This document shows positions 1-64,000 of a stretch of DNA of 64,000 bases, piece by piece (positions within the stretch are counted from its first letter, which is position 1; each line of letters opens with the position of its first letter). The translations under genes were made by a program, and so were the position numbers. Origin of the DNA: Phytoactinopolyspora alkaliphila (lineage in GTDB: Bacteria; Actinomycetota; Actinomycetes; Jiangellales; Jiangellaceae). The DNA lies in assembly GCF_010550695.1 (NCBI RefSeq), contig NZ_JAAGOB010000004.1, positions 124,001 to 188,000 on the forward strand, written 5' to 3'. Under the pieces are notes generated by a model. The model saw nothing but the letters and a program-made list of their open reading frames with translations, did not search any database and was not told where the DNA came from.

Positions 1-266
1 TGAATGTCGTAGCTCTTCGCGACCTCGTGGGCGAACGCGGCGAAGGCGATGGCCCCGCGGACGCGGTCCTTGACCGTGGGGCCCGACAGATATTCGGCAC
101 CGCCGGTGGAGACCTGGATGATGCCGTCGCTCTCCGCCTCCGCGAATCCGCGCAGAGCTGCGTTGAGCGTCTGGGAGGAGGTCACGTTGATGGCCGGATA
201 GGCGAAGGCCCCGGACTTGGCGCGGCTGATCATCTCCGCGTAGATCTCTGGCGTGGCGATAGGCAT
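1..266 (-). CDS. fba: Class II fructose-bisphosphate aldolase, N-terminal part
   Basis: Only the first ~88 codons lie in the window; the gene runs off the left edge. The protein begins MPIATPEIYAEM and continues with GAFAYPAINVTSSQT and IIQVSTGGAEYLSG, the characteristic N-terminus of actinobacterial class II (zinc-dependent) aldolases, which cleave fructose 1,6-bisphosphate in glycolysis. The metal-binding histidines and the C-terminus lie outside, so completeness cannot be judged. The ATG at 266 is preceded by ACGGAG at a good distance. It is divergent from ptsH, leaving a shared 254-bp upstream region. Confidence 0.9.
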   Translation of the reverse strand, partial: MPIATPEIYAEMISRAKSGAFAYPAINVTSSQTLNAALRGFAEAESDGIIQVSTGGAEYLSGPTVKDRVRGAIAFAAFAHEVAKSYDI

Positions 267-520
267 AGGTACTCCGTTTCAATGTGGGGCAGCGACCTGA
301 GTCTCATGGGACGACACTTCGCCGTGCTTGTGGTCCCACTGCGACGGGGGACACACTCCACCTAGCAGTATCGCCTGTTACCCCCATGTTTCGGCAAGCC
401 GGGGGCCACGTCGCAATCATGGCCCACGCTCCCCGGCTGATGAATCGATCCGCCGGAGGGCCGCGGCGCGGAGCCGGGTAGGCTGGTAACCAGATTCCCA
501 GGCCGCCGCAGGGAGGCAAT

Positions 521-790
521 GTGCCCGAGCGCAAAGCAGTCGTAGCCAGCAAGTCGGGCTTGCACGCCCGGCCGGCGGCCGTGTTCGTCAAGGCCGCCGC
601 CGAGCAACCCACCAAGGTCACCATTCGCAAGCCCGACGGCCAACCGGTCGACGCCTCCAGCATCCTGTCCATCATGACGCTCGGCGTCGAGCAGGGCGAC
701 GAGGTCATCCTGGCGGCAGAAGGCAAGGATGCGAGCGCAGCCCTGGACGCTCTCGGAAGTCTGCTCGAGAAGGATCTCGACGCCGAGTAA
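521..790 (+). CDS. ptsH: HPr phosphocarrier protein of the PTS
   Basis: 89 residues, the usual HPr length. It carries the phosphate relay of the PEP:sugar phosphotransferase system between Enzyme I and the EIIA proteins. The phospho-acceptor His15 lies in SGLHARPA, and Ser46, the regulatory kinase site in low-GC Gram-positives, is present in the stretch DASSI. No HPr kinase is seen nearby. Translation starts at a GTG at 521 with GGGAGG 5-10 nt upstream. No Enzyme I or EII genes are adjacent; the closest partner is the divergent aldolase gene, so a shared glycolytic regulatory region is possible but unproven. Confidence 0.93.
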   Translation: MPERKAVVASKSGLHARPAAVFVKAAAEQPTKVTIRKPDGQPVDASSILSIMTLGVEQGDEVILAAEGKDASAALDALGSLLEKDLDAE

Positions 791-807
791 CGGCGGACGG
801 GACCAGC

Positions 808-1434
808 ATGGAGTTCGCTGACGTCGTCCGCCGCCGGCGGATGGTGCGGAACTACACGACCGAGCCGGTGGACCCGGGTGTCGTCGACCAGATCCTTCAG
901 CACGCCTTGCATGCTCCGAGCGCGGGTTTCAGCCAAGGCTGGGCCTTCCTCCGCCTGGACACCCCCGAGCAGATCCACGTCTTCTGGGACGCCGCCACGC
1001 CGCCGGGTGCCGGCGTCGACAGCTGGTCCGAAGGCCTGCGGCGAGCACCGGTCGTCATCGTGCCCATGTCCTGCAAGCGCGCATACCTGGACCGGTACGC
1101 GGCTCCGGACAAGGGCTGGACGGATCGCGACGAATCCAGGTGGCCGGTGCCGTACTGGGACATCGACACCGGCATGGCCGCCCTGCTCATGCTGCTGACC
1201 GTCGTCGACGAGGGCCTCGGCGCCTGCTTCTTCGGTGTCCCTCCGGAACGAATCCCGGCGTTCCGCGATGCTTTCGGCGTCCCTGAGGACTACACCCCCA
1301 TCGGCGCCATCACCATCGGCCACCGAGCGCCAGACCGCCGTTCCCCGTCACTCAAGCGAGGCCGACGCGGTCTGGACGACGTCGTCCACCACGGCCACTG
1401 GAACAGCTTGCCGAACCTACGAGAAGCACGCTGA
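808..1434 (+). CDS. Nitroreductase-family FMN-dependent oxidoreductase
   Basis: 208 residues. The N-terminal pattern EFADVVRRRRMVRNYTTEPV, then HAPSAGFSQGW, and the C-terminal GVPEDYTPIGAITIGHR match the nitroreductase fold, whose members reduce nitro groups, quinones or flavins with NAD(P)H using FMN. The Arg-rich start and the APSAGFSQ segment are the usual FMN phosphate contacts. The physiological substrate cannot be inferred. It follows ptsH by 17 nt and may be cotranscribed. Its TGA stop (1432-1434) lies inside the left arm of the palindrome at 1431-1577. Confidence 0.85.
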   Translation: MEFADVVRRRRMVRNYTTEPVDPGVVDQILQHALHAPSAGFSQGWAFLRLDTPEQIHVFWDAATPPGAGVDSWSEGLRRAPVVIVPMSCKRAYLDRYAAPDKGWTDRDESRWPVPYWDIDTGMAALLMLLTVVDEGLGACFFGVPPERIPAFRDAFGVPEDYTPIGAITIGHRAPDRRSPSLKRGRRGLDDVVHHGHWNSLPNLREAR

Positions 1435-1577
1435 GGTTGAGTCTGGCAATTGCCTCTCGGGCACTTTGGAGCCCGCCGTGGCATGCTTCACCGCCACGGT
1501 GCGCGACGCCCGAGGGGCAATTGCCAGACTCAACCTCAGCCCACCCACTGCCACGGCGGGCTCCAAAGTGCCCGAGA
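1431..1577. repeat. Composite interleaved long inverted repeat between convergent genes
   Basis: Two long inverted repeats overlap. Repeat A pairs 1431-1462 with 1508-1539 (32 bp, one mismatch at 1455). Repeat B pairs 1455-1483 with 1549-1577 (29 bp, perfect). They share 1455-1462, so the two full hairpins are mutually exclusive. A short third dyad (CCGTGGC / GCCACGG) sits in the centre. Each A arm contains GGCAATTGCC. The structure fills most of the gap between the nitroreductase (+) and the phosphatase (-), and supplies the nitroreductase stop codon. It could act as a two-way terminator or be an inserted palindromic element. No poly-T tract follows. Confidence 0.9.
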
Positions 1578-1643
1578 AACAGTCACCTACCTCACGCACT
1601 CGGGTTGGCTAGTCTTCCCGGCGCCGCTCAGCTCAGCCCGGGC

Positions 1644-2432
1644 TCAGGTCAGCAGGCGGGCTCGCAGCGCGTCGGTGTCCTCCGCCGTCCAGCCGTGGCC
1701 CTCCAACCAGTCCATCAGCCCGCCGAACTCCTTCTCCGCCAGGTCGAGGAAACTGTCCATGGCCTCGGGAAGCGCGAAATGGCTGGTCATGGGCCGGGAA
1801 TCGAGGTCGTCGGCGTATGTGGGGGTGCTTCTCAGCCGCTCGATGATCTTCTCGATCCGGGTGTTGGTCAATGCGTAGTCCTCGACGATGGCGTCGCGCG
1901 GCACGCCGACAGCGGTCAGGGTGAGCGCTACCAATACGCCGGTCCGATCCTTGCCGGCTGCGCAGTGAGCCAGCGCCGCGCCGTCGCTGGAGGCCATGAC
2001 GCGCAGCGCACCCAGGACCGACTCCGGCCGCTCCTTCAGGGTCAGCAGGTAGAACTCGCCCGGTGGAAGCCAGGCCGACCGCTGGTCTCCGTCCTGCTGG
2101 GCCCAGGGCAGGACCACTTCGCTGTCGACTCCGGCGTCGTTGCCCGCTTCGGCGAGCATCGAGAAATGATGAATGGTGACATCCGGGATCCGGGTCAGCG
2201 GGCCCGGACCTTCCAGCATGATCTCCGCGCCGCTGCGGAGATCGACGACGTCGCGCAAGCCCAGCGTCCCGACCAGGTGGGAGATGTCGTCGTCGGTGAG
2301 ATCCTGCAGGTTGTCCGCACGGAGTATCCGGCCGAAAGCGGTGGTCGCGCCGTCATGGGTGGGCAGGCCGCCCAGGTCACGGACATTGACGGCGCCTACC
2401 AGGTCGATCCATCTGACATCACTGTTCATCAT
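1644..2432 (-). CDS. Tyrosine-protein phosphatase, PtpB/LipA-like family
   Basis: 262 residues. The P-loop [10 protein letters not shown] with nucleophile Cys157 is the signature of the Y_phosphatase3 family (for example mycobacterial PtpB), which hydrolyses phosphotyrosine and sometimes phosphoserine or phosphoinositides. The N-terminal [13 protein letters not shown] and LRADNLQDL motifs are also typical of the family. I chose ATG-ATG at 2432/2429 because homology begins at [16 protein letters not shown]; the upstream open frame is not family-like. There is no signal peptide, so it is probably cytosolic or released without one. Divergent from purD and convergent with the nitroreductase. Confidence 0.87.
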
Positions 2433-2553
2433 GGACGAGCCTATGTCTTCTGTCCGCCGGAAACACGCCGGCAAGCGCCTGCCGGATCGCAACGCCACCC
2501 CAAGTGACGGCCGGGGACCTCGCGTTCGGGCTGAAACGCTAGGCTCGGCCGAC

Positions 2554-3828
2554 GTGAGAGTACTCGTCATCGGCTCCGGCGGTCGGGAGCACGCGCTTGT
2601 TCGGGCGCTCCTTCGCGACCCGGAGGTGTCCGAGGTCCACGCCGCACCGGGAAACGCCGGCATCGCCGCAGAAGCGACCATCCATCAGGTGGACCCGCTG
2701 CAAGGCGAGGCCGTCGCCGACCTGGCGAGCAGGATCGCCGCTGATCTTGTGATCATCGGCCCGGAAGCACCACTGGTGAGCGGCGTCGCCGATGCGGTCA
2801 GAGCCCGCGGAGTGCCATGCTTCGGGCCCTCCGAGCAAGCTTCCCGCCTCGAGGGTTCCAAGGCGTTCGCCAAGGAGATCATGGCGGCCGCGGGTGTGCC
2901 CACCGCCATGGCCGTGGTGTGTGAGACCCCCGAGCAGGTCGAGAACGCACTGGACCGGTTCGGTGCCCCCTACGTCGTCAAGGACGACGGGCTCGCCGCG
3001 GGCAAGGGCGTGGTGGTCACCGAGGATCGCGACGCGGCGCTCGCCCACGCCAAGGACTGCGGCAAGGTGGTCATCGAGGAGTACCTCGACGGCCCCGAGG
3101 TCTCCCTGTTCTGTGTCACCGACGGGGTGACGGTCGTGCCGTTCCCACCGGCCCAGGACTTCAAGCGCGCCCACGACAACGACGCCGGCCCGAATACCGG
3201 CGGCATGGGTGCCTACTCTCCGTTGCCGTGGGTTCATGAGAACTTCGTCGACGACGTGCTGAACCGGGTGGTCGTGCCGACAATCACCGAGATGCAGCGC
3301 CGGGGCACCCCATTCGTCGGAGCGCTCTACACCGGCCTCGCGGTCAGCTCGCGAGGCATCCGCGTCGTCGAGTTCAACGCCCGGTTCGGCGATCCGGACA
3401 TCCAGCCCGTCTTCGCCCGGCTGCGATCCGGCCTGGGCGGCCTCTTGCTCGCAGCCGCCACGGGGCGGCTTTCCGAACACCCGGCGCCGTGGTGGGACGA
3501 CGGCGCGGCCGTGAGCGTCGTGGTCGCGGCAGCGGGCTACCCGGAGTCGCCCCGGAAGGGTGACCCGATCCGCGGGCTGGCCGATGCCGAGGCGCTGCCC
3601 GATGTCGATGTCCTGCATGCCGGCACCCGGCTCGACTCGTCGGGCCAGGTCGTCTCGAGCGGCGGTCGCGTGGTGTCCGTCACCGCTACCGGAACGGACC
3701 TCGCGCAGGCCAGGGCGAGGGCATACGAAGGTGTGGGGATGATCGAGCTGGACGGCGCACATCATCGCACCGACATCGCGCTGGCCGCGGCACGCGGCGA
3801 GATCGTCGTGCCGCGGACCACCCCTTAG
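2554..3828 (+). CDS. purD: Phosphoribosylamine-glycine ligase (GAR synthetase)
   Basis: 424 residues, normal length. It catalyses the second step of purine synthesis, joining glycine to phosphoribosylamine with ATP. The N-terminus [18 protein letters not shown], the ATP-grasp core ([22 protein letters not shown]) and the PurD signature [10 protein letters not shown] plus [10 protein letters not shown] are all visible. The start is the GTG at 2554; it immediately precedes the conserved N-terminus although the frame stays open further upstream. It ends 9 nt before folP, so purine and folate genes are probably cotranscribed. Confidence 0.95.
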
Positions 3829-3837
3829 CCTGGTGCG

Positions 3838-4707
3838 GTGAGCACCACACCCGGCCGGCCGGCCGCCTATGTCGCTGGGCTTCCAGCTCCGCAACGCTGC
3901 CTGATCATGGGCGTGGTCAACGTCACACCCGATTCGTTCTCCGACGGCGGCTTGTGGTTCGACTCGGAAGCCGCGGTCAATCATGGATTGCGCCTCGCCG
4001 CGCAGGGCGCGGACATCGTCGACGTCGGTGGTGAGTCGACCCGGCCCGGCGCCGAACGGCCACCCGTGGACGAGGAACTGCGCCGGGTGGTGCCCGTCAT
4101 CCAGGAGCTGACCGGGGCCGGCGTCACCGTCTCGGTGGACACCATGCGCGCTGAGGTGGCCGAACAGGCGTTGAACGCGGGCGCGCACCTGGTGAACGAC
4201 GTCTCGGGCGGCTTGGCCGATCCTGAGCTGCTACGGGTCGTCGCCGACGCGGGCGTGCCGATCATTCTCATGCACTGGCGCGCTCATGCGCGGCACATGC
4301 AGGAGCACACCGAATACGCCGACGTCGTCGCTGACGTGATCGCTGAGCTGCTGCCCCGGGTCGACGCCGCCGTCGCGGCCGGAGTTGCGCCGGAACGAAT
4401 CGTCATCGATCCCGGCCTGGGGTTCGCCAAGACCTGGCAGCACAATTGGACGATCTTGGCCCGACTGGCGGAGATCGTCGGCACTGGGCACCCGGTCCTG
4501 GTGGCGGCCTCGCGCAAGACCTTCCTCGGTGAGCTTCTGGCTGATCCGGTTTCCGGGGAACGGCGCGCACCGGCCGGACGCGACGCGGCCACGGCCGCGC
4601 TCTCCACGACCATCGCGTTGGATCGCGCCTGGTGCGTGCGAGTGCACGACGTGCCGGCGAGCCTGGACGCGGTCCGCGTGGCCGCGCGGTTGGGAATGGA
4701 ACGATGA
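3838..4707 (+). CDS. folP: Dihydropteroate synthase
   Basis: 289 residues. It condenses p-aminobenzoate with dihydropterin pyrophosphate in folate synthesis and is the sulfonamide target. Diagnostic stretches are MGVVNVTPDSFSDGG, DVGGESTRPGA, NDVSGG, the conserved DPGLGFAKT, and SRKTFLGELL near the C-terminus. The GTG start at 3838 lies in the short gap after purD. It belongs to the run purD-folP-folB-folK-DUF3180. The pABA for this step would come from the pabA product encoded at about 34 kb together with a PabB not in this window. Confidence 0.95.
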   Translation: MSTTPGRPAAYVAGLPAPQRCLIMGVVNVTPDSFSDGGLWFDSEAAVNHGLRLAAQGADIVDVGGESTRPGAERPPVDEELRRVVPVIQELTGAGVTVSVDTMRAEVAEQALNAGAHLVNDVSGGLADPELLRVVADAGVPIILMHWRAHARHMQEHTEYADVVADVIAELLPRVDAAVAAGVAPERIVIDPGLGFAKTWQHNWTILARLAEIVGTGHPVLVAASRKTFLGELLADPVSGERRAPAGRDAATAALSTTIALDRAWCVRVHDVPASLDAVRVAARLGMER

Positions 4708-4805
4708 CCGGAATCGGTGCCGAAATCCGATCCGTGCGCCTAAATAGAGCCGATTCCACCACCCGGGGGCAGCGCGCGAGAGCCACCTACGACTATGGTC
4801 GTCTC

Positions 4806-5168
4806 GTGCCTGACCGGATCACGTTGCATGGGATCGCCGCGCGCGGACGCCACGGCTGGTTCGCCTATGAGCAAGAACAGGGCCAGCCGTTCGTCGTCGA
4901 CGTCGACCTCGGCATCGACACCCGTCCGGCAGCAGCAAGTGACGAATTGTCCGATACCGTCGACTACGGCACCCTCGCCGAGGCCGTCGTCGGCATTGTC
5001 GAGGGGGAGCCGGTCAAGCTGGTCGAGACCCTTGCCCAGCGGATCGCCGACGTCTGCCTGGATGACACCCGGGTGCACGACGTCGAAGTGACCGTGCACA
5101 AGCCGGAGGCGCCAACCACGGTGCCGGTGAGCGATGTGACCGTGACTATTCGAAGGGCCCGCACGTGA
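4806..5168 (+). CDS. folB: Dihydroneopterin aldolase
   Basis: 120 residues. It releases glycolaldehyde from dihydroneopterin to give the hydroxymethyl-pterin used by FolK. The start GTG at 4806 fits the family beginning PDRITLHGIAARGRHGWFAYE; conserved DYGTLAEAV and KLVETLAQRIAD follow. A 98-nt gap separates it from folP, and the frame is open upstream, but homology and usual length support this start. Its stop overlaps the folK start (GTGA), so the two are translationally coupled. Confidence 0.93.
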   Translation: MPDRITLHGIAARGRHGWFAYEQEQGQPFVVDVDLGIDTRPAAASDELSDTVDYGTLAEAVVGIVEGEPVKLVETLAQRIADVCLDDTRVHDVEVTVHKPEAPTTVPVSDVTVTIRRART

Positions 5169-5731
5169 CCAATGTTCCCAACCCCAATGTGGTCGACGCC
5201 GACACGCTGACCGGAGATCTGCGGCCGCTGCGTCGTGCCGCGTTCGCGCTCGGAAGCAATCTGGGTGATCGGCTCGACTTCCTCCAGGGCGCCGTGGACG
5301 CCCTGACCGACTCGCCGGAGATCGTCGCGGTCGCCGTCTCGCCGGTCTACGAGACCGAACCCGTGGGCGGACCCGCCGGCCAGCCCAAATTCCTCAACGC
5401 GGTCCTCGTAGTGGACACGACGCTGTCGCCGCGGTCGATGCTTGAGCGGGCGATGGCCACGGAGATCGCCTACGGCCGCACCCGGGAAGAGCCCAACGGC
5501 TCCCGGACACTCGATGTCGACGTTCTCGCCGTGGGCGACGTCACGGCCGACGACGAAGACCTCAAGGTCCCGCATCCCCGCTTGTCCCAGCGCGCTTTCG
5601 TGCTCATGCCCTGGTCCGACGTCGACCCCGAGTTCACGGTGCCGGGACTCGGTAGCGTCATCGAGCTGAGTTCCGCGGTTGACGCCACTGGGGTCCGACG
5701 GACCGACGACGTGCTGGAACTGCCGTCCTGA
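5165..5731 (+). CDS. folK: 2-amino-4-hydroxy-6-hydroxymethyldihydropteridine diphosphokinase
   Basis: 188 residues. It transfers pyrophosphate from ATP to hydroxymethyl-dihydropterin, the step before FolP. The HPPK pattern FALGSNLGDRLDFLQGAV, the segment SPVYETEPVGGPAGQPKFLNAV and the metal-binding RTLDVDVLAVGD are present, followed by VPHPRLSQRAFVLMPW. The first ~27 residues precede the conserved core, a somewhat long leader. The GTG start overlaps the folB stop by 4 nt. Confidence 0.94.
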   Translation: MTNVPNPNVVDADTLTGDLRPLRRAAFALGSNLGDRLDFLQGAVDALTDSPEIVAVAVSPVYETEPVGGPAGQPKFLNAVLVVDTTLSPRSMLERAMATEIAYGRTREEPNGSRTLDVDVLAVGDVTADDEDLKVPHPRLSQRAFVLMPWSDVDPEFTVPGLGSVIELSSAVDATGVRRTDDVLELPS

Positions 5732-5764
5732 AGCCCGGGCCAGCCGCGGGAGGCCGCGCCTGAC

Positions 5765-6238
5765 ATGCAGAAGACAAAGATCCCGACACTGATCTGGGTC
5801 GGGCTCATCGCGGCGCCGATCGGCTGGTCGATCAGCCGGCTCCTCCTGGACGCGTCCGGAACGCTCCCGCCGGTGCCGGTGGTCTTGCCGGTCATGGTGT
5901 TCCTCCTGGCGGCATTGTTGTTCGCCGCGGCCCGGGAGGTGCGCGGCTGGATCCAGGAGCGTCGCCACGACCGGCATATCGGACCCCTCCGCGTGGCACG
6001 GCTGCTCGCGCTCGCGAAAGCCGCCGAGTACTTCGGCGCCGCCGCCGCCGGTGCATACGTCGGGCTGGCCGTCCTGGCCACCGATCACCTCGAGGTGCCG
6101 ATGGGGCGGGACCGGCTTGTGATGTCCGGCCTGGTCATCGCGTTCGCGACGTTGGCCTCGGGCGCTGCGGTCGCCCTGGAGCGCGCATGCGTGGTGCCGC
6201 CCGAGGACGACCAGCCCGGTAGCCCCTTCCCCAAATGA
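5765..6238 (+). CDS. DUF3180 membrane protein
   Basis: 157 residues with about four hydrophobic segments (roughly 8-27, 37-57, 87-107, 122-140) separated by a basic loop (EVRGWIQERRHDRH). DUF3180 proteins almost always follow folK in actinobacteria, as here (33 nt downstream); their function is unknown. A folate-related membrane role is only guilt by association. The final codons (PFPK and the TGA at 6236-6238) are encoded inside the left arm of the long palindrome that follows. Confidence 0.85.
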   Translation: MQKTKIPTLIWVGLIAAPIGWSISRLLLDASGTLPPVPVVLPVMVFLLAALLFAAAREVRGWIQERRHDRHIGPLRVARLLALAKAAEYFGAAAAGAYVGLAVLATDHLEVPMGRDRLVMSGLVIAFATLASGAAVALERACVVPPEDDQPGSPFPK

Positions 6239-6329
6239 TCATGTAAACCATGTTTTCTCGTGCTTCACCATGGCTGCAGGCATGGTGAAGCACGAGAAGG
6301 CATGGTTTACATGATCATTTGGGGAAGGG
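6224..6329. repeat. Near-perfect 49-bp-arm palindrome between convergent genes
   Basis: Left arm 6224-6272 and right arm 6281-6329 are inverted copies with two adjacent mismatches (TT versus CC) around an 8-nt centre. The arms are AT-richer than their surroundings and contain ATGATCAT, GTAAACCATG and CTCGTGCTTCACCATG. The repeat covers the DUF3180 stop codon and ends 2 nt before the DUF1707 stop, so it exactly fills the convergent junction. As RNA it would form an extremely stable hairpin on either strand. A two-way terminator or an inserted palindromic repeat family are the main alternatives. Confidence 0.93.
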
Positions 6330-6331
6330 CG

Positions 6332-6988
6332 CTAGTGCGCGCGCTTGGCGGCCTTTTTGGCTTCCTTCAGCGGAAGGCCCAGCGCGTCGTCCGGCAGCCT
6401 CCACACGTCGACGCCGCCCATCAGGCAATAGGCCAGGATCCGGATGCGCGGCGCGCCGGGGCGGGGGCTCCGGCGGCTTCCGAGCTCGTCGGTGCCGCCC
6501 ATCAGCGAGAATCCGCCTACCTCGACATCGACGGAATCCGGCACGTAGATATCGGTACCGCCCATGACGTTGATGGTGACGATGGTGGTGTCGTCGCTGT
6601 CGAGTTCGGCGTCGCGCAGATCGATGTCGTGGCCGCCCATGACGGCTACCGCAGTGACCTGGCGGGACACCCGCCAGCGTCCGCGCTTGCTGCTGCCGCC
6701 CATGACCGCCACGATCCACTTCGTGGCCTTCCGGCGACGCACCGGCTCCGCGCCCGGATGGCTGGTGGCGGGCCTGCTGCTGGGGGCGGGGAGGTCAGCC
6801 GTCAGCCTTGCCAGCTCGTCGCGCGTCGTGGCTGCGTAAGCCCGGTCGATCCGCTCCTCGAGCTCGGCCAGAGTCAGCCGTCCCGTGGTGGCGTGCTCGG
6901 AGAGACGCTCGACGGTTTCGTCACGCTCCTGGTCCGACGCGCGGATCCGCGGCGGCTGGGCTTCGGCTGGCTGATCGGGTAGGGACAC
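6332..6988 (-). CDS. DUF1707 (SHOCT-like) protein with LiaF-like C-terminal MGG repeats
   Basis: 218 residues. Residues ~14-65 (RIRASDQERDETVERLSEH... LAELEERIDRAYAA) are the DUF1707 domain, common in actinobacteria and often at the start of membrane or stress proteins. The second half repeats a beta-strand pattern containing MGG five times (AVMGG, AVMGGHDIDL, NVMGGTDIYV, SLMGGTDE, CLMGGVDVW), as in the LiaF/DUF2154 cell-envelope-stress fold. No membrane helix is obvious. Exact role unknown; a structural or sensory envelope-stress role is inference. The ATG at 6988 is the first in frame. Confidence 0.8.
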   Translation of the reverse strand: MSLPDQPAEAQPPRIRASDQERDETVERLSEHATTGRLTLAELEERIDRAYAATTRDELARLTADLPAPSSRPATSHPGAEPVRRRKATKWIVAVMGGSSKRGRWRVSRQVTAVAVMGGHDIDLRDAELDSDDTTIVTINVMGGTDIYVPDSVDVEVGGFSLMGGTDELGSRRSPRPGAPRIRILAYCLMGGVDVWRLPDDALGLPLKEAKKAAKRAH

Positions 6989-7029
6989 GCGCCTTAGCCT
7001 AGTTCGCAGAGCGGTTGCGATCTATCCCA

Positions 7030-7470
7030 CTACCGGTGGACGCACGGACCACCGGCGCGGCGAACCATCTCGCTCACCGCTGTTCGGTCGGCGGGAATCC
7101 ACGCGACGTCCAGCCAGCGGCCCGCCTCAAGCCAGCGGATCTGGTCGTGATCTTGCAGTGGCATGGGTTCTCCGTCCACGATCTCCGCCCACCACAGCCT
7201 CAACGTCAGCGCCGAGGCTAGGGGCCAGTGGCCATCCAGTGGACCGGTGATCTGCGCCCCCAGCCGAACCCGCACGCCCAATTCCTCCCTGAGCTCACGC
7301 AGGAGCGCGTCGGCTGGAGCCTCGCCGGGTTCGGTCTTGCCGCCCGGCAGTTCCCACTGTCCTGCCAGCGCCGGCGGCGCCGTCCGGCGGGCGGCCAGGA
7401 GACGTGCGGGCCGGTCGAGCCGGTCCACAATGGCGGCCGCTACCACGCATGTCTGATGTTTGGGGGACAT
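7030..7470 (-). CDS. NUDIX hydrolase, MutT-like
   Basis: 146 residues with a complete Nudix box at residues 43-65 (GGKTEPGEAPADALLRELREELG, G-x5-E-x7-REU-x-EE-x-G). The preceding LAARRTAPPALAGQWELPGG and the C-terminal WLEAGRWLDVAWIPADR match 8-oxo-dGTP diphosphatases (MutT), which clean oxidised nucleotides. Other (d)NTP substrates cannot be excluded. ATG at 7470. It lies 41 nt upstream of the DUF1707 gene on the same strand and may be cotranscribed with it. Confidence 0.88.
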   Translation of the reverse strand: MSPKHQTCVVAAAIVDRLDRPARLLAARRTAPPALAGQWELPGGKTEPGEAPADALLRELREELGVRVRLGAQITGPLDGHWPLASALTLRLWWAEIVDGEPMPLQDHDQIRWLEAGRWLDVAWIPADRTAVSEMVRRAGGPCVHR

Positions 7471-7634
7471 GTCTCCCTAGGGAGTGAAATACGACGTTCA
7501 AGCGATCAACAATGGGACAGTCGGGCCATACTATTTCACCGCGATCTGGAGTATGGTCCCGTTCTTGGAGCTAGTGTTCCGCTGACCAGAGGACTGGCAG
7601 CGGTGCAGTAGGTAATGGGGAAGGGTAGGGATCG

Positions 7635-8615
7635 GTGGAGCCTCGGCAGCCTCGCCACCGTCGGAGTTCACTGGTGGGGGCGCGGGTGCGCCTCGTAGTA
7701 GCGGTCATCGTGCCACTGGTCTTCGTCACCAGCACATACGTCGCGCTGCGCGAGTACGAACCGGCACCGAATACGGAATCGTCCATGGGCCGCGCCGCAG
7801 GCGGACATCTCCTCGCGGCGGCCGGTCCGGAAGCGCGCGACCACGCGAACGCTCCGGACACGACGCCGAGCCCGGAAGCGACCAGGAACCGCGACGACAC
7901 GGACGCCGACGACGACACGGAACGGGTGATGTCGGCACAGCCGTCGGCCGCGCGAGACACGACGTCGTCCGCTGATCGTTCAGGTGAGTCCGACGGTCAG
8001 GAACCCGGCCGGCCCACCTCGTCGCCCCAGCCGCCGCCAAGCTCACCACCGACGCAGCCGCCGGATGACGCTGAGCCGACGACGAACCCGACTCCTCGTC
8101 CGACGGAGCCCACGGCCACGCCGACGACGCACCATCAGCCTCCCAATTACACGCCCAGTGCGCCGCCGCCACCCAGGCCTACGGTTACCGAAAGCCGTTC
8201 GCCGCGCCCAGAGCCGACGTCGGAGCCGCCCAGACTCACCCGGGCAGAGCAACGGGCGCTCGACGCCACGAACAACGCGCGGCGTCATGCGGGCTGCCCG
8301 GATCTGCGCGTGGACGCCAAGCTGACGGCTGCGGCTCGTCAGCACAGCGCGGATATGCGAGAGCGGGGCTATTACTCCCATATCAGCCCCGATGGCGCCG
8401 GCCCGTCCGATCGCGCCAAGGCCGCGGGATACCCCGCACCGGTCGGAGAGAACATCGCCCGCGGGCTGCTGGGTGGAAGGTATGCCGTGAACGCCTGGCT
8501 GTCGCGCTCCGAGTCCCGGGCCAAGATCGCCGACTGCGAGTTCGTCTCAGTGGGCTTCGGTGCGGAGACGGGCGTGCTGACGACGTGGTGGACCCAGCTC
8601 CTCGGCACACAATGA
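7635..8615 (+). CDS. Secreted or membrane-anchored CAP/SCP-domain protein
   Basis: 326 residues. A basic N-terminus is followed by a hydrophobic segment at ~16-36 (VGARVRLVVAVIVPLVFVTS), a signal anchor or signal peptide. Residues ~45-205 are a low-complexity Pro/Thr/Ser/Glu linker. The C-terminal ~120 residues are a CAP domain: LDATNNARRHAGCPDLRVD, the HSADM and HISPDG motifs, and GENIARG. CAP proteins are extracellular; bacterial members are poorly understood. The GTG at 7635 is the first start in frame; RBS-like GGGGAAGGG lies upstream. A weak dyad at 7523-7560 lies in the leader. Confidence 0.85.
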   Translation: MEPRQPRHRRSSLVGARVRLVVAVIVPLVFVTSTYVALREYEPAPNTESSMGRAAGGHLLAAAGPEARDHANAPDTTPSPEATRNRDDTDADDDTERVMSAQPSAARDTTSSADRSGESDGQEPGRPTSSPQPPPSSPPTQPPDDAEPTTNPTPRPTEPTATPTTHHQPPNYTPSAPPPPRPTVTESRSPRPEPTSEPPRLTRAEQRALDATNNARRHAGCPDLRVDAKLTAAARQHSADMRERGYYSHISPDGAGPSDRAKAAGYPAPVGENIARGLLGGRYAVNAWLSRSESRAKIADCEFVSVGFGAETGVLTTWWTQLLGTQ

Positions 8616-8649
8616 GTGGGATCGCCGGCCGAGGGTACGCTTTGCTCCG

Positions 8650-9243
8650 ATGAGAGCCCAGCTGAGCCGACGGGAGCGCAAGAAGCTCGACGCGATGCGC
8701 CATATTCAGCAGAAGGCGCTCGACCTGTTCGACGCGCACGGCTACGGGCACGTCACCATCGAACGCATCGCGGCCGAGGCGGATGTCTCGCCGAGTTCGG
8801 TGTACCGGTACTTCGGTACCAAGGAACAGCTCGTCCTCTACGACGAGTACGACCCGGAGCTCTTGGCGGCCTTCGATGACAAGCTGGCCGTTCATGATCC
8901 GGTGACGTCGCTGCGGGAGTCATTGTCCACGGCGTTCCGGAGCATGCTCGACGCCGACGAGGACCTGATCCGCCGGCGCATGCGGTACACGATGAACGAA
9001 CCATCGGTACGTGCCGAGATGTTCCGGCAGACATCCGAACTCGAGACGGAGCTCGGCCGGCTCATCGCCCGTCACTCGGGCCGAGCCGCCGAGGATCTCG
9101 ATATCCGCGTCATCGTCGCCGCCATCATGGCGGCATTCCTGGCGGCGCTCATGTACTGGCACGATTCGGACTACCAGGAGCCGCTGGGGACGATCATCGA
9201 CCGCACACTCGACCGGATCGGCAGCGGACTGACGCTGGACTAG
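8650..9243 (+). CDS. TetR-family transcriptional regulator
   Basis: 197 residues. The N-terminal helix-turn-helix at ~10-60 (RHIQQKALDLFDAHGYGHVTIERIAAEADVSPSSVYRYFGTKEQLV) is a textbook TetR DNA-binding domain. The C-terminal half is helical and contains a MftR-like pattern (LRESLSTAFRSMLDADEDLI; AAIMAAFLAALMYW), suggesting a small-molecule-binding dimer. No divergent target gene is apparent. The downstream DUF2786 gene is 179 nt away. Target and ligand unknown. Confidence 0.9.
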   Translation: MRAQLSRRERKKLDAMRHIQQKALDLFDAHGYGHVTIERIAAEADVSPSSVYRYFGTKEQLVLYDEYDPELLAAFDDKLAVHDPVTSLRESLSTAFRSMLDADEDLIRRRMRYTMNEPSVRAEMFRQTSELETELGRLIARHSGRAAEDLDIRVIVAAIMAAFLAALMYWHDSDYQEPLGTIIDRTLDRIGSGLTLD

Positions 9244-9422
9244 TCTCCTGGAGCCGGAAGCGAGGTTCTCTCTTTGACCTCGGCCGTGGAGCCACGCCCC
9301 AGGTTGTCCACAGGCGCACACTCGTCCTCCACGCTCTCCACAATCTCTCCGGACGGGGCCTGGATGAGGGCCTGACGCCGCCATGCTGGGCGGATCACCC
9401 ACTGATTTCGGAGGCCCCACAG

Positions 9423-10679
9423 ATGTTCCACACGCCCGGCGACGCACACGGCGAAGACTCGCGCCTCAATCCGGCCATCACCGTGATCGAGACCGCGGCG
9501 GCGTACCACGCCCGAGGGAACGAGCCCGCAGCCATCGATGCCGTCACATCGCTCACTGCGGCCGGGCCCGCCGCTGAGCCGCGGGTAGACCGCGCCATCG
9601 CCGAAGCCCTCAGCACGGCCGTATCGGGCCTGTGGAAACGCGGCTGGCTGCCGGCAGACGTCGAGCAGATGGTCCGCAGGAACCGGTCCGATCTTCTGGC
9701 GCGGCTAGCGGTGGACGCCATCGCCGAGCACAGTGCCGGGTTCTCCGAGGCAGCGTTCCATCCACGGTGGCGTCGCCAGCTCGACACGCTCGGGGCGGAA
9801 CGATGGTGGGATCCTTCCCGGCCACACGTGGCGCAATGGTCGGCTCGGCATGGCCAGTCCCGCCGCGAGACGCTGTGGGCCGTGATCGAGCTGATCGCCT
9901 TATTCATGACCATGGGCGCCCTTCCGATCATCATCCCGCCGCCCGGCCACCACCGCCAGGCACCACGCCGCGGTAGCGAAGCCACGGTGGACAGCAAGAT
10001 CATGGGCAAGGTCCGGGCGCTGCTCGCCAAGGCGGAGTCGACCCCATATGCGCAAGAAGCGGAAGCGCTGTCGGCGAAGGCCCAGGAGCTGATGGCCCGG
10101 CACTCGATCGAACGGGTGCTCGCCGACGCGAGCCCGCTGCGGCCGCAGACGGTCGCCTCGGCCAGCCGGATCTGGTTGGACGCCCCGTATATCGGAGCCA
10201 AATCACTGCTGGTCGCGGAGGTAGCGGCCGCTAACCGATGCCGAACCGTCAGCTACGAGAAGCTCGGTTTCGTGACGGTGCTGGGAGACGAGGTGGATCT
10301 CGACACGGTCGAGATCCTCAGCACGTCGCTCATGGTGCAGGCCACGCGCGCGATGCTGGCCGCAGGGGCGACGATGACCAAGTCCCGGCGGTCTCGTATA
10401 CGTTCGTTCCGGCATTCGTTTCTCATCGCCTACGCCAGCCGCATCGGTGAGCGGCTGCGTGAGGTCAGCGAACACAGCAAGGCCTCGGCCGGCCGAGAGA
10501 TCGAGCCGGTCTTGGCTCAGCGCCGTCGCGCCGTGGACGAGCTGTTCGAGACGCTGTTCGGGCGGCGGGTCGTCTCGCGCTCCTTCTCCGTCGGCAATGC
10601 CGCCGGTTACGGCGCCGGACGCACAGCCGCCAACCAAGCCGTGCTCAACGGCAGCCGACGAGCCCTGCCCCCACGCTGA
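9423..10679 (+). CDS. DUF2786 domain protein
   Basis: 418 residues. The DUF2786 motif is at ~192-232: [19 protein letters not shown] then [19 protein letters not shown]. The N-terminal ~180 residues are helical with an unusual Trp-rich portion ([32 protein letters not shown]), and the C-terminal region ([19 protein letters not shown]) is the common second domain of this family. Function unknown; DUF2786 occurs in both phage and chromosomal proteins. An isolated TTGTCCACA (9304-9312) lies in its upstream gap. Starts at ATG 9423. Confidence 0.8.
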
Positions 10680-10756
10680 CCGGCCGGGGCCGGTGCCACC
10701 CGGACTCACAGCGGCGTCGCGGGCACCGTTGGCGCCGGCCCCGGCCGAGCCGTTAA

Positions 10757-10786
10757 CCTCAACCTCAAGCGATGTTGAGGTCGAGG
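10757..10786. promoter_or_regulatory. SoxR operator (SoxR box)
   Basis: The core CCTCAAGCGATGTTGAGG (10763-10780) matches the SoxR-box architecture, with CCTCAA and TTGAGG around a 6-nt spacer. The dyad extends to 12-bp arms (CCTCAACCTCAA at 10757-10768, TTGAGGTCGAGG at 10775-10786, one mismatch). It ends 14 nt before the soxR start, so it most likely mediates autoregulation. A TATAC sequence at 10796-10800 abuts the GTG. Confidence 0.8.
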
Positions 10787-10800
10787 GGTGGAAGGTATAC

Positions 10801-11271
10801 GTGAGCGAGGCCGTGGCTGCACCAGCATGGGATCAGAAGGAGCTCACCGTCGGCCAGCTGTCGGAGCGCAGCGGAGCCGCCGTTTCAGCCCTGCATTTCT
10901 ATGAGCGCAAGGGCCTGATCAGCTCTCGCCGTACCAGTGGCAATCAGCGTCGCTATCCGCGAGGCATGCTGCGCCGGGTGGCCTTGATCCGGATCGGGCA
11001 GCGGGTGGGAATCCCGCTCGCCGACATCAAGGCCGCACTTGATCAGTTACCCGACGGCCGGACACCCACGAAGAAGGACTGGGAACGGCTTTCGCGATCC
11101 TGGCGGGAGGAGCTTGACGAGCGGATCCGGATGCTGCAGCAGGTCAGGGACGACTTCACGGACTGCATCGGCTGTGGCTGCCTTTCCCTGAATAGGTGCA
11201 GCCTAGCCAACCGCCACGATGAGCTCGGCAAACATGGCGAGGGTGCCCGCCGGTTGGTCGAGAGCGCCTGA
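10801..11271 (+). CDS. soxR: Redox-sensitive transcriptional activator SoxR
   Basis: 156 residues, MerR family. The winged HTH ([25 protein letters not shown]... [26 protein letters not shown]) is followed by a dimerisation helix and the [2Fe-2S] motif C122-x2-C125-x-C127-x5-C133 ([12 protein letters not shown]). Oxidation or nitrosylation of the cluster activates it, often by redox-active metabolites in actinobacteria. GTG at 10801. The operator directly upstream suggests self-control. No obvious SoxR target shares the site; the convergent glycosidase gene ends 8 nt downstream. Confidence 0.95.
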
Positions 11272-11279
11272 GCATCGCC

Positions 11280-13394
11280 TCAGTTCGACGTCCGGGTCAC
11301 CGTGCCGTCTGCTGCGACGTCGTACGCCACGCCACCCACCACCAAGCCGGTCAGGCGCGCCCCCGGATCCAGTTCTCCCACCAGCGGCTCGGCGGTAACA
11401 ACGCCATCCAGAGAGACCGAGACCCCGAACACCGACTCGATGATCAACGCTGCCCACGACCCGGCGGACGAGCACGCCCAGTCGATCAGGTACGGGAACT
11501 GCGGCGGCGACTTCACCGCGCCACCATTGACGGCAGGCTCGGCCTCCTCGACGAAGTGCGCCTGTCCACAGGGACCCTGGTTGGCGGTGCGGGACAGTCC
11601 GGGCAGCCACGACAGCATGACGTCGCCGGCGCCCAGAGCGGCGAGCGCACGCGCAGCGTCTGCCGGCCATGCGGGGTACGCGCCGTTCCACTGGTGGTCC
11701 GGCCGCACGCTGTAGGTAGCGTCGGCGTCGAACGGGGACAAGGCCCGCATCCACGAGGGTGTCTGCAGTTCCCGCTGAAAGAACTGGACCATTTCGCTTC
11801 GCTGCTCGGCGGTGAGGTCACCGGGCATGGTCAATCCGACGGTCGAGAAGTCGTAACAGTGGCGCACCGGCACCAAGCTGCCGTCGGGGTGCCGGGCGTG
11901 GAAGAACCCCTCTCCTTGGACATACAGCTCGTTGACCTGTTGGGCCAGCTCGTCCGCTTCTTCGCGGAGCCGCTTCCCGATCTCGTCGTCGCCGCGCAGG
12001 TCCGCCATGTCGGCCGCGACGCGCATGCACCACACATTGGCGCCGTTCAGGCTCGCCACCTCATGCACGTAGGTGCTGACGCACTCGAGCAGGTTGTCGA
12101 TCTCGCCATAGTCCGCGAGCGCGCTTCCGCGACGCAGTGACTTCCAGGCCTGCGACCAATGCAGAACATGCTCGCTCACCGGCCGGGGCGGTTCCCCGGC
12201 AGCGGCAAGGGACCAGTCCAGGAACGGCAGATCACCGGTGAATCGGACATAGTCACGAACGAGGCGGATCATCGCGTAGTCGTTGACCGAATACCAGTTG
12301 CCCACCGGCGCACCAGCCTGCCACTCGGTTCCGAAATGGGTATGGATATCGGTGGTCACCCAGTGCTCGAGATGCCGGCGCATCGGCACGGGATCCAGCA
12401 GCGCGTGAACCAGCGAGCTCAGGCTGTAGTCCCAGATGAACGTCGTGGTCTGCCAGTAGCGGGGCATGAGCGTGTCATAGGTGCGGCCCATGACACTCGC
12501 CGGATTGTCCCGACGGAACCAGATGACGCCGAGCACACCCCACCAGTACAGCCTGCGCAGCTCGTCGGAGCTGGTCTCAAGTATCGGCATACTGCCGGTG
12601 AACTCACCCGATCCGGGGGTGAACGCTGCCGTGAGCTGGCGGTTCCATTCCGCCTCCGCCGCGGAGATCACCGCAGGGACGTCCTCGGCCAGCCGATCGA
12701 ACGCGGCGAGTGCCTCGTCCTCCGTGCCACCTACCGTGTGAATGTAGCCGACGCGACGGGTCTCCCCGGGCGCAAGCCGCAGCGAAGAACGCAGCATCCG
12801 CGGGGCTTGAGCGTCAACAGAGCCGGACGTCGTGTTCGGCGCACCCGCTGCGGCCCATCCCTGCACGCTCACGGCGGCCGAACTCCCAGCGCGCCCCAAG
12901 ATCGCGTCACGTCCGGTCACCCGCTCGAGGGTGTTGCTCTCCCCGGGCGGCGTCGAAGCCAGCCAGGGTCCCCCGGACCGGGTGACGGTCGAGGAGACGG
13001 ACAACGCCACAGAGACCACTCGCACGGTGTCCCGCCGGTTGGTGATGCTGATATCGACGACGACGCCCGCCGTCCCGGGAGGGCACGCGGTCACCGTCTC
13101 GATGAACAACTCGTCGACCTCGGCGCGGCGGACCACGCGGTCCGGGCGCCAGACAACCTCAACCTCACAACCGAAGGAACGGAAGAGGCGGCCGTCGATG
13201 TAGAGCGAACCCGTTACGGTGTCGCCGTGGGAGTACGGGGGAAAGTTGACGCTGCGCACGGCCACCACGTCGTGGTCGACCTGTGCCGCGCCGAGGAAGT
13301 TTGTCAGTCCAGGCGGGTTGAACATGTCATCGAAGCGGTGCGTGAGGACGTCGCTGGCGAGATCCTCGACGGTGGGGATGTGCGGGCTGGTCAT
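11280..13394 (-). CDS. (alpha/alpha)6-type glycoside hydrolase (MGH1/trehalase-like fold)
   Basis: 704 residues. The N-terminal ~260 residues look like a beta-sandwich domain. The rest resembles the MGH1-like alpha-barrel of amylo-alpha-1,6-glucosidases, GH37 and GH63: FIWDYSLSSLVHAL, GTEWQAGAPVGNWYSVNDYAM, the Trp/Asn-rich RPDHQWNGAYPAWPADAARAL near the C-terminus. There is no signal peptide, so it likely acts on imported sugar. Substrate unknown. ATG at 13394 gives the best RBS (CGAGG); an ATG at 13415 is the alternative and would overlap the upstream gene by none. It is last in the sugar-uptake operon. Confidence 0.72.
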   Translation of the reverse strand: MTSPHIPTVEDLASDVLTHRFDDMFNPPGLTNFLGAAQVDHDVVAVRSVNFPPYSHGDTVTGSLYIDGRLFRSFGCEVEVVWRPDRVVRRAEVDELFIETVTACPPGTAGVVVDISITNRRDTVRVVSVALSVSSTVTRSGGPWLASTPPGESNTLERVTGRDAILGRAGSSAAVSVQGWAAAGAPNTTSGSVDAQAPRMLRSSLRLAPGETRRVGYIHTVGGTEDEALAAFDRLAEDVPAVISAAEAEWNRQLTAAFTPGSGEFTGSMPILETSSDELRRLYWWGVLGVIWFRRDNPASVMGRTYDTLMPRYWQTTTFIWDYSLSSLVHALLDPVPMRRHLEHWVTTDIHTHFGTEWQAGAPVGNWYSVNDYAMIRLVRDYVRFTGDLPFLDWSLAAAGEPPRPVSEHVLHWSQAWKSLRRGSALADYGEIDNLLECVSTYVHEVASLNGANVWCMRVAADMADLRGDDEIGKRLREEADELAQQVNELYVQGEGFFHARHPDGSLVPVRHCYDFSTVGLTMPGDLTAEQRSEMVQFFQRELQTPSWMRALSPFDADATYSVRPDHQWNGAYPAWPADAARALAALGAGDVMLSWLPGLSRTANQGPCGQAHFVEEAEPAVNGGAVKSPPQFPYLIDWACSSAGSWAALIIESVFGVSVSLDGVVTAEPLVGELDPGARLTGLVVGGVAYDVAADGTVTRTSN

Positions 13395-13420
13395 CACGGA
13401 TGGGCCTCGTTCCATTTCGC

Positions 13421-14653
13421 TCAGGCGTCGTTCGCGCCGACGCTCGGGTCGGCGAAGTCGGTGTTGGGGAGCAGCGGATACCACCCCGGACGGCCGGGAT
13501 CCCGGTCGTATGGGTAGTTGCCCAGTTCCCGGTAGAGCTCCGCATACTCCGCCACTTTGTCTGGGTCGAGCCGGACGCCGAGGCCTGGGCTTGTGGGCAC
13601 AGAGATCGCGCCACCCTCGTACGGCAGCTTCCCGCCTTCGATCACATCGTCGAGGAGGTGGTGATAGTGCGCGTCGGCGGAGAACGTCAGGTTCGGCACC
13701 ACGGCGCCCATGTGGAGCATCGAAGCTAGCTGGATGCCCAGCTCCCCGGAGGAGTGGACCGCCACACCCAGCTGGAACGTCTCACACACGCCAGCGGCCT
13801 TGACGCATGGCCGGATGCCGCCCCAGAAGGTGGTGTCCAGCAGGATCACGTCCACCGCCGGATCACGGACGTTCGTCGCAAGCTGCTCGAAGTTGACCAC
13901 GACCGTGTTTGTGGCGATCGGCAGGGAGGTGTTCTCCCGGACCCGGCGCAGCCCGTTCAGCCCGAAGGTCGGATCCTCGATGAAATCGTTCGGCAGGTCC
14001 TCAATGGCCCGCGCGAACCGGATGGCCTCTTCGACACTCAGCGCACCATTGGGGTCGTAACGGAAGCGATCCTGCGGAAAGGCCTCGGCCAGCGCACGGT
14101 AGCAAGCCAGTTCGTAGTCGGGCGGGAACACCCCGCCCTTCAGCTTGTGCACCCGGAAGCCGAACCGCTCGCGCAGTTCGCGCGCGTTCTCGACGAGCTG
14201 CTCAGCCGTCCGCACCTCGCCTTGCCCGCTGGGACCGGGGTACCGGAAGAAGAGGTAGCTGGCGAACTCCACCCGGTCTCGCAGCCGGCCGCCGAGCAGG
14301 TCGTGCACGGGCGCTCCCAGGTGCTGGCCGAGCAGGTCGAGACAGGCGAACTCCACGGCGGCGAGAAGTTGGGTCCGGTTGTTGTACAGGCTGGCCGTCG
14401 GATTAGCGAGCATGAACCGCAGCGCCTCGGTCCGAGCCGGGTCGTGGCCGATCAGATACTCACGCAAGCCGTGGATGGCAGCCTCGGCGCTCTGCCCACC
14501 GCCGCCCATCTCGCCGAGGCCGACCAGGCCGTTGTCGGTCTCCACCTCGACCAGAGTCCGCACGAACCGACCCCAGTGCGCGCCGTTGCTGTGCCGAAGC
14601 GGCGCGTGCAACGGCACGGTGACGGTGGTGGCCCGGATGTCGGTGATCCGCAT
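13421..14653 (-). CDS. Enolase-superfamily dehydratase, glucarate dehydratase-like
   Basis: 410 residues with a capping domain ([22 protein letters not shown]) and a barrel. The catalytic K-x-K is K170/K172 (HKLKGGVF), metal ligands are probably D200 and E226 with N249 (DPNGALS, FIEDP, ATNTVV), and the general base is His300 ([18 protein letters not shown]). This set fits the glucarate dehydratase branch, which dehydrates aldarates to 5-keto-4-deoxy-glucarate. Altered specificity (related group) is possible. It starts at ATG 14653 and lies between the glycosidase and an SDR. Confidence 0.82.
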
Positions 14654-14685
14654 GTGTTCTCTCCTTGCCTTCCTGCAGACTCGCG

Positions 14686-15489
14686 CTACTTCGGCAGCGA
14701 GACGTTCAGCGCCGCGGTGAGGCCGCCGTCCACGCGTAGTTCCGTGCCGGTGACGAACCCGGCTTCGGGGCCGGCGAGATAGGCGATCGCCTGAGCGACC
14801 TCGGCCGGCGTCGCCACTCTTCCCAGAGGGTGGGAGCGGCCCCACTGGGCCACCATGTCCTCGGCCGGCCGATCCCCGGCGAACCTCGCTGCCGCCCAGC
14901 GCAACATCGGGGTGTCGACCGATCCTGGGCAGACAGCGTTTACCCGGATCCCCTCGTGGGCGTGATCGACGGCCATCGCCTTGACCAGCGAGACCAGCGC
15001 TCCCTTGCTCGCCGCATAGGCGGCGACGCCCGGCTGAGCGGCGTAGGCCTGCACCGATGCCACAACGACGACGGAGCCGCCCCCGCGAACACGCACAAGC
15101 GGCACGAAGTGGTGGCACGCGGCGAACACTCCGCGCACATTGACCGACATGACCTCGTCGTACAGCTCCATGCTGGTCTGATCGACAGTGCCATACCGCT
15201 GCACCCCCGCCGCGCACACCACCACGTCGACACCGCCGTGCCGCTCGGCCACCCGTGCCGCGATGGCGGCCAGTTGCGCCTCGTCGGTGACGTCGGCCCG
15301 TTCCGCCTCCACCGGCAGTGACTCACCGGCCGCCGTCTGGCGCAGACGCTCCAGGGCGTCGTCGTCTCGGTCGAGTGCCACCACGGTGTCGCCCCGGCGA
15401 GCTAGGTGCATGACCGCGGCCTCACCGATGCCGGCTGCGCCTCCGGTCACGACGACCACCCTTCCGGGTGCCGTTGCGGTCTCGCTCAT
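14686..15489 (-). CDS. Short-chain dehydrogenase/reductase (FabG/glucose dehydrogenase type)
   Basis: 267 residues. The Rossmann motif TGGAAGIG (15-22), NAAG-like CAAG (92-95), catalytic Ser145, Tyr158 and Lys162 (YAASKG) and the C-terminal [12 protein letters not shown] define a classical NAD(P)-dependent SDR. In this cluster it plausibly oxidises a sugar or sugar lactone before the enolase-family dehydratase acts. It is not of the extended uronate-dehydrogenase type. The ATG at 15489 follows the permease by 50 nt. Confidence 0.88.
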
Positions 15490-15539
15490 CTGAACTCCAC
15501 TTCGATCATCGTCATCGAGGTTCGCTGGGATTGGTTGTT

Positions 15540-16355
15540 CTAGAACTGGCCGAGCGCCAGGCCACGCGAGAAGATGCGCTGCGTCGCAAGGAAGAGCGCG
15601 ACGGTGGGCAGCGACACGAGCAGCCCTCCGGCCAGGACCACAGGCATCGCCGAGCCGCCGTAGGTGCTCTGCAGGCTGGTGAGCGCGGGCATGATCGGCC
15701 GGACGTCGTCGGATTGGCTCAGCGTCAGTCCGAGCAAGAGATCGTTCCAGATGAACGTTGCCTGCAGGATAAAGATCGCCACCAGAGCGCTCTTCGACAT
15801 CGGCAGGTAGATCCGCCAGAAGATCCGCCATGTGGTGGCACCGTCGACCACCGCCGCCTCGAATACATGGTGGGCGATGCCGCTGAAGAAGTTGCGCATC
15901 ACGAAAGCGGAGAACGGGACGCTGATCACCGAGTACACGAGGATCAGTCCGAGCCTCGTGTCGTAGAGCCCCGTGTCCGCGTAGCCCACGAACAACGGCA
16001 TCAGGATCATCTGCAGGGGAAAGACTGTCCCGCCGAAGACGAAGACGAACCACCAGAAGCCGTGCCGCAGCCGCAGGGCGACGATCGCGAAGCCCACACA
16101 CGCGCCGATGAGCACACCGGTCAGGGGACCCGTGACGCTGTAGATGGCTGTGCTCAGTACCGAGGAGCTGAGATCTGCGCGGTCCCAGACATCTCGCATG
16201 TTGTCGAACAAGGCGGTGCCGAACGCCGGCTTCCATACCGTGGACGAGGAGTAGTCGATGGGCAGCTTGGCCGCGTTGGCGATCAGCAAGTACACCGGGG
16301 CCAGCCAGAGCAGGCCGAGCACGGTGAGGAACGCCGGTTTGACGACTTTGGTCAT
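15540..16355 (-). CDS. Carbohydrate ABC transporter permease (MalG type)
   Basis: 271 residues with six predicted membrane helices. The cytoplasmic EAA loop is EAAVVDGATTWRIFWRIYLPMS (about residues 166-187), which docks the ATPase. The N-terminus (KPAFLTVLGLLWLAPVYLLIANA) and C-terminal RGLALGQF are typical of the MalG-like partner. It forms the channel with the adjacent MalF-like permease. The ATG at 16355 lies 14 nt after the upstream gene's stop. Confidence 0.92.
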   Translation of the reverse strand: MTKVVKPAFLTVLGLLWLAPVYLLIANAAKLPIDYSSSTVWKPAFGTALFDNMRDVWDRADLSSSVLSTAIYSVTGPLTGVLIGACVGFAIVALRLRHGFWWFVFVFGGTVFPLQMILMPLFVGYADTGLYDTRLGLILVYSVISVPFSAFVMRNFFSGIAHHVFEAAVVDGATTWRIFWRIYLPMSKSALVAIFILQATFIWNDLLLGLTLSQSDDVRPIMPALTSLQSTYGGSAMPVVLAGGLLVSLPTVALFLATQRIFSRGLALGQF

Positions 16356-16369
16356 GGTCTCCCCACCCC

Positions 16370-17299
16370 CTACAGCGCCCTGCGCTCGGACAGCTGCCGG
16401 CGCAGATAGGCGATGGACGCGGCGAGCGTGACGACGGTGAGGACCACGGACACCGCCCCGCCCTGCCCGTACTCGCTCTGAACGAACGTCTCGCGGTACA
16501 TGGTGATCGCCAGCGTTTCCGACGAACGGCCTGGTCCGCCTTGCGTCATCACGTAGACGACGTCGAACGTCTTCAAGCTCGCCACGATGGACAGCCCGAC
16601 AACCACCGTGGTGAGTGGCCTGAGCATCGGCCACAGGATGCTCCGGAACATACGCCAGCCCGACGCGCCGTCCACCTTGGCGGCCTCCACCGGCTCCTTG
16701 GGTATCGACTGAAGCCCGATCACGAAGAGCAACGCATTGACGCCGGATGCCTGCCAAGCCGCCGCGCCGATCATCACGAAGGTGTTGAGCGGAGCATCCA
16801 GAAGCCATCGGGATTCCGCCCCGGGCAGGCCGAACGCGTCCAGTGCCTGGCTCAGCGCACCATTGCTCTGCAGGATGAAGCTCCAGATCACGCCGACGGC
16901 CACCCCGGAGATGGCATACGGAATGAGGAACGGCAACCGGAACCACGCGCCGAAGCGCATGTTGTAGGTCAGCACGGCGATCAGCAGCCCGATCCCCACC
17001 GGCACGATGATGGTGCCAGCCACCCAGAGCGCGGTGTTGCGCAAGGACGTCAGCAGCGCCGGGTCGGAGAACATCGCCTGGTAGTTGTCCAGGCCGATCC
17101 ACTCGGGCGAGCCCAGTCCCCGATAACGGGTGAAGCTCAGGTACGTCGTCCACAGGAACGGCAGGTAAAGCAGCACTGCGACGATGAGCACGCCCGGTGC
17201 CATGAATGCTCTGGACGACCACCGGTACTGCTGCGCGCCGCCGCGAGGGCGGCGCGCAGCAGTGGTGTCCGGCTGAAGCTGTTGGAGCGTCGAGATCAC
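16370..17299 (-). CDS. Carbohydrate ABC transporter permease (MalF type)
   Basis: 309 residues, six membrane helices preceded by a ~30-residue cytosolic leader. The EAA loop is EAAKVDGASGWRMFRSILWP, and LSFTRYRGLGSPEWIGLDNYQ is the common periplasmic-side motif of sugar permeases. GTG at 17299 overlaps the binding-protein stop (GTGA), indicating translational coupling. No ATP-binding subunit is encoded here; a shared MsiK-like ATPase elsewhere is likely, as known in actinobacteria. Confidence 0.92.
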   Translation of the reverse strand: MISTLQQLQPDTTAARRPRGGAQQYRWSSRAFMAPGVLIVAVLLYLPFLWTTYLSFTRYRGLGSPEWIGLDNYQAMFSDPALLTSLRNTALWVAGTIIVPVGIGLLIAVLTYNMRFGAWFRLPFLIPYAISGVAVGVIWSFILQSNGALSQALDAFGLPGAESRWLLDAPLNTFVMIGAAAWQASGVNALLFVIGLQSIPKEPVEAAKVDGASGWRMFRSILWPMLRPLTTVVVGLSIVASLKTFDVVYVMTQGGPGRSSETLAITMYRETFVQSEYGQGGAVSVVLTVVTLAASIAYLRRQLSERRAL

Positions 17300-18603
17300 T
17301 GGGTGGCCCAGTAGGCGTCCGCCTCGGCCTGGATCGTCTCGAGGATCGGCATCGGGTCACCCGGGCTGGTGACGAACGCGCCGAACCCATCCAGCGCCGC
17401 GGTGAGCACCGGCTGGGGTGTCGCCTCGAAGTAGCGCTCGACCAACCGGATCTCGTCGGTGCCGGCCTCCTCACCGAGCGCGGCCAGCCGCTCGTCACGG
17501 ATCTCGGCGTTCGGGTTGAACGAGACGTCTCCGCGGGCGTTCGCCCACTCGGTCTGTGCCTCGGCGCCTACCCACCAGGTGAGATAGTCGAGAGCCTGGT
17601 CGCGGTCGTCGGCCTCCTGCGCTGCGCAGAGGGGGCCGGACTCGACGATCAGCGATGTCCGATCCAGGGACGGGTCGACGTTCGGGATCACGAACAGGTC
17701 GTAGTCCTCACCGGAGACCATCCCCAGCTCGTTCAATGAGCCGGTAAAGAAGGTGCCGAAGTTCAGCATGGCGACGTCACCGTTGTTGAGCAGCACCTGC
17801 GGATCATCGGCCAGTCCGGGATCACTGAAGTATCCCGCTTCGATCATGTCGCCCCACTGCTCCATCACGGCCACGACACCCGGGTCGGTGTAGCTCGCCT
17901 CGCCGGTCCCCAGGGCCTCGTACAGGTCAGGATCCGACCCCGCGAGCAGGGTCTGGAACCACACGAACGAGAACAGGATGTTGGTCTGGTAGAAGGCCGG
18001 GATGCCTTCCGCCGCCAACGTGTCCGCGATGTGCATCAGGTCGTCCCACGTCTGGGGCGCCTCGAGGCCGTGGTCGGCGAAGACGTGCTTGTTGTAGTAC
18101 AGCACCCAGTACGCAACATTCAGCGGGACGCAGTACTGCTCGCCGTCATAGGTGTAGTACTGCTCCAGATCCGCCGGGATGTCACCGCTGGCGATCGCCT
18201 CCGCCCAGATGTCACTGGTCGGGGCCACCATGCCCTCGTCGACGAGCTCGGCCAGCGCGTCGCCGGTGTGCCAGGTGAAGAGGGTGGGCTTTTCCCTGGT
18301 CCGGAAGGACTGCTTGATGAAGGCGGAGTAGGCGTCGGCGTCGGAGTAGCCGGTGAAGTCCAGGTCCCAGCCGACCTGCTCCTCGGAGGCATCGCTGACC
18401 CGGTCGAACTGCGGTTCCCACGCCGCTTTGTCGGTGTAGAACTTCAACGTGCCGCTGTCGCGTGCCTCGCCGTTCGAGGTACCGGGCGCGTTCGCATCGC
18501 CGTCATCACCGTTGCCGTCATCGCCGCCGCAAGCCGCGAGCAGGAGCGCTCCCGCGGTCAGGCCGGCGAGGGCGAACCTGGTCATCGTGGACCTGTCTGT
18601 CAT
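17296..18603 (-). CDS. Sugar-binding lipoprotein of ABC importer
   Basis: 435 residues. The signal sequence with lipobox LLAAC puts the lipid-modified cysteine at Cys25, followed by an acidic, Gly/Asp/Asn-rich linker. The remainder is an extracellular solute-binding protein family 1 fold (GTLKFYTDKAAWEPQFDRV; YKNKHVF-like YYNKHVFADHGLEAPQTWDDL; DYLTWWVGAEAQTEW). It captures the sugar for the two downstream permeases. The ligand is unknown. ATG at 18603 is preceded by GAGGTGG. Confidence 0.93.
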   Translation of the reverse strand: MTDRSTMTRFALAGLTAGALLLAACGGDDGNGDDGDANAPGTSNGEARDSGTLKFYTDKAAWEPQFDRVSDASEEQVGWDLDFTGYSDADAYSAFIKQSFRTREKPTLFTWHTGDALAELVDEGMVAPTSDIWAEAIASGDIPADLEQYYTYDGEQYCVPLNVAYWVLYYNKHVFADHGLEAPQTWDDLMHIADTLAAEGIPAFYQTNILFSFVWFQTLLAGSDPDLYEALGTGEASYTDPGVVAVMEQWGDMIEAGYFSDPGLADDPQVLLNNGDVAMLNFGTFFTGSLNELGMVSGEDYDLFVIPNVDPSLDRTSLIVESGPLCAAQEADDRDQALDYLTWWVGAEAQTEWANARGDVSFNPNAEIRDERLAALGEEAGTDEIRLVERYFEATPQPVLTAALDGFGAFVTSPGDPMPILETIQAEADAYWATQ

Positions 18604-18709
18604 GACACCACCTCGTTGTGTGTTGTGTACTCGGAATCGATGAATGCGCGCCGACCTGCCGCCGACCCTCGTCAGCGTCGAATGCCTCAGACTGCGCAGA
18701 GTGTCGGGT

Positions 18710-19429
18710 TCAGCCGGAGAGCCGCTCCCGGACTATCTGGATGACGTTGTCGAGATGCTCTTCCATCGCGCTGCGAGCTGCTTGCACATCTCCCGCCACG
18801 ATCAGTTCGGTGATGTGCCGGTGCTCCTCGAAGTCCCGTCTCTCGTCGCCGTGCAGGCGCAGGATCTCCAGCTGTTCCTCGGCATGGATGAACACGATGG
18901 AGTCGATCACCTCAGCCAGCACCGTGTTGCCGCCCGCGACCGCGATGGTGCGATGGAAGTTGAGGTTGACGAGCCACAGCTGCTCGTCGGCCTCGGATAC
19001 ACATCGCTCGGCCTCACTCAAGGTGGCGATCATGGATTCCATCCCGTCCGGGTCGCGGACGGTGGCGGCCAGGGCCGCGATCGGCGGCTCGATCTGGCGT
19101 CGCGCCTCCAGCAGTTCGACGAGCATCCCCCGGGTCGGCTTCGGATAGAGCGGATTCGGCAGCACCATGCGCCGCACGTTCTCCCCGACGTACACGCCCG
19201 ACCCGTGCCGCAGGGTCACGCCGCCCATCGCCTCGAGACGCCGAAGCGCCTCACGCATGGTGGGCACGGCAACCTGAAACCGAGCCGCCAGGACTTTCAC
19301 AGAATCGAGCTGATCACCAGGCTGAAGCGACTCCCGGTGAATCATCGCCGCCACGGCCGATGCCAAGTCGTTCGAAAGATTACGACGCTGAGGTTGGCCG
19401 GACTCGTGAGCGGCGCTTGCCGGATACAT
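18710..19429 (-). CDS. GntR-family regulator with FCD domain
   Basis: 239 residues. The N-terminal winged helix (~15-80: NDLASAVAAMIHRESLQPGDQL... VAVPTMREALRRLEAMGGVTLRHGSGVYV) and a helical C-terminal FCD domain, with metal-binding-type residues in NLNFHRTIA and EHRHITELI, place it in the FadR subfamily. These sense carboxylates such as uronates or aldarates. It is upstream of and codirectional with the importer operon, which it probably controls. Start ATG at 19429, with an operator almost touching it. Confidence 0.9.
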   Translation of the reverse strand: MYPASAAHESGQPQRRNLSNDLASAVAAMIHRESLQPGDQLDSVKVLAARFQVAVPTMREALRRLEAMGGVTLRHGSGVYVGENVRRMVLPNPLYPKPTRGMLVELLEARRQIEPPIAALAATVRDPDGMESMIATLSEAERCVSEADEQLWLVNLNFHRTIAVAGGNTVLAEVIDSIVFIHAEEQLEILRLHGDERRDFEEHRHITELIVAGDVQAARSAMEEHLDNVIQIVRERLSG

Positions 19430-19431
19430 AT

Positions 19432-19446
19432 AGTGATCTAATCACT
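19432..19446. promoter_or_regulatory. GntR-type operator dyad
   Basis: AGTGAT-CTA-ATCACT is a perfect 6-3-6 inverted repeat, 2 nt upstream of the regulator's start codon. FadR-subfamily operators are of this size and symmetry. Its position would block transcription, so autorepression is likely. I did not find a second copy in front of the binding-protein gene. Confidence 0.65.
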
Positions 19447-19792
19447 TTATGTTTCTTCGGTCTAGGTCCGTGACCAAACCGCAACCCGAGCCTAGTGATC
19501 ACCAGCGGGATGCCCGATTTTCTACCTCCGATGGGGTTCCACGCTGCACCTTCGTGACCTATATTCCTGTTAGGAATGAGTCGCGAGCGGTGTCACCGCC
19601 GAGCTATACGGTGAGGCCGAAGAAAGAATCCGGCCCAGAGGGGCACCGGTGAGTCGCTCAGGGTCCGGTCAGGGCCGGAACGGGCCCCAGCCATCCGATG
19701 AGTTCTTGGTCCCTACCAAGTCCTCATAGAGACGACAGCTCACGAGACAACGGCCACCGGCCGCATCGCCGGGGCACGATAGAGGAGGAGAA
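19447..19792. other. Intergenic region upstream of the DrrA-like gene
   Basis: A divergent promoter region with no gene I can support. It has a 6-3-6 dyad ATTCCT-GTT-AGGAAT (19563-19577), a possible operator, and a strong AGGAGGAG ribosome binding site just before the GTG at 19793. No recognised riboswitch. Confidence 0.5.
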
Positions 19793-20782
19793 GTGGCACA
19801 ATCGCCCATCGGACTAGCCATCGAGGCGTCTGGGCTGGTGAAGCACTTCGGAGACACCAAGGCTGTCGACGGCGTCGATCTCGCGGTCCCGGCCGGAACG
19901 GTGTTCGGCGTGCTAGGACCCAATGGCGCGGGCAAGACCACCACAGTCAGGATGCTGGCCACGCTACTTCAGCCCGACGCGGGAGAGGCACGCGTACTCG
20001 GCCACGACATCAGCAAAGAGGCCGACGCGGTTCGTAGCCGGGTCAGCCTCACGGGTCAGTTCGCCTCCGTCGACGAAGACCTCACCGGCTTCGAGAACCT
20101 GGTACTGCTGTCCCGCCTGCTCGGCTACTCCAAACCACAGTCACGGGCACGAGCTACTGACTTGCTGGACGCGTTCGGCCTCGCCGATGCCGCCGAGAGG
20201 CAGGTGAAGAAGTACTCCGGTGGCATGCGCCGCCGTATCGACCTCGCGGCGAGCATCGTCGCCACGCCCGACGTCCTGTTTCTCGACGAGCCCACCACCG
20301 GTCTGGATCCGCGTAGCCGGAACCAGGTCTGGGACATCGTCCGCGTCCTCGTGGCCAGCGGGACCACCGTCCTGTTGACCACTCAGTACCTGGATGAAGC
20401 GGACCAGCTGGCCGACCGGATCGCGGTCATCGACCACGGCAAGGTCATCGCCGAGGGCACCAGTGGCCAGTTGAAGGCGTCGGTCGGCTCGGGCGCCGTG
20501 CACATCCGGCTCCGAGACGCCGGCACGCGGCCGGCGGCGGAACGCCTTCTCGCCCACCGGCTCGGGACCGAGATCTTCCTGGAACATGATCCGGTCGCGC
20601 TCACCGCTCGCTCGGCGGACGCAGCTGTCGTCTCGGCCGCGATCACGGAACTTACCGAGGCCGGAATCCCGGTCGCTGAGTTCTCGCTCGGCCAGCCCAG
20701 CCTCGACGAGGTTTTCCTCGCCCTGACCGGGCATCCCGCGGAAGAACACACCGACGAGACCACTGAGGAAGAAGCGGCATGA
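19793..20782 (+). CDS. DrrA-like ABC exporter ATP-binding protein
   Basis: 329 residues. Walker [10 protein letters not shown], signature YSGGMRRR, Walker [13 protein letters not shown] and the H-loop region [15 protein letters not shown] are intact. The extra C-terminal ~90 residues, ending in [16 protein letters not shown], are the DrrA-type extension of drug and antibiotic exporters. It powers the adjacent permease. GTG start at 19793 has AGGAGGAG upstream. Stop and next start overlap (ATGA). Confidence 0.93.
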
Positions 20783-21630
20783 CCACCCCCACCACTACCA
20801 GCACCGGAGGCACGGCTCCGGTGATCGACCAGAAGCTGCTGGCCGCTCTATCCAGCATCGATCGACCGCCGCGCCCCAATCCGGCGCAGGCGTCGTTCAC
20901 CTTCGGCTGGAGAGCACTGCTGAAGATCAAGCACGTCCCCGAGCAGCTTTTCGACGTGACCATGTTCCCCATCATGTTCACGCTGATGTTCACCTACCTC
21001 TTCGGCGGTGCTTTGGCGGGCTCGCCCCGCGAGTACATCCAAGATCTGCTACCTGGCATCTTGGTCCTCACGGTCGCGATGATCACCATGTACACCGGCC
21101 TGGGCATCAACAAGGACATCAACAAGGGCGTCTTCGACCGCTTCCGTTCGCTGCCCATCTGGCGACCGGCCGTGCTCGTGGGAGCACTGTTCGGCGATGT
21201 CCTCCGATACACGCTCGCTTCCATCATCGTGATCGGCCTGGGCTTGCTCATCGGCTTCCGCCCGGACGGCGGTGTGTTGGGCGTGGTCGCCGCGGTGGCG
21301 TTGCTCCTCGTGTTCGCTTTCAGCCTCTCTTGGATCTGGACCGCGCTCGGCTTCCTCATGCGCACCGAGGAGTCCCTGATGGCGGTCAGCATGATGATCC
21401 TGTTCCCCCTGACCTTCATCAGCAATGTCTTCGTCGACCCGGAGACGATGCCCGGCTGGCTCCAGGCTTTCGTGGACGTCAACCCGATCACTCACCTGTC
21501 GACGGCGTCGCGTGGGCTGATGCACGGCGACGTGGACATGACCCAGGTCGGCTGGGTTCTCGTCGCTTGTGTGGCACTTGTCGCTGTCTTCGGGCCCCTG
21601 ACGATGCGTCTGTTCCGCACCAAGCAATGA
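20779..21630 (+). CDS. DrrB-like ABC exporter permease
   Basis: 283 residues, ABC-2 type, about six membrane helices starting near residue 60. The motif FNKDINKG-like ([26 protein letters not shown]) and the late [26 protein letters not shown] are characteristic of DrrB/ABC-2 exporters. Together with the ATPase it probably exports a hydrophobic compound or antibiotic; substrate unknown. It starts 4 nt inside the ATPase gene. Confidence 0.92.
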
Positions 21631-21669
21631 CGCCGCCGGGTGCGGCTGCCGATGCGGTCGCACCCGCAC

Positions 21670-21771
21670 GAGCTCCCTCATGAACAGCTTCTCGATCGGC
21701 ACCCACAGCGAGAACGCCTGGCGGAAGATCACGACTCGGAGCGACAGGAGCCTGCGCGAGAGCGGGGTCAC
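21670..21771 (-). pseudogene. Probable 5' remnant of an MFS transporter gene
   Basis: Reading the minus strand from a GTG at 21771 (GTGA overlap with the ABC permease stop) gives MTPLSRRLLSLRVVIFRQAF followed by SLWVPIEKLFMREL, which looks like the first helix of an MFS efflux protein. After about 34 codons the sequence loses any resemblance and then runs antisense into the drrB-like gene. I read this as a truncated fourth gene of the operon. It is an inference from a short stretch. Confidence 0.4.
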
Positions 21772-22553
21772 CGTAGTCGCCGACGCGCCAGCACCGTCAG
21801 CACGCCGACGATCAGCAGCCAGGCGAGCAGCGCGGTGAGGTCAGCGCCGATCGAGCTCGTGCCCAGCCAGGACTCACGAATGGCGGCGCTGACCCGGCCC
21901 AGCGGAAGCACGTCGGAGACCACCTGCATCGGCTCAGGCATCACCGCGCGCGGCGGGCCGCCGGCACCGAGCAACCACATCGGGAAGAAGGCGAGCAAGC
22001 CGAGCGCCTGTGCCGAGCGCGTGGTCCGGGCGAGCATGCCCAGGACAAGCCCGATCCCCAGCATCACCACCGTGCCGAGTGCCAGGCCGACCAGCACCAT
22101 GCCGGGCCTCTGGATCGCCGGCACGCCGTACACCGGCGCCGCGACCGCGAGCACGGCCGTGGCGCCCAGCACGACCAGCACCACCGTGACCAGTGCTTGC
22201 GCGGCGAGCACGACACCGACCGGCACGCCCGCGCTGGCAAAGCGACGGAGCACGCCGCGCTCCCGGTAGCCGGCGACCATGACCGGCAGCCCGATGAGCG
22301 CGAGCGCGCCCAGAGGTACGGCAACGTAGTCGGCGACGTAGTAGTCGTCCGGTGTGGCGCCTCCATACTCCTCGGACGGCTCGGTGCCGAACACCCCTGC
22401 CAGGATGAGCATCAGCAACACCGGGAAGGCGAACGCGAACACCATCGCAGCCCACTCGCGCGTCATCAGCCGCATCTCGGCGACCGCAAGGATCCAGGTC
22501 GCCTGCGGCGCTCTCACCGTGCTCGTCGACGTGCTCAATCGCGTGCTCATCAT
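21768..22553 (-). CDS. ABC-2 type exporter permease
   Basis: 261 residues with six membrane helices (first at ~34-54, AAMVFAFAFPVLLMLILAGVF). GYRERGVLRRFASAGVPVGVVLAAQ is the conserved cytoplasmic segment of ABC-2 permeases, and PMWLLGAGGPPRAVMPEPMQVVSDVLPLG the C-terminal export motif. ATG-ATG at 22553/22550; the first overlaps the ATPase stop (ATGA). Partner of the ATPase upstream, under the two-component system. Confidence 0.9.
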   Translation of the reverse strand: MMSTRLSTSTSTVRAPQATWILAVAEMRLMTREWAAMVFAFAFPVLLMLILAGVFGTEPSEEYGGATPDDYYVADYVAVPLGALALIGLPVMVAGYRERGVLRRFASAGVPVGVVLAAQALVTVVLVVLGATAVLAVAAPVYGVPAIQRPGMVLVGLALGTVVMLGIGLVLGMLARTTRSAQALGLLAFFPMWLLGAGGPPRAVMPEPMQVVSDVLPLGRVSAAIRESWLGTSSIGADLTALLAWLLIVGVLTVLARRRLR

Positions 22554-23494
22554 CGGGCTCCAACCTGGGGCGTCACGGTCTCGGACTCGTTCGCCGGCGG
22601 CGTCGTGAGAAGGAGAAACGCCTCGGCCAGGCCGGGTCGGTGGACGTCGTAGTCGTGCGGAGCAAGTCCACGCCGGGCCAGCTCGGCGGCGACCGTCACC
22701 GCGGCCACCGCGGAGCCGGTCACCTCCGCCGTGGTCCCGTCGTGGCGGACGGTTGCAACGCCAGGAACCGACTCGATGCCCGAAAGGTCCACCGGCTGCG
22801 CTGAGAAGCTGATGCGCACGCCCCCGCAGACGCCCGCGGCCAGCTCCCTGGGTGTTCCCACGGCGCTCACCCGACCCTGATGGAGCAGGACGACGCGGTC
22901 GCAGAGTAGATGGGCCTCCTCCATGTCGTGGGTAACGAGGACGACCGTCGCGCCCCGGTCCCTGACCTGTCGTACCAGGCGCCACGTGTCTTGCCGGGCG
23001 ACAGGATCGAGGCCTTGGGTGAGCTCATCGAGGAACACCACGCGTGGCCGGTTGGCGAGCGCGAGTGCGATGAAGAGGCGCTGGCGCTCGCCGCCGGAGA
23101 GTCCGCCGTACGCCGAGCGCCCCAGCTGGGTCAGGCCCCATTGTTCGCGTAGCTCTCGCCAGTCGACGACGTCGCCGGCCAACCGGGTGAAGACTCGCAA
23201 TGCCTCGTCGACGCGCATGCGGTCCGGTAGCGCACACGACTGAAGCTGGGCACCGACCACTTCCCGGAGCGCTGACCGGTCGTGAGCTGGGTCGTGCCCG
23301 GCGACGTCGACCTGGCCGCCGTCGCGGTCGCGCAGACCTTGCACGATCTCGACGGTGGTGGTCTTGCCCATGCCGTTGCGGCCGACGATGCCGAGGATCT
23401 CGCCGCGGTACGCCTCAAAGGTGACGTCGTGCAGCACCTGGCGTCCGCCGTAGCGCTTGCTCAGGTTGTGCACGGAGATGAATGGTTGGGTCAT
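22550..23494 (-). CDS. ABC exporter ATP-binding protein
   Basis: 314 residues. Walker A GRNGMGKTT, signature LSGGERQRL and Walker B VVFLDELTQGLD are intact (note LTQGLD rather than PTTGLD). The D-loop and H-loop region VTHDMEEAHLLCDR follow. It lies between the response regulator and permease, a common layout for drug- or peptide-responsive exporters in actinobacteria. ATG at 23494. Confidence 0.92.
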   Translation of the reverse strand: MTQPFISVHNLSKRYGGRQVLHDVTFEAYRGEILGIVGRNGMGKTTTVEIVQGLRDRDGGQVDVAGHDPAHDRSALREVVGAQLQSCALPDRMRVDEALRVFTRLAGDVVDWRELREQWGLTQLGRSAYGGLSGGERQRLFIALALANRPRVVFLDELTQGLDPVARQDTWRLVRQVRDRGATVVLVTHDMEEAHLLCDRVVLLHQGRVSAVGTPRELAAGVCGGVRISFSAQPVDLSGIESVPGVATVRHDGTTAEVTGSAVAAVTVAAELARRGLAPHDYDVHRPGLAEAFLLLTTPPANESETVTPQVGAR

Positions 23495-23560
23495 GGTTTC
23501 GACGCTATGCAGCTCAGCCGGCCTCCGAGTCGGCCGAAGGAGGTGATTTGCCAGGGGCCG

Positions 23561-24235
23561 CTACGCCGTTGGTGGTACTTCTCCCGGCCGCACCAGCCCG
23601 GTCTCATAGGCGTACACCGCTGCCTGTACCCGGCTGGTGAGTTCAAGCTTGCCGAGCACCCGGGAGACGTGGGTCTTGGTGGTCAGCTCGGAGATGTGAA
23701 GCAGTGCGGCGATCTCGCGGTTGGACCGGCCTCGCGCAATCAGCTGCAGCACGTCGCGTTCCCGCTCGGTGAGCCGGTCCAGAGCGGGCCCGGACGGGAG
23801 CGGGGTCGGCGTACGGCTGGCAACGATGCGGTCGACCAGGCGCCGGGTCGTTGCGGGCGAGATCACGGCTCCGCCGGCGACCGCAGACCGGATCGCGTCC
23901 AGCAGCTGGGTGGGCGGCGTGTCCTTGACGAGAAAGCCGACCGCGCCGGCCTCGAGTGCGTCGAAGACGTTGTCGTCGGTGTCGAAGGTGGTCAGGATCA
24001 GCACGTGCGGAGCCTCAGACAGTCGCATCAGCCGCCGGGTCGCAGCGATGCCGTCCAAACGCGGCATCCGGATGTCCATCAGGACCACGTCCGGGCGGGT
24101 CTGTTCGACCATGTGGATCGCCGTGGCGCCGTCGGCCGCCTCGCCCACGACATCCAGGTCGTCGGTCGCCTCAAGGAGCGCGGTGAAGCCGGCGCGAACC
24201 AGCTCTTGGTCGTCGACGACGAGCACTCGGATCAT
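23561..24235 (-). CDS. NarL/DesR-type response regulator
   Basis: 224 residues. The receiver domain has the acidic pair at 8-9, phospho-acceptor Asp54 (LMDIRMPRLDG) and Lys ~104 (FLVKDTPP); the C-terminal LuxR HTH is LTERERDVLQLIARGRSNREIAALLHISELTTKTHVSRVLGKL. Paired with the histidine kinase upstream by an ATGA overlap. It probably controls the adjacent ABC exporter. Confidence 0.94.
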   Translation of the reverse strand: MIRVLVVDDQELVRAGFTALLEATDDLDVVGEAADGATAIHMVEQTRPDVVLMDIRMPRLDGIAATRRLMRLSEAPHVLILTTFDTDDNVFDALEAGAVGFLVKDTPPTQLLDAIRSAVAGGAVISPATTRRLVDRIVASRTPTPLPSGPALDRLTERERDVLQLIARGRSNREIAALLHISELTTKTHVSRVLGKLELTSRVQAAVYAYETGLVRPGEVPPTA

Positions 24236-25389
24236 CGCCTGCCCTCCACCGCGGTGTCCGGTGCGATCGGGAAGCTTGCGCGCAGCCGGAAGCCTCCGCC
24301 CGTACCGTCGACAGCGAGGGTGCCGTCGTAGAGTGCGACCCGTTCGGCCATGCCCGTGAGCCCTTGTCCGCGCCGTACCTGCGGGTTCCCGGGTCCGTCA
24401 TCGACCACGTCGATGCTGATGCGGTCACGGGTTCCGGTCAGATGCAACTCGACTCGGCTGTCTTGGGCGTGTTTGGCGGCGTTGGTGAGTGCCTCCTGGA
24501 TGACGCGATAGACGGCGAGGTCCAAGCCGGTTGGAAGCGTGGGCCACGCCCCTGTGCGTGAGACAACGACCTGAAGGCCGGCGGCACGGGCGTTGTCGAC
24601 GAGGCCCGGGAGGTCGGCAATGCCCGGCTGCGGTGGATGGGGCCCGGTCGCCGCATCGGGGCGGAGGACGACGAGCATCCGGCGCAGCTCCGCCAAGGCT
24701 TCCCGGCCGGTGCGCTCGATGACCGCCAGCGCGTCGGCCGCACGTTGAGGCCGGTCAGCCAGCAGGTGGCCGCCCACCCCGGCCTGGACGGTGATCACGC
24801 TCATCGCGTGGGCCACCACATCGTGCAACTCTCGGGCGATCCGGGCACGTTCGTCCGCGAGCTCCTGCTCGGCCAGGGCGCGGCGGGCCTGCTCCAGCTC
24901 CCTGGTCCGCGTCTCGAGCTGCTCGGCATAGGCACGCCGCCGGGCATCCACCACCCCGAAGCCCCAGGAGATCACCAGCACCGCGACCACGTAGAAGATT
25001 TCGTCGAGCTCGATGCTCCACATACCCACACCGACGGCAAGCAGCATCCAGGCGGGCGTGACCAACCCGAGTGCCCGCAGCCACAGGGAGCGTCTCCATG
25101 CACCGGTCGCGTACAGCGCCAGCAGCGTCGGAAGCGACTGGAGGAAGTGTCCTTCCCGGGCCACGCCCCCGAGTGCGCCCAGCCACACGGGATACGCGAT
25201 CGCGAAGATCAGCACCACGAGCAGCGGGTTCCGTTTGATCAGCAGTAGCGGCACCGTATTGACGGCGATGAGTACTCCCGCGGAGGCGCGGTCAAGCTCG
25301 CCGTCCGCCCAGGCCGAGGCAACAAAGATGGCGGCCAGCAGGCCCGTCACCACCAAGAGCCAGCGGCCGCCCAGCAGGTTCAGGTCCAC
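24232..25389 (-). CDS. DesK-type sensor histidine kinase
   Basis: 385 residues. Residues 10-145 hold four to five membrane helices, followed by a coiled region (RTRELEQARRALAEQE). The HisKA_3 box RIARELHDVVAHAMSV has phospho-His189, and the HATPase motif is VIQEALTNAAKHAQ and DDGPGNPQVRRGQGLTGM. Membrane-embedded sensing of lipid or drug stress is likely. GTG at 25389. Confidence 0.93.
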   Translation of the reverse strand: MDLNLLGGRWLLVVTGLLAAIFVASAWADGELDRASAGVLIAVNTVPLLLIKRNPLLVVLIFAIAYPVWLGALGGVAREGHFLQSLPTLLALYATGAWRRSLWLRALGLVTPAWMLLAVGVGMWSIELDEIFYVVAVLVISWGFGVVDARRRAYAEQLETRTRELEQARRALAEQELADERARIARELHDVVAHAMSVITVQAGVGGHLLADRPQRAADALAVIERTGREALAELRRMLVVLRPDAATGPHPPQPGIADLPGLVDNARAAGLQVVVSRTGAWPTLPTGLDLAVYRVIQEALTNAAKHAQDSRVELHLTGTRDRISIDVVDDGPGNPQVRRGQGLTGMAERVALYDGTLAVDGTGGGFRLRASFPIAPDTAVEGRR

Positions 25390-25489
25390 CTCAGCAGGAT
25401 AGGCCGCACCGGGACGGCGCGTCGTACGCCAAACGGTGCACGACCTCTGGCCGATGACACCGCCGACGCCCGCTGCCTAGCGTCGGTTC

Positions 25490-25963
25490 ATGGATTTCCA
25501 CACTGCGCACGCACGGATGACTGAGATCGTCGGCCGGTGGAGAACCGAGGGCCACCTCGTCGATGACCCGACGACGCTCATCCGCGGAACCGACACCTAC
25601 CGACTCCTTGCCGGCGGGCACTTCCTGATCCACGAGGTCGACGTGACGGTGGGCGACGTGCCGGTGATCGCCATCGAGGTGATCGGAGAGTTCGACCCGG
25701 CACACGGCAGCTTCGTCGCGCGCGCCTTCGACAACGACGGCGCCGTCACCGTGATGCGGGCCGCCCCGGACGAGCCGAACGTCTGGCGATTCACTGGGGG
25801 CGGGGACGTCGCGCCTGCTGCCCAAACGGATGCGACCGAGGCAGTGCGCTCGACACTGCGCATCGCCGAGGACGGACAGAGAATGCACGCACGCTGGGAG
25901 CGCTCGAGTGACGGCGATTCGTGGCGGCCGTGGATGGACATCGGCTTCACCAGGTTGCCGTAA
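25490..25963 (+). CDS. DUF1579-like small protein
   Basis: 157 residues, no signal peptide or membrane segment. Pattern HARMTEIVGRWRTEGHLVDD, TYRLLAGGHFLIHEVDVTVGD and ARWERSSDGDSWRPWMDIGFTRL resembles the lipocalin-like DUF1579 fold that is common in actinobacteria. Function unknown. ATG at 25490. It faces the tRNA-Leu gene, with a terminator hairpin between. Confidence 0.7.
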   Translation: MDFHTAHARMTEIVGRWRTEGHLVDDPTTLIRGTDTYRLLAGGHFLIHEVDVTVGDVPVIAIEVIGEFDPAHGSFVARAFDNDGAVTVMRAAPDEPNVWRFTGGGDVAPAAQTDATEAVRSTLRIAEDGQRMHARWERSSDGDSWRPWMDIGFTRLP

Positions 25964-25993
25964 TGCCCATGTGAGTCAGTCCCGAAACGACGA

Positions 25994-26018
25994 AGCCCCG
26001 GGTCGATGACCCGGGGCT
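25994..26018. terminator. Bidirectional terminator hairpin
   Basis: AGCCCCGGGTC and GACCCGGGGCT form a perfect 11-bp stem around GAT, between the small protein gene (+) and tRNA-Leu (-). No poly-T is present, as is usual in actinobacteria. Confidence 0.8.
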
Positions 26019-26025
26019 GTCACCG

Positions 26026-26109
26026 TGCGCGAGGGGGGAGTTGAACCCCCACGTCCTTTCGGACACACGGACCTGAACCGTGCGCGTCTGCCTATTCCGC
26101 CACCCGCGC
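26026..26109 (-). tRNA. tRNA-Leu (CAG)
   Basis: 84 nt. The complementary strand folds into acceptor GCGCGGG/CTCGCGC, D arm, anticodon stem CACGG/CCGTG with loop TTCAGGT (anticodon CAG), a long variable arm (class II, TGTCCGAAAGGACG), T stem GGGGG/CCCCC and discriminator A. CCA is not encoded. Confidence 0.95.
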
Positions 26110-26368
26110 GCGCTGCAGCCGACCTGGAAAGCATGTAAACCGGCTGCGGCACAGAAGTTTAACACGCACGAGGGGTTGGCCGAACCAGCATCGTGGAGGG
26201 CGCACAATGGTCCTGTGTGCCAGTAAGGCTGTGCGATGAACGGGCACACAGCTGACTGCGGCGCATTCTCTGGGAAGACGTCCCAGGGACAGCCGCAGCG
26301 TTCGCACGCCGATACCATCGGGCAGTCAGATGTGTCTTTCTTGACGCTCGCGAGGGAAGGAGGTGGCC

Positions 26369-27076
26369 ATGGGCGTTCTTCAGCGCTTCGAGCGACGGCT
26401 TGAGGGGCTCGTCCAGGGCGCATTCACGAAAGCGTTCCGGTCCGAGGTCCAGCCCGTTGAGATCGCCGCGGCCATCCAGCGCGAGCTGGACAACAACGCG
26501 CAGATCGTGACCCGCCAACGCTCGCTGGTCCCCAACACGTTCATCATCGAACTGGGTCCCAACGACCACGACCGGCTGGGACCGTATACGGCCACGCTTT
26601 CCACCGAGCTCGTCGACATGGCCAAAGAGCACGCCGACCTGCAGCACTATGCGTTCACCGGCCCGGTTTCGGTGAACTTCGAACGCCACGAGGACCTGCG
26701 CACCGGCGATTTCCGTGTGCGCAGCCAAGTACGGGCCGGCGTCGACCGGGCGCCTGAGTACGCGCCCCAGCAAGCCGATCCCCGCACGGTCGGGTACCTG
26801 GTGATCAATGGCACGCAGCATCCGGTGGTGCCACCGGGAGCTGTCCTCGGCCGGGGCAGCGAGTGCGACATCCGGATCGACGATCCCGGAATTTCTCGCC
26901 GTCATGTCGAGATCCGCGTGTATCAGAGTGGTCAAGACTCACAGCTCGTGGCTGTCGATCTGGGATCCACTAACGGTACCGTGATCGATGGCGTCCGCGT
27001 CCCGCAGGCACCGGTGACCGACGGCTCTACCATCATGCTGGGTTCAACAGTCGTCCATGTACACAGACGGAGGTGA
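26369..27076 (+). CDS. fhaA: FhaA-like DUF3662/FHA protein
   Basis: 235 residues. The N-terminal ~110 residues are DUF3662 (MGVLQRFERRLEGLVQGAFT), and the C-terminal FHA domain shows GRGSECDIRI, SRRHVEI and STNGT, which bind phosphothreonine. In mycobacteria FhaA regulates peptidoglycan synthesis with PknB and MviN. I chose ATG 26369 because AAGGAGG (26357-26363) is 5 nt upstream; a GTG at 26363 sits inside that RBS. First gene of the cluster. Confidence 0.93.
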   Translation: MGVLQRFERRLEGLVQGAFTKAFRSEVQPVEIAAAIQRELDNNAQIVTRQRSLVPNTFIIELGPNDHDRLGPYTATLSTELVDMAKEHADLQHYAFTGPVSVNFERHEDLRTGDFRVRSQVRAGVDRAPEYAPQQADPRTVGYLVINGTQHPVVPPGAVLGRGSECDIRIDDPGISRRHVEIRVYQSGQDSQLVAVDLGSTNGTVIDGVRVPQAPVTDGSTIMLGSTVVHVHRRR

Positions 27077-27079
27077 GGA

Positions 27080-27547
27080 GTGTCTGAGCTAACCCTGACG
27101 GTGATCAGGCTCGGCTTCCTCGCCGTACTGTGGCTGCTCGTGCTCTCCGTCACGTCGGCGATGCGTGCCGACCTGTTTGGTGTTCGGCCGCCCAAGCCGC
27201 CGAAACAGGCCCGCGGAGCCGCGCGTCAGAATGCCAAGGGCAAGAACGGCAAGGGGCTGCCGTCCCGGGTCGTGATCGTCGAAGGACCGGACACCGGACG
27301 GTCGGCGCCACTTCAGGGTGCACCGGTCACCTTCGGCCGCGGCGACGATTGCACGCTTCCGCTCGCGGACGAGTACATCTCCACCCAGCACGCGCGGCTG
27401 CGCTTCCACGATGGACAGTGGTACGTCGAGGACCTCGGATCGACCAACGGCACCTACGTCGGCAACGAGCGACTCACCCGCAGCATGCCGGTCAATGTCA
27501 AGAGCAGGTTCCGCCTTGGCAAGACCGTCGTCGAGCTGCGGAAGTAG
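27080..27547 (+). CDS. fhaB: FHA-domain protein FhaB/FipA
   Basis: 155 residues. A single membrane helix near the N-terminus (LGFLAVLWLLVLSVTSAM), a basic linker, and an FHA domain (FGRGDDCTLPL, STQHARL, GSTNGTYVG). In actinobacteria it recruits phosphorylated partners at the septum. GTG at 27080 with GGAGG upstream, 3 nt after fhaA. Confidence 0.92.
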   Translation: MSELTLTVIRLGFLAVLWLLVLSVTSAMRADLFGVRPPKPPKQARGAARQNAKGKNGKGLPSRVVIVEGPDTGRSAPLQGAPVTFGRGDDCTLPLADEYISTQHARLRFHDGQWYVEDLGSTNGTYVGNERLTRSMPVNVKSRFRLGKTVVELRK

Positions 27548-27553
27548 GCACTG

Positions 27554-29026
27554 ATGCCGTTGACGCTCCATTACGTTGCCCGCTCGGACGTCGGTCTCAT
27601 CCGTGAGGGCAATGAAGACTCCGGCTATGCCGGTCCGTACCTGCTGGTGGTCGCAGACGGGATGGGTGGGCACGCCGCCGGCGAGGTGGCCAGCCAGGCC
27701 GCCATCGAAGAGCTGGTCCAGGCCGAGCAGGACCTCAGGCACGAGGACCCGCTGGAGGCGCTGGGCTCGGCGATCCAGGCCGCGAACAACCGGATTCGCA
27801 GCCTCATCGCCGACGACCCGTCCCGCGAGGGCATGGGCACCACGGTCACGGCGCTCCTGTGGACCGGCAGCACGCTGTGCATGGGACACATCGGAGATTC
27901 GCGGGCGTACCTCCTGCGTGAGGGCGTCATCAGGCAGCTGTCCCATGACCACACCTTCGTCCAGTCGCTGGTCGACGAAGGCCGTATCACCCTCGAGGAA
28001 GCCGGTGTACATCCCGCCCGCTCACTCATCCTCAAGGCCCTGCAGGGCCAGGGACCCGTCGAGCCGGATCTACTGGCTGTCGACATTCATCCGGGGGACC
28101 GCCTTCTCGTGTGCAGCGACGGCCTTTCCGGCGTGGTCTCCGACGACACGCTGGCAGAGACCCTGAGCTCGATCGACGGGCTGGACGACGCGGCGGACGA
28201 ACTCATTCGCCTTGCTCTGGCGGCTGGTGCGCCGGACAACGTCACGCTGATCGTGGCCGACGTCGTGGAGTCGGCTACCCCTCCGTCCGGCGACGACACC
28301 GTCGAGGCCTTTCTCGTGGGAGCCGCCGCCGGCGATCACCCGCCTGCCAAGGAACGGCCACATCGGCGCCGGCCCACCGCGGCGTTGCGTGTACTGCTGG
28401 GCGGCGAGGAGAAACCCCCGGACCCCGAGGACCTGGAGGCTCTCCGATACGCACCGCGCCCGCCACGGCGGTACCGCTGGGTGCGTCGCATCGCCCTGCT
28501 CGTCGTCCTCGCGCTGGTGGCCTGGGGGGCGCTGAGCCTGGCCAACGGCTGGATCCGCTCGCAGTACTACGTCGGGCACAGCGCCGGCGAGGTCGCCATC
28601 TTCCAGGGCCTCAGCCAGGAGGTCGGCCCGATCCGGCTGTCCGAACTGTATGACGTTCCAGGCGGCCTGCCCGTGGATTCGCTGCCGACGCTGTACAAGA
28701 ACCAGGTGGAGTCCACCATTGCCGCGGACGACGTCGGCGACGCGGAGGAGATTGTCGCGACGCTGCGCCGCCAGGCTTGCCGGGCTGCCGAAGGGAACCG
28801 GCCCGATCCGGCACCCGCCGATGAACCCACCACCGACCCGACCGCGGATCCCGAGCCCACGAGCCCACGCGGCACGGTCGAGCCTACGGCCGCCGCCACA
28901 GACGCGGCGTCGGCACGCGGCACACGGCCCCGCACCGACGAGACACCCGCGGGTGAACCGGGTAGCGCCGGCGCCGGGGAGTGGGTTTCATCAGCCGCCA
29001 CCCTGGATTGCACGGGGGAGGGTTGA
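27554..29026 (+). CDS. pstP: PP2C-type Ser/Thr phosphatase
   Basis: 490 residues. PPM/PP2C catalytic domain at 1-~240 with metal-binding motifs REGNEDSGYAG, ADGMGGHAAGEVAS, GDSRAYLLR and GAPDNVTLIVADV. A membrane helix (RIALLVVLALVAWGALSLANGWI, about 315-337) precedes an extracellular domain and a Pro/Thr-rich tail. It reverses PknB phosphorylation. The stop overlaps the next ATG by one base (TGATG at 29024). Confidence 0.95.
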   Translation: MPLTLHYVARSDVGLIREGNEDSGYAGPYLLVVADGMGGHAAGEVASQAAIEELVQAEQDLRHEDPLEALGSAIQAANNRIRSLIADDPSREGMGTTVTALLWTGSTLCMGHIGDSRAYLLREGVIRQLSHDHTFVQSLVDEGRITLEEAGVHPARSLILKALQGQGPVEPDLLAVDIHPGDRLLVCSDGLSGVVSDDTLAETLSSIDGLDDAADELIRLALAAGAPDNVTLIVADVVESATPPSGDDTVEAFLVGAAAGDHPPAKERPHRRRPTAALRVLLGGEEKPPDPEDLEALRYAPRPPRRYRWVRRIALLVVLALVAWGALSLANGWIRSQYYVGHSAGEVAIFQGLSQEVGPIRLSELYDVPGGLPVDSLPTLYKNQVESTIAADDVGDAEEIVATLRRQACRAAEGNRPDPAPADEPTTDPTADPEPTSPRGTVEPTAAATDAASARGTRPRTDETPAGEPGSAGAGEWVSSAATLDCTGEG

Positions 29027-30414
29027 TGAGTCTCGACCAGAGCCGGCATCGGGCCGAGTCCGCGAATGAGATCACCGTCGTCCCCCGCCGAGGTCGCGGC
29101 ACCGAACTGATCCTCCTCATCTTCGCCGTCGGCATCGCCACGTTCGCGTACGTGAACGTCGACCTGGGCGCACTGGGAGAGGTGCCGCCCAACGCGATGG
29201 CCTATCTCGGCGGGTTCTCCGCGGTGGCGGGCGTCGCCCACATCGTCATCCGAATCCGGGCGCCATACGCCGATCCGGTGATCCTGCCGATCGTCGTCAC
29301 TCTCTGCGGGCTCGGTCTGGCGATGATCCACCGGCTCGATCTCGCGGACGACACGTCCCGGGCCACGGTCCAGCTGACCTGGATGCTCGTCGGGGCGTCG
29401 TTGTTCATCGCGGTCTTGTTCCTGCTTCGCGACCATCGAGTCCTGGCCCGCTACCCCTACCTGGCCGGGCTGACCGGACTGATCCTGCTGATCTTGCCGT
29501 TGCTACCGGTGATCGGTCACTCGATCCGCGGCGCGCAGATCTGGATCAAGGTGGGCGGGATGACGTTCCAGCCCGGTGAAGCTGCGAAGATCGTTCTGAT
29601 CATCGCCTTCGCCGGGTTCCTGGTCCAGACACGGGAGGCTCTGGCGCTGGCCGGCCGGCGTTTCCTCGGGGTGGATCTCCCGCGGCCACGCGATCTGGGC
29701 CCCATTCTCATCGTGTGGGTGGCCGGACTCGGCATCCTCACCGTGCAGAACGACCTCGGGCCGTCCATCCTGCTCTTCGGCAGCTTCGTGCTGTTGATCT
29801 ACATCGCCACCGAGCGCATCTCCTGGGTCATCCTGGGCCTGCTGCTCATCGCGGTGGGCGCCTACGCCGCGTACCGGGTGGTCGGGCACGTCCAAACGCG
29901 TTTCGACCTCTGGCTCGACCCGTTCATCGATCCGACCGGGCAAATCGCGCAGTCCCTGTTCGGACTCGCTTACGGCGGCACCCTCGGGACGGGACTCGGT
30001 CAAGGCCACCCGAACATGATCCCGATCGCGGAGAGCGACTTCATCGGCGCGGCCCTCGGCGAAGAACTCGGCCTGGCCGGGCTGACCGCCATCATCCTCC
30101 TCTACGCCCTGCTGGTGTCGCGAGGCCTCCGAGCGGCCCTGGTGATGCGTGATCCATTCGGCAAGCTGCTGGCGGCCGGACTGGCCAGCGCGCTCATGCT
30201 CCAGGTCTTCGTCGTCATCGGAGGCGTCACGAAGCTCATCCCGCTGTCCGGGCTCACCACGCCGTTCCTCTCGCTCGGCGGTTCGTCGCTGGTGATGAAC
30301 TGGGTGCTGGTGGCGCTGCTGATCAAGCTGTCCGACGCCGCCCGGCGGCCTGCGCCCACCGAGGCGCCCTCCTACACCGACGACGCCACCACTCAGGTGG
30401 TGAAGCTGCGATGA
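29026..30414 (+). CDS. FtsW/RodA/SpoVE-type glycosyltransferase
   Basis: 462 residues with about ten to twelve helices. SEDS family conserved patches are present: FQPGEAAKIVLIIAFA, NDLGPSILLFGSFV, GLGQGHPNMIPIAESDFIGAALGEELG and VTKLIPLSGLTTPFLSLGGSSL. SEDS proteins polymerise lipid II into glycan strands with a class B PBP. Its place before pbpA suggests RodA-type elongation, but division (FtsW) cannot be excluded. ATG at 29026 follows GGGGGAGGG. Confidence 0.93.
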   Translation: MSLDQSRHRAESANEITVVPRRGRGTELILLIFAVGIATFAYVNVDLGALGEVPPNAMAYLGGFSAVAGVAHIVIRIRAPYADPVILPIVVTLCGLGLAMIHRLDLADDTSRATVQLTWMLVGASLFIAVLFLLRDHRVLARYPYLAGLTGLILLILPLLPVIGHSIRGAQIWIKVGGMTFQPGEAAKIVLIIAFAGFLVQTREALALAGRRFLGVDLPRPRDLGPILIVWVAGLGILTVQNDLGPSILLFGSFVLLIYIATERISWVILGLLLIAVGAYAAYRVVGHVQTRFDLWLDPFIDPTGQIAQSLFGLAYGGTLGTGLGQGHPNMIPIAESDFIGAALGEELGLAGLTAIILLYALLVSRGLRAALVMRDPFGKLLAAGLASALMLQVFVVIGGVTKLIPLSGLTTPFLSLGGSSLVMNWVLVALLIKLSDAARRPAPTEAPSYTDDATTQVVKLR

Positions 30415-31874
30415 ACTCTCCGATCCGCAGAGTGTCGGCCGGATGCCTGCTTCTGGTTCTGGCCTTGCTGGTGAACGTCACCTATATCCAGGCGTTCTGG
30501 GCGGACGACCTCAACTCTCGCCAGGACAATCGTCGCGTCATCATCTCCGAGTACGCGCGCGAGCGAGGCCCCATCCTCGCCGCCGACGACACCCCGATCG
30601 CCATCTCCCGCGAGGTGGGCGGCGAGTTCGAATACCTTCGTGAGTATCCCGAGGGACCGCTGTACGCGCCGGTCACGGGGTACTACTCGTACCAGTATCA
30701 GCGTTCGGCGATCGAGCGGGCGCAGAACGACATCCTCGCCGGGGACGACGACCGATTGTTCGTCCGGCGCCTGATCGACCTGGTGACCGGCGAGGAGCCG
30801 CGGGGCGGCGCCGTCAAGGTCACCATCGACCCGGATGCGCAGCAAGCCGCCTACGACGGGCTGGGCAACTTCAAGGGCGCGGTCGTGGCGATCGACGTGC
30901 GCACCGGTGCCATCCTGGCGATGGTCAGCACGCCATCCTACGATCCCAATCCTCTCGCCAGCCACTCCGTCAGCGAGCAGATGGAGCACTGGCAGGAGCT
31001 TCGCGACGACGAGGACCGGCCGGACCGCAACCGTGCGATCGCCGAGACGCTCCCGCCCGGTTCGGTGTTCAAACTGGTGACGGCTGCGGCAGCGCTGGAG
31101 TCCGGTGAGTACACCGCGGATTCGGTCATTCCAGGGCCTGCAGAGTACGACCTGCCGCTGTCGGAGCGGACCCTGCCGAATCAGAGCGGACAGGCGTGCG
31201 GGAGTAACAACGAGACCACACTCACCAATGCGCTGCGCATCTCCTGCAATACCGCGTTCGCCTACCTGGGCGAGGAGCTCGGCGACGAGGCGCTGCGTGA
31301 TCAGGCGCAGCGATTCGGCTTCAACGCCCAGCCGCTGACCAACAATGACATGAACGCGGCCACCAGCCGGTTCCCGGACGAGCTCGATGCGCCGCAGACG
31401 GTGCTGTCAGCCATCGGCCAGTACGACGTCCGCGCCACCCCGTTGCAGATCGCAATGGTTTCCGCGGCAATCGCCAACGACGGCGTGCTCATGGAGCCCT
31501 ACCTCGTGGACGAGCTTCGCGCTCCAGACCTGGTCTCCACGATCGAGCAGACGGAACCGGAGGAGGCCTCCCGGGCGATCTCCAACGACACCGCCCGGCA
31601 GCTTACCGAGATGATGGTCGACGTCGTGGAGAACGGCACCGGCTCCAACGCGCAGATCCCTGGAATGCAGGTCGCCGGCAAGACCGGCACGGCGCAGAGT
31701 TCGCCGGACCGGCCCCCTTATGCCTGGTTCACCTCCTTCGCTCCCGCCGACGAGCCGCGCGTGGCCGTCGCCGTCGTGATCGAGGAGGCACCCGATACCG
31801 CCCGCAGCGACATCGGCGGTGGCCGGCTGGCCGCACCGATCGCTCGAGCCGTCATGGAGGCGGTGCTGAGCTGA
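30411..31874 (+). CDS. pbpA: Penicillin-binding protein 2-like transpeptidase
   Basis: 487 residues. An N-terminal membrane helix (9-29), a non-catalytic domain, and a transpeptidase domain with S218-x-x-K221 (PGSVFKL), S278-x-N280 (ISCNTAF) and K424-T-G (AGKTGTAQ), all intact. It crosslinks peptidoglycan as the partner of the SEDS protein next door; ATGA overlap couples translation. Confidence 0.95.
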   Translation: MNSPIRRVSAGCLLLVLALLVNVTYIQAFWADDLNSRQDNRRVIISEYARERGPILAADDTPIAISREVGGEFEYLREYPEGPLYAPVTGYYSYQYQRSAIERAQNDILAGDDDRLFVRRLIDLVTGEEPRGGAVKVTIDPDAQQAAYDGLGNFKGAVVAIDVRTGAILAMVSTPSYDPNPLASHSVSEQMEHWQELRDDEDRPDRNRAIAETLPPGSVFKLVTAAAALESGEYTADSVIPGPAEYDLPLSERTLPNQSGQACGSNNETTLTNALRISCNTAFAYLGEELGDEALRDQAQRFGFNAQPLTNNDMNAATSRFPDELDAPQTVLSAIGQYDVRATPLQIAMVSAAIANDGVLMEPYLVDELRAPDLVSTIEQTEPEEASRAISNDTARQLTEMMVDVVENGTGSNAQIPGMQVAGKTGTAQSSPDRPPYAWFTSFAPADEPRVAVAVVIEEAPDTARSDIGGGRLAAPIARAVMEAVLS

Positions 31875-31983
31875 TGACCGTACTGTCTCAATTGCCGAAC
31901 AGATGTCACGGACCCGGCAGCGTCGAGCATGCTATAGCCGGTACCGTTCGCGTGCGCGACGGACACATGAGAAAGGGCCCACG

Positions 31984-33840
31984 ATGAGCGAGCCGCAACT
32001 CCTCGGTGATCGCTATGAGCTCGGCGAGGTAATCGGCCGTGGCGGCATGGCCGAGGTACGACGAGGGCGTGACTTGCGCCTCGGTCGTATCGTCGCGCTC
32101 AAGATGCTTCGCGTCGATCACGCCGCGGACACCACGTTCCAGGCACGTTTCCGGCGGGAGGCACAGTCGTCGGCATCGCTGAATCACCGCAATATCGTCG
32201 CCGTCTACGACACCGGCGAGGATATGGTCGACGGCCACCGCATCCCGTACATCGTCATGGAGTACGTGGAGGGCCAGACGCTGCGCGAGATGATCCGCGA
32301 CCGGGCCCGGTTCACGCCGGAACGCTCCATCGAGGTAATGGCGGCGATGCTCGACGCGCTGGAGTACAGCCACCGCGCCGGAATCGTGCACCGTGACATC
32401 AAGCCGGGCAACATCATGATCACCACCGCCGGCGAGGTGAAGGTGATGGACTTCGGCATCGCCCGGTCCCTCGCCGAGACGGGCATGGCGCTGACGCAGA
32501 CCGCCGCCGTGGTAGGTACTGCCCAGTACATCTCGCCTGAGCAGGCGCGCGGTGAACAGGCCGACGCGCGCAGCGACCTCTACGCATGCGGCTGCGTCAT
32601 GTACGAGCTGCTGACCGGACGCCCGCCCTTCATCGGCGAGTCCCTGGTATCGGTGGCGGTGTCCCACGTGCGCGAGCACGCCACACCGCCGTCGGGCCTG
32701 GATCCGTCGATTCCGCCGGAGCTGGACGCCATCGTGATGAAGGCGCTGGCGAAGGGGCGAGAGGAGCGCTACCAGAGCGCTTACGAGATGCGGGCCGACC
32801 TTCAGCGCGCCGCCGCCGGCCTCCCCGTGGCCGCCTATGCGGATACGTCGGCCGCGACGCAGCTGATGGGCGCGGCCGGTGCTCCCGCCTACGACGACAC
32901 CCACATGCTCGACGACGACACCCTCACCGGCGACGAGGAGGACGAGGACGACGAGCCGAAGGGGGTCAGCTGGTGGGCCGTGGCCTTGGGGTCGCTCGCC
33001 GTCCTGGGCATCGCGGGAATCATCGGCTTCCTGGTATTCAACAGAGACAGTGGCGTCCAGCAGGTCACGGTTCCCACGTTGATGGAGCTCAGTCAGCAGG
33101 AGGCCGTCGAGCTACTGGAGAGCCGCAACCTGGTCCCTGATCCACAGACCCGGGAGACCGACAATCCGGACGAGGTCGGCAACGTGGTGAGCCAGAACCC
33201 GCCGCCCAACACCCAGGTGGAGGAGGGGTCCGAGGTCACCATCGTCGTAGGCGTCGAGCCGGACATGGTGGCGGTGCCGTCCGTCGTCGGCCGCCCGCAG
33301 GAGCAGGCAGAGGAGATGATCGAGGCCGCCGGGCTCAGTCTGGGCAGCCTCGACCGCCGCAACAGCGACGAAGAAGCGGGCATTGTCCTGGAGACAAGCC
33401 CTGCGGGCGGTGAGTCGGTCGAGCCCGGTACCACCGTGAACCTGGTGATCTCCACCGGCCAGCAAACCGTCGAGGTGCCCGACCTCGAGGGCATGAGCCG
33501 GATCAGCGCCGAGAGCGAGCTGGCGAGGCTGGGCCTCAACGCGGATCCGCGCGGAGAAGTGACGGGCGACATGCCTGCCGACCAGGTCTTCCAGCAGAGC
33601 CCGGAGCCGGGCGCCGAGGTCAACGAGGGATTCACGGTCACCTTCTGGTACGCCATCGAGCCGGAGGAAGAGCCCGAAGATCCCGATCCCACCGACAACG
33701 AGACCGACGAGCCGACGGACGATCCCACGGATCCGGGCGACGAGGACGGCTGGGATGACGGCAACGACGGTAACGACGGCAATGAAGGCAACGAAGGCAA
33801 CGAAGGTAACGAGGAGGAGGGCGGCCTTCTCGGCGGCTGA
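31984..33840 (+). CDS. pknB: Ser/Thr protein kinase with PASTA domains
   Basis: 618 residues. Kinase domain 1-~275: GRGGMAEV, Lys40, HRDIKPGN (Asp138), DFG (Asp156). An acidic juxtamembrane stretch and a membrane helix (~330-352) follow. Three extracellular PASTA repeats (from ~358, ~425, ~492) sense peptidoglycan fragments or lipid II. The tail is acidic then a Gly-Asn-Asp/Glu repeat. Mycobacterial PknB has four PASTA. ATG at 31984; a 109-nt gap after pbpA may hold its own promoter. No pknA precedes it. Confidence 0.96.
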   Translation: MSEPQLLGDRYELGEVIGRGGMAEVRRGRDLRLGRIVALKMLRVDHAADTTFQARFRREAQSSASLNHRNIVAVYDTGEDMVDGHRIPYIVMEYVEGQTLREMIRDRARFTPERSIEVMAAMLDALEYSHRAGIVHRDIKPGNIMITTAGEVKVMDFGIARSLAETGMALTQTAAVVGTAQYISPEQARGEQADARSDLYACGCVMYELLTGRPPFIGESLVSVAVSHVREHATPPSGLDPSIPPELDAIVMKALAKGREERYQSAYEMRADLQRAAAGLPVAAYADTSAATQLMGAAGAPAYDDTHMLDDDTLTGDEEDEDDEPKGVSWWAVALGSLAVLGIAGIIGFLVFNRDSGVQQVTVPTLMELSQQEAVELLESRNLVPDPQTRETDNPDEVGNVVSQNPPPNTQVEEGSEVTIVVGVEPDMVAVPSVVGRPQEQAEEMIEAAGLSLGSLDRRNSDEEAGIVLETSPAGGESVEPGTTVNLVISTGQQTVEVPDLEGMSRISAESELARLGLNADPRGEVTGDMPADQVFQQSPEPGAEVNEGFTVTFWYAIEPEEEPEDPDPTDNETDEPTDDPTDPGDEDGWDDGNDGNDGNEGNEGNEGNEEEGGLLGG

Positions 33841-33862
33841 CCACGGCCGTACGTGAGACACG

Positions 33863-33898
33863 AACGGGCGGGATCCGGTCAGCCGGATCCCGCCCGTT
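33863..33898. terminator. Bidirectional terminator between pknB and pabA
   Basis: A perfect 16-bp stem (AACGGGCGGGATCCGG with its complement) around TCAG, between the convergent pknB (+) and pabA (-) stops. TTG follows, not a poly-T run. Confidence 0.85.
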
Positions 33899-33924
33899 GT
33901 CCGTTGGTCAGCTTCGCGCAGAGA

Positions 33925-34542
33925 TCACCGCGACACGACCGGAGCAAGGCCCGCCGACCGCTCGACCGCGCCAGAGTCCCCACAGGCGACGAGCCAGTTG
34001 GCAAGCATCCGGTGTCCGCTCTCGGTCAGCACCGACTCAGGGTGGAACTGCACACCTTCGACGGGCAGCTCCCGGTGCCTGGCGCCCATGATGACGCCGT
34101 TGTCGGTCCACGCCGTCACCTCCAGCTCGCCGGGCATGGTGCTGGGCTCGATGGCGAGGGAGTGGTAGCGCGTGGCGGTGAACGGATCGGTGAGGCCGTC
34201 CATGACGCCTGCTCCCGCGTGATGGACTCGGCTGGTCTTGCCGTGCAGCAGCTCCGGCGCACGGTTCACTGTCGCTCCGTACGCGACACTGATCGCCTGG
34301 AGTCCTAAGCAGACACCGAAGATGGGGATCTGGCCGGCGTGCTCGCGGATCAGCGGTACACAGACTCCGGCTCGCTCCGGAGTGCCGGGCCCGGGAGAGA
34401 GAAGAACGCCGTCGTAGCCGGCGAGCTCGCCGACCTCGTCGTTGCGGCGGACCACACACTCGGCCCCGAGCTGTTGTAGGTACTGGACGAGGTTGAAGAC
34501 GAAGCTGTCGTAATTGTCGACGACCAGGATGCGCCGGCTCAT
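33925..34542 (-). CDS. pabA: Aminodeoxychorismate/anthranilate synthase component II
   Basis: 205 residues, class I glutamine amidotransferase. Catalytic Cys in FGVCLGLQAI and His-x-Glu in VQFHPESVLTE; the N-terminus ILVVDNYDSFVFNLVQYL is typical. It delivers ammonia to PabB or TrpE. The position by pknB matches the mycobacterial and Streptomyces pabA. The component I gene is not in this window. The start ATG at 34542 overlaps the DUF881 stop by 4 nt. Confidence 0.93.
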   Translation of the reverse strand: MSRRILVVDNYDSFVFNLVQYLQQLGAECVVRRNDEVGELAGYDGVLLSPGPGTPERAGVCVPLIREHAGQIPIFGVCLGLQAISVAYGATVNRAPELLHGKTSRVHHAGAGVMDGLTDPFTATRYHSLAIEPSTMPGELEVTAWTDNGVIMGARHRELPVEGVQFHPESVLTESGHRMLANWLVACGDSGAVERSAGLAPVVSR

Positions 34543-35264
34543 GACCGCGAGCCCGAGAGCGAGGAGCCTTCGTAGGCCGGCATCGTGATCGTCTCCTTCA
34601 GTTCGAGCTCGTAGCCGAGACCGATCTCCTCGGCGGCCGCGCGATACCACTGCACCGACTCCGACGTGTTCAGCGCGGCCTGCATGGCTTCTGCGTCGCC
34701 GATGGCGGAGATCTGGTACGGCGGGGAGTACTTCCGACCCTCGAGCAGCAGCACCGAGCCGACACATCGGACGGTGCTACCCGCGCCGATACGCTGGTCC
34801 ATCACCATCATGGCCTCCGCCCCGCCGGCCCACAGCGCGTTCATGACACCTTCGAGGTCCTGCTGATGCACGATGTAATCCTCGATGTGGGTGTTCGGTG
34901 CGAGGTCCTGGCCAGGCCTGGGTGCGTCGTCCAAGGTCACGGTGAGGCCTTGTCCCTCTACCGGGGTCATGCCCACGCTCGGCCGCAAGGACTCGATCTC
35001 CTCCTGGATCCCTTTGGTCTCGTGGTCCCCACGACTGGAAGTGAGACTGTCGACGTCGGCCTTGAGGTCTTCGACCTGCGCGGCCAGTTCCTGTACGCGC
35101 CGCTCTTCCGCGCGCACGAGGTCCGGCATGCCCAGCAGGTCGCTGCCGCGCAGGTCAGTACCTCCGGACGTCTTGGCGCTGATCACCAGGAGCATGCCAC
35201 ACAACGCCAGGACCAGTGGTGCCGCCACCTTCCAGCCGCGGCCCCGGGCCGCTGGTTCAGACAT
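34539..35264 (-). CDS. DUF881 family membrane protein
   Basis: 241 residues. An N-terminal membrane helix (~11-30, WKVAAPLVLALCGMLLVISA), then a coiled coil (VRAEERRVQELAAQVEDLKADVDSLT) and the DUF881 domain (GQGLTVTLDDAPRP, VHQQDLEGVMNALWAGGAEAM, YQISAIGDAEAMQAAL). Members are common near crgA/pknB and in the division cluster; the role is unclear. ATG at 35264 with GGAGGT upstream; divergent from crgA. Confidence 0.88.
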   Translation of the reverse strand: MSEPAARGRGWKVAAPLVLALCGMLLVISAKTSGGTDLRGSDLLGMPDLVRAEERRVQELAAQVEDLKADVDSLTSSRGDHETKGIQEEIESLRPSVGMTPVEGQGLTVTLDDAPRPGQDLAPNTHIEDYIVHQQDLEGVMNALWAGGAEAMMVMDQRIGAGSTVRCVGSVLLLEGRKYSPPYQISAIGDAEAMQAALNTSESVQWYRAAAEEIGLGYELELKETITMPAYEGSSLSGSRS

Positions 35265-35377
35265 CGCAGACACCTCCCCGCGGTCGATATACGTGTTGGG
35301 CGTACGAACCACTACGCTATCCGAGCGCAATGATGACAGAAAACCGCACCAATACCACTCACAGGAGAGGATCGACC

Positions 35378-35632
35378 GTGCCGAAGTCGCGCCGCCGCAA
35401 GAAGGATGACTCCCCAGCACAGGAGCCACGTGAGGCCCGCGACCCGGGTGTCTCCGGTCGCTGGGTGGTTCCCACCATGCTCACGCTCCTGATCCTGGGG
35501 CTGGTGTGGATTGTCGCCTACTACCTGCTCCGTGAAGAGATACCTTTCATGGACTCGATCGGAGGATGGAATCTGGTCATCGGCATGGGGCTGATCACGG
35601 GCGGGTTCATCACAGCGACCCAGTGGAAGTGA
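35378..35632 (+). CDS. crgA: Cell division protein CrgA
   Basis: 84 residues with two membrane helices (~36-53 and ~63-80), as in all CrgA proteins. It begins PKSRRRKKDDSP. CrgA coordinates FtsZ-ring stability and septal peptidoglycan enzymes in actinobacteria. The GTG at 35378 has AGGAGAGG seven nt upstream; longer frames are not conserved. Confidence 0.94.
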   Translation: MPKSRRRKKDDSPAQEPREARDPGVSGRWVVPTMLTLLILGLVWIVAYYLLREEIPFMDSIGGWNLVIGMGLITGGFITATQWK

Positions 35633-35715
35633 GACCGGCGCCGCGCGCATCATCAAGCCGCCGGGCGTCCAGCCGAACCCGGTTTCAGCGAGGAGCCGAC
35701 CTCGCACTCCGGCCA

Positions 35716-35746
35716 AAGGGCCCGTCACCGACGGTGACGGGCCCTT
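35716..35746. terminator. Terminator hairpin after crgA
   Basis: A perfect 15-bp stem, AAGGGCCCGTCACCG and its complement around a single A, 84 nt after crgA. It lies between the convergent crgA and rhomboid genes and directly precedes the DnaA-box cluster. Confidence 0.85.
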
Positions 35747-35753
35747 GCTGTGC

Positions 35754-35946
35754 GTATCCACAGCATGCAAGCTCATCTGTGGATGAAACGGACAGGCGTC
35801 ACATGGTTCACACCGGTCCCAGTCAAGATCCACATTTATGCACCTGACCTGCAAGGATGGCTTATCCACAAGCTCCCTACACACCTGTGATTACACGCGT
35901 GTAGTTTTCCCCACTGGGGATAGTGCCTGTGGATAACTGTGGACAG
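35754..35946. other. DnaA-box cluster between convergent crgA and rhomboid genes
   Basis: Six DnaA-box-like 9-mers occur in 193 bp. Two match TTATCCACA exactly (35862-35870 on +, 35928-35936 on -). Two match 8 of 9: GTATCCACA (35754-35762) and, on minus, TCATCCACA (35778-35786). Two match 7 of 9: 35826-35834 and 35938-35946. The block is richer in A+T than the surroundings. It lies downstream of both neighbours, so it is not an ordinary promoter. About 22 kb from oriC. Confidence 0.7.
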
Positions 35947-35973
35947 GGTGCTCACACGCAGCCACCATGTTGC

Positions 35974-36882
35974 TCACGCGACCGTCCACGCCACGGTGGC
36001 GGCGACGAGTACCGCCACCACGACGCAGCCCGTGATGCTCCACATGGCTCGGCGCCGGCGCGGCGCGTAGGCGAACACGAACGCGAGCATGGCACCCACG
36101 ACGAGCCCGCCCAAATGGGCTCGCCAGTCGATACCTGGCACGACGAAGCCGATGACCGCGTTGATACCCACGATCACGAGCACCGCGCTGACATCGCGGC
36201 CGATCCGCCGCATCACGATGAACAGGGCACCCATGAGGCCGAAGACCGCCCCGGAGGCACCCAAGGACATGGAGTAGGGGCTCGCCCCCAGCAAGGACAC
36301 CGCAGATCCGCCCAGCGCGGACAGGATGTACAGGGTGATGAACCGCCATCGTCCCAGCACCGGCTCGAGCGCACTGCCGAGAATCCACAGCGCGAACATG
36401 TTCAAGCCGATGTGCCAGAACTCCATGTGCACGAATGCCGCCGTGAGCAGGCGGTACCACTCACCTTCAGCGATGCCGATGGGAAGCGGGTCCGGTGCGT
36501 ACCCCAACACGAGGGCGAAGCGAGCCGGAATCTCCTGCCAGTTCCCGCCGATGGCCCGGATGAAGTCGGACACGTCGCCCTGCCGCACGACCAGCGTCAG
36601 CAGCCAGACCACCACATTGATCCCGATGAGGGACTTGGTGATGAGGTCGCCGTTCTCCCGAATCTCGCCACCCAACGCGGTTCGGGGCTGACGCACCGAC
36701 TTCCGTCCTTCGGCGAGGCACTCCGGACACTGAAAACCGACCGGCGCGGCCGTCATGCATTCCGGGCAGATATGCCGATTGCAGCGAGAACAGCGAATAT
36801 AGGTCTCGCGATCAGCGTGCCGGTAGCACGTGGGTATGCCCGATCCAGGCTGTCGAGGGGCCTGGTCACCAGATCCAGTCAT
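35974..36882 (-). CDS. Rhomboid-family intramembrane serine protease with N-terminal zinc ribbon
   Basis: 302 residues. Residues ~14-50 hold a cysteine/His zinc-binding module (CYRHADRETYIRCSRC, CPECMTA, CPECLAEG). The rhomboid domain has about six to seven helices with the catalytic Ser in GASGAVFGLMGAL and His in DWRAHLGGLVVGAM. It cleaves membrane proteins; targets here unknown. ATG at 36882, 12 nt after the cyclophilin gene start region, on the same strand. Confidence 0.93.
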   Translation of the reverse strand: MTGSGDQAPRQPGSGIPTCYRHADRETYIRCSRCNRHICPECMTAAPVGFQCPECLAEGRKSVRQPRTALGGEIRENGDLITKSLIGINVVVWLLTLVVRQGDVSDFIRAIGGNWQEIPARFALVLGYAPDPLPIGIAEGEWYRLLTAAFVHMEFWHIGLNMFALWILGSALEPVLGRWRFITLYILSALGGSAVSLLGASPYSMSLGASGAVFGLMGALFIVMRRIGRDVSAVLVIVGINAVIGFVVPGIDWRAHLGGLVVGAMLAFVFAYAPRRRRAMWSITGCVVVAVLVAATVAWTVA

Positions 36883-36894
36883 CAGAGCCGGGAA

Positions 36895-37419
36895 TCAGGA
36901 GCGGGTGATGGTGACCGATTCGATGACGACGGGATCGACCGGACGATCCCCCGGGCCGGTCGGCACGTTCGCGATGGCGTCGACAACCTGCCGGCTCTCC
37001 GCGTCGGCGACCTCGCCGAAGATCGTGTGTCGCCGGTTCAGATGAGGCTGCGGCCCCACCGTGATGAAGAACTGCGAACCGTTGGTGTTCGGTCCTGCGT
37101 TGGCCATCGCGAGCAGGTAAGGACGGTCGAAGACCAGCTCCGGATGGAACTCGTCGGCGAAGTCGTAGCCTGGGCCGCCTCGTCCGGAGCCCAGCGGGTC
37201 GCCGCCCTGAATCATGAAGCCCGGGATGATGCGGTGGAAGATGGTGCCGTCGTACAACTTATCGGTGGTCTTCTCACCGGTGGACGGATCGACCCACTCG
37301 CGGGAACCTTCCGCGAGTTCGACGAAGTTCTTCACCGTCTTCGGTGCATGGTGAGGCAACAGGTTGAGATTCACGTCACCATGGTTGGTGTGCAGGCGGG
37401 CTTGGATCTGGTCTGCCAC
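36895..37419 (-). CDS. ppiA: Peptidyl-prolyl cis-trans isomerase, cyclophilin type
   Basis: 174 residues. HTNHGDVNLNLLPHHAPKTVKNFVELA, the active-site FHRIIPGFMIQGGDPLGSGRGGPGYDFADE, and NGSQFFITVGPQPHLNRRHTIFGEV define an active cyclophilin that speeds proline isomerisation. No signal peptide, so cytosolic. Located upstream of the rhomboid gene on the same strand, matching the position of ppiA near crgA in mycobacteria. Confidence 0.95.
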   Translation of the reverse strand: MADQIQARLHTNHGDVNLNLLPHHAPKTVKNFVELAEGSREWVDPSTGEKTTDKLYDGTIFHRIIPGFMIQGGDPLGSGRGGPGYDFADEFHPELVFDRPYLLAMANAGPNTNGSQFFITVGPQPHLNRRHTIFGEVADAESRQVVDAIANVPTGPGDRPVDPVVIESVTITRS

Positions 37420-37661
37420 GGCATACCTTTCAGAATTGGTCAGTCGGATTCGTCCTCATCTTCCCACGGAGACTCCTCATAAGGCATAAGGTCGTGGGGA
37501 AGGCATGATCCAGAAAGGTCTGACGGGGTATTGAGGTCACATGACGTGGAAGCCGGGAGACGCATACGGCTCACCTCATGCGCGGGTGAGGCGTGAGTCG
37601 GGCGACCCTGACCGCGGCCTCGATCCGGGCCGTGGAGGACAAAAGCACAAGGAGGCCCGTC

Positions 37662-38474
37662 TTGAGTAAGTTATTCGGCAGGAAACGAAAGAAGCAGACC
37701 GAAGATGCGGTCGCCGACGTTCGCGAGGCTGCCGTCCAGGCACGCGACGCAGCGCGCGTAGCCGGACGGCGTGCACGTGACGCGGCCGGACCGGTCGTGC
37801 AGTCAGCGCGGGACCGCATGGCCCCGGCAATGGAGTCGGCGCGGGAGCGGATGAGCCCGGCTGTGGAGTCCGCCGTCGAACGCGTGGCTCCTAGGGTCGA
37901 CGCCGCACGGGCGAAGGTGGCACCGCGAGCCGCCCAAGCCAGAGAGACCTTCGTCAACGACGTCGTCCCGCGGTTCGCCGAGTCGTTCGCCGAAGCCGCC
38001 GACAAGTTCTCCGAGAAGGCTCACGATCTCTCCGAGCGTGCGGCCGACATCGCGGAGGAGCCCAAACGGCAGCGGCGCAAGAAGCGGCGCCGCCGCGTGT
38101 TCGTGGTACTCGGCGCCTTCGCGGCCGCCGGTGCCGCCGCGGCCGGTGTGCTGAAACGACGCAGCAACGACGAGCAGTGGACCACCTACGACCCCGCGGC
38201 GGGTCCGTGGGCACCCGCGCCCGAGCCCAAGGACCAGAACTCCCAGTCGGGCAAGCCCGCGTCGGCGACGTCCGCCACAGCCAGCGAGTCCAGCGACAGT
38301 GACGACGGCGACGACTCGTCGAACAACGGTGGGCCGGCCGCGAAGAAGACCGCTGCCAAGAAGGCCACACCCGCGAAGAAGTCGCCGGCCAAGAAGACCG
38401 CTGCCAAGAAGACGGCAGCCGGCGAGAAAAGTTCCTCCGGCGAGAGCCAGGGCACACTCGACGGTCAGAGCTGA
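37662..38474 (+). CDS. DUF5324-like membrane protein with histone-H1-like tail
   Basis: 270 residues from a TTG start, chosen because AAGGAGG is 7 nt upstream and no other start is well placed. Residues 15-130 are amphipathic helical repeats (AR.AAxx, MAPAMESARERMSPAVESAVERVAPRVDA). A basic stretch KRQRRKKRRRR (135-145) precedes a membrane helix (146-163). After an acidic Ser/Asp stretch, residues 228-256 are KKTAAKK/TPAKK repeats resembling histone H1. Function unknown; DNA binding at the membrane is inference. Confidence 0.6.
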   Translation: MSKLFGRKRKKQTEDAVADVREAAVQARDAARVAGRRARDAAGPVVQSARDRMAPAMESARERMSPAVESAVERVAPRVDAARAKVAPRAAQARETFVNDVVPRFAESFAEAADKFSEKAHDLSERAADIAEEPKRQRRKKRRRRVFVVLGAFAAAGAAAAGVLKRRSNDEQWTTYDPAAGPWAPAPEPKDQNSQSGKPASATSATASESSDSDDGDDSSNNGGPAAKKTAAKKATPAKKSPAKKTAAKKTAAGEKSSSGESQGTLDGQS

Positions 38475-38481
38475 CACACCT

Positions 38482-38521
38482 GACGCCCTCTTACCTCGGC
38501 TGGTCGAGGTAAGAGGGCGTC
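38482..38521. terminator. Bidirectional terminator
   Basis: A perfect 17-bp stem (GACGCCCTCTTACCTCG and its complement) around GCTGGT, between convergent genes ending at 38474 and 38567. Confidence 0.9.
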
Positions 38522-38566
38522 GTCGCGCAGCGCCCAATCTCGCCTGACCCGTGCGCCTATGCCGGC

Positions 38567-39667
38567 CTACGTTCGCAGGACCCGGCGGGCCCAGTCCCGC
38601 ACGCGGCCGAACAGGTGGACCCGGAGTGGCCCTTCTGCGCAGATACCGACCCCGGACGACGCCGGAACGACGGACTCCAGAGTCTCGTCAACGATGATCT
38701 TGGCGACGTCGCGAGGCGTTCCGATGTCCGGATAGTGATGGGATCGGATCCCTGGGTAGCTGTTGATCTCCACGATGATGTGATTGTCAGGGCCGGCAGG
38801 CTTGGTGAGGTCATGGGCAAGGATGTCGACACCGGCCAGGCCCAAGCCGGGAACGGCGGCCGTCGCCTTCTTCGCAACCTCCGCGAACGACGGGTGGACG
38901 TCGTCGGTGATGTCCGCGGTATCCGCGCCGCGGGATGTATTAGATGTCTGGTCCAGCACGACGTCCTCACCTGCTGGGACGACGCTCGCCAGCGTCAGGT
39001 CCTTACGCGCGAGCTCCGCAACCAGGGTGTCGTCGAGCACCATCAGGCGGTGGCGCAAATGAGCGTGCTTTGCCCGCTCCGTGTTGCGCTCGTTGATGAG
39101 TTGCTCGACCGAGGAGCTTCCGTCTCCGGTCAGCACTGGTGGCCGCTTCTGGGCGACTGCCACGCATCGGCTCCCGACCACCAGGAACCGCCCGGCGTCG
39201 CGTCCGGCGAAGTACCGCTCCACCATGACCGACGGTGTGTTCGCCGCCGCGGCCTCCCAAGCCGCCTCCAACTCTGCGCGCGAACTTATGCCGGTGGTGA
39301 CTCCACGACCTTTCCCCCCACTGGAGGGCTTCAACACCAGGGGGAAGCCCAGTTCCTCGGCGTAGCTGAAAGCCTGGTCGCGGCGGCTGACACCGAAGCC
39401 GCGCCCTTCGGCCACGTTGAGCCCGGCACGGTCCAAGAGCAATCTGGTGACATCCTTGCGGGTGGTCGACCGCGCCGCCACAGACGAGGTGAGATTCGTC
39501 CGCGTGCACCAGAAGCCGACCATCGTCCCTTTGTACGAAGTCACGAAGTAGGCCCGTGTCAGCCATTCCACGGATAGGTCTCGACGCATCACCTCGAGGG
39601 CCAACAACTGCGACGCGTAGTCGTAGTAGCCGAGCTCGACCTCGTCCGCCCGAGGAAATCTCGGCAT
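38567..39667 (-). CDS. ATP-grasp ligase, cyanophycin-synthetase-like, standalone
   Basis: 366 residues. The N-terminal region is not recognised; the C-terminal ATP-grasp shows VLKPSSGGKGRGV, VERYFAGRDAGRFLVVGSR, RPPVLTGDGSSSVEQLI and INSYPGIRSHHYPDIG, all as in the ATP-grasp half of CphA and GshF. It lacks the Mur-ligase half, so it probably forms some other amide or peptide bond. Substrate unknown. ATG at 39667 with GGGGAGGA upstream. Not in an obvious operon. Confidence 0.72.
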   Translation of the reverse strand: MPRFPRADEVELGYYDYASQLLALEVMRRDLSVEWLTRAYFVTSYKGTMVGFWCTRTNLTSSVAARSTTRKDVTRLLLDRAGLNVAEGRGFGVSRRDQAFSYAEELGFPLVLKPSSGGKGRGVTTGISSRAELEAAWEAAAANTPSVMVERYFAGRDAGRFLVVGSRCVAVAQKRPPVLTGDGSSSVEQLINERNTERAKHAHLRHRLMVLDDTLVAELARKDLTLASVVPAGEDVVLDQTSNTSRGADTADITDDVHPSFAEVAKKATAAVPGLGLAGVDILAHDLTKPAGPDNHIIVEINSYPGIRSHHYPDIGTPRDVAKIIVDETLESVVPASSGVGICAEGPLRVHLFGRVRDWARRVLRT

Positions 39668-39919
39668 TCTTCCTCCCCTGACCGCCCGTTGGTCACGCCG
39701 TTGGTGGACAGCGCTGAGACCGCCCGGCGGAATTCCGGTGTGGTCGGTTCGTTGGCGATCGAACGTACCGCCGGCTCGGCGTGCCGGGCGCGCTCAGGAT
39801 GGAGAGGTACGAAACTGTGACCGAACAGTTGCCCGGCCGAGTTCGTCGCCTGCGTCGCCGCACCACCAGATCACGACGTGAGTGCCGTCCGTCATACGGC
39901 ATGTGCGCGCAAGCCCCGA

Positions 39920-42301
39920 TCAGGCGCCGACGTAGGCCGCCAGGTGCTCACCGGTCAGGGTCGAGCGGGCAGCGACCAGGTCGGCGGGGGTGCCCTCGAA
40001 CACGATCCGGCCACCGTCATGACCGGCGGACGGGCCCATGTCGATGATCCAGTCCGCGTGCGCCATGACCGCCTGGTGATGCTCGATGACGATGACCGAC
40101 TTGCCGGCGTCGACGAGCCTGTCGAGGAGGGCGAGCAGCTGCTCGACGTCGGCCAGGTGAAGGCCCGTGGTGGGCTCATCGAGAATGTAGACCCCACCCT
40201 TGTCGCCCATGTGGGTGGCCAGCTTCAGCCGCTGTCGCTCGCCGCCGGACAACGTGGTGAGTGGCTGACCGAGGGTGAGGTAACCCAGCCCGACGTCGGC
40301 GAGGCGGTCCAGGATCTTATGCGCGGCCGGCGTACGCGCCTCACCCTGCTCGAAGAACTCTTCAGCCTCGGCCACCGACATCGCGAGCACCTCGCTGATG
40401 TCACGTCCGCCGAGCTTGTATTCCAGAACCGCGGCCTGGAATCGCTTCCCTTCACATTCCTCACAGGTGGTGGCGATGCTCTCCATGACGCCGAGGTCGG
40501 TGTAGATCACGCCTGCGCCGTTACACGTGGGGCATGCGCCTTCGGAATTGGCGCTGAACAGCGCCGGCTTCACGCCGTTGGCCTTCGCGAACGCCTTGCG
40601 GATCGGGTCGAGCAGGCCTGTGTAGGTTGCGGGGTTGGAACGGCGAGAGCCCTTGATGGCGGTCTGGTCGACGACGACCACCTCGTCTCGCCCGGCGAGG
40701 TTTCCGTGGATCAGCGAACTCTTGCCTGAGCCGGCCACTCCGGTGACGACAGCAAGAACACCGGTCGGCACGTCGATATCGACATCCTGCAGGTTGTTCT
40801 GCCGCGCCCCGCGGATCTCCAGGACACCGCTGGGCTTCCGGACGGATTTCTTCAGGCTGGCCCGGTCGTCGAGGTGGCGCCCGGTGAGCGTGTCGCTCAC
40901 GCGAAGCCCCTCGATCGTGCCCTCGAAGCAGACGGTGCCACCCGCTGTCCCCGCTCCGGGGCCAAGGTCGACGACGTGGTCGGCGATCGCGATCACTTCG
41001 GGCTTGTGCTCGACCACCAGGACGGTGTTGCCTTTGTCTCGCAGGCGGAGCAGCAGCTCGTTCATCCGCTGAATGTCGTGCGGGTGCAGACCGATGGTCG
41101 GCTCGTCGAAGACGTATGTGACGTCGGTGAGGGCTGACCCGAGGTGACGGATCATCTTGGTGCGCTGCGCCTCTCCACCGGACAACGTGCCCGCCGGCCG
41201 GTCGAGGCTGAGGTAGCCGAGCCCGATCTCCACGAACGAGTCGAGGGCCGATCCCAGCGTCGTCAGCAGCGGCGCCGCCGATGGCTCGTCGAGGCCGCGA
41301 ACCCACTCGGCCAAGTCGCTGATCTGCATCGCACACGCGTCGGCGATGCTGATTCCCTTGATCTTCGACGAGCGCGCCGCTTCGCTGAGCCGGGTGCCGT
41401 CACATTCCGGGCACGCGGTGAACGTGACCGCTCGGTCGACGAACGCCCGGATGTGGGGCTGCATCACCTCGCGGTCCTTGGACAGCATCGACTTCTGGAT
41501 CTTGGGGATCACGCCTTCGTAGGTGAGGTTGACCCCCTCCACCTTGATCTTCTCCGGTTCACCGTAGAGGAGCTTGTGCAGCTGCTTCTCGGTGAACTTC
41601 CCGATCGGCTTGTCCATGGGCAAACCGGCGCCGGCGAAGATGCGGCCGTACCATCCGTCCATGCTGTAGCCGGGGATGGTGAGCGCGCCTCCACTGAGCG
41701 ACTTGGTGTCGTCGTACAGCTGGCTCAGCTCGAAGTCGGTCACCCTTCCCATGCCCTCGCATCTGGGGCACATGCCGCCGGTGATGGAGAACTCGCGACG
41801 CTCCTTCACGGTCTTTCCGCCCTGCTCGAAAGTGACCGCTCCAGCTCCACTGATCGACGCGACGTTGAAGGAGAACGCCTGCGGCGAGCCGATGTGCGGC
41901 TGTCCGAGCCGGCTGAACAAGATGCGCAGGAGCGCGTTGGCGTCGGTGGCGGTGCCCACGGTGGACCGTGGATTGGCCCCCATGCGTTCCTGATCGACGA
42001 TGATCGCCGTGGTCAGCCCATCGAGCACATCGACATCCGGTCGTGCCATGGTCGGCATGAAACCCTGAAGGAAGGTGCTGTAGGTCTCGTTGATCATCCG
42101 CCGCGACTCCGCGGCGATCGTGGCGAACACCAGGGAACTCTTTCCCGAACCGGACACACCGGTGAACACCGTCAGCCGGCGCTTCGGGATCTCGATGCTG
42201 ATGTCCTTGAGGTTATTCTCCCGCGCCCCCTGCACGCGGATCAGATCGTGACTGTCAGCGACGTGCAGCGCGGGTGTATCCGAGGTCGTGACCGTGCTCA
42301 T
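39920..42301 (-). CDS. UvrA-like ABC ATPase (UvrA2/DrrC type)
   Basis: 793 residues, shorter than the ~950 of canonical UvrA. Two ABC modules: Walker A GVSGSGKSS (48-56) with LSGGEAQR, and GVAGSGKSS with LSGGERQR. Zinc-binding motifs CPRCEGMGRV and CPTCNGAGVI, with CEECEGKRF, are present. DrrC-like proteins protect DNA from intercalators or confer drug resistance. It lies downstream of a VOC protein and AraC regulator on the same strand, consistent with that role. Confidence 0.9.
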   Translation of the reverse strand: MSTVTTSDTPALHVADSHDLIRVQGARENNLKDISIEIPKRRLTVFTGVSGSGKSSLVFATIAAESRRMINETYSTFLQGFMPTMARPDVDVLDGLTTAIIVDQERMGANPRSTVGTATDANALLRILFSRLGQPHIGSPQAFSFNVASISGAGAVTFEQGGKTVKERREFSITGGMCPRCEGMGRVTDFELSQLYDDTKSLSGGALTIPGYSMDGWYGRIFAGAGLPMDKPIGKFTEKQLHKLLYGEPEKIKVEGVNLTYEGVIPKIQKSMLSKDREVMQPHIRAFVDRAVTFTACPECDGTRLSEAARSSKIKGISIADACAMQISDLAEWVRGLDEPSAAPLLTTLGSALDSFVEIGLGYLSLDRPAGTLSGGEAQRTKMIRHLGSALTDVTYVFDEPTIGLHPHDIQRMNELLLRLRDKGNTVLVVEHKPEVIAIADHVVDLGPGAGTAGGTVCFEGTIEGLRVSDTLTGRHLDDRASLKKSVRKPSGVLEIRGARQNNLQDVDIDVPTGVLAVVTGVAGSGKSSLIHGNLAGRDEVVVVDQTAIKGSRRSNPATYTGLLDPIRKAFAKANGVKPALFSANSEGACPTCNGAGVIYTDLGVMESIATTCEECEGKRFQAAVLEYKLGGRDISEVLAMSVAEAEEFFEQGEARTPAAHKILDRLADVGLGYLTLGQPLTTLSGGERQRLKLATHMGDKGGVYILDEPTTGLHLADVEQLLALLDRLVDAGKSVIVIEHHQAVMAHADWIIDMGPSAGHDGGRIVFEGTPADLVAARSTLTGEHLAAYVGA

Positions 42302-42389
42302 CTCGTCTCCATATCTGTCCCGCCGTGCAACGTTCGCGGTCTCAATCGGTCCTACGTGGTGATCCGAGAGCCAGTATGCACCCGACGAG

Positions 42390-42800
42390 TCAGCTGAGTT
42401 CTTGTATGCGGACCATGTTGCCGGCTGGATCGCGGAAGGCGCAGTCTCGAGCGCCCCACGGCTGATCGGTCGGCTCTTGGACCACCTCTACGTCGCTGGC
42501 CTGCACGCGCTCGAAGGCACCGTCGAGGTCGCGGGTGGCCAGCATGATGCTGGCGTAGGTTCCCTTTGCCATCATCTCGACGATGGTGCGGCGCTCGTCG
42601 TCGGTGATTCCGGGGTCGGCTCCCGGCGGGTAGAGGACGATGTTGACTTCCGGCTGGCCGGGAGGGCCAACGGTATTCCAGTGCATGCCACCGTATTCGA
42701 CCTGGTTGCGGACCTCGAACCCAAGGGCGTCGCGGTAGAAGGCCAGGGATTTCTCCTGGTCGGTGTGGGGGAGGAAGGTGGAGTGAATCGTGATGTCCAT
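42390..42800 (-). CDS. VOC (glyoxalase/bleomycin-resistance fold) protein
   Basis: 136 residues. HSTFLPHTDQEKSLAFYRDALGFEV, QPEVNIVLYPPGADPG and the C-terminal GARDCAFRDPAGNMVRIQEL are the two beta-alpha-beta-beta-beta halves of VOC proteins, which chelate metals or sequester drugs. ATG at 42800, five nt after the AraC stop; the UvrA-like gene follows by 88 nt, so a resistance operon is likely. Confidence 0.88.
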   Translation of the reverse strand: MDITIHSTFLPHTDQEKSLAFYRDALGFEVRNQVEYGGMHWNTVGPPGQPEVNIVLYPPGADPGITDDERRTIVEMMAKGTYASIMLATRDLDGAFERVQASDVEVVQEPTDQPWGARDCAFRDPAGNMVRIQELS

Positions 42801-42805
42801 GACAG

Positions 42806-43255
42806 TTAGGCTAGCTGCGGCTCGTCGGCCCTCGCTTCTCGATTCCTGACCGGTCTCGTCACCTTTTTCGCCACGCACGGCGGCATCCCCGCCGTCGCGG
42901 TCGGCATCTGCTGACGGTAGGCGCTCGGCGACATGCCGACCAGTTCGGTGAATCGAGTGCTGAACGTGCCCAGCGACGAGCACCCGACCGTGAAGCACAC
43001 CTCGGTGACGCTGAGGTCGCCGCGGCGCAGCAATGCCATGGCACGCTCGATGCGCCTGGTCATCAGGTACGAGTACGGCGACTCACCGTAGGCGAGCCGG
43101 AACTGGCGGCTGAGGTGCCCGGACGACATGTGGACACCGCGAGCCAGCGCATCGACGTCCAGTGGCTGTGCGTACTCGCGGTCGATACGGTCGCGGACGC
43201 GACGCAGCCGCGCAAGGTCGTCCAGGCGCTGCGCCGAGATAGATCCACTGGTCAC
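42806..43255 (-). CDS. AraC-family HTH regulator
   Basis: 149 residues, mostly the AraC/XylS DNA-binding domain (RVRDRIDREYAQPLDVDALARGVHMSSGHLSRQFRLAYGESPYSYLMTRRIERAMALL, then VCFTVGCSSLGTFSTRFTELVGMSPSAYRQQ). No ligand domain, so it may respond through the operon genes or be constitutive. GTG at 43255; first gene of the VOC/UvrA-like operon. Confidence 0.9.
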   Translation of the reverse strand: MTSGSISAQRLDDLARLRRVRDRIDREYAQPLDVDALARGVHMSSGHLSRQFRLAYGESPYSYLMTRRIERAMALLRRGDLSVTEVCFTVGCSSLGTFSTRFTELVGMSPSAYRQQMPTATAGMPPCVAKKVTRPVRNREARADEPQLA

Positions 43256-43647
43256 ATGGGAATGGTGCCACGTCGCACCGAAGATTGCCCAGCGCCGCGA
43301 CGCGCCTGCCGATCTCCCAACGCGGTACCGCGCGGGCGTGGACGTCTCGGTGTCCCACCCACGGAAGCCGCGCTACTCAGCGCTTCGAAAGGTCCACACT
43401 GAGGTCGGAGTCAACGATCACTGGTTGCAACGCGGTCGCTCCTCGCAGTGTCGTTGAACGTGATTGTGCCAGTAGGAGCGTGACCTTTAAGGCAATGGCG
43501 CCGCTTGGCCTCACTATCGCGGATACCTCGATGCCGATCACCGCTGAGCTAACCGTCATTTGCGCTTCTCAACAAGTGCACGGCTCGCACTGCCCCACAC
43601 TCATGAATCTACGGTACCCACATCGATCTGACCTGCACTCTTGCGAG
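43256..43647. other. Intergenic region upstream of the AraC operon
   Basis: About 390 bp without a gene I can support. It separates the divergent AraC promoter from tRNA-Ala and has somewhat lower GC content than the surroundings. Nothing recognised: no repeats, RNA or clear operators. Confidence 0.4.
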
Positions 43648-43720
43648 TGGAGACGAGGGGACTCGAACCCCTAACCCCTGCCTTGCAAAGGCAGTGCTCT
43701 GCCAGTTGAGCTACGCCCCC
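43648..43720 (-). tRNA. tRNA-Ala (TGC)
   Basis: 73 nt. Acceptor GGGGGCG/CGTCTCC, D arm GCTC...GAGC, anticodon stem TGCCT/AGGCA with loop TTTGCAA (TGC), T arm AGGGG TTCGAGT CCCCT, discriminator A. CCA not encoded. Its position with tRNA-Ile downstream of gyrA is typical of actinobacteria. Confidence 0.95.
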
Positions 43721-43907
43721 TGGTGCCCGCCAGCTCATACGAGCGGCGAACCGCGATAAGAGTAGCGCGTAGGGCCGCCTGACGCCGAATCGGCGGCGAA
43801 CTCGCCGGGACGGGAAGCGTCGAGCGAACCGGGAAGATCTGCAGCTCTTCCCGGCACGTCGTGCCTCTTTCATGCCGGTCCGCGTGAGCTCGCACCTGCG
43901 CAGGGCA

Positions 43908-44657
43908 CTAGCTCAGGCGCACCTGGGCATAGACCGCCATAGCGTCGCGCAGGTACGCGGCAAGCCCTGGACGAACGGACTCGTAATTCCGAGCGAACCG
44001 CTCGTCGTCCACGTACATCTGGCCGAGGCCGGTGTACGAAACCCGGTCGGGCGTCCAGAACACGGTGATGCCCTGGAAGTGCCGCTCGATGACGGCCTGC
44101 ACTCGAGCGTCCGCCGCGGGCACGCCGTCATCCATCAACGTGGCCAACTCGTCGTTCTGCGCGTTGAACTCGGCCTTGTACTCGGCCCACTGCGCGGGGG
44201 TCCAGTCAGCGACGATCGCGTTGCCGCGGTCCACGGCCTCATTGCCCCATCGTTCACGGGCTTCGGCCTCGTACTGCTGGTGATCGAAACCTTGGTAGAT
44301 CTCGTTCGGATTCATCGTCCCTCCTTTCTCGAGGGTGGCGATGGTGTTCTCCACGGTGGTGACGAGCCGGCCGAAACGCTGTTGTTCGGCGCGTAGCCAC
44401 TCGCTGTGCTGGCGCAGCACGTCGACGGCACTATGCGAATCCTGCGCCGCGAGCACCTCGCCGATCGCATCGAGTCCGAGGCCGAGTTCGCGCAGCAAGA
44501 GGATTCGCTGCAAGCGGAGCAGCTGCTCCTCTTCGTAGAAGCGCCGCCCGCCATGTGCCGTCCACGCCGGCGATAGCAGGCCGATGGCGTCGTAATGACG
44601 CAGCGTTCTCGATGTCACGCCGGACATGCGCGCCACATCGTTGATCGACCAGCTCAC
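43908..44657 (-). CDS. tipA: TipA-type MerR regulator (TipAL)
   Basis: 249 residues. MerR winged helix 1-~75 (SINDVARMSGVTSRTLRHYDAIGLLSPAWTAHGGRRFYEEEQL), a coiled coil, and a C-terminal TipAS domain from Met115 (MNPNEIYQGFDHQQYEAEARERWGNE..., SYTGLGQMYVDDERFARNYE). TipAS captures thiopeptide antibiotics in Streptomyces. An in-frame Met115 has a strong RBS, so short and long products are likely. The usual binding cysteine is not obvious. Confidence 0.88.
   Translation of the reverse strand: MSWSINDVARMSGVTSRTLRHYDAIGLLSPAWTAHGGRRFYEEEQLLRLQRILLLRELGLGLDAIGEVLAAQDSHSAVDVLRQHSEWLRAEQQRFGRLVTTVENTIATLEKGGTMNPNEIYQGFDHQQYEAEARERWGNEAVDRGNAIVADWTPAQWAEYKAEFNAQNDELATLMDDGVPAADARVQAVIERHFQGITVFWTPDRVSYTGLGQMYVDDERFARNYESVRPGLAAYLRDAMAVYAQVRLS
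44313..44326 (-). promoter_or_regulatory. Internal ribosome binding site and start for TipAS
   Basis: AAGGAGG (44326-44320) sits four nt before an in-frame ATG (44315-44313), inside the tipA gene. Translation would give a 135-residue TipAS-like protein lacking the DNA-binding domain, matching the tipAL/tipAS pair known from Streptomyces lividans. Confidence 0.75.
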
Positions 44658-44706
44658 GCCGGACCTCCGTGTCGTTCACCGGGCCGGTCCCTCCGGCCCG
44701 ATCAGA

Positions 44707-44737
44707 ACGATACGAGTTGACGTTACGTCAACTTCAA
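44707..44737 (-). promoter_or_regulatory. MerR-type promoter of tipA
   Basis: TTGAAG (44737-44732) and TATCGT (44712-44707) are separated by 19 bp, the extra-long spacing of MerR-activated promoters. The dyad GTTGACG-TTA-CGTCAAC (44716-44732) fills the spacer. Autoactivation by TipAL is likely. Confidence 0.75.
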
Positions 44738-44760
44738 CTTCAATAAGCGCAGCTTCGGCG

Positions 44761-44901
44761 TCAGACCTGGTCGGACGGCGGAACGGAATCCGTTGCCTCA
44801 GCCCACAGGTCGCGCTCTTCCTGACCGCTTTGGTAACGCTTGAATCCCAGATAGCCGGCGACAGCGACAAACGCTGTGAACAGTATCTTCTTCTTGGACA
44901 C
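44761..44901 (-). CDS. DLW-39 family small protein
   Basis: 46 residues, too short for routine prediction. It reads (V)SKKKILFTAFVAVAGYLGF, then a short polar stretch and RDLWAEATDSVPPSDQV. The DLW motif, one N-terminal membrane helix and position next to tRNA-Ala are the hallmarks of this family, whose function is unknown. GTG at 44901 with GGAGG nine nt upstream. It precedes the tipA promoter region. Confidence 0.82.
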   Translation of the reverse strand: MSKKKILFTAFVAVAGYLGFKRYQSGQEERDLWAEATDSVPPSDQV

Positions 44902-45018
44902 GATGGTCCGCCTCCAGGTAGTGGGTTATCTCCCTGTGAGGCTAACTCACCTCTCGCGAGAGCGCCCACCCGCTTGCATCATCCCGTATGTCGACGACCT
45001 GAGGTAGTGAGCGGTGTG

Positions 45019-45261
45019 TCAGCTCTCCACCTCGGTCACGGCCTCATCGCGGGACATGGGATTGTGCTTGACCCACTCCGCGGTCTCCGTGTGGGCACGT
45101 TCGATGTACTGCTGAAGGCGCTCAGGATGGACGCGCCACTGACCCCGGCCACCCATCTTCATGGCCGGCAGGTCACCGCTGCGCACCAGGGCATACACCT
45201 GCGCGGACGAGGCATTCAACAGCTCGGCAACGTCAGCGAGGGTCAGGAGCTTTTGATCCAT
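45019..45261 (-). CDS. Excisionase-family HTH protein
   Basis: 80 residues. LLTLADVAELLNASSAQVYALVRSGDLPAMKMGGRGQWRVHPERLQQYIERA is a MerR-like/excisionase HTH. These occur as single-domain DNA-binding proteins, often next to metabolic genes, and need not be phage derived. No integrase nearby. ATG at 45261 fits the family start; the RBS is weak. Confidence 0.85.
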   Translation of the reverse strand: MDQKLLTLADVAELLNASSAQVYALVRSGDLPAMKMGGRGQWRVHPERLQQYIERAHTETAEWVKHNPMSRDEAVTEVES

Positions 45262-45345
45262 GCAGGCCAGCTTAATCCCTCGCGCTGACGGGCTCCCTGC
45301 GTCAATCATGGCGGGTCTCGATACCGCGTGTGCGAGCATGAAGAC

Positions 45346-45654
45346 ATGCTTGTCGCGTTCTCCGTCGCACCCTCCGGTGCAGGCGAGTCGGTCTCCGGAG
45401 CCGTCGCCGATGCCGTGGCCATCGTCCGGGAGTCAGGGCTTCCGAATCACACGGATGCCATGTTCACCACCATCGAGGGTGAATGGGACGAGTGCTTCGA
45501 TGTGGTCCGACGCGCGTGCGAGGCGGTCGGGCGGCATGGCCACCGGGTGAGCCTCGTCGTCAAAGCAGATATCCGCCCGGGCCACACGGGGGAGCTGACC
45601 GGGAAGGTCGAGCGCCTGGAAGAAAAGCTGGCCAACCGCCGGCCATCCGACTGA
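45346..45654 (+). CDS. MTH1187-type thiamine-binding protein
   Basis: 102 residues. AFSVAPSGAGESVSGAVADAVAIVRESGLPNHTDAMFTTIEGEWDECFDVVRRA and SLVVKADIRPG are typical of the ferredoxin-like thiamine-binding (YqgV/MTH1187) family. ATG at 45346, after a second in-frame ATG at 45328 that lacks an RBS. Convergent with the next gene, with only 6 nt between stops. Confidence 0.87.
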   Translation: MLVAFSVAPSGAGESVSGAVADAVAIVRESGLPNHTDAMFTTIEGEWDECFDVVRRACEAVGRHGHRVSLVVKADIRPGHTGELTGKVERLEEKLANRRPSD

Positions 45655-45660
45655 CACGCG

Positions 45661-46158
45661 TTAAGCGACGACGTCCACCGCTCGGCCACTCGTGATTCGC
45701 ACCAGCTCGTCGAAGGTGGCCGAGAAGACCGTGTGCGGATGCCCGGCGGCTGCCCACACCTCACCGTGGCGGGCCAGCCAGGTATCGACCAGCGTGGGAA
45801 TCGGCTCGGGGTGCCCCAGTGGCGCCACCCCGCCGATCGGCTGACCCGTATGCATGCGCACGAACTCCGGTGCCGCACGCCGCGCTGTGCGCACACCCGC
45901 GGCCTGGGCCAGAAGCGTGGTGTCCGCCCGGTGAGCACCGCTGGTGAGGACAAGCAGCGGCTGCCCATCGCAGTCGAACACCAGCGAGTTGGCGATCGCA
46001 CCGACGTCGCATCCGAGCTGTGCCGCCGCGGCTGCGGCGGTCGGTGCCGAGTCCGCAAGGGTCACGACATCACCTGAGCCGCCGGCCGCGCGCAGGGCGT
46101 CCTGTACCTTCCGAACGTTCGGATGTGACTGGATCTTCTCCGTTGTTCTTTCACTCAC
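45661..46158 (-). CDS. YbaK/EbsC-family aminoacyl-tRNA deacylase
   Basis: 165 residues. NVRKVQDALRAAGGSGDVVTL, AAAAAAQLGCDVGAIANSLVFD and GQPIGGVAPLGHPEPIPTLVD match the prolyl-tRNA-editing fold. Members hydrolyse mischarged Cys- or Ala-tRNAs; substrate here unknown. GTG at 46158; divergent from purC. Confidence 0.88.
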   Translation of the reverse strand: MSERTTEKIQSHPNVRKVQDALRAAGGSGDVVTLADSAPTAAAAAAQLGCDVGAIANSLVFDCDGQPLLVLTSGAHRADTTLLAQAAGVRTARRAAPEFVRMHTGQPIGGVAPLGHPEPIPTLVDTWLARHGEVWAAAGHPHTVFSATFDELVRITSGRAVDVVA

Positions 46159-46209
46159 GAGGCGTCAGCTTACTCAAGTGCCCCGCGGACCGTGTGCTAG
46201 AACGGGGGC

Positions 46210-47052
46210 GTGCAGTTACTTCACAGAGGCAAAGTCCGCGACGTCTACTCCGACCGCCCCGGTGAGCTGATCCTGGTGGCCTCAGACCGGGTGTCGGTGT
46301 ATGACGTGGTACTGCCGACGCCTATCCCGGACAAGGGCAAGATGCTGACAACCCTGTCTCTGTGGTGGTTCGACAAGCTCGCCGACGTCGTGCCGAATCA
46401 CGTGATCTCCGCCGAAGACGTACCCGGGGAATGGGCCGGCCGGGCGATTCGATGCCGCCAACTCGACGTTGTCCAGGTGGAGTGCATCGCTCGCGGCTAC
46501 CTTGCCGGGCTCGGCTGGGAGTCTTACGCGTCGTCGGGAACCATCTCAGGCGTGCAGATCCCGGCCGGCCTGGTGGAGGGAGACCGGCTCCCCGAACCCG
46601 TGTTCACCCCGACGACGAAGACCGCGCCGGAGGACGGGCACGACGAGCCGATGACGTTCGCGGAAGTGTCCGACGTGGTTGGCGCCGAGCTGGCCGGCAA
46701 GCTCCGGGACGCAACTTTGGAGCTCTACCGGAGAGCCGCGGCAATCGCTGAGAAACGCGGCGTGATCCTGGTTGACACCAAGTTCGAATTCGGCGTCACC
46801 CCTGACGGTGAGCTGATCCTGGCGGACGAGGCGCTCACGTCCGACTCGTCGCGGTACTGGCGGGCGGAGGACTGGAACCCTGGCGGTCGCCAGGTCGGCT
46901 ACGACAAGCAGTACGTGCGCGACTGGGCACGTGATCTCGGCACCTGGGACAAGACGCCGCCCGGCCCCGAGATCCCAGCGGAGGTCGTCGAGGAGACTCG
47001 TCGTCGTTATGTCGCCATGTACGAGCGGATCACTGGCCTCACCTGGGAGTGA
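46210..47052 (+). CDS. purC: SAICAR synthase
   Basis: 280 residues. MQLLHRGKVRDVYSDRPGELILVASDRVSVYDVVLP is the ATP-binding start; VECIARGYLAGLGWESY and TKFEFGVTPDGELILADEALTSDSSRYW are conserved. It adds aspartate to CAIR in purine synthesis. GTG at 46210. It is 43 kb from purD on the same strand, so the purine genes are scattered. Confidence 0.95.
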   Translation: MQLLHRGKVRDVYSDRPGELILVASDRVSVYDVVLPTPIPDKGKMLTTLSLWWFDKLADVVPNHVISAEDVPGEWAGRAIRCRQLDVVQVECIARGYLAGLGWESYASSGTISGVQIPAGLVEGDRLPEPVFTPTTKTAPEDGHDEPMTFAEVSDVVGAELAGKLRDATLELYRRAAAIAEKRGVILVDTKFEFGVTPDGELILADEALTSDSSRYWRAEDWNPGGRQVGYDKQYVRDWARDLGTWDKTPPGPEIPAEVVEETRRRYVAMYERITGLTWE

Positions 47053-47157
47053 CGCGCAGGCGCGGTGGACGCCCACTCGGTGGATAGCGCCTCATCGACC
47101 ACACATAACGGACGCGACTATGGGTCGGCGAAGCAGTGTCGCGTCAGCCGCCACGGC

Positions 47158-47553
47158 TCACAACGACCCGTTCGCCACCGATACCACGATCCAGAGTCCC
47201 GCGACGAACGCCCCAACCGTCAGAACGAGGAACCCGTACACCCAGCCGATCGAGGATGGCTCGTTGATGTCGGGCGAATGAGGGTCGTAGATGACCGAGA
47301 GCGTGCTGTTCTTACGCGGCTTGCGGTACATCCGGTGGTCGACGCCCGAGCGAGTCTGCCCCTGGCGGTCCGTGAACCGGTAGTGCACCACGATCATGCT
47401 GGAGTTCTGGCCACCCGACTTGTCCGGGCGCTCCTTCACCTTCGTCACCGTCGCGTCGACGTTGGTCCAGGCGCGACGCCGAACATGGGTGCGTGCAATC
47501 ACCACGACGTTGGCGATGACCGGCAGCATCAGCAGCAGACCCACAAAGATCAC
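47158..47553 (-). CDS. DUF3592 membrane protein
   Basis: 131 residues with membrane helices at ~1-20 and ~103-127 around an extracellular DUF3592 region (TNVDATVTKVKERPDKSGGQNSSMIVVHYRFTDRQGQTRSGVD...LSVIYDPHSPDINEPS). Function unknown. The GTG at 47553 is the likely start. Opposite strand to purC. Confidence 0.82.
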   Translation of the reverse strand: MIFVGLLLMLPVIANVVVIARTHVRRRAWTNVDATVTKVKERPDKSGGQNSSMIVVHYRFTDRQGQTRSGVDHRMYRKPRKNSTLSVIYDPHSPDINEPSSIGWVYGFLVLTVGAFVAGLWIVVSVANGSL

Positions 47554-47669
47554 GATGCCCCACCGCTCCCTGTCACAAGCGTTTCCTCATATCCCGCCGC
47601 TAGCCCGCCAAGGGCTGAACGACCCGAGCGTGGCCGAGCACGACGTTGCTGAGCCGGAAGGATGGAGTG

Positions 47670-47743
47670 TGGGCCTAACAGGACTTGAACCTGTGACCTC
47701 TTCCTTATCAGGGAAGCGCTCTAACCGTCTGAGCTATAGGCCC
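47670..47743 (-). tRNA. tRNA-Ile (GAT)
   Basis: 74 nt. Acceptor GGGCCTA/TAGGCCC, D arm, anticodon stem TTCCC/GGGAA-like with loop CTGATAA (anticodon GAT), T arm ACAGG TTCAAGT CCTGT, discriminator A. No encoded CCA. Standard position downstream of gyrA-DUF3566. Confidence 0.95.
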
Positions 47744-47804
47744 GTTGGCGTGAAGACACACCTGCACCCGAAAGCAGGTGCGACCAGCACATTACCCCAC
47801 GGAG

Positions 47805-47828
47805 ACCGGCCAGCCCAAACCGGCCGGT
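47805..47828 (-). terminator. Probable terminator downstream of DUF3566
   Basis: ACCGGCC and GGCCGGT form a 7-bp stem with a 10-nt loop just after the DUF3566 stop. A second hairpin, CACCTGC/GCAGGTG, lies at 47759-47780. Either could end the gyr operon before tRNA-Ile. Confidence 0.5.
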
Positions 47829-47845
47829 ACCAGGGGGCCGTTCGA

Positions 47846-48835
47846 TCAGTCGTCCTCGGCGAGTGTGAGCTCGAGACCGCCGAGCAGGCTGGCCGAGAGG
47901 TTGTAGAGGAAAGCACCCAATGTGGCCAGCGCGGTGATAAGAACCACGTTGACCACGCCGATGAGCGTGGTGAACCCGAGCACACGCGGGAGCGCGACGT
48001 ACTGGTCGACGTCGATCCCATCACTGGTGCTGGAAGCCGTGAAGTCGGTGACGATGTCGCTGATCGACGTGAAGACGCCCGCCGCGTCGAGCACCGACCA
48101 CAGAACAGCCACGGCGACGAAGAGTGCTACGCCCAAGGCCACCGACAGCAGGAACGCCGTCTTCATCACCGACCACGGGTCGACCCGGACAAGGCGGAGC
48201 CTCGCCTTCCGGACCCGCGGTGGCCGGCGGGAGCTGGTACTGCGCTGCGTGCCACCCGACCGCTCGGCAGTGGGATGAACCTCTTCCCGAACAGGCCGCG
48301 CATCACTGCTCACTTGAGTGTCGGCCAGCGGCGGATGCTCAGGCCGGGGCGCAGCCGGAGCGACCGGGGCCGCAGGCGCCGCCATATTCCTGGGTACGGA
48401 AGCGCCCTGGGCCGAAGGTGGAGGAACCGGTTCGGGCCTGGGACCTCGAGCCGGGCCCGGAGGCTTGGGAGCAGGCTGGCGCGCACGTGCGTGCGCGGAC
48501 TCCACGGCCTGCACGACCGCTGGCGGTGTCACGGGAGGAGGGGTGACCGGTGGAGGCGACGAGGCCTGCCGCTGCTGAGCCGCCGACGGTGGCGGCGGGG
48601 CGGGCGCTGCTCCGCCTGGCCGAGTCTTACGCCGAGAACTCGTGGCGGACCGCGCTGCTGCCGCGCCGCGTGGGCCGACGGTAGGTCCGTTCGAATCGGG
48701 ACTCCGCCGCGCTTGCACCGCCGGATCCGGCGCGTTGCCGTTCGGCGATGCACCGGTCGGCGACTCGCTGGGAGTCACGTCCGAGTCACGCGTTCCATCG
48801 GCTGTGGGACGTCCGGTCCCGCCGGAACTCGTCAC
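47846..48835 (-). CDS. DUF3566 membrane protein
   Basis: 329 residues. A long disordered N-terminus (~1-210, Pro/Ala/Gly-rich) is followed by the DUF3566 domain: [35 protein letters not shown] and a second helix ([35 protein letters not shown]). Almost always follows gyrA in actinobacteria. GTG at 48835 overlaps the gyrA stop (GTGA), so cotranslated. Function unknown. Confidence 0.88.
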
Positions 48836-51465
48836 AAGCCATCACCTTCCGCATTGGTCTCGCTGTCCGGAGCCTCGCTGTCCGGGGCCTCGCTGTCCGG
48901 GGCCTCGCTGTCCGGGGCCTCGCTGTCCGGGGCCTCGGCCTCCGAAGCCTCGGTCTCTGGAGCCTCGGCGTCCTCGGCCGCATCGTCCTCTTCTTCGGCG
49001 TTCCACGCAATCGCGACAACCGCGTCGTTGGCGCCCAGCGAGACATATTTGACACCCATAGTGTCACGGCCCTTGGCTGGGACGTCACTGACCGAGCTCC
49101 GCGTCACGCCGCCCGACGCGCGGATTGCCAGCACCTGGTCGGTGTCACCGACCACCAGAGCTCCCACCAGTGATCCTCTGTCCTCGTTGATCTTCATTGC
49201 CTTGATTCCGAGTCCGCCACGGCCCTGTACCCGATACTCCTCCACAGCCGTCCGTTTTGCGAACCCACCATCTGTGACGGTGAAGACGTACGATTCGGTT
49301 CCATCCCGGACGACAGACATCGACAATAGTTCGTCATTATCGCGGAACTTCATGCCGACGACGCCACCTGTTGCCCGACCCATGGGACGTAGCTGCTCGT
49401 CGTTGGCGGTGAACCGGATCGCCTGTGCCTTACGAGACACCAGCAGGATGTCGTCCTCGGCACTGACCAGTTCGGCGCCGATCAGCTCGTCGTCATCGTG
49501 CCGGAACATGAGCGCGATGACCCCGCCGGTGCGGTTCGAGTCGTACTCGGACAGCCGGGTCTTCTTCACCATGCCGTGCTTGGTCGCCAGGACGAGGTAC
49601 GGCGAGTGCTCGTAGTCCCGGAGTGTCATCACCTTGGCGATCTTCTCGTCCGGCTGGAATGCCAGCAGGTTGGCGACGTGCTGTCCCTTGGAGTCCCGGC
49701 CCATCTCCGGCAACTCGTACGCCTTCGCCCGGTAGACGCGGCCCCGGTTGGTGAAGAACAGAATCCAGTGATGGGTGGTGGTCACGAAGAACTGGCTGAC
49801 GACGTCGTCCTCACGCAGCTGAGCACCGCGCACACCCTTGCCGCCGCGTTTCTGCACGCGGTAGAGATCTGCCTTCGTCCGCTTCGCGTACCCGCCGCGG
49901 GTGATGGTGACGACCACCGGCTCCTCGGTGATGAGGTCCTCGGCGGTCAGATCGCCCTCGGCCGGAATGATGCGGGTACGACGGTCGTCGCCGTACTTTT
50001 CGACGATCTCGGCAAGTTCTTCGCGGATGATCTGGTGCTTGCGGGGCTCGGAGGCCAGGATCTCCTCGAGATCGCTGATGTCCGCCAACAGGGTGTCGTG
50101 CTCGTTCTGCAGCTCGTCTCGCGAGAGCGCCGTGAGCCGGCGCAGCTGCATGTCGAGGATGGCCGTGGCCTGGATCTCATCGATCTCGAGCAGCTGCATC
50201 AGGCCCGTACGGGCTTCCTCGACGTCCGCCGAACGCCTGATAAGCGCTATGACCTCGTCGATGGCGTCGATCGCCTTGATCAGGCCGCGGACGATGTGCA
50301 GCCTTTCCCGCTTCTTGCGCAGCCGGAACTCGGTTCGCCTGCGAATCACCTCGACCTGGTGCGTCACCCAGTGGCGGACGAAGCCGTCGAGAGACAGTGT
50401 CCGCGGCACGCCGTCGACCAGGGCCACCATGTTGCAGCCGAATGTGTCCTGCAGCTGCGTGTGCTTGTACAGGTTGTTACGGACGACGGTAGCGACCGCG
50501 TCGCGCTTGAGTACGACGACCATCCGCATACCGGTCCGCGACGACGAGTCGTCACGAAGGTCCGCGATACCCGGCACCTTGCCCGAATCCGCCAGTTCGG
50601 CGATCTTGCGGGCGAGCGCGTCCGGGTTGACCTGGTAAGGCAGCTCGGAGATGATCAGGCAGGTCCGGCCGCGGCTGTCTTCCTCGACCTCCACGACGGC
50701 GCGCATCGTGACCGACCCACGGCCGGTCCGGTACGCCTGCTCGATGCGGCTGTTGCCCACGATCAGGCCGTGCGTCGGGAAGTCGGGGCCCTTGATCCGC
50801 TCCAGCAGGGCGTCAAGCAGCTCCTCGTTGCTCGCCTCTGGGTGATCGAGGTACCACTCGACCCCGGCAGCGACCTCGCGCAGATTGTGTGGCGGGATGT
50901 TGGTCGCCATCCCCACCGCGATCCCACCGGATCCGTTGACCAGCAGGTTGGGAAAGCGCGACGGGAGGACGACCGGCTCCGCTCCACGACCGTCGTAGTT
51001 CGGCGTGAAGTCGACGGTCTCTTCTTCGATGTCGCGGACCATCTCCATGGCCAGCGGCGCCATCCGGCACTCGGTGTACCTCATGGCGGCCTGGCGATCG
51101 TCCCCGCGGGAACCGAAGTTTCCCTGGCCCTGCACCAGCTTGTAGCGCATCGACCACCACTGGCCCAGGCGGACAAGAGTGTCGTAGATCGCCGAGTCGC
51201 CGTGGGGGTGGTAGTTGCCCATGACGTCGCCGACCACGCGCGAGCATTTGGAGAATCCGCGGTCCGGGAGATAGCGCCCGTCGAACATCGCGTAGAGGAC
51301 CCGCCGGTGCACTGGCTTCAGTCCATCTCGCACGTCGGGCAGGGCGCGGCCGACGATGACCGTCATCGCGTAGTCGAGATAGCTGCGTTGCATCTCGACC
51401 TGAAGGTCGACAGGCTCGATTCGGTTGCCGCCCGAAGCCGCGGCAGTGGTGATGTCGTCAGTCAC
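48832..51465 (-). CDS. gyrA: DNA gyrase subunit A
   Basis: 877 residues, somewhat long owing to an acidic tail. Catalytic Tyr130 ([11 protein letters not shown]), quinolone-determining region [17 protein letters not shown] with Ser91 and Asp95 (susceptible-type residues), and the GyrA-box QKRGGKGV in the beta-pinwheel. The final ~50 residues contain EAPDS repeats encoded by a 15-bp tandem. It cleaves and rejoins DNA with GyrB to introduce negative supercoils. GTG at 51465; 45 nt from gyrB. Confidence 0.97.
48859..48963. repeat. 15-bp tandem repeat in the gyrA 3' end
   Basis: Five near-identical 15-bp units (48859-48933, consensus CTCGCTGTCCGGGGC on the plus strand, only the first unit differing by one base) encode EAPDS repeats, followed by two diverged units to 48963. 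Slippage would keep the frame. Confidence 0.95.
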
Positions 51466-51510
51466 TGGTGATTCAAATCCTTCGAGTCATCTGGCGGTCA
51501 GGGCCGCCGA

Positions 51511-53541
<2,031 letters not shown>

Positions 53542-53780
53542 TCACAGGACGCCAGCGCCACCCGAAGGCCGCTGAAGCCCCCAGGAGACCGAGCGGCCTA
53601 TATGGACGGCCCAAGTCTACCCTGTCACGATGGTGAATGCTGGCTGAGCGGCCCACAATTGCCGTTTTGGCGGCATGGATCGCGTCCCCTTAATCCCCAT
53701 ACTCGCGTGACCCCTCGCGTGACGAGAGTGCGGCGCACACGGCACGACGCGCGGAATGCCGATTTCCGCCGGGGCGACCA

Positions 53781-54398
53781 TCACCCGTACGTGTCACGCG
53801 GGCCGCGACCCGGCACACTCCTGCGGCCCTTGGACCAGCTGCGCGCCTGTGGCCCGAGCACGTTCACCTTCGTCACGGTGCCGTGGCCGATCCGCTGGTT
53901 GATCTTCTTCACCAGCTCGGAGGCGAGCAGTCTGACCTGTGTAGCCCACGCCGATGAATCGGCGCGTACCGTCAGAACGGACTCGTCGTAGCTCTCCGGC
54001 CGCACGTGCGACGCGACCTCCGCGCCCACGAGTTCGTCCCATCGGGCCATCACTCCATGCACGGAGAGGTCCTCTTCCCAACCGTGCTCATCCGCGAGCT
54101 TGTCGACCGCCGCCGACAGCGGCTGGGGGTCCCGCTCGTCGCCGCCGGGACCGCTCCACCCGGAGCCCGCGAACGAGCGGGATCGCCCGCCGGACCCACG
54201 GCGCCTGGTGGTCCCGCCGCGCCTGCTCCCGGATCTCCCAGCCGCTTTGCCCCGAGCCACGAGAGCCTTCGCGAGGTCGACACCATCCGGATCCCACGTG
54301 TCTTGCTCGGCTTCGGCCCGGTTCGCCGCCTCGGCGGGCGGGACGCTCGTGGCCGGGCCCTCGTTCCCCTCTTCCCGGCGCTCCGGCTCGCCGGTCAT
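53781..54398 (-). CDS. dciA: DciA-like DUF721 protein
   Basis: 205 residues. The long charged N-terminus ([16 protein letters not shown] etc.) precedes the DUF721 domain ([70 protein letters not shown]). DUF721/DciA proteins help load the replicative helicase in bacteria lacking DnaC; in actinobacteria it sits between recF and gyrB, as here. ATG at 54398 overlaps the recF stop (ATGA). Confidence 0.92.
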
Positions 54399-55573
54399 TC
54401 CTCGGCCCTCCGCACCGCGCCCCCGAGCACGTCGACGCGGGCGCCACGCAGCTCAGGCGGCACGTCGTCCGGCACAGCGGCGGTCACGAGCACTTGTTCG
54501 GCCGGGCGCACGAGCTCAGCCAGGCGCTGCCGTCGGCCCTCGTCGAGCTCCGCGAAGACGTCGTCGAGCACCAGAACGGGATCGGTTCCCACATTTCGCA
54601 ACAACTCGTAGGCCGCGAGCCGCAGGGCCAGGGCGAACGACCACGACTCGCCATGACTGGCATAACCCTTGGCCGGCATCGGGCCGAGGCCGAGAAGCAG
54701 GTCGTCACGGTGCGGCCCGACCAACGAGACACCCCGTTCGACCTCGTCAGCGCGTAGCCGGCCGATAGCCTCGATCATCGCTTCGGCCAGCGCCTCGCGG
54801 TCTGCTACCAGCTCCACGTCGGGTCCGATAGACGACTTGTAGTCCAGCCTGGCATCGACATTGGACAGGCCACTCTCGGTGGTCGCCACCGATTCGTACG
54901 CTTTCGCGACGAGCGGGCGAAGCGACTCGACCAGCTCGAGACGGCCGGCCAGCAGTTCGGCGCCCGCGCGAGCCAGGTGGGTATCCCAGACGTCCAGCGT
55001 GCCGAGCTGGGGTGGCCCGCCCGACCGTCCGGCCCGGCCCGCCCGCATCGCTGCTCCAGCTGACTTCAGCAGAGCGTTACGTTGCTTGAGGACCCGCTCA
55101 TAGTCGGCGCGCACGCCGGCGTACCGAGGGGCTCGAGCTGCCAGAAGCTCGTCAAGGTACCGGCGTCGATCCGACGGGTCGCCCTTGACCAGAGCGAGAT
55201 CCTCGGGTGCGAACAAGACGGTTCGCAGCACGCCGAGAACATCCCGCGCACGGGCGACAGGGGAGCGGTTGAGCCGGGCCCGATTGGCCTTGCCCGGGGT
55301 TATCTCGATCTCGATGAGGGACGGCCGGTTCGCGGGCTCGGTGGCTGAGGCCACGCTGGCCCTGACGATGGCCCGCTCCGCTCCCAGGCGGACCAGTGGA
55401 GCGTCCTGAGCCACACGGTGACTGCTGAGCGTAGCCAAGTAGCCGACGGCCTCGACGAGATTCGTCTTGCCCTGTCCGTTCGGTCCGATGAAAGCGGTGG
55501 CTCCGCCCGTCAGCGGAAGCTCGACCTCCGCGTAGGAACGGAAGTCGACGAGGGACAGATGAGCCACGTACAT
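54395..55573 (-). CDS. recF: DNA replication/repair protein RecF
   Basis: 392 residues. SMC-like ATPase: Walker A GPNGQGKT at 30-37, Q-loop, signature [17 protein letters not shown]-type and Walker [24 protein letters not shown]. RecF binds gapped DNA and helps load RecA. ATG at 55573, six nt from gnd. Its stop overlaps the downstream DUF721 start. Confidence 0.95.
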
Positions 55574-55579
55574 AGCGCG

Positions 55580-56503
55580 CTAGAGCGTGCGGTCTGGAGT
55601 TCCGGGATCGTCATCGGCCGGCGACGCCGCACGGATGGCATGACCACCGAACTGCTGCCGCAGGGCGGCGACGGCCCGCATGGCCGGGGAGTCGTCCTGG
55701 CGGGACGCGAACCGGGCGAACAGCGCGGCGGTGATCACCGGCGCCGGCACCGAGAGGCGGATGGCTTCCTCAACCGTCCACCGGCCTTCGCCCGAATCAT
55801 CGACATACCCGGTCAGTTTCGACAGTCCTGGGTCGTCCTCGAGGGCATCCACCAGCAGATCGAGCAGCCACGACCGCACGACGGTCCCCTTCGACCATGC
55901 TTTGAGCACGCCTTCGACGTCACTCACGACGTCGGAGGCCTCGAGCAACTCGAATCCCTCGGCGTACGCCTGCATCAGGCCGTACTCGATGCCGTTGTGC
56001 ACCATCTTGGCGTAGTGGCCGGCACCGACGCCGCCGGCGTGGACGAAGCCTTCGTCGCGGTCGCCTTCCGGGCGGAGGGCATCGAAGATCGGTATCAGCC
56101 GCTCGACGTCGCTCGCGTCCCCGCCGACCATGAGGCCGTAGCCATTCTCGCGTCCCCAGACGCCGCCTGACACGCCGCAGTCGACATAGCCGATGTTCTT
56201 CGCCGCCAGCAGCTCAGCATGCTTCGCGTCGTCGGTGAAACGGGAATTGCCGCCGTCGACGACGACGTCCCCAGGCTCGAGCAGCTCCGCGAGCTCGGCG
56301 ATGGTGGCCCGGGTCGGCTCGCCGGAGGGAACCATGACCCAGACGGCTCGTGGCGCGGACAGCCGCGAGACGAGCTCGGCGAGCGTGGGGACATCGGTCA
56401 CGTCAGGGTCGAGTGCGTATCCGACGACGGTATGACCAGCTGCCCGGATGCGCTCGCGCATGTTTCCGCCCATGCGCCCCAGGCCGACAAGACCAAGTTC
56501 CAC
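55580..56503 (-). CDS. gnd: 6-phosphogluconate dehydrogenase (short, decarboxylating)
   Basis: 307 residues, the short class. GLVGLGRMGGNM is the NAD(P)-binding start; GDVVVDGGNSRF, DCGVSGGVWGRENGYGLMVGG and the catalytic Lys in HYAKMVHNGIEYGLMQAY follow. It converts 6-phosphogluconate to ribulose 5-phosphate and CO2. Placement between dnaN and recF is common in actinobacteria. GTG at 56503. Confidence 0.93.
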   Translation of the reverse strand: MELGLVGLGRMGGNMRERIRAAGHTVVGYALDPDVTDVPTLAELVSRLSAPRAVWVMVPSGEPTRATIAELAELLEPGDVVVDGGNSRFTDDAKHAELLAAKNIGYVDCGVSGGVWGRENGYGLMVGGDASDVERLIPIFDALRPEGDRDEGFVHAGGVGAGHYAKMVHNGIEYGLMQAYAEGFELLEASDVVSDVEGVLKAWSKGTVVRSWLLDLLVDALEDDPGLSKLTGYVDDSGEGRWTVEEAIRLSVPAPVITAALFARFASRQDDSPAMRAVAALRQQFGGHAIRAASPADDDPGTPDRTL

Positions 56504-56619
56504 GTTTCCAACTTTCTCACGGCTGTGTGCGGTGCAGGTGTGGGGTTCCTGCCCAGAGGTGTGGCCGGCATCGGGACGAAACGGGCCGCAGGCGGGGATG
56601 GGAACCCCCACAACCGTAC

Positions 56620-57762
56620 CTACCCGGAAAGCCGGATCGGCATGGCCAGGTATCGGTAACCCGAGGTGGGCTCCGCCTCGAGGCTCTCGATGCCCTGAAT
56701 CACCACCGGTTTGAGCGGGGTGTCGGTGAACGACAGATACACGAACGGCGTACCCAGAGCCTGCAGGCCGTCGAGCAAGTATCCCGGGTTGAAGCCCGTG
56801 GCGATGGCCGGCCCCTCCACGTGCGCCTGGAGGGCTTCCGAGGCCTGTGCGTCTTCGCCGCTTCCGGCTTCGAGGACCACCTGGCCGTCGTCGAATGCCA
56901 GCCGTACAGGGGTGTTCCGCTCGGCCACGAGCGAGACACGCTTCACCGAGTCGATCAACGACGCGATCTCGACCTTGGCGACCGTAGCGATCTCGGCGGG
57001 GAAGAGCCTGCGATAGTTGGGCACCCATTCACCGTCGATGAGCCGGCTGGTGGTGTGCCTTCCGCCGGCCGCGATACCGATGAGGCTGTCGTCTGTGTCG
57101 CCTCCGAGCGCGAGCGTGATGTCTCCGGCCGAGGCGAGCGTCTTGGTGGCATCCACGAGTGTTCGCGCCGGTACGAGAGCCACGGCGGAGACGTCGGGGC
57201 GCCCCGGGTTCCAGGTGAGTTCGCGCACGGCCAGCCGATACCTGTCGGTGGCACCGAGCGTGACGGTCTCGCCCTCGATCTCGATACGAATGCCGGTGAG
57301 GGTGGGCAGCATGTCGTCGCGTCCGGCCGCGACGGCGACCTGACCGACGGCCTCGGCGAAGACAGTGCCTTCCACCGTTCCCGATGCTGCCGGGAGCGCA
57401 GGCAACTCCGGGTACTCCTCAACGGGGAGGGTCACCAAAGTGAACCGAGCGTTGCCGCAAGTGATGACAACCTTGGATCCATCTGCGGTGAACTCGACCG
57501 GCTTCGCCGGCAGTGACCGCGCGATGTCGGCGAGAAGCTTGCCGGAGACCAGCACGGTCCCGGGATCGGCGACCTCGGCCGAGACGGAAACCTTGCCGGA
57601 CACCTCGTAGTCGAAGGACGAGAAGGCGACCTGCCCGTCTGAGGCGTCGAGCCGCAGGCCGGCGAGGACCGGAACCGTTGGCCGGTTAGGCAGGGTACGA
57701 GCCGTCCATGCGACGGCTTCGGCGAGTACGTCGCGTTCGAGCCGGAACTTCACCGGTTTCAC
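56620..57762 (-). CDS. dnaN: DNA polymerase III beta subunit (sliding clamp)
   Basis: 380 residues. Three clamp domains: KFRLERDVLAEAVAWTARTLPNRPTVPVLAGL, FTLVTLPVEEYPELPALP and the C-terminal MPIRLSG. GTG at 57762 has GGGGAGG upstream but only 3 nt between; an alternative GTG at 57753 gives the more conserved VKFRLERDVL start but 12-nt spacing. Forms the processivity ring for the polymerase. First gene downstream of oriC on this strand. Confidence 0.96.
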   Translation of the reverse strand: MKPVKFRLERDVLAEAVAWTARTLPNRPTVPVLAGLRLDASDGQVAFSSFDYEVSGKVSVSAEVADPGTVLVSGKLLADIARSLPAKPVEFTADGSKVVITCGNARFTLVTLPVEEYPELPALPAASGTVEGTVFAEAVGQVAVAAGRDDMLPTLTGIRIEIEGETVTLGATDRYRLAVRELTWNPGRPDVSAVALVPARTLVDATKTLASAGDITLALGGDTDDSLIGIAAGGRHTTSRLIDGEWVPNYRRLFPAEIATVAKVEIASLIDSVKRVSLVAERNTPVRLAFDDGQVVLEAGSGEDAQASEALQAHVEGPAIATGFNPGYLLDGLQALGTPFVYLSFTDTPLKPVVIQGIESLEAEPTSGYRYLAMPIRLSG

Positions 57763-58172
57763 CGTCCTCCCCGCGGGACTAGCCCGGCGGATGTTCTGAG
57801 AGAGATGTTTGAGCGATCAGCGTTGGTGCGAGTCATCCTTGCACGAGCAGGCGACAGTCGACGTGGACGGTCCGGAGGTTTTTCCACACGAGCTGCCCCA
57901 GGTGAGTTGTGTGGTTCTTCATTACCCATAGATAGTCTCGTCTTGGCCATAGCGTCGGTGGAAACTGTGGACAGGGGTCGAAATCCCTGGCAGGTCCCAG
58001 TTTTCTCGTCCACCGCGGTTGTGGAGGCGGCGGGGACGAGACGTGGACACATCGGCGTTGTCCACGTGTAAGAGTCAGCTGTCCACCTCCGGTCCACCGA
58101 AAGAAGTCTCTGTTCCACAGACTTTTCCACATCCTGTGCGGAGTGGATCATGACGTCCGGGCGCTGCATGTC
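57763..58172. other. Chromosomal origin oriC (dnaA-dnaN intergenic)
   Basis: The 410-bp gap holds a cluster of DnaA boxes: TTTTCCACA (57880-57888, 58123-58131), minus-strand CTGTCCACA (57966-57974), minus-strand GTGTCCACG (58042-58050), TTGTCCACG (58058-58066), CTGTCCACC (58079-58087) and TGTTCCACA (58111-58119). They are the degenerate, GC-tolerant boxes of actinobacterial origins. An AT-richer stretch around 57905-57950 may help unwinding. Placement between dnaA and dnaN is the norm. Confidence 0.9.
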
Positions 58173-59675
58173 TCAGGACTGCCGTGCTTGTTGCTTGATG
58201 CGGTTAGTCAGCTCGGTGACCTGGTTGAACACGCTGCGGCGTTCGGCCATCAGAGTGCGGATCTTGCGCTGGGCGTGCATGACCGTGGTGTGATCCCGGC
58301 CGCCGAAGTGCTGACCGATCTTGGGAAGGGACAGGTCGGTCAGCTCGCGGCACAGGTACATAGCGATCTGCCGTGCTGTCACCAGAACCCGGCTGCGGCT
58401 GGTGCCCTGGAGGTCCTCGATCGTGAGGCCGAAATAGCCGGCCGTCTGGGCCATGATGGTTGCCGCGGTGATCTCCGGCCCGGTGTCGTTGCTCACCAGA
58501 TCACGCAGCACCACCTCAGCGAGATTGCGGTCTACGGGCTGGCGATTGAGACTCGCGAACGCCGTGACACGAATCAGCGCCCCTTCAAGCTCTCGGATGT
58601 TGGTGACGACCTTGCTGGCGATGTACTCCAGGACGTCCGGCGGCACGTTGAGACTGTCCTGGGCCGCCTTCTTCGACAGGATGGCGATCCGAGTCTCGAG
58701 GTCCGGCGGCTGAACGTCACAGATCAAACCCCATTCGAAGCGGTTGCGCAGCCGGTCCTCGAGCGCCGAGAGCTGCTTCGGCGGGCGATCCGAGGTGATG
58801 ACGATCTGCTTGCTCGCGTTGTGCAGGGTGTTGAACGTGTGGAAGAACTCTTCCTGCGTCTGGATCTTTCCCTCGAGGAACTGGATGTCGTCGATGAGCA
58901 GGACGTCGACATCGCGATAGCGACGCTGAAAGGCTGACGCCTTGTCGTCGCGGATGGAGTTGATGAAGTCGTTGGTGAACTCCTCGGAGCTGACGTATCG
59001 AACCCGTGTGCCCGGGTACATGTCCCGGGCGTAATGGCCGATCGCATGCAGCAGATGAGTCTTGCCGAGGCCTGAGTCGCCGTAGACGAGCAGCGGGTTG
59101 TAGGCCTTTCCGGGAGCTTCGGCTACGGCGACCGTCGCGGCGTGGGCGAAGCGGTTGCTCGAGCCGATGACGAAGGTGTCGAACGTGTAGCGCGAGTTCA
59201 GGTGTGGTGCCTCCACTGGCGCGGCGGTGTTCGGCAGATCGGAGCGATCGCGGCGCGGTGACGGTATGAACTCGCGGTTGTCGGCCGCTTCCGGGGCTCG
59301 CTGGGTGATCGGAATGGGCTCTGGCGCGGCATGAGCACCCGCGTCCGGCGTGTCGTGTTCGGTGGGCGACGGCATGGGGTGCGCGTCTCGCGTCGGCGAC
59401 TGGTCAGGAGGGGCGCTCACGCTGATGGCGAGCGAGACGGGTGTGCCGAGAACGGCGGTGAGGGCGTCGGTGAGCGGCGAGCGCAGCCGCTGTTCGATCT
59501 GGGCTCGCGCGAAATCGCTGGGCACAGCGATCACCGCTGTCCCTTCGACCAACGTGACCGGCCGTGCCTGAGCGAGGAAAGCCCGCTGCTGAGGTCCGAT
59601 GTGCTGGTCTCCGTCCAGCGCATCGAGAGCCTTCGCCCACGCGACGACGAAATCGGTCGCCGGCTGTTCCGTCAC
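58173..59675 (-). CDS. dnaA: Chromosomal replication initiator DnaA
   Basis: 500 residues. Domain I (~1-85), variable linker (~86-150), AAA+ domain with Walker [10 protein letters not shown] (199-207) and Walker [10 protein letters not shown], and the DnaA box-binding signature [12 protein letters not shown] chose the GTG at 59675 because [13 protein letters not shown] matches mycobacterial DnaA and has GGAG upstream; the frame is open to 59771. Binds oriC to start replication. Confidence 0.96.
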
Positions 59676-60179
59676 TCCGCACTCCAAACTGGCGACATTT
59701 CTCCGCGCCATCCCCGTAACACGTTGTCCACACCCTCCTCCACAGGCTGTGGAGAATGCCGCCGCGAGCACACTTTCTGGTAGCCCCCGCCGCTTGACGT
59801 GCGTCGATGCCCGTCATGAAGATCGTGTGGCGCTCCGACATCTCGTGCTGTCGGACACGTGACGCTAACAACATGCGGGCCTGCGTTCAACCGATGTCCA
59901 CAGGTTACGCGGGAAATCGCCGGCGTGTCGCTAAGCTATGGGCTCGGATTCGGATGAGAAGCTGATGTGTTTTCGCGCACTCCCTGAAACGGAGGCACGG
60001 CCAGTTTGACCTGAGGTGCCGCGTGCGCGTACCGTTAATCGGTCCGGCGAGGGCCTTCTTCAGCGTGCTCAGGGTGTGTCTGCCCGGGGTTTTTTGCGTG
60101 CAGAAGGCGGTGGCCGGATGAATCGACCAAACATGTATCAATGCAGGCAGATGCCTCGACGATCTTCAGGAGCCCGGAC
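59676..60179. promoter_or_regulatory. Divergent dnaA-rpmH control region
   Basis: 504 bp between dnaA (-) and rpmH (+). It has TTGTCCACA (59724-59732) and, on minus, TTCTCCACA (59748-59756) and an ATGTCCACA (59894-59902) close to the dnaA start, suggesting DnaA autoregulation. CTCCACA/TGTGGAG (59738-59754) forms a dyad. The remaining ~270 bp, with the rpmH promoter, show no recognised element. Confidence 0.7.
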
Positions 60180-60314
60180 GTGAAGCGTACATTCCAGCCG
60201 AACAACCGCCGTCGTGCCAGGACCCACGGCTTCCGGCTGCGCATGCGCACCCGGGCCGGCCGGACCATCATGTCCGCTCGCCGCCGTAAGGGCCGCGCCA
60301 AGCTGTCCGCTTGA
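60180..60314 (+). CDS. rpmH: 50S ribosomal protein L34
   Basis: 44 residues, [20 protein letters not shown] and then [24 protein letters not shown]-like end. GTG at 60180 with CAGGAG upstream. Conserved opposite dnaA in bacteria. Confidence 0.97.
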
Positions 60315-60342
60315 ACTCCGACCACCACCCCTGGACGCTTTC

Positions 60343-60696
60343 GTGCTGAAGGCCGAGCACCGGCTTCGACGGTCTGACGAGTTCTCGTCGGCGGTGCGCC
60401 GTGGCGCCGCGGCTCGGCGTGCCTCGGTTGTGGTGCATGTGGCTCCGGGCACAGACGAAGATGGTCCGGCGAAGGTCGGTTTTGTCGTAGGACGAGCAGT
60501 GGGAGGCGCCGTGGTTCGTAACGCTGTGCGCCGCAGGTTGCGCCATCTGATGGCCGCCCGTCTCCCCATGCTCCCCTCCGGTGCCACCGTTGTGGTCAGG
60601 GCGCTTCCTGGAGCTGGCCTGGCAGCGCGGGCATCATTGGCCGCCGATCTCGACAAGGCCTTGGCCAGCGCCTTGCGCCGCGCTCAGGACCAGTAA
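60343..60696 (+). CDS. rnpA: Ribonuclease P protein component
   Basis: 117 residues. LKAEHRLRRSDEFSSAVRRG, KVGFVVGRAVGGAVVRNAVRRRLRHLM (the RNR motif) are the RnpA signature. It assists the RNA subunit in tRNA 5' processing. GTG at 60343, 28 nt after rpmH. Stop and yidD start share one base. Confidence 0.95.
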   Translation: MLKAEHRLRRSDEFSSAVRRGAAARRASVVVHVAPGTDEDGPAKVGFVVGRAVGGAVVRNAVRRRLRHLMAARLPMLPSGATVVVRALPGAGLAARASLAADLDKALASALRRAQDQ

Positions 60697-61058
60697 TGAA
60701 CGTGCTCACCGCGGCGGTGGCGGCACCGATCAAGCTGTACCGGCTGGTCGTCAGCCCGACCTACGGCCAGACCTGTCGCTATTACCCCAGCTGCTCTGCC
60801 TACGCCCTGGCCGCCGTGGAGAACCACGGTGCCGGCCGGGGCGTTTGGCTTGCGCTGCGCCGCCTTGGCCGCTGCCACCCGTGGTGTGAGGGAGGGGTGG
60901 ATCTGGTGCCGACGACGGAGAACTACCGTTGGTGGGGCCGCGCCGCGGGGACGGACGGCGAGGATCACACCGACGATGCCGTTCGCGGCACCGATACCAA
61001 CGCCCCGGCCGGCGGCTTCTCTACGCCGGTACTGCCGACTCGACCCACGATCTCTTAG
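60696..61058 (+). CDS. yidD: Membrane protein insertion efficiency factor YidD
   Basis: 120 residues. LYRLVVSPTYGQTCRYYPSCSAYALAAVENHGAGRGVWLALRRLGRCHPW contains the conserved cysteines and Trp. C-terminal ~40 residues are a disordered extension. Acts with YidC at the membrane. Starts inside the rnpA stop (TAATG). Confidence 0.94.
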   Translation: MNVLTAAVAAPIKLYRLVVSPTYGQTCRYYPSCSAYALAAVENHGAGRGVWLALRRLGRCHPWCEGGVDLVPTTENYRWWGRAAGTDGEDHTDDAVRGTDTNAPAGGFSTPVLPTRPTIS

Positions 61059-61072
61059 GAGCTTGAGGACCT

Positions 61073-62020
61073 GTGGATACCGTTCTCGCGCCGCTGCTGT
61101 GGCTGGTCAGCTGGATCATGATTGGCTGGCACTGGCTCTTCGCGGAACTCCTGGGCATCGACCACGACGGCGCGAACTGGGCGTTGTCGATCATCGGGCT
61201 GGTGATCGTCATCCGTACGCTGTTGATCCCGCTCTTTGTTCGGCAGATCAAGTCCCAGCGCAAGATGCAGCTGTTGCAACCCCAGTTGCGTGAGCTGCAG
61301 AAGAAGTACAAGGGCGACCGTGAGCGTCTCCAGCAGGAGATGATGAAGCTCTACAAGAAGACCGGTACCAATCCGTTCGCCTCGTGTCTTCCCATCCTGC
61401 TGCAGGCGCCCTTCCTCTTCTCGCTTTTCAGAGTTCTCGACGGAATCGCCCGTGACGCGCCACGTGGCGCCTTTGCGAACGAGAGCAATGAGCATCTGTT
61501 CGTCTCGGCTGGGCAGGCGAAGATCTTCGGTGCGGAGCTGGCCGAGTCATTCCTCACCACCGAGGTGACGGCTACCCGGGTCATGGCAGTGATCATGGTC
61601 ATCGGCATGGTGGTGTCCCAGTTCATCACCCAGCGGCAAATCATGCGCAAGAACATGCCGAAGGAGGCACTGGAAGGTCCCTTCGCGCAGCAGCAGAAGA
61701 TCCTCCTTTACGTGCTGCCACTGGTCTTCCTCTTCTCCGGTGTCTACTTCCCGCTCGGCACCGTTCTGTACTGGCTGACCTCCAACTTCTGGACCATGGG
61801 CCAGCAGCTGTACGTGATCCGCCGGATGCCCGCGCCAGGCAGTGATGCCGAGAAGGCACAGCAGCGTCGGCAGGCGGAGCGTGCCAAGCGCAAGGGACTC
61901 ACGGTCGCGGAGCCCGAGGCGCCGAAGGTCGAGCCTGGACAGCAGAATGGTGAAGCGCCGGAGCGAAAGCAACCGAAGCGTATGACCCGGGCTGAGCGCA
62001 ACAAGAAGAAGCGTAAGTAA
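61073..62020 (+). CDS. yidC: Membrane protein insertase YidC
   Basis: 315 residues with five or six helices, no large periplasmic domain (Gram-positive type). The conserved core LLQPQLRELQKKYKGDRERLQQEMMKLYKKTGTNPFASCLPILLQAPFLFSLF and the basic C-terminal tail (KRMTRAERNKKKRK) that contacts ribosomes are present. GTG at 61073. Confidence 0.96.
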   Translation: MDTVLAPLLWLVSWIMIGWHWLFAELLGIDHDGANWALSIIGLVIVIRTLLIPLFVRQIKSQRKMQLLQPQLRELQKKYKGDRERLQQEMMKLYKKTGTNPFASCLPILLQAPFLFSLFRVLDGIARDAPRGAFANESNEHLFVSAGQAKIFGAELAESFLTTEVTATRVMAVIMVIGMVVSQFITQRQIMRKNMPKEALEGPFAQQQKILLYVLPLVFLFSGVYFPLGTVLYWLTSNFWTMGQQLYVIRRMPAPGSDAEKAQQRRQAERAKRKGLTVAEPEAPKVEPGQQNGEAPERKQPKRMTRAERNKKKRK

Positions 62021-62069
62021 GCGGTCCCGATCCGGGAAGCTGAGATCTGTGGTTCTTGAGGAGTCAGCG

Positions 62070-62585
62070 GTGAGTGAAGACGTGAGTACGACGACGACGC
62101 CGGACGTGGAGGCAGATGGCTCGCCGGACATACGGCACCTGGAGCACGAGGGTGACGTGGCTGCGGACTACCTCGAAGGGCTGCTCGACATCGCCGATCT
62201 GGACGGCGACATCGACATGGACGTCGAGAACGCGCGCGCGATGGTGTCGATCGTCGGCGATGATCTCGAGACGCTGATCGGCGCCGACGGCAAGGTCCTC
62301 GAGGCGCTTCAGGAGTTGACCCGCCTCGCCGTGTGGCGGGAGACGGGTGAGCGGACGAGGCTGATGCTCGACATCGGCGGCTTCCGGGCGCGCCGCAAGC
62401 GCGAGCTGATCGATCTGGCTACGCGTGCTGTCGAGGCGGTCAAGGCCAGTGGCGAGGCGGAGTCGCTTGGTGCTATGACTCCGTTCGAGCGCAAGGTGGT
62501 TCACGACACGGTCGCCGACGCGGGTCTGCGCAGCGAGTCGGAAGGTACCGAGCCGCGTCGTTACGTGGTGGTCTTGCCGACGTGA
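62070..62585 (+). CDS. jag: Jag/SpoIIIJ-associated RNA-binding protein
   Basis: 171 residues. KH-like (DLETLIGADGKVLEALQELTRLAVWRET) and R3H (PFERKVVHDTVADAGLRSESEGTEPRRYVVV) domains; the Jag-N domain is absent. Commonly follows yidC. I chose GTG at 62070 with GAGGAG 6 nt upstream rather than 62049. Confidence 0.92.
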   Translation: MSEDVSTTTTPDVEADGSPDIRHLEHEGDVAADYLEGLLDIADLDGDIDMDVENARAMVSIVGDDLETLIGADGKVLEALQELTRLAVWRETGERTRLMLDIGGFRARRKRELIDLATRAVEAVKASGEAESLGAMTPFERKVVHDTVADAGLRSESEGTEPRRYVVVLPT

Positions 62586-63292
62586 GAGACGGTCCTGGGT
62601 CGTCGGTTTCACGTGAAACAGGAGGAGCGCCCCCCGCCGCCGAGACGGTGTTCGGGGAGCGTCTCCCACTAGCGCGACGGTACGTCTCCTGGCTTACCGG
62701 CGCAGGTATCGAGCGCGGACTTATCGGCCCCCGCGAAGTCCCGCGCATCTGGGAGCGCCATGTCTTGAACTGCGCGGTCGTTGCCGAGCTGGTGGGCCGC
62801 GGACGGCGCGTGGCGGACATCGGTTCGGGAGCCGGCCTGCCGGGACTGGCCATGGCGATCTCACGGCCGGATCTGACCATGGTGTTGATTGAACCGATGC
62901 TCAGGCGGGCTGACTATCTGCAAGAGGTCGTGGAGGATCTCGGCCTCGAGTCGGTAAGCGTGGTGCGAAGTCGGGCGGAGCATTACATGGCCCCGGAGCC
63001 GTTCGACGTCGTCACGGCACGGGCCGTGGCGAAGCTCAGTGCCTTGGCGGAATGGTCGATGCCGTTGCTCCGCCCGGGCGGGACACTACTGGCTCTCAAG
63101 GGGCAATCTGTACATGAAGAGCTACGTGGCTCGGAAAAGGCGCTGCGTCGCGCAGACGCCGAGAGGTGGTCAGTGGAATCCGCCGGGAGCGATGTGCTGA
63201 ATCCGGCTACCGTGGTCGCAGTAGTGACCAAACGCGTTCGTCCGGCGGCACACACGCAGAAGGGCGCGGGACGACCCGGAAGGAAGTCCTGA
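62582..63292 (+). CDS. rsmG: 16S rRNA (guanine527-N7)-methyltransferase
   Basis: 236 residues. [37 protein letters not shown] is the SAM-binding and conserved core; [12 protein letters not shown] later. It methylates G527 of 16S rRNA; loss gives low-level streptomycin resistance. Starts at GTG 62582, overlapping the jag stop. A parS palindrome lies in its first codons. Confidence 0.95.
62606..62619. other. parS centromere-like site
   Basis: GTTTCACGTGAAAC is the exact bacterial parS palindrome bound by ParB. It lies in the rsmG coding region and 680 bp upstream of parA. Confidence 0.88.
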
Positions 63293-63297
63293 GACTT

Positions 63298-64000
63298 ATG
63301 ACAGCGGTGGCGCGGGGGCTCGGCTGGCCCAAACGTGAGGTGTCGAGAGCCGGAGAGTTCGGCGGATCCCCAGGGTCCGACGGCCCGGTCGGCTGGCTGG
63401 GCCAGCTGGCACCGCCGACCACGTCGGCGTCTGATAAGAACGAGGGGTCCGTTCCGGGGACGCGGGCGCCGAGCGCCCCGGTGGAAGCCCGCGCACAGCC
63501 TCATACCGCATCGTCACCGAGTGACGGCGCGAGTCGCCCAGAATCGGCACAACCTCCGAAGGATGAACCGGTGAGCGCTGACGAGCAGATCGTCGACCAT
63601 GACGTGCCAGCCCCCATGCATACGGCCACGGAGTATGCGCGCCTCGGAGCGCCGGGATCTCTGGCCGACACAGACACGCCGATCGCGCGTGAGGCGGCGG
63701 CGGCCCTGATGGCTGTCGGCCGGAGCCGGATTCCGATGCCGAAGCCGGACGCGCCCCGGGTGATGGTGGTGGCCAACCAGAAGGGTGGCGTAGGCAAGAC
63801 CACGACGGCGGTGAACCTCGCTGCCGCATTGGCGGTGAGCGGTTTGCGGGTGCTCGTGATCGATCTGGATCCGCAGGGCAATGCTTCCACCGCGCTCGGC
63901 ATCGATCATCACGCGGAGATTCCGAGTATCTATGACGTGATGATCGAAGAGGCGCCGATGGGGACCGTTGTACAGAAGGTCGAGGGATTCGAGACCTTGT
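63298..64000 (+). CDS. parA: Chromosome-partitioning ATPase ParA, 5' part
   Basis: The start at ATG 63298 is four nt after rsmG; the protein is cut by the window edge after about 234 residues. Residues ~1-155 form a long disordered leader, then [23 protein letters not shown] is the deviant Walker A of Par[12 protein letters not shown] precedes it, as in other actinobacterial ParA. Works with ParB on parS. Confidence 0.9.

Follow-up and report, generated by a model that had tools for sequence, protein, structure and literature searches.

The crgA-rhomboid gap and the oriC of the window

The window (the whole 64 kb stretch of DNA analysed here) contains a cluster of DnaA boxes at 35754-35946, outside oriC and between the ends of two convergent genes: crgA, on the + strand, stops at 35632, and the gene for a rhomboid-family membrane protease, on the - strand, stops at 35974. 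The features of this region are as follows:

35378-35632, + strand: crgA (cell division protein CrgA; Pfam PF06781, E 1.5e-28), ending towards the element
35716-35746, + strand: strong terminator-like hairpin after crgA (fold of 35712-35750: -30.1 kcal/mol, z -6.4)
35754-35762, + strand: DnaA box GTATCCACA, 1 mismatch
35778-35786, - strand: DnaA box TCATCCACA, 1 mismatch
35862-35870, + strand: DnaA box, exact TTATCCACA
35876-35891, no strand: P1, a second and weaker copy in tandem with P, CCTACACACCTGTGAT, 8/10 positions
35890-35905, no strand: palindrome P, ATTACACGCGTGTAGT, 9/10 positions of ATNACA-N4-TGTNAT
35905-35913, + strand: box 1 of the compact element, TTTTCCCCA, 2 mismatches; abuts P, with one base in common
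35915-35923, - strand: middle box, CTATCCCCA, 2 mismatches
35928-35936, - strand: box 3, exact TTATCCACA, 23 bp after box 1
35938-35946, - strand: fourth compact box, CTGTCCACA, 1 mismatch
35974-36882, - strand: gene for rhomboid-family membrane protease, convergent neighbour (Pfam PF01694, E 7.1e-33)
57763-58172, no strand: oriC, intergenic between dnaN (frame 56620-57762, named from sequence) and dnaA (frame 58173-59771)

The initial annotation had recognised a second DnaA-box cluster between convergent gene ends, with two exact copies of TTATCCACA in inverted orientation, and all of this is borne out. With a box defined as at most one mismatch to TTATCCACA or TTGTCCACA (a two-mismatch set was also counted, and controls were treated alike), the 193 bp interval holds five boxes (35754+, 35778-, 35862+, 35928- and 35938-), of which the third and fourth are the exact copies. 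The "four looser" boxes that had also been claimed are right in kind, but their number varies with the mismatch tolerance; five further boxes lie in the interval when up to two mismatches are allowed. When the whole window was shuffled 300 times with its dinucleotides preserved, the maximum was three one-mismatch boxes per 193 bp, and a pair of exact TTATCCACA boxes within 193 bp never occurred. The palindrome P (35890-35905) and the compact layout of the right-hand boxes had not been mentioned previously. From P to box 3 this layout spans 47 bp, and the composite of P, box 1 and box 3 occurs only here in the 64 kb when both strands are scanned. Box 1 and the middle box carry CCCCA in the window, and may bind DnaA weakly.

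The host genome (5.5 Mb) has 21 exact copies of TTATCCACA and 50 exact copies of TTRTCCACA, so the five boxes are a small share of its DnaA-binding capacity. The only other pair of exact TTATCCACA boxes within 300 bp in this genome is at 80261/80476 on contig C2. These two, 215 bp apart, form with several looser boxes a second cluster (C2:80261-80484), which has a metal-peptidase-like frame (HELAH) on one side and ThiF-like and ABC1-kinase-like frames on the other (all named from sequence).

The position between two gene ends would suit a terminator, or an RNA element, belonging to the convergent genes, and both P and the convergently placed boxes form inverted repeats, with weak covariation in one of eight P pairs (12/26 versus 7.9 expected, uncorrected P 0.036). 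However, a separate strong hairpin (z -6.4) already follows crgA; it is likely the crgA terminator and lies outside the compact element. The element folds no better than its shuffles (z -0.45), pairing between the middle and opposed boxes is not in excess (6.74/9 versus 6.87 in shuffles, 31 family representatives), and the element has no Rfam match at gathering scores. We consider a function as terminator or RNA highly improbable.

The window's oriC lies 21.8 kb from the element, and the DnaA C-terminal domain (PF08299) is found at the dnaA place beside it. That the cluster is closer to consensus than oriC holds in the window, because oriC has four one-mismatch boxes and none that is exact, but TTATCCACA is the E. 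coli-type consensus. For Streptomyces coelicolor and Mycobacterium tuberculosis, a review gives TTGTCCACA as the box of high affinity (PMC4285127). Three more DnaA boxes lie around the dnaA start (59724-59902), at 59724+ (TTGTCCACA), 59748- and 59894+, and these possibly serve autoregulation.

Conservation and geometry of the boxes beside crgA

For comparison we used the DNA after the crgA stop codon in 155 genomes of the class, from 36 families. These come from 159 genomes (G000-G158), among which G035, G080 and G086 have no CrgA match and the place in G085 was not among the matches listed. Three of these stretches fall short of 350 bp, five of 700 bp and eight of 1100 bp, and controls thus cover 147 to 150 genomes (five stretches end before the 700-1050 bp control interval and two more end inside it). 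Because related genomes lack independence, families are counted alongside genomes, with family labels as assigned by the tool. For other classes of the phylum the best 40 of 45 non-class genomes with CrgA were taken, one of whose stretches is too short for the control.

Conservation of the boxes, one of the two points on which the initial annotation had staked its case beforehand, was found. At least one box lies within 350 bp of the crgA stop in 142/155 genomes and at least two in 123/155, as against seven and two genomes in the control interval 700-1050 bp after crgA, and five and one in the interval 1100-1450 bp. The same 350 bp contain boxes in 28/40 genomes of the other classes, and neither control interval does in any of them. 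In all 80 Streptomyces loci two exact TTATCCACA boxes lie after crgA, inverted and less than 90 bp apart; the Streptomyces family of our sample (f19) includes G113, whose CrgA matches these loci at up to 99% identity. The box profile is consensus-like across loci, which is partly circular since the boxes were chosen by their resemblance to the DnaA consensus. Of the 13 genomes that lack a box within 350 bp, seven belong to family f23 and four to f24, the other two being G100 and G023; the last does have boxes, 0.7 to 1.8 kb after crgA and before the rhomboid gene, and these were counted in the control.

In the 95 genomes where crgA and dnaA are on one contig they are 9.1-176.7 kb apart (median 23.4 kb). 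Since gene order is conserved, crgA is expected near oriC, and its closeness alone does not prove selection for position. Family f23 is informative about the tie to crgA itself. In four of its members (G084, G105, G114 and G148) crgA, the element, the convergent rhomboid gene and ppiA are all together. In their relatives G059, G132 and G156 crgA is some 30 kb away from dnaA, on the other end of the chromosome as deposited, and has no boxes after it, and P with boxes is found directly after the rhomboid gene, about 9 kb from dnaA. The element therefore keeps its place where crgA is located elsewhere. In the f23 genomes G043, G073, G096 and G140, which have no boxes at crgA, there is no element elsewhere among the P places read. 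A recurrent P (ATTACACACCTGTGAT or its complement) is present in three of these genomes, at G043:C1:1216109, G096:C1:1204698 and G073:C1:337894.

The spacing of the boxes, described by the offsets between pairs, is not random. Among the 155 genomes the commonest pair is convergent at 23 bp (82 genomes, 24 families), followed by direct 13 bp (77 genomes, 20 families), convergent 10 bp (62 genomes, 19 families), direct 12 bp (38 genomes) and convergent 11 bp (30 genomes). Of 30 oriC loci all but one (G023, which could not be framed) were compared: direct 12 is present in 18 of these 29 regions, convergent 11 in two and convergent 23 in one, and convergent 10 is absent. Two boxes in the same direction with one opposed to them form a triple in 124/155 genomes (31/36 families), versus 2/147 in the control. 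Its commonest direct and convergent spacings are 13 and 10 (72 triples), 12 and 11 (24) and 12 and 12 (11); the convergent spacing is 10 or 11 in 106/124 and 10-12 in 123/124, with 15 in one and 14 in none. The triples are forward relative to crgA in 67 genomes and reverse in 57. We had taken this as a flip of the whole element, and dropped the argument because only the middle box turns between lineages, while P stays on the crgA side and the complete composite is found solely on the other strand in just six genomes.

The two-box pattern TTNTCCMCA-N14-TGKGGANAA has 38 distinct places in 37 of 148 whole genomes searched, 30 of them beside crgA, and the reversed pattern has no match in these 148. 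The eight places away from crgA are four in f18, three in f17 and one in G106. In f17 (G081, G102 and G055) the convergent pair TTRTCCACA-N14-TGTGGAYAA is at another place, which at locus L318, the one locus from which this context was taken, is between DnaB-helicase-like and transporter-like frames; DnaA boxes there would sit at the putative dnaB promoter. In f18 (G056, G094, G121 and G154) a similar convergent TTGTCCACA pair adjoins an aminotransferase-like frame, the context again being that of a single locus, L313.

These comparisons bear on the initial annotation's suggestion that the cluster might be a relic replication origin. Good DnaA boxes do cluster in the element, but it lies between crgA and the rhomboid gene and not, as an oriC would, between dnaA and dnaN, and an oriC with both of those genes is only 22 kb off in the same window. 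The lowest GC in 30 bp of the cluster is 0.43, versus 0.37 in the window's oriC, which may tell against an AT-rich unwinding stretch. The geometry of the cluster is unlike that of oriC (convergent 10 bp pair in 62/155 element loci versus 0/29 oriC regions), and it is conserved across classes. We regard a relic origin as the least credible of the readings weighed here. Families f11 and f13 have oriC regions (downstream of dnaA) with 0-2 strict-consensus boxes (G031, G052, G066, G033, G053 and G079), and these genomes carry two or three boxes in their element at crgA.

The triple also recalls the E. coli DARS core, in which one box is opposed to two same-direction boxes (described in the relevant parts of PMC5742627 and PMC8682772). 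Both have three boxes, with I opposed to II and III and the CACA ends facing each other (35905+, 35915- and 35928- in the window). A DARS-like element would join ADP-DnaA head to head on the opposed boxes, speed ADP release and so promote initiation. However, the DARS1 boxes (1108+, 1122-, 1134- of locus L160) and the DARS2 boxes (636+, 650-, 662- of locus L161) are both spaced convergent 14 and direct 12, and no triple has a convergent spacing of 14. The orientation of the middle box varies between lineages, and the element is near oriC, whereas DARS1 and DARS2, measured from the E. coli oriC position, are far from it at 0.81 and 2.97 Mb. Moreover, the topology is not specific to DARS, because datA also holds a convergent pair (12 bp). 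Reactivation of DnaA in the manner of DARS thus seems unlikely, though less so than the alternatives discussed above.

The palindrome P and its occurrence upstream of whiB

When the elements are aligned, a 16 bp palindrome, P (ATNACA-N4-TGTNAT), is seen to precede box 1 immediately, on the side towards crgA, so that in crgA orientation the composite reads P, box 1 (+), the middle box and box 3 (-), the last 23 bp after box 1. P is present at 8 or more of its 10 positions within 330 bp in 108/155 genomes, versus six in the control interval (which 150 stretches reach), and in 22/40 genomes of other classes versus two in the control. Around P in the 108 genomes, boxes on the plus strand start 15-17 bp after the P start (counts of 37, 47 and 13) and those on the minus strand 38-40 bp after it (counts of 37, 45 and 15), repeats within a genome being possible in these counts. 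The complete composite of P, box 1 and box 3 is found in crgA orientation in 98/155 genomes (26/36 families), with the offset between the boxes exactly 23 in 91 of the 98; the control interval has one match and each of five dinucleotide-shuffle sets none in that orientation. It is present in 17/40 genomes of other classes. The opposite strand carries it in 14 genomes, in six of these exclusively, which brings the overall count to 104/155 and leaves 51/155 genomes without a composite beside crgA. In 30 dnaA/oriC loci, scanned on both strands, it does not occur.

P at 8 or more positions is absent from all 12 genomes of f17, and present in one of the 12 Streptomyces genomes (f19). The 80 Streptomyces loci have a palindrome-like motif on the other strand (commonest form GTCACACCGGCGTCAA, 35/80), 27 bp (75/80) or 28 bp (5/80) before one exact box, although the template for it was written after inspection of those same sequences. 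This motif may be a changed P. G100 has a perfect P 1 Mb away from crgA, and no boxes accompany it there.

P has a second conserved place. WhiB is a regulator of division and development, and in seven genomes of one genus of f23 (g28) P lies upstream of a WhiB-family gene (Pfam PF02467), whose closest solved chains, 8dy7 and 8dy9, are named WhiB. In whiB loci collected from 30 of 32 genomes (G094 and G099 have no locus), P is found upstream at 8 or more positions in 29/30 and at 9 or more in 22/30, and in the downstream control in one and none, respectively; the host genome scores 9. The lone locus without P, and the one f17 locus in the set, is that of G055, whose family also has no P at crgA. 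Several whiB upstream regions have a right half of P, TGTAAT, that can be read as a -10 hexamer after TTGAC. This position would suit a repressor operator, and the promoter -10 match may inflate part of the whiB P score. DnaA boxes within one mismatch are absent from 28/30 of the whiB upstream regions.

That P is shared with the whiB upstream region, and that the site is oriC-proximal and conserved in position, would also fit a site for nucleoid organisation or for segregation, or one for the P regulator whose boxes serve something other than control of initiation. However, the boxes are specific to the P at crgA, and they match the DnaA consensus (in part by selection, as noted above). Such a role is, in our judgment, improbable.

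P is probably read by a second regulator, and its half-sites permit some comparison with known ones. The BldD box is TNAC-N5-GTNA; at P the spacing between TNAC and GTNA peaks at 6 (75/155 crgA loci, 18/30 whiB loci and three in the control) and is 5 in only 7/155 and 2/30, respectively, and BldD was rejected as the P binder. MtrA is reported, in the parts of the papers that deal with it, to bind oriC and contact DnaA in M. tuberculosis (PMC6265350, PMC5487470), and its half-site in Corynebacterium glutamicum, A/G-T-a-A-C-a, forms a direct repeat (PMC6265350). The P half-site RTNACA is similar, but MtrA also fails as a candidate because P is an inverted repeat. The P at crgA and the P at whiB could be read by different proteins. 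Among the matches listed, G088, G063, G108 and G135 each have a further P place besides crgA and whiB, and the gene next to it could be that of the P-binding regulator. A search of the literature for P spellings gave no match among the matches listed, in a body of text that covers subscription journals thinly.

A candidate DnaA control site and its known counterparts

The initial annotation had suggested that the cluster could hold DnaA by titration. In its plain form this means that the boxes hold DnaA according to gene copy number, and that P is an unrelated neighbour. The cluster is indeed one outside oriC of the kind reported to affect replication, with high-consensus boxes close to oriC. 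According to the sections of three papers that bear on this, such clusters repress untimely initiation in S. coelicolor and B. subtilis (PMC4585315, PMC5742627, PMC10950094); a six-cluster deletion in B. subtilis is described as initiating early (PMC5295017), and in E. coli the boxes are said to be dense near the origin and to titrate DnaA (PMC12371093). However, titration requires number and affinity, neither a fixed 23 bp geometry nor an abutting palindrome, and the genome has 50 exact copies of TTRTCCACA. Plain titration, which alone leaves both geometry and palindrome unexplained, is thus a doubtful explanation, if one to be taken more seriously than reactivation.

We think it somewhat probable that the element is a conserved, oriC-proximal DnaA control site of the datA, DARS or box-cluster kind, in which P would be the operator for a second regulator. 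The sequence patterns point to an overlooked switch for starting chromosome copying. In such a switch DnaA would fill the boxes as a small oligomer and a dimeric regulator would sit on P beside it, and the complex of the two would limit the DnaA acting at oriC, either by holding it or by altering its nucleotide state. Lying near oriC, the site would be doubled soon after initiation, which would suit a brake on re-initiation, and with modest confidence we favour a brake over an activator. Since P is also upstream of whiB, the protein that binds it may tie the control of DnaA to the division programme. A more specific form of this proposal, that the element is the actinobacterial counterpart of datA and DARS, where a putative, widespread actinobacterial regulator at P and the fixed DnaA trimer together set the activity of DnaA and whiB is controlled by that regulator too, is put forward only tentatively; if it is true, the start of replication is coupled to division and development through a single protein.

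It is not well understood how actinobacteria restrict initiation to a single round per cycle. A role as a control site would give a reason for the boxes in the crgA gap across so many lineages. The composite gives a small target for deletion, at a single chromosomal place shared by many families of the phylum, and the palindrome is a handle for finding a regulator whose site is also upstream of whiB.

The closest parallels may be within the actinobacteria. Smulczyk-Krawczyszyn and co-workers reportedly described, in 2006, the S. coelicolor DnaA-box clusters H69, H24 and D78 near oriC, and from the cosmid naming H69 may be the crgA-linked site of Streptomyces. The likeness is that of clusters of high-consensus boxes outside oriC but around it; all 80 Streptomyces loci have boxes after crgA. 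Among the matches listed in the literature (subscription journals being thinly covered) we found no account of the palindrome, the fixed three-box geometry, conservation across the class or in other classes, or the sharing with whiB. B. subtilis similarly has six clusters outside oriC whose joint loss leads to early initiation, according to passages in PMC5295017 and PMC13220808; the former also states that no B. subtilis clusters with significant roles have been identified. The E. coli locus datA resembles the element in being a non-coding DnaA-box locus with the site of a second protein, IHF, among its boxes, and is described as a negative regulator of initiation (PMC5295017, PMC5742627, in the parts that treat it). 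The two differ in that the element has P where datA has its IHF site, and in box geometry. A site for a partner protein is thus present in datA and, by the same account, in DARS2 (PMC5742627), and in both it recalls P beside the boxes.
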